From Caldifarciminota bacterium (lineage in GTDB: Bacteria > Hydrothermota > E44-bin80): a stretch of DNA of 13,493 nt. Both the position numbers and the translations under genes were made by a program. Positions within the stretch are counted from its first letter, which is position 1. Each line of letters starts with the position of its first letter. The notes below the pieces were generated by a model, which was not told the origin of the DNA, did not search any database, and saw only the letters and a list, made by a program, of their open reading frames with translations. Of this stretch, positions 1 to 13,493 are shown one piece after another. The DNA lies in assembly GCA_023127905.1 (NCBI GenBank), contig JAGMEZ010000227.1:1-13493 (forward strand), written 5' to 3'.

Positions 1-356
1 CCTCTTATTTTCCTAAGCTGCTCTCTCTTCTTCTCTGTAACTTTCTTCTCAACATATATTATCTTTTCAATTGCCTCATCTATTAGTCTTTTCGATTCAG
101 GTAAGTTTCCTGTTTTTAAGGAATCAACAGAATCAGCCATATTGTATAACGCACCTAACAGAATGGAACGATTCTCCATACGTATCTCTGATTGTAATTT
201 TGCTTCTTTTACATCTTCTTTTAAAATATAAATTTGCTTTTTTATATCAGACATTCCACCGGTCTTAAAAAATGTCATTATTGAAATAATGAAGGCTATA
301 ATTGAGAATGCAAGTGAAAATTTGATAAGCGTATTCCTGCCTTTATTATTTTCCAA
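1..356 (-). CDS. Membrane-anchored coiled-coil-like protein, C-terminus outside window
   Basis: An open frame of 118 codons reads leftwards off the window edge. I do not recognise a family. It begins with a TTG (356-354) that overlaps the last codons of mnmE. The TTG is chosen because AGGAG (368-364) lies 7 nt upstream and because the frame then starts with a charged N-terminus (ENNKGR) and one hydrophobic segment (about residues 10-30, rich in Phe, Ile, Ser), which a later ATG would cut. After the membrane segment the chain is highly charged and helical-looking, with many Lys and Glu, suggesting a single-pass protein with a long helix or coiled coil. It is probably translated from the mnmE mRNA. 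Function unknown; the rest of the gene lies left of the window. Confidence 0.65.
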   Translation of the reverse strand, partial: MENNKGRNTLIKFSLAFSIIAFIISIMTFFKTGGMSDIKKQIYILKEDVKEAKLQSEIRMENRSILLGALYNMADSVDSLKTGNLPESKRLIDEAIEKIIYVEKKVTEKKREQLRKIR

Positions 357-1722
357 TACAGAACTCCTGAAAAATTTTGTCAAGAATTTCTTTCGGTGTA
401 ACTTCCCCGATAATCTCCCCAAGTGAATTTAATGCTTCTTTTATATCCAGAGCAATAAGCTCGGGGCTTTTATTCTCACTGACCCCGATATTTGCATTAA
501 CAAGGCATTTCTTCGCTCTCGAAAGAAGGTCTAGATGTCTTGTTCTGGTTGGGATGCCTTCATCTATTTTTAGTTCTGTTGCTCCAATCAGTTTAAGGAT
601 TTCTTCATTTAGTTGTTCAATTCCGGTATGTTCCTTTGCAGAAACTTCACAGATAGGATAGGAGCTTCCATTAACAATATCCGAAATATTTACTCTCTTT
701 GGAAGGTCAACTTTATTGATTACAATGATAAGAGGTTTCTTCTTAATCCTAGTAAATATTTCTCTATCCTCTTTCTCTAATTCTAACGAACCATCTGTGA
801 CAAAGAGAGAGAAGGATGTTGTCTCCATAGCTTCTTTCGTCTTCTCTATCCCGATTGTTTCTATAATATTTTCAGTATCCTGAAATCCACAGGTATCACA
901 TATTTTCAAAGGAATTCCATTAATGTTTATCCATCCATCAATTACATCCCTCGTTGTTCCAGGAACTGGAGTTACAATAGCTCGTTCTTCAAGAAGAAGA
1001 GCATTGAGGAGGGATGACTTGCCAACATTTGGTTTCCCGATTATCGCTGCACTTGCACCATCCCTCAAAAGACTTGCACTTTTCCCTTTCTTAATTAATT
1101 CGTTAATTATATCTATCGTTGAGTTTATTTTTTCAAGAACACTTCCCTTCTCAGGAACATAAATATCCTCATCAGCAAAATCAAGGGAGAGTTCAATATC
1201 ACACTGGAGAGATACAAGAGAATCTTTTAGGATTTTTATCTTTTTGGAAAGAAGTCCATCAAGTTGATAGAGCGCTCCACGCAAACCTTCCCGGGTTTTA
1301 GCAGAAAAAATATCAAGTATTGCCTCAGCCTGAGCAAGATCCAGCTTACCATTTAAAAAAGCCCTTTTAGTGAATTCTCCTCTCTCTGCCATCCTTATAC
1401 CTGTACTGATACATGTCTCAAGAATTCTCTGGGCTGGAACAATACCGCCATGACAGCTGATTTCAATGGTATCTTCTCCAGTATAGGTCTTCGGAGAACG
1501 CATTACAGTAAGAAGAACTTTGTCAATATCTTCGTCTGTTACGGGGTCTACTATTTTTCCATATATAACCCTGTGACTTCCAATTTCCTGTGGAGATGAA
1601 TTTCCTTTAAAGATTTTCTCTGCAACAACGAATGCATCGTTTCCACTTACCCTTATAACAGAAATACCACCAGCTCCAGAAGGCGTAGCAATCGCTACAA
1701 TAGTATCATTATCTGAGACCAT
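346..1722 (-). CDS. mnmE: tRNA modification GTPase MnmE (TrmE)
   Basis: With MnmG, MnmE installs the (carboxymethyl)aminomethyl group at C5 of wobble U34 in several tRNAs. The 458-residue length is normal. The N-terminal tetrahydrofolate-binding domain starts SDNDTIVAIATP, close to the E. coli N-terminus. A helical domain follows, with an inserted G domain: P-loop GKPNVGKSS (about residue 229), TTRD (256), DTCGF (276, a Cys where DTAG is usual), NKVD (336) and SAKEHTG. The C-terminus is CIGK, the family's CxGK motif, whose Cys is needed for modification. The start is ATG 1722, because the conserved N-terminus begins there and lies 10 nt past the khpB stop; a TTG at 1755 in the same frame would add 11 residues and overlap khpB. 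Its partner mnmG is not in the window. Confidence 0.96.
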   Translation of the reverse strand: MVSDNDTIVAIATPSGAGGISVIRVSGNDAFVVAEKIFKGNSSPQEIGSHRVIYGKIVDPVTDEDIDKVLLTVMRSPKTYTGEDTIEISCHGGIVPAQRILETCISTGIRMAERGEFTKRAFLNGKLDLAQAEAILDIFSAKTREGLRGALYQLDGLLSKKIKILKDSLVSLQCDIELSLDFADEDIYVPEKGSVLEKINSTIDIINELIKKGKSASLLRDGASAAIIGKPNVGKSSLLNALLLEERAIVTPVPGTTRDVIDGWININGIPLKICDTCGFQDTENIIETIGIEKTKEAMETTSFSLFVTDGSLELEKEDREIFTRIKKKPLIIVINKVDLPKRVNISDIVNGSSYPICEVSAKEHTGIEQLNEEILKLIGATELKIDEGIPTRTRHLDLLSRAKKCLVNANIGVSENKSPELIALDIKEALNSLGEIIGEVTPKEILDKIFQEFCIGK

Positions 1723-1732
1723 TTTTCTTACG

Positions 1733-2164
1733 TTAAGGTCTTTTGTAGTTGCCAACTGTGATATAAAAAGAGAGATTAATTCCTGATTTTTTTGCCATCT
1801 TTGAAACTAAATATTGTAGAGCATTAAGTGTCCTACCACCCTTTCCAATAAGAAGTCCATCGTAACCAGCTGTAAATATCTTTATAATATTGTCCGAGCC
1901 AACTTTAGTTTCAAAAATTTCTCCTTCAATCTCCATAAGAGATAGAATATCCTCAATAATAGTTTTTACCTTTGAAAGATCGTCTTTAAGGCTTACTTTA
2001 ACAGTTACAGGCGTTTTTACCAGACCTAAAAACTTCTTTTTTCCACCTTTATCAAGAATTTCTACTTTAATTTCATCTTTTGAGCATTCGAGGTTTTTAA
2101 TCGCTTTAGCTACAGCTTCTTCCACTGTCTTACCTGTTTCAATACAGTAACCATTGGTGGTCAT
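1733..2164 (-). CDS. khpB: KhpB/Jag-type RNA-binding protein lacking the R3H domain
   Basis: Jag/KhpB proteins bind RNA and affect cell envelope and division in Gram-positive bacteria; they normally carry Jag_N, KH and R3H domains in about 200 residues. This one has 143. Residues 1-50 match Jag_N (TGKTVEEAVAKAI, then a DKGGKKKFLGL segment like the family's GxKGflGig). Residues 60-140 form a KH domain with the GKGG loop at 107-110. The chain stops at GNYKRP, where the linker to R3H would begin. Only 10 nt separate the stop from the mnmE ATG, so there is no room for a frameshifted R3H remnant. The ATG overlaps the yidC stop (ATGA), implying coupled translation. Position between yidC and mnmE is typical. 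What function survives without R3H is not known. Confidence 0.88.
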   Translation of the reverse strand: MTTNGYCIETGKTVEEAVAKAIKNLECSKDEIKVEILDKGGKKKFLGLVKTPVTVKVSLKDDLSKVKTIIEDILSLMEIEGEIFETKVGSDNIIKIFTAGYDGLLIGKGGRTLNALQYLVSKMAKKSGINLSFYITVGNYKRP

Positions 2165-3762
2165 TCTTCTGCCTCAACTCTCACCACTTCTTCCTTTTCA
2201 CCTCTTTTAATTAGGTATTGCTGGAGAATCGACAAAAGATTGTAAACAAACCAGTATAATACTATTCCACAAGGAAGCCTTGCAAAAATGAAAACAAGAA
2301 ATAGAGGCATAAAATAGGTCATGGCTTTCTGTCTTGGGTCTGTTACAGTAAGCTTTTGCTGAAAAAACATTGCCGCACCCATCAGTATTGGCAATACGTA
2401 GTATGGATCCTTCATAGAAAGGTCTGTGATCCAGAATATAAAAGGAGCCCTTCTAAGCTCAATTGTACTTCTGAGAACTGCATAGAGTGCAAAAAATACT
2501 GGCATCTGGAGCAGGAGTGGAAGACATCCACCCAGAGGATTCACTTTATGCTGGCTGTAAAGTTTCATAATTTCTGCATTCATTTTCTGAACATCTTCTT
2601 TGTGTTTCTTTCTTATTGCCTCCATTTTAGGCTGGAGCTTCTGCATCCGTTGCATCGAAGCATGGCTTTTAAAAGTCAAAGGAAAAAAGACAACCATCAT
2701 TATTGTTGAAAAAGCTATTATAACTACCCCATAATTTGGTATTACTTTATGGATTCCAATGAATACAAAAAATATTACTTTGCTTATCGGAGCAATCCAA
2801 TTCCACCCGAAATAAACACTCTTTTCAAGACCATTTCCCATATCTTTTAGCAAATAATAATCAATGGGACCAAAGTAGAGTGAAAAATCCGCTTTTTCTA
2901 TTTCTTTCGTCGTTACTGAAAAACCAATCATCTTTTTTTCTATTTTCCACTGACTAACTTTTTTCAGTTCTTTATTCTCAGGTAAGACAAAAAAGAGGAA
3001 GTATTTAGAGGTAACTCCAGCCCAATTTATTTCTCCCTCAATTGTTGATTTTTCTTCTTTTACGTTTCGCAATTTCATTCTTTCAAAATTTTCACCCAAC
3101 ATTGCTACAAAGTTGGTATATGCCATCTCATCTTTTTTATCCTTCTCCGTTAACATAAGACCTGAATCAAAACCGAGTTTCATAGAATATGGTCTCGTAT
3201 CAAGAGATTCAAGGCGGAGTTTTATAATGTAGCTGTTGGATTCAAAAATGAAGACTTTCTTAAGGAACGGTGTACCGTTTTTCACATAATAGAAAACAAG
3301 ACTATCTTTTAAATCACCAATAAGCCTGATACTCTCCTTTTTACATATGGTAGGAAACTGACTTAAATCATTACTGCCTTCATCCTGAATAAGTGATATT
3401 GAGATCTGATTTCCTCCTTCAGGTATGAGTTCCACTGGTTCTTCCCCTTCTCCAGGATACTTCAGGAGTTGCATACTCTGAATCGTTGCACCTATTGTTG
3501 AAAACTGAGCCTTATAAAGATTCGTTTGAACTTCGATCAACTTTTCCATTTCCTTATCTTTAGTAGTTAATTCGATTTTCTCATCTACTTTCTCAGTTTC
3601 CTCTTTTTTTATCTCTTTCTCTTTCTCCTTTTCTTCCTTCTCTACAACTACTTCTTCTTTTACTGTATCATCAGATTGCTGCTTTGGTTGTTTTATAACC
3701 ATGGTGTAAACAATGAAAATTACTGCTATTAGAAGAACCGCTATTATTGTTTTTTTATCCAC
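2161..3762 (-). CDS. yidC: Membrane protein insertase YidC
   Basis: YidC inserts and folds inner-membrane proteins, alone or with SecYEG. The 533-residue protein has the Gram-negative layout. An N-terminal membrane segment (KKTIIAVLLIAVIFIVY) is followed by a Lys/Glu-rich linker (about residues 30-65), a large periplasmic beta domain (about 70-310), and a C-terminal 60KD_IMP core with five membrane segments (about 325-520), including the cytoplasmic helical hairpin rich in Met, Gln and Lys and the segment NPLGGCLPLLLQMPVFFALY. The large periplasmic domain suggests a two-membrane cell. GTG 3762 is chosen as start because VDKKTIIA matches the usual MDKK-type N-terminus and AGGAGA lies just upstream, over the yidD stop; a start at 3813 would overlap yidD by 43 nt. 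Its stop overlaps the khpB ATG. Confidence 0.95.
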   Translation of the reverse strand: MDKKTIIAVLLIAVIFIVYTMVIKQPKQQSDDTVKEEVVVEKEEKEKEKEIKKEETEKVDEKIELTTKDKEMEKLIEVQTNLYKAQFSTIGATIQSMQLLKYPGEGEEPVELIPEGGNQISISLIQDEGSNDLSQFPTICKKESIRLIGDLKDSLVFYYVKNGTPFLKKVFIFESNSYIIKLRLESLDTRPYSMKLGFDSGLMLTEKDKKDEMAYTNFVAMLGENFERMKLRNVKEEKSTIEGEINWAGVTSKYFLFFVLPENKELKKVSQWKIEKKMIGFSVTTKEIEKADFSLYFGPIDYYLLKDMGNGLEKSVYFGWNWIAPISKVIFFVFIGIHKVIPNYGVVIIAFSTIMMVVFFPLTFKSHASMQRMQKLQPKMEAIRKKHKEDVQKMNAEIMKLYSQHKVNPLGGCLPLLLQMPVFFALYAVLRSTIELRRAPFIFWITDLSMKDPYYVLPILMGAAMFFQQKLTVTDPRQKAMTYFMPLFLVFIFARLPCGIVLYWFVYNLLSILQQYLIKRGEKEEVVRVEAEE

Positions 3763-3770
3763 TTTATCTC

Positions 3771-3980
3771 CTATTTCACTGGATCGTATCCGCCTGGGTG
3801 AAAGGGATTGCATCTTAGAATCCTAAATATCCCTTTAAAGATCCCCTTAATAAAACCATATTTTTCAATAGACATAAGACAGTATGTTGAACAGGAAGGG
3901 TAAAAACGACAGGTTCCCGGGAGGAGTGGTGATATATATGTTTTATATGATTTAATAAAAAGGATAGCTAATATTTTCAT
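3771..3980 (-). CDS. yidD: Membrane protein insertion efficiency factor YidD
   Basis: A 69-residue protein with the YidD hallmark: an amphipathic N-terminal helix ([19 protein letters not shown]), then [13 protein letters not shown] with its conserved Cys residues, and the C-terminal [17 protein letters not shown]. YidD sits at the inner face of the cytoplasmic membrane and assists YidC-dependent insertion. Its ATG overlaps the rnpA stop (ATGA), and yidC starts 8 nt after its stop, so rnpA, yidD and yidC are expected to be translated together. Length and order are standard. Confidence 0.95.
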
Positions 3981-4393
3981 TCGACGATTCTTGCATCCTT
4001 AAGTAAATGACCAAATTCAGTCGCGAGTTCGTCAAAAGAAAGGTCAAATGATTTTTTTGTACAATAGATAACCATATGAATATCTTTTTCAATTAATTTT
4101 TTATTCTTTCTTACTATCTCCATCAATCTCCTTTTTGTTCTGTTTCTTTTTACGGCAGGTTTTGCATCACGCTTAAATGAAATACCAAATCTAAATCCTT
4201 TTTTTACACTAAAAATAATAGTAAGATCTTCCCCTGATTTTCTCTCTCCTGAACGATAGATCTCTTTAAATTCTGAATTCTTCTTTAATTTATTGTTTTT
4301 TCTGAGAGACAGTAAGATTTTTCCTTCCTTTTTTTCTTCTTCGAGCAAGGATTTTCCTTCCACTTTTACATGACATTCTCTTCTTAAATCCAT
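3977..4393 (-). CDS. rnpA: Ribonuclease P protein component, overlapping rpmH
   Basis: The protein subunit binds RNase P RNA and helps mature tRNA 5' ends. The core [20 protein letters not shown], then RFGISFKRD and the basic motif [10 protein letters not shown] (RNR at residues 83-85), is typical. From the ATG at 4393 the product is 138 residues, longer than the usual 110-120. The extra N-terminus is encoded inside rpmH in another frame, and the frame stays open back to a TGA that overlaps the rpmH ATG. A TTG at 4348 with GGAAGGA 6 nt upstream would give 123 residues and is a serious alternative start. Either way, rnpA must begin inside rpmH, because no start codon precedes the conserved core after the rpmH stop. 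It ends in an ATGA overlap with yidD. Confidence 0.93.
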
Positions 4394-4439
4394 GTTTTTT
4401 ACGTCTCTTACGTCTGCTTGGCTGATATGTCCTTTTCAT
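4290..4439 (-). CDS. rpmH: 50S ribosomal protein bL34
   Basis: A 49-codon gene found by direct translation. The product starts [21 protein letters not shown] and continues with [18 protein letters not shown], the signature of bL34, a very basic protein of the large ribosomal subunit. GGAGG (4448-4444) lies 4 nt before the ATG. The usual family length is 44-46, so the C-terminus (NLTVSQKKQ) is slightly extended. It is the first gene of the leftward cluster, behind a strong promoter at 4488-4516. It overlaps the rnpA frame by at least 26 nt and by 104 nt if rnpA starts at 4393. Confidence 0.96.
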
Positions 4440-4487
4440 AAAACCTCCAACTCCCTTTACATTCTTTCTATATTCAAATTTTTTCCT

Positions 4488-4516
4488 ATAATACGTTAAA
4501 AATTACTGTTTGTCAA
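4488..4516 (-). promoter_or_regulatory. Sigma70-type promoter of the rpmH-rnpA-yidDC cluster
   Basis: On the minus strand, TTGACA (4516-4511) and TATTAT (4493-4488) are separated by exactly 17 nt. This is close to the housekeeping consensus and lies about 50 nt upstream of the rpmH ATG. A strong promoter suits a ribosomal protein gene. Confidence 0.8.
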
Positions 4517-4563
4517 TTAAAAAGTTCCATAATTTTACATCAAACAATCTATCTCTTTTTCTC

Positions 4564-4592
4564 TTGACTTTATTTTAGTTTTGAATTATAAA
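4564..4592 (+). promoter_or_regulatory. Sigma70-type promoter of the histidine kinase operon
   Basis: TTGACT (4564-4569), a 17-nt spacer and TATAAA (4587-4592) lie 27 nt before the kinase ATG. It is divergent from the rpmH promoter, with the two -35 boxes about 47 nt apart. A 10-bp palindrome AAGAATTCTT (4597-4606) covers the expected transcription start and could be an operator, though so short a palindrome may be chance. Confidence 0.7.
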
Positions 4593-4618
4593 TATTAAGA
4601 ATTCTTGAAAGGAGAAAT

Positions 4619-6340
4619 ATGAATCTAAATTCTGAATCTCTCATTGGGATTTTACGTAAACTTAAAACTATTATCTTCGCAGTCGATAAGGATCTAAAGG
4701 TCCAATTTGTAAATGCCTCCTTATGTAGAGAACTTGGAATAGAGAACGATTGCTTTACAGGTGAAAATGTATTAAATCTACTTCCCGAATATATCACTCA
4801 TGAATATAATATTATGACGGCAATAAAAACAGTTTTTGAATCGAATAATGACCTTGAAATCCATAGCATCTATTACACGGACCCAAATACACAAAAGGAA
4901 ACCAACATTGATATTGAAGTAAAAAGGGTAAAATCAGAAAAACCTCTTGTATTACTTCTCATAAATGATACAACTGGAATTGCAAAAAGAGGTGCCGGGT
5001 TGCTTCTACTCTTTGAACTCTTCTATCTTATGCAGGAAACGAAGGATCTTGATAAACTCTGTTATTTGATACTAACTGCAGTTACAGCAGGTCAGGCATT
5101 CGGTTTCAACAGAGGATTTCTTTTGTTAGTAGATGGAGGAAAAGGATTACTCAAAGGACGTATGGGATTAGGACCTACAAGCAGTGAAGAGGCAAGAAAA
5201 ATTTGGAAACAAGCTTCAAGGAAAAATCTCAAAGAATTACTATTCACCTTTAACAAATTAAACTCAAAAGAGGAACTTCCTCTTTACCCAATCGTCGAGA
5301 AACTCTTTTACAGGATGGACGCACTGCCTGATATAATAAAGAAATCAATCGATCAAAAAATGGTTATTAAAGTTGAAAGAATGAGTAAAGAAATAGAAGA
5401 AAAAAAAATATTCGATATACTTGATATTGATGAATTTATTATTTTGCCACTTGTTTCAGACAATAGAACCTTCGGGATTATATTAGCAGATAACAAATTC
5501 AACCGTATTCCAATAAGTGACGAGAATTTCGACGAATTAAACATTTTTTCAGATTACTCTTCGCTTGCTATAAAAGGTGTTATGGAATACAGACGTCTTG
5601 AAAATAGAAAGAAAGAATTAGAAGAATATCAAAAACTTGTCAATAGACTTAAAGACACACTCCGTTTTTCTGAGAAACTATCAGCATTGAGTGAAACTGT
5701 TGCCTATATCGCCCATGAAATTAGAATCCCATTATCAAACATAGGTGGATTTGCCAGTGGAATTCTCAGAAAACCGGACGATCTCGAGCGGGTGAGAAAA
5801 AATGCTGGCATCATAGCAGACGAAACAAAAAGATTAGAAAGAGTACTTGACAGAGCGATTACTTTTGTAAAAGGACCCGAAATTCATTTACGTTTAGAGA
5901 ACATAAATGATGTTATAAAGGATATACTTGAATCAATGGCAAATGATTTTCACGAAAAGGATATTACTGTTACAAAATCACTCGATACAAATCTTCCCCT
6001 TATTCCAATTGACAGAGACAGAATTAAACAGGGGTTACTAAACATTTTTCGAAATGCAGTCTATTCTCTGGAGAAGAGTGGTGAAATAAATATAAAAACA
6101 ATCGATAAAAAGGATACCGTGAAGATAGAGATCAAGGATAATGGGGGAGGAATACCTGCAGAGATTTTACAAAACATCTTCAATCCTTTCTTTACAACAA
6201 GAAAGAGAGGACTCGGGCTTGGTCTCACCATCACACAGAAGATAATAAATGCACATGGAGGCTTTATTAAAGTAGAAAGCGAAGTACAGAAAGGCACAAC
6301 CTTCAGTATATTTCTCAACAAAAAGAAAGAAAGCAAATAA
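4619..6340 (+). CDS. Soluble PAS-GAF sensor histidine kinase
   Basis: A 573-residue kinase with no membrane segment, so cytoplasmic sensing is likely. Residues about 7-125 look like a PAS domain (IIFAVDKDLKVQFVNASL). Residues about 130-325 look like a GAF domain, with FNRGFLLLVDGGKG and IILPLVSDNRTFGIILAD. A helix leads to HisKA with the phospho-acceptor His366 in AHEIRIPLSNIGGF. The ATPase domain has the N box NIFRNA (N475), G1 DNGGGIP (D507), F box NPFFTTR and G2 GLGLGLTI, so the kinase looks intact. AAAGGAG precedes the ATG. The response regulator follows after 17 nt, in the same operon and presumably its partner. The signal sensed cannot be told from sequence; the glycogen genes downstream make energy or carbon status a guess. 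Confidence 0.92.
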   Translation: MNLNSESLIGILRKLKTIIFAVDKDLKVQFVNASLCRELGIENDCFTGENVLNLLPEYITHEYNIMTAIKTVFESNNDLEIHSIYYTDPNTQKETNIDIEVKRVKSEKPLVLLLINDTTGIAKRGAGLLLLFELFYLMQETKDLDKLCYLILTAVTAGQAFGFNRGFLLLVDGGKGLLKGRMGLGPTSSEEARKIWKQASRKNLKELLFTFNKLNSKEELPLYPIVEKLFYRMDALPDIIKKSIDQKMVIKVERMSKEIEEKKIFDILDIDEFIILPLVSDNRTFGIILADNKFNRIPISDENFDELNIFSDYSSLAIKGVMEYRRLENRKKELEEYQKLVNRLKDTLRFSEKLSALSETVAYIAHEIRIPLSNIGGFASGILRKPDDLERVRKNAGIIADETKRLERVLDRAITFVKGPEIHLRLENINDVIKDILESMANDFHEKDITVTKSLDTNLPLIPIDRDRIKQGLLNIFRNAVYSLEKSGEINIKTIDKKDTVKIEIKDNGGGIPAEILQNIFNPFFTTRKRGLGLGLTITQKIINAHGGFIKVESEVQKGTTFSIFLNKKKESK

Positions 6341-6357
6341 GGTGAAAAGGAGAGAAA

Positions 6358-6720
6358 ATGGAAAAAGTAATGGTAGTTGACGACGACGAAGGAATCAGAT
6401 GCCTTTATGAACAGGTCCTTTCTGATGAGGGTTACAAGGTTATACTCGCAAGTGACGGCTTAGAAGCTGTCGAAATATTTAAAAAGGTAAAACCCGATAT
6501 TGTTATCCTTGATATTCGAATGCCTGGAATGGATGGTATTGAATTACTTGGAAAAGTGCTTGATATGGATAGAAAATTACCAGTCATCATAAACAGTGCA
6601 TACTCAATGTATAAAAGCAACTTTCTCACATGGATGGCTGATGCATACGTAATAAAGAGTTCAGATCTAACAGAATTAAAATTAAAGGTAAGGGAACTAC
6701 TTGACATAAAAAAGGAGTAA
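6358..6720 (+). CDS. Single-domain response regulator (CheY-like receiver)
   Basis: A 120-residue stand-alone receiver with the acidic pocket DDD (8-10), phospho-acceptor Asp52 in LDIRMPGMDG, Ser80 in the Thr/Ser position, and Lys100. The usual Lys-Pro after beta5 is Lys-Ser here, and the stretch before it (SAYSMYKSNFLTWMADAYVIK) is longer and more hydrophobic than in CheY, so the alpha4-beta5-alpha5 output face is unusual. There is no DNA-binding domain; it must act through protein contacts or pass phosphate on. AAGGAG precedes the ATG. It follows the histidine kinase and precedes glgC by 79 nt. A 7-bp inverted repeat (6712-6718 with 6732-6738) spans its stop codon. Confidence 0.92.
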   Translation: MEKVMVVDDDEGIRCLYEQVLSDEGYKVILASDGLEAVEIFKKVKPDIVILDIRMPGMDGIELLGKVLDMDRKLPVIINSAYSMYKSNFLTWMADAYVIKSSDLTELKLKVRELLDIKKE

Positions 6721-6799
6721 ATGTAGGAGGGACTCCTTAATCCCGACAATAAAGAAGAAAGAAAAATAATGAAAAGAAAAAGTAACATTGAGAAAAAAT

Positions 6800-8002
6800 A
6801 TGGATAATATACTTGTCATGATTCTTTCAGGGGGAAAAGGGGAAAGATTATATCCCCTCACAAGGGACAGGGCAAAGCCAGCAGCACCCTTTGGCGGAAT
6901 TTATAGAATTATTGATTTTACTCTTTCAAACTGTGTTAACTCGGGTTTGAGAAAGATATATCTCCTTACACAATATAAATCACTTTCGCTCGAAAGACAC
7001 ATCATGCTCGGTTGGTCAAAAATGTTTATTCCCCGACTCGGAGAATTCATAGCAACCCTTCCGGCCCAGCAAAGGGTAACGCTTGATTGGTATAAGGGAA
7101 CTGCTGATGCTGTTTTTCAAAACATTTATTCAATTCAACAGGAAAGACCCGCGATTATTCTTATTCTCTCCGGTGATCACATTTATAAAATGGATTATAG
7201 AAAGATAATACAGTTTCATATTGAGAAAAAAGCCGATGTCACAGTTGGAACAGTGAAAATCCCCTACAAAGATATGTCTCGATATGGAATTATTGAATTA
7301 AGTAAGGGAAAAAGGATTGTCGGATTCAAAGAGAAGCCAAAAATATATACCTATTCACCCAAAAAGAACTATAATCTTGCCTCTATGGGGGTTTATGTTT
7401 TCAATACGGCTACTCTTGTAAAATATGTGATTGAGGATGCAAAGAGAGATTCATCTCATGATTTTGGCAAGGATATCCTACCACGGATTATCTCAAAAAA
7501 AAGGGTTTTTGGATACGTTCTTAAGCAGGATTACTGGCGTGATATTGGCACTATAGATGCATATTGGGATGCAAGCATGGACATTGTTTCCCCACTCCCT
7601 GAACTCAACCTTTACGATAACGAGTGGTCAATATTTACGTTTAGACCCCAACTTCCTCCAGCAAAGATTATTTTCAAAGGTAACTCCAAAAACAATAAAA
7701 TTATTAATTCTATCGTTTCACTGGGGTGTATAATCAAAGGGGGAATTGTTGAAAACTCCATTTTATCCTACAATGTTGTTATTAATGATAAAGCTTATAT
7801 CGAAAAGTCTATTCTAATGAATAATGTAGTAGTTGGTAAACACTGTAAAATAAAGCGTGCAATTATTGATAAAGGTGTTACGTTAGAAAAGGGAACAGAG
7901 ATCGGATACGACGAGAAACGTGATAGAAAAAAATACTTTGTTTCTGAAAACGGTATTGTTGTCATTCCTAAAACACGAGAAGGAGGGAAAACGTATGCCT
8001 GA
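6800..8002 (+). CDS. glgC: Glucose-1-phosphate adenylyltransferase (ADP-glucose pyrophosphorylase)
   Basis: GlgC makes ADP-glucose from ATP and glucose-1-phosphate, the committed step of bacterial glycogen synthesis. The 400-residue product opens with the nucleotide-binding motif SGGKGERLYPLTRDRAKPA, then FGGIYRIIDFTLSNCVNSG, WYKGTADAVFQN and GDHIYKMDY, all diagnostic of GlgC rather than other sugar nucleotidyltransferases. The C-terminus (about 290-375) has the hydrophobic hexapeptide pattern of a left-handed beta helix. I chose ATG 6800; a TTG at 6788 would add four residues. Neither start has a strong ribosome binding site. The stop overlaps the start of the next gene by 8 nt, so the two are coupled. 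Confidence 0.95.
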   Translation: MDNILVMILSGGKGERLYPLTRDRAKPAAPFGGIYRIIDFTLSNCVNSGLRKIYLLTQYKSLSLERHIMLGWSKMFIPRLGEFIATLPAQQRVTLDWYKGTADAVFQNIYSIQQERPAIILILSGDHIYKMDYRKIIQFHIEKKADVTVGTVKIPYKDMSRYGIIELSKGKRIVGFKEKPKIYTYSPKKNYNLASMGVYVFNTATLVKYVIEDAKRDSSHDFGKDILPRIISKKRVFGYVLKQDYWRDIGTIDAYWDASMDIVSPLPELNLYDNEWSIFTFRPQLPPAKIIFKGNSKNNKIINSIVSLGCIIKGGIVENSILSYNVVINDKAYIEKSILMNNVVVGKHCKIKRAIIDKGVTLEKGTEIGYDEKRDRKKYFVSENGIVVIPKTREGGKTYA

Positions 8003-9035
8003 GCTACGGAAAGACCCGATTATTGGAAGGTGGGTAATAATATCCACAGAACGTGGGATGCGACCACACGACTTTCCTGTTCAAAAAAAAGAGATACAAA
8101 TAAGTCACTGCCCATTTTGCGAGGGAAACGAAGATAAAACCCCTCCTGAAATAACAGCCTGGAGAAAGGATGGAACACCTGCGAATAGTAGAGGATGGGA
8201 AATTCGCGTAATCCCCAACAAGTTCCCTGCACTAAAGGTAGAGGAAGAACTAAGAAGGAAAGGACTTGGAATGTTCGATAAAATCTCAGGTGTTGGTGCC
8301 CATGAAGTTATTATTGAAACTCCTGAACACAATGAAGGTTTTTCATCTTTTAATACTGAAAGGATAGCAAAGATTTTCTGGTTTTATCGCGAGAGAAGCA
8401 AAGATTTGAAAAAAGACCCTCGTTTACGTTATATTCTCATTTTTAAGAACCATGGTTATGAAGCTGGTACATCTCTCGAGCACCCCCATTCACAACTCAT
8501 TGCCACCCCAATTACTCCAAAAATAGTAAAGGAAGAGCTGATGGGAGCAAAAATGTACTTCGATTATAAGCATAGGTGTATATTTTGTGATATGATAGAA
8601 CAGGAACATTTTGACCAATCAAGGATAATAGTAGAGAATGAATCCTTTATTGCTATTTCACCCTTCGCAGCCCGTTCACCGTATGAAATATGGATCCTTC
8701 CAAAGAACCATTCACCCGATTTTGATTTAATACGTGATGAGGAGTTAACACAACTTTCTTATATAATTAAAGATATTTTCCAGAGACTTTTTGTTATTCT
8801 CGGAGACGCACCTTATAACTTTGTGATACATACGGCACCTAATAGATATTATAGTGACCCTGGCTACTGGAATACTATTGAAGCAGATTTTCACTGGCAT
8901 ATCGAATTAATGCCAAGGTTAACAAGAATTGCGGGATTCGAGTGGGGCACTGGTTTTTACATAAATCCAACTGTACCCGAAGACGCAGCAAAAAGTCTCA
9001 GGGAAGCAAATGTCAAGAAAAAGGAAAAAGAATAA
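7995..9035 (+). CDS. galT: GalT-like hexose-1-phosphate nucleotidylyltransferase
   Basis: A 346-residue HIT-superfamily enzyme of the galactose-1-phosphate uridylyltransferase family, which moves a nucleotide between hexose phosphates through a nucleotidyl-His intermediate. Visible are the metal-site pair CPFC (39-42), GAHEVIIETP, and the active-site HPHSQ (163-167, His165 the probable nucleophile). A second half-domain follows, with CIFCDMIEQE, SPYEIWILPK and DFHWHIELMPR. HPHSQ in place of HPHGQ is common in the short bacterial and archaeal form. ATG 7995 has AGGAGGG just upstream and overlaps the glgC stop; frame upstream of it is open but lies inside glgC. Lying between glgC and glgA, it could be GalT proper, feeding glucose-1-phosphate, or an ADP-glucose phosphorylase as known in plants. 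Sequence alone does not decide. Confidence 0.88.
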   Translation: MPELRKDPIIGRWVIISTERGMRPHDFPVQKKEIQISHCPFCEGNEDKTPPEITAWRKDGTPANSRGWEIRVIPNKFPALKVEEELRRKGLGMFDKISGVGAHEVIIETPEHNEGFSSFNTERIAKIFWFYRERSKDLKKDPRLRYILIFKNHGYEAGTSLEHPHSQLIATPITPKIVKEELMGAKMYFDYKHRCIFCDMIEQEHFDQSRIIVENESFIAISPFAARSPYEIWILPKNHSPDFDLIRDEELTQLSYIIKDIFQRLFVILGDAPYNFVIHTAPNRYYSDPGYWNTIEADFHWHIELMPRLTRIAGFEWGTGFYINPTVPEDAAKSLREANVKKKEKE

Positions 9036-9069
9036 GGGATGTAGGATGTAAGATGCAGGATGGAATGTA
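9036..9069. repeat. 7-nt-period direct repeat (GATGTAG type)
   Basis: Immediately after the galT stop, GATGTAG-GATGTAA-GATGCAG-GATGGAA repeats with a 7-nt step, decaying to the right. It has no coding sense on either strand. It resembles short intergenic repeats seen in many uncultivated bacteria. The rest of the 103-nt gap before glgA shows nothing except a purine-rich leader. Confidence 0.7.
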
Positions 9070-9138
9070 ATTCTTACAGAACGGGATGAGTCTCTGTGAG
9101 TTGAGTTAAAGAGAAGATTAATAGAAAGGAAAAATAAG

Positions 9139-10593
9139 ATGAAAATTCTAATGGTTTCTTCTGAGGTCGTACCATATGCTAAAACTGGAGGACTTGCAGA
9201 TGTTGCAGGAACACTTCCTTCAGCGTTAAAGAAATTAAACCATGACGTCAGGGTAGTAATGCCAAAATATAAATCCATTGATTTTGGCAAGACAATCCCT
9301 CTTAAAGTTCTTGATAGATATCCTGTAAATCTTGGTAACAGAGCTGAGTTCTGTTCCATTTATGAAGGAAAACGAGAGGATGGAATAATCTTTTATTGGA
9401 TTGAAAATGACAAATTCTTCGGACGTGAAGGACTTTATGGAGACAGGAAAGGTGATTATAAGGATAATGCATTACGGTTCGCGCTTTTTTCCAACGGCAC
9501 AATAGACATTATCAGACGAAAAATCTTTACCCCTGAAATAGTACATATTCATGATTGGCAAGCATCATTAATACCTATTTATCTAAAAAACAATTACTCC
9601 AGCGAGAAATTATCGAAGATACCAGTCGTTTTAACAATCCACAACATTGCTTATCAGGGTATCTTTGAAAAAAATGTAATGCCAGAAATTAATCTGGACT
9701 GGTCACTTTTCACAATAGATAAACTCGAGTTTTTCAGGAAGCTTAATATTTTAAAAGGTGGAATTGTCTTTTCTGACTATATAACAACTGTTAGCCCAAC
9801 ATATGCTTCTGAAATATTAACAGAAGATTTTGGAATGGGACTCGAGGGAATATTGAAAACAAGAAAGAATAACCTTGTTGGAATAATAAATGGTATTGAT
9901 TATGAAATGTGGAACCCGGAGGAAGATAAACTTATAAAATACACATATTCAAAAAAAGTACTGGGAGGGAAACTATTGAATAAATCCTTTCTTACAAGAA
10001 AATCGAATCTCGATACTGACATCCATAAACCATTACTCGGAATGATATCAAGGCTTGCTGAACAGAAGGGAATAGACATATTTGCAAAAGCTCTTAGGGA
10101 ACTTATCGATGAGGATGTTCAAACTATTGTTCTTGGAAAAGGAGATAGAGTTTATGAGGAACTATTGAAAAACATGGCAACAAAATATCCCGATAAACTT
10201 AGGGTTAACATAGGCTTTGACAACGAGCTTGCACACCAGATTTATGCAGGATGTGATATCTTTCTGATGCCTTCTCGATTCGAACCCTGTGGACTCGGAC
10301 AACTCATTGCATTCAAATATGGAACTGTGCCTGTTGTTCACGGGACAGGTGGACTCAAGGATACTGTTTTAGAATTCTCAACCGATACCCTCAAAGGAAG
10401 TGGGTTTGTATTCGATAAATTCACCTCTTCGTCTTTTCTTAAAGCACTAAAACGTTCACTTAATACTTTTAAGAAAGGAAAACAATGGAAAAAATTAATA
10501 AAAAATTGCATGGATTTGGATTTCTCATGGGAAGCATCCGCAAAGAAATATATAGCCTTGTATAAAAAACTTATTGCTAATAAAAATAGATAA
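9139..10593 (+). CDS. glgA: Glycogen synthase (ADP-glucose glucosyltransferase)
   Basis: GlgA transfers glucose from ADP-glucose to the growing alpha-1,4-glucan. The 484-residue length is normal for this GT5 enzyme. The N-terminal Rossmann domain starts MKILMVSSEVVPYAKTGGLADV, with Lys15 of KTGGL contacting ADP-glucose; VHIHDWQASLIPIY and LTIHNIAYQG follow. The C-terminal domain has GMISRLAEQKGIDI and SRFEPCGLGQL, the catalytic EPCGL region, then VHGTGGLKDTV. AAAGGA lies upstream of the ATG. It uses the product of GlgC encoded two genes upstream. No branching enzyme, phosphorylase or debranching enzyme is in the window. Confidence 0.96.
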   Translation: MKILMVSSEVVPYAKTGGLADVAGTLPSALKKLNHDVRVVMPKYKSIDFGKTIPLKVLDRYPVNLGNRAEFCSIYEGKREDGIIFYWIENDKFFGREGLYGDRKGDYKDNALRFALFSNGTIDIIRRKIFTPEIVHIHDWQASLIPIYLKNNYSSEKLSKIPVVLTIHNIAYQGIFEKNVMPEINLDWSLFTIDKLEFFRKLNILKGGIVFSDYITTVSPTYASEILTEDFGMGLEGILKTRKNNLVGIINGIDYEMWNPEEDKLIKYTYSKKVLGGKLLNKSFLTRKSNLDTDIHKPLLGMISRLAEQKGIDIFAKALRELIDEDVQTIVLGKGDRVYEELLKNMATKYPDKLRVNIGFDNELAHQIYAGCDIFLMPSRFEPCGLGQLIAFKYGTVPVVHGTGGLKDTVLEFSTDTLKGSGFVFDKFTSSSFLKALKRSLNTFKKGKQWKKLIKNCMDLDFSWEASAKKYIALYKKLIANKNR

Positions 10594-10600
10594 CTTTGGC

Positions 10601-10711
10601 TTAGACAAAAGACCACAGACCTAAGACTATAGACCTCAAAAATGTATCATTGTCAAAATAAATATCGGGAGAATAATGTCTTATGTCTATTGTCTCGTGT
10701 CTTATGTCTAA
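10601..10711. repeat. Inverted pair of 7-nt-period AGAC repeats
   Basis: In the gap after glgA, the left arm (10601-10634) carries five AGAC units spaced exactly 7 nt apart. The right arm (10678-10711) carries five GTCT units at the same spacing. The right arm's reverse complement matches the left arm at 24 of 34 positions: all AGAC cores match, and the 3-nt spacers mostly differ. RNA from this region could form a long imperfect hairpin, possibly ending glgA transcripts. The 43 nt between the arms holds a possible promoter. Confidence 0.75.
10650..10677 (+). promoter_or_regulatory. Possible promoter for the yigZ-like gene
   Basis: TTGTCA (10650-10655), a 16-nt spacer and AATAAT (10672-10677): five of six consensus bases in each box. 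It sits between the inverted repeat arms, 45 nt before the ATG. Moderate, since the DNA is AT-rich. Confidence 0.4.
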
Positions 10712-10722
10712 TTAAATAGATT

Positions 10723-11322
10723 ATGGTATTTTATACTGTAAAGAAAAAAGAACGAATAGAAATCAATGTAAAAAAATCAAAATTTATAGCAACCATCTTT
10801 CCTGTTTCATCTCTTGAGGTATCAAAAAAAAGGATTGATGAAATAAAGAATGAATTTAAGAATGCAACCCATTATCCATATGCTTTCAGGATTGGTCACG
10901 AAAACATAAAAGAGAGATTCTCAGATGATGGCGAACCACCGAGGAGTTCAGGACTCCCTATTTTACAGGAACTTATCAATGCAAACCTCACTAATACGCT
11001 TCTTGTTGTCACAAGATACTTTGGTGGAATTAAACTTGGTCTTGGCGGTTTAAATAGGGCATATCGTGAATGCGCTTCTTTAGTCATTAATGCATCTGAA
11101 AAAGTAAGTTCAGTATCCAACATTATACTTGAACTTTCTTTTGATATGTGCGACACTGGAAAGATACGAAATATCTTAGAACACCAAAAAGCCCGATTAT
11201 TGAAAGAAAATTATTGTGATCCAACAGAGTACTGTGTTGAAATAGATGAAAAACTTAAAACAGAATTTGTTGAAATTCTGAAAAATGCAACTAAAGGAAA
11301 AATTAGCATAAAGATTTTATAG
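10723..11322 (+). CDS. yigZ: YigZ/IMPACT family protein
   Basis: A 199-residue protein of the YigZ/YvyE/IMPACT family. Residues about 1-125 are the conserved N-terminal domain (UPF0029) with KKSKFIATIFPV, THYPYAFRI, SDDGEPPRSSGLPIL and VVTRYFGGIKLGLGGLNRAYRE. The rest is the ferredoxin-like DUF1949 domain, which resembles domain IV of elongation factors. Eukaryotic IMPACT regulates translation through GCN1/GCN2; the bacterial role is not settled. There is no clear ribosome binding site before ATG 10723, so the start is less certain than the identity. It is separated from glgA by repeats and probably has its own promoter. Confidence 0.9.
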   Translation: MVFYTVKKKERIEINVKKSKFIATIFPVSSLEVSKKRIDEIKNEFKNATHYPYAFRIGHENIKERFSDDGEPPRSSGLPILQELINANLTNTLLVVTRYFGGIKLGLGGLNRAYRECASLVINASEKVSSVSNIILELSFDMCDTGKIRNILEHQKARLLKENYCDPTEYCVEIDEKLKTEFVEILKNATKGKISIKIL

Positions 11323-11456
11323 CTTCTTCTGCTTTTTCTTTCCAACCATTCGCACAAATCACTAATTCCATTTTTCCAATTATGCCCTATTTCTCTTGCT
11401 ATCTTTAATCCATCCTCAAAATATTTTTTAGCAGAAAGAATTTATGCCAATTTGTC
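11323..11456 (-). pseudogene. Decayed TPR-like fragment
   Basis: Read on the minus strand, this gap translates to a piece resembling one tetratricopeptide repeat: AKKYFEDGLKIAREIGHNWK, followed by NGISDLCEWLERK. The match is to the TPR pattern (aaxxyfeeaLkIAReIGdxw). A TAA lies just before it in frame, with FDKLA-like sense beyond the stop, and it runs without a stop of its own into the 3' end of yigZ. No start codon or ribosome binding site fits. I read it as the remnant of a larger TPR gene; a chance match is possible. Confidence 0.42.
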
Positions 11457-11480
11457 AAAAAGTTTTTTACTTTTTTGTTC

Positions 11481-11509
11481 TTGACAAGTCTTATATATTT
11501 TTGTATAAA
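11481..11509 (+). promoter_or_regulatory. Sigma70-type promoter of the SDH-like protease gene
   Basis: TTGACA (11481-11486), 17 nt, TATAAA (11504-11509). The layout equals that of the histidine kinase promoter. It leaves an untranslated leader of about 100 nt before the ATG at 11615, which contains an 18-codon upstream open frame (11520-11576) of uncertain meaning. Confidence 0.75.
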
Positions 11510-11614
11510 TTACACCTGAATGGATAAACTATTTAACCTTCTTACAAACATACAAGTTAGTAGAAAAACTGTATAAACCATAAGTTTAATGAATTTAAAA
11601 AGGAGAGGAAATAA

Positions 11615-12631
11615 ATGATTAATACACCTAAAAGCAAGGATAGAGAAGTTATAAAACCACCCGTTTTATTCTCAGAAACCCAATCAATCATCAATAAAAT
11701 TGAATCAATACTGCAAGGTGATTTAATATGTTATTGGAACTCACAAAATGGTTCTATTTGCAATAATGATATAATTGGCTTCTATGAAATACTTAAGAAA
11801 GTTGATTTAGGCGAGACGCTATATCTATTCATAAAATCTGCTGGTGGTGACGGTAGGGCATCTTTAAGAATAATAAATTTAATCAGGAAATATGTTAAAA
11901 GAATCGTTGCACTAATCCCCTTGGAATGTTCATCTGCTGCTACTATGCTTGCATTAGGTACAGATGAAATACATATGGGAGCTTTAGCGTATCTATCAGC
12001 TGTGGATACATCCATAACCCACAAATTATCACCAATTGACAAAAATAACGTCTCAGTGAGCGTAAGCCAGGATGAGTTAGGCAGGGTTATAAGACTATGG
12101 AATAAAGAATCTCAATCAAAAGATTTTAATCCATATAGTTCATTGTATCAATATATTCATCCATTGGTAATAGGTGCTGTGGATAGAGCAAGTTCGTTAT
12201 CGATAAAATTATGTAAAGAAATTTTATCATACCATCAAACAGATAAAAAAAAAGCAGAAGAAATTAGCAATCACCTAAATTCGGATTATCCTTCTCACAG
12301 CTATCCAATTACATACATAGAATCAAAGAAAATTGGATTAAATGCTAAACCAATAGATGCCAACATCAATGACCTATTGATTAAATTAAGTGAATTATAT
12401 TCTGAAATGGGTCAAAGGGCTTACACAGATTATGATGATTTAAACTACCACGATAATGAGATACTGAATATACTTGAAGGTAAGGATGTACAATTCTATT
12501 ATCAAGTCGATAGAGATTGGCATTATAGAACGGAAGAGCGAAGATGGGTATCCTTAAACGATAATAGCTCCTGGCGAAAAATTGAAATGAAAGATGGTAA
12601 AATGGTAAAAAGCAAACATCATATTAGATAA
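11615..12631 (+). CDS. SDH-family Clp-fold serine proteinase
   Basis: A 338-residue protein of the ClpP/crotonase fold, most like the serine dehydrogenase proteinase (SDH) family. Residues 70-80 (YLFIKSAGGDG) give the SAGG oxyanion-hole loop. Residues 104-120 (ECSSAATMLALGTDEIHMG) match the family's SAGTLIALAADEI, making Ser107 the probable nucleophile. AYLSAVDTS (125-133) matches LGPVDP, and YPSHSYPIT (225-233) with IESKKIGLN is the family's late His-containing segment. There is no signal peptide or membrane anchor, unlike many archaeal relatives. The last 45 residues (WHYRTEERRWVSLND and a basic end) are an extra I do not recognise. AGGAGAGG precedes the ATG. Its own promoter and terminator make it a single-gene unit, probably a late arrival between yigZ and leuS. 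Substrate unknown. Confidence 0.82.
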   Translation: MINTPKSKDREVIKPPVLFSETQSIINKIESILQGDLICYWNSQNGSICNNDIIGFYEILKKVDLGETLYLFIKSAGGDGRASLRIINLIRKYVKRIVALIPLECSSAATMLALGTDEIHMGALAYLSAVDTSITHKLSPIDKNNVSVSVSQDELGRVIRLWNKESQSKDFNPYSSLYQYIHPLVIGAVDRASSLSIKLCKEILSYHQTDKKKAEEISNHLNSDYPSHSYPITYIESKKIGLNAKPIDANINDLLIKLSELYSEMGQRAYTDYDDLNYHDNEILNILEGKDVQFYYQVDRDWHYRTEERRWVSLNDNSSWRKIEMKDGKMVKSKHHIR

Positions 12632-12632
12632 C

Positions 12633-12669
12633 AAATAGTGGGCAACCCTTGCGGTTGCCCACTATTTTT
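12633..12669 (+). terminator. Rho-independent terminator after the SDH-like gene
   Basis: A perfect 15-bp stem (12633-12647 with 12653-12667, GC-rich core GTGGGCAACC) with a 5-nt loop CTTGC runs into a T tract. It begins one base after the stop codon of the protease gene. Confidence 0.95.
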
Positions 12670-12781
12670 CAGCCCGACCCCAGTTCGTTCCCTAAATCTT
12701 ATTTCTTAGTACAACCCCGATTCGTGTGCAAATACTGAAAGTTTACAAGTTTACAGCCTCCGTCCCTAATTTATTTTATTC
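12670..12781. other. Gene-free stretch with short repeats
   Basis: No coding frame or RNA gene seen. It holds two related short strings (GACCCCAGTTCG and ACCCCGATTCG) and a tandem GTTTACAAGTTTACA (about 12750-12765). It looks like repeat debris between the terminator and the next promoter. Confidence 0.5.
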
Positions 12782-12810
12782 TTGACAAATTGTGTGATAT
12801 CTGATATATA
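12782..12810 (+). promoter_or_regulatory. Sigma70-type promoter of the leuS leader
   Basis: TTGACA (12782-12787), 17 nt, TATATA (12805-12810). A perfect 14-bp palindrome TGATATATATATCA (12802-12815) lies across the -10 box and could be a repressor site, though alternating AT makes palindromes easily. Transcription would start near 12817. I find no comparable promoter closer to leuS. Confidence 0.7.
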
Positions 12811-12816
12811 TATCAT

Positions 12817-12903
12817 ATGAATATAAGAGAGCGGAACTTGAATGTTTTGGATTTTTTGTTGGATGGATTAAACATAACAGTGGGGTTTATCGGACCACCG
12901 TAA
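12817..12903 (+). CDS. Possible Leu-rich leader peptide of leuS
   Basis: A 28-codon open frame with five leucines between codons 8 and 18 (L8, L11, L14, L15, L18; four TTG and one TTA), ending GFIGPP-stop. Its ATG sits at or next to the expected transcription start, so translation would be leaderless or nearly so; no ribosome binding site is visible. Codons 21-24 cover segment A of the attenuator. The Leu block just before A is where a ribosome starved of charged tRNA-Leu would stall, and the tRNA synthetase encoded downstream is the leucyl one. Pro-Pro-stop is also a slow termination context. The frame could be chance; a second mini frame (12842-12871, MFWIFCWMD) overlaps it. Confidence 0.4.
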   Translation: MNIRERNLNVLDFLLDGLNITVGFIGPP

Positions 12904-12929
12904 GATGCTATTTAATGACTAACCCCACT
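12879..12929 (+). promoter_or_regulatory. Antiterminator hairpin A:B of the leuS leader
   Basis: Segment A (12879-12887, AGTGGGGTT) is the exact complement of segment B (12921-12929, AACCCCACT), giving a 9-bp stem with a 33-nt loop that holds a small CGG/CCG hairpin. B is also the 5' arm of the terminator at 12921-12956, so the two structures exclude each other. A lies inside the possible leader peptide, so a translating ribosome would mask it. Confidence 0.6.
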
Positions 12930-12956
12930 ATCGCTTGACGAAAGTGGGGTTTTTTT
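12921..12956 (+). terminator. Intrinsic terminator B:C in the leuS leader
   Basis: B (12921-12929) pairs with C (12943-12951, AGTGGGGTT) over 9 bp. Beyond an A-A mismatch, TCG pairs with CGA around a CTTGA loop. Seven T follow (12950-12956). It stands about 140 nt after the promoter and 233 nt before leuS, with no full-size gene between promoter and terminator, which suggests an attenuator or the end of a small RNA. Confidence 0.85.
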
Positions 12957-12996
12957 GTATTCAATAATCTAAAATATTTTTTTATGATTACACAGA

Positions 12997-13145
12997 TTTC
13001 AGAGGAAGATAACTAATAACCAAGAAATGACGAAGCCCGAAATCAGAATGATGAACAAATAACTAAATCCGAAACACCAATTTGATAGAGGGGGCTTGAT
13101 GCACTCGCAATGACTTAATAACTAAATAACTAAATAACACAATAA
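12997..13145. repeat. Mosaic of short-period repeats upstream of leuS
   Basis: Three repeat types follow one another: GATAACTAATAAC; an AATGACGAA/GAATGATGAA type (13026-13060); a piece reading TGATGCACTCGCAATGACT (13099-13117); and an 8-nt-period AATAACTA array (about 13120-13146). None codes for protein. Similar strings occur as scattered intergenic repeats in many bacteria, from memory. The remainder up to leuS shows only its ribosome binding site. Confidence 0.6.
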
Positions 13146-13189
13146 CAAAACTTACTCTATATTAGTTAGCATAAAATAGCGGAGAAAAG

Positions 13190-13493
13190 ATGGATACCTT
13201 TAATTTTAAGGAGATAGAAGAAAAATGGCAAAAAAGATGGAAGGAAATAGGTCTTTATAAGACACCCGAAAAACCGAAGAAAAAATATTTTCTCCTTGAG
13301 ATGTATGCATACCCATCAGGAGACATCCATATTGGACATTTCAGAAATTATACACTTGGTGACGTTGTCTGGCGTTACAAAGCAATGCATGGTTTTCAAA
13401 TTCTCCATCCATTTGGCTGGGATGCTTTCGGTCTCCCTGCCGAACAGGCAGCAATAACAAACAAGGAGAGCCCACTTAAATGGACAATGGATA
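13190..13493 (+). CDS. leuS: Leucyl-tRNA synthetase, N-terminal part
   Basis: LeuRS charges tRNA-Leu with leucine. Only the first 101 codons are inside the window. MDTFNFKEIEEKWQKRW opens the chain. EMYAYPSGDIHIGH contains the class I HIGH signature (residues 47-50), and FRNYTLGDVVWRYKAMHGF and HPFGWDAFGLPAEQAAI are specific for LeuRS of the bacterial type. GGAG (13181-13184) lies 5 nt before the ATG. Upstream are the possible attenuator and repeats, with no clear promoter of its own nearby. Confidence 0.96.
   Translation, partial: MDTFNFKEIEEKWQKRWKEIGLYKTPEKPKKKYFLLEMYAYPSGDIHIGHFRNYTLGDVVWRYKAMHGFQILHPFGWDAFGLPAEQAAITNKESPLKWTMD

What the first reader, a model, noticed from the sequence alone, without database searches (positions are those of the whole stretch)
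12782..12956. Candidate ribosome-mediated attenuator with Leu-rich leader peptide upstream of leuS
Seen: a consensus promoter; a 28-codon frame with five Leu codons in an 11-codon stretch, ending PP-stop; and three 9-nt segments in which B (12921-12929) is perfectly complementary to both A (12879-12887) and C (12943-12951), the B:C hairpin being followed by seven T. A lies inside the leader frame after the Leu block. A ribosome finishing the peptide would cover A and let B:C terminate; one stalled at L14/L15 would leave A free to pair with B and allow readthrough into leuS. Established: this is the logic of the his, leu and pheST attenuators. T-box control is the usual mode for leuS in Firmicutes, and I see no T-box motif (GGTGGAACC) here. 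Inference: leucine or tRNA-Leu charging controls leuS in this lineage by a leader peptide. A roughly 140-nt small RNA is the main alternative.
Basis: partly seen in the sequence, partly recalled or inferred. Interest (0 to 1): 0.72.

Follow-up and report, generated by a model that had tools for sequence, protein, structure and literature searches.

The report
Leucine-sensing leader switch before leuS
Just before the gene for the enzyme that loads leucine onto tRNA, these little-studied bacteria carry a short leucine-rich reading frame and an RNA switch that most likely turns the gene up when leucine-charged tRNA runs short; the principle is well known, the lineage is new for it.

Summary
Promoter, 28-codon Leu-rich frame, three mutually exclusive pairing segments and terminator lie where stated. 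The arrangement recurs in all 4 genomes held of the window's family: directly before leuS in 3, and at a contig end in the fourth. A:B pairs in 36 of 36 cells, B:C in 45 of 48. The frame stays open, with one whole-codon indel. Each leader has five Leu codons; 15 of these 20 are TTG, a minor Leu codon here (9-11%). The last Leu codon before A ends 9 nt from it in all four. I add a third conserved hairpin (A with the GPP-stop codons) and a predicted leaderless start. No T-box was found in 147 phylum genomes. Best explanation: ribosome-mediated transcription attenuation of leuS by Leu-tRNA charging. Leaderless Leu-leader attenuators before leuS are published for Streptomyces, so this is a new member of a known kind in another phylum. 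Against: two-sided covariation is almost absent with four sequences, and stalling, termination and control of leuS are inferred, not shown.

The parts
12782..12810 (+). promoter: TTGACA, 17-nt spacer ending TGn, TATATA
   Evidence: 10 of 12 consensus matches; aligned promoter kept in 4 of 4 family genomes
12817..12903 (+). leader reading frame, 28 codons and stop, five Leu codons (four TTG, one TTA); ATG 6 nt after the -10 box, so predicted leaderless
   Evidence: frame open in 4 of 4 with one whole-codon indel; TTG enrichment
12879..12887 (+). segment A, antiterminator 5' arm, inside the leader frame
   Evidence: A:B paired in 36 of 36 cells
12892..12901 (+). segment A', GPP codons and first base of the stop codon, pairs with 12880-12888 (weak protector or pause hairpin)
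   Evidence: RNAalifold; 36 of 36 cells paired; -5.7 to -8.2 kcal/mol
12921..12929 (+). segment B, shared by antiterminator and terminator
12921..12956 (+). intrinsic terminator: B:C hairpin 12921-12951 with T run 12950-12956
   Evidence: 45 of 48 cells paired; -13.4 to -18.2 kcal/mol
12943..12951 (+). segment C, terminator 3' arm
13190..13492 (+). leuS, leucyl-tRNA synthetase (5' part; runs off the window)
   Evidence: TIGR00396 E 2.6e-40 over the fragment; PF00133

Best explanation
A ribosome-mediated transcription attenuator controls leuS by the supply of charged tRNA-Leu. Transcription starts at or next to the leader's AUG, so a ribosome can load on the leaderless end. With enough Leu-tRNA it runs to the stop codon, covers A' and about half of A, and B is left to pair with C: transcription ends before leuS. 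With too little Leu-tRNA it halts at the UUG/UUA codons, which leaves A open; A pairs with B as B emerges, the terminator does not form in time, and leuS is transcribed. Shown: the sequence elements, their conservation, their position before leuS, and fold energies. Inferred: leaderless translation, stalling, termination and regulation. Speculation: that the Pro-Pro-stop end slows release and so holds the ribosome on A, and what the weak A:A' hairpin does.
For: Present once in each of the 4 family genomes and in none of the other 143 phylum genomes searched. Followed by leuS in 3 of 4; in G002 the contigs break between the two. A:B 36 of 36, B:C 45 of 48, A:A' 36 of 36 cells paired, register slides 36-60%. 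Frame kept with one whole-codon indel; 15 of 20 Leu codons are TTG against 8.6-10.7% of Leu codons in long ORFs. Last Leu codon before A ends 9 nt from it in 4 of 4; with B just made, modelled P(A:B) is 1.00 for a ribosome at either of the last two Leu codons before A and 0.21, 0.19, 0.58, 0.06 for a ribosome at stop. No T-box in 147 genomes; no PF00682 (leuA-type) match in the 4 genomes against 14 of 14 controls.
Against: With C made as well, the terminator wins in 3 of 4 genomes in every ribosome state (only G003 keeps A:B when stalled, 0.86-0.88), so the switch must be kinetic; and A:B also forms first without any ribosome, unlike textbook leaders. Only one pair changes on both sides, and shuffles give no covariation signal. 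The four leaders are homologous, so the TTG count is not 20 independent events. G001 ends in EPL, not GPP. No expression data.
Confidence: 0.85

Rival explanations
1. An independent small RNA of about 140 nt, or a small-protein gene, with its own promoter and terminator, that happens to sit before leuS.
For: The element is complete in itself; distance to leuS varies and the sequence between is not conserved.
Against: It stays next to leuS while the genes on its other side differ between genomes, has one copy per genome and none away from leuS, and a plain sRNA needs neither an A:B alternative nor an open Leu-rich frame.
Confidence: 0.07
2. An attenuator, but one that senses something else through the conserved peptide end (VGF-GPP-stop): slow proline or termination, or a nascent-peptide arrest by a ligand.
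For: VGF is invariant and GPP-stop is kept in 3 of 4 with synonymous third-base changes.
Against: The VGF codons are also A and never vary even at third bases, and GPP-stop is also A', so RNA pairing may explain them; G001 has EPL; the Leu block, its TTG bias and its fixed distance to A are not explained.
Confidence: 0.05
3. The terminator insulates a dead or unrelated short transcript, and leuS has its own promoter between 12957 and 13189.
For: A 9-of-12 promoter-like match lies in the gap (ATAACA, 18 nt, TATATT).
Against: Shuffles give 5.2 such matches for the region against 5 found; best matches in the corresponding gaps of G003 and G001 are 9 and 8 of 12 at other places; conserved A:B pairing is unexplained.
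Confidence: 0.03

Closest known systems
leuS leader-peptide attenuators of Streptomyces (predicted in S. coelicolor and S. avermitilis, PMC1262725; leuL2 of S. lividans, PMC8079986; passages seen)
   Same: Same gene, short Leu-rich leader peptide, antiterminator/terminator choice; in S. lividans the leader is reported as leaderless.
   Different: Other phylum; S. lividans peptide is 12 residues with three Leu against 28-29 with five here; no sequence comparison was made. Here the antiterminator arm lies inside the leader frame.
leu, his, trp and pheST attenuators of enterobacteria
   Same: Control codons, ribosome position decides between two hairpins. Rare Leu codons in the leu leader are the textbook case (PMC1183508, passages).
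   Different: Recalled, not compared by call: there segment 2 pairs with 1 or 3; here A pairs with A' or B, and A' holds the stop codon. A:B forms first even without a ribosome in the model.
ilvBNC attenuator of Corynebacterium glutamicum (PMC11857589, passages)
   Same: Three hairpins acting as anti-antiterminator, antiterminator and terminator, with pausing at Leu and Val codons.
   Different: Biosynthetic operon, other phylum; sequences not compared.
T-box (RF00230)
   Same: Senses tRNA charging before synthetase genes.
   Different: No match in the window or in 147 phylum genomes.

Membership tests
ribosome-mediated (leader-peptide) transcription attenuator | short translated frame rich in codons of the cognate amino acid | tested here: inconclusive
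   Frame and Leu block conserved in 4 of 4 with TTG bias; translation itself not testable
ribosome-mediated (leader-peptide) transcription attenuator | intrinsic terminator between leader frame and structural gene | tested here: met
   B:C hairpin plus T run, 45 of 48 cells paired; termination itself not tested
ribosome-mediated (leader-peptide) transcription attenuator | mutually exclusive antiterminator exposed by a ribosome stalled at control codons | tested here: met
   A:B 36 of 36 cells; footprint model favours A:B when stalled and lowers it at the stop codon in 4 of 4 when B has just been made; sequence and model only
ribosome-mediated (leader-peptide) transcription attenuator | downstream gene belongs to the metabolism of the sensed amino acid | tested here: met
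   leuS follows in 3 of 4; contig break in the fourth
ribosome-mediated (leader-peptide) transcription attenuator | expression rises on limitation of the amino acid | not testable with these tools
   needs a reporter or RNA data
T-box | match to RF00230 | tested here: not met
   strict filters could lose weak matches

The most novel reading that the evidence does not exclude
A compact attenuator variant that arose separately from the Streptomyces leuS leaders: the start codon is the transcript's first base, the antiterminator arm is written inside the leader's own codons, the conserved Pro-Pro-stop both pairs with that arm and holds the finishing ribosome on it, and the minor codon UUG rather than leucine codons at large is the control signal, in bacteria that probably cannot make leucine and seem to lack T-boxes.
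Probability: 0.3. Interest if true: 0.5.

Novelty: new member of a known kind. Interest (0 to 1): 0.38.

Why it matters
It extends leader-peptide attenuation of a tRNA synthetase to a phylum where none of my literature searches found one and where no T-box was detected, and fits the idea that such leaders arise repeatedly. Minor-codon choice, leaderless start and the overlap of frame and switch give specific predictions that a reporter in a laboratory strain can test.

Tried and rejected
Rfam on the window at gathering scores: nothing. The nucleotide search of 100 genomes (own included) missed G001 and gave full-length homologues only in G002 and G003. Exact pattern for A and B in 120 phylum genomes: 14 with a match, 4 of them the family; the other 10 genomes were judged by the printed strings and by the model search, not one by one. 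Covariance model on 80 leuS loci: L033 and L032 strong, three further matches at E 1.1-2.2 taken as chance, one of them the other strand of the known L033 terminator. Terminator and frame scan in the 350 nt before the leuS match in 90 other phylum genomes of 143 (two with under 200 nt of upstream sequence): hairpins in 9. Two of these, G033 and G103, have a Leu-rich short frame nearby and were not followed. The same scan found 2 of the 3 family positives given to it, so misses are possible. A looser scan of 80 loci, 77 with 200 nt or more upstream: 6 hairpins, of which only the two family loci have the leader; its automatic antiterminator check failed on both of these, so it is uninformative. 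Other synthetase genes of the four genomes, 24 loci of the 37 matches: one weak hairpin, no comparable leader. A recurrent promoter with ATG beside it was checked as a second leader: its frame is not conserved. Of 241 promoter-ATG places only 30 were fetched.

Mended: T-run position, and ribosome cover of A (5 of 9 nt, not 6).

Full report
What is there. Shuffled leaders never gave the three-segment complementarity (0 of 5000 at 7, 8 and 9 nt) and the window holds no other instance. The Leu block alone would be weak evidence.

Relatives. A nucleotide search of 100 genomes, the window's own included, gave two full-length homologues, G002 (83%) and G003 (75%), and missed G001. A protein search for leuS brought in L032 (SOKD01000241.1), whose upstream DNA has the same arrangement; a pattern search shows it is G001. 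These are all 4 genomes held of the family. Over their first 101 residues the relatives' LeuS are 78-88% identical to the window's. A covariance model built from the four finds one copy in each of them and none in the other 143 phylum genomes searched (strict filters).

Position. In G000, G001 and G003 the leader is followed by leuS. In G002 the leader's contig ends 41 nt after the match, and the leuS match begins at base 23 of another contig whose length, 20820, is that of SOIS01000091.1. Upstream genes, named by likeness of the translations (only the window's UPF0029 and SDH-type protease were scanned; glgA is recalled): glgA in all four; UPF0029 in G000, G001 and G002; between these and the leader an SDH-type protease in G000 and a 216-aa frame in G002. 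So the leader stays with leuS while neighbours on the other side come and go.

Conservation. Outside the leader the intergenic DNA hardly aligns, yet the three codons inside A (GTG GGG TTT) are identical in all four and B and C nearly so. A:B is paired in 36 of 36 cells, B:C in 45 of 48, A:A' in 36 of 36; register slides give 36-56%, 44-60% and 36-58%. Only one pair, in the upper terminator stem, changes on both sides, and the shuffle control shows no covariation signal with four sequences (128, 500 and 500 of 500 shuffles reach the observed score). Support is preserved complementarity among diverged sequences.

The frame. It is open in all four (28, 28, 29 and 28 codons) and its single indel is a whole codon. 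The N-terminal part is unconserved; ends are VGFIGPP, VGFIGPP, VGFVGPP and VGFSEPL. Each has five Leu; of the 20, 15 are TTG, 4 TTA and 1 CTA, while TTG is 8.6-10.7% of Leu codons in long ORFs of loci I had fetched from these genomes (the ORF set is mechanical). One other frame of the stretch is open in two of the four.

A third hairpin. RNAalifold proposes A with the GPP and stop codons. It is weak (-5.7 to -8.2 kcal/mol) against A:B (-16.0 to -21.5) and B:C (-13.4 to -18.2). In G000 the fold of the whole leader prefers a different hairpin there.

How it would work. The last Leu codon before A ends 9 nt from it in all four. With an assumed footprint of 15 nt either side of the first P-site base, a ribosome waiting at that codon covers 2 of the 9 nt of A, one waiting at codon 14 or 15 none, and one at the stop codon 5 of 9 and all of A'. 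In constrained folding with B just transcribed, P(A:B) is 1.00 in 4 of 4 for a ribosome at either of the two last Leu codons before A, and 0.21, 0.19, 0.58 and 0.06 at the stop codon. With C also present the terminator wins in 3 of 4 genomes in every state; G003 keeps A:B when stalled (0.86-0.88). The choice must therefore be made before C appears. Without a ribosome A:B also forms first, which speaks against the simplest textbook reading.

Context. No T-box was found in 147 phylum genomes; among 14 controls 5 matched, 2 over the cut-off. No PF00682 match was found in the four genomes (two of them under 90% complete) against 14 of 14 controls, so these bacteria probably do not make leucine by the usual route. 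The ATG lies where transcription should begin. In 14 of 30 fetched places with such spacing the ATG opens a frame of 81 codons or more, so leaderless starts are plausible; but another recurrent promoter of this kind has no conserved frame. The pattern occurs 43-75 times per genome against 2-12 for its reversed control.

What is known. Classical attenuators before leuS were predicted in two Streptomyces species (PMC1262725, passages), and in S. lividans a leaderless 12-residue leader with three Leu, a hairpin and a U run is reported before leuS (PMC8079986, passages). A 2010 survey said that leader-peptide systems had been shown only in Proteobacteria and Actinobacteria before its own hisS case in bacilli (PMC2965389, passages). 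A leaderless leader is also known for trpL of Sinorhizobium (PMC7298713, passages). Searches joining Cloacimonadota, WOR-3 or Stahlbacteria with leader peptide or attenuator found no such report (in one search only 20 of 393 listed; subscription papers are mostly not held). Hence: new member of a known kind.

Lineage. The three relatives match NCBI records titled Candidatus Cloacimonadota. The window's phylum is therefore more likely the WOR-3 group, which has one published isolate (PMC12285271, abstract in the listing). This is inference from contig lengths.

Noticed in passing
12737-12775: Interspersed repeat: 7 further places in the same genome match this stretch just upstream of the promoter (E 0.001 or better).
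   Followed up: partly
12635-12672: A long perfect hairpin with T run ends the SDH-type protease gene upstream; seen in the sequence, missed by the scan.
   Followed up: no
13099-13115: GATGCACTCGCAATGAC in the gap before leuS also occurs in the corresponding gap of G003 (L033), in otherwise unalignable DNA; possibly a dispersed repeat.
   Followed up: no
G000-G003, 30 places fetched: Promoters with ATG 4-8 nt after the -10 box are common in this family; 14 of 30 open frames of 81 codons or more, suggesting frequent leaderless mRNAs.
   Followed up: partly
genomes G000-G003: No PF00682 (leuA-type) match in 4 of 4 genomes against 14 of 14 controls: probably no usual leucine synthesis.
   Followed up: partly
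   Followed up: partly
L170 (G103), upstream of leuS: A weak hairpin (-7.7) about 112 nt before the leuS match with a 22-codon frame holding 6 Leu: possible independent leader in another family of the phylum.
   Followed up: no
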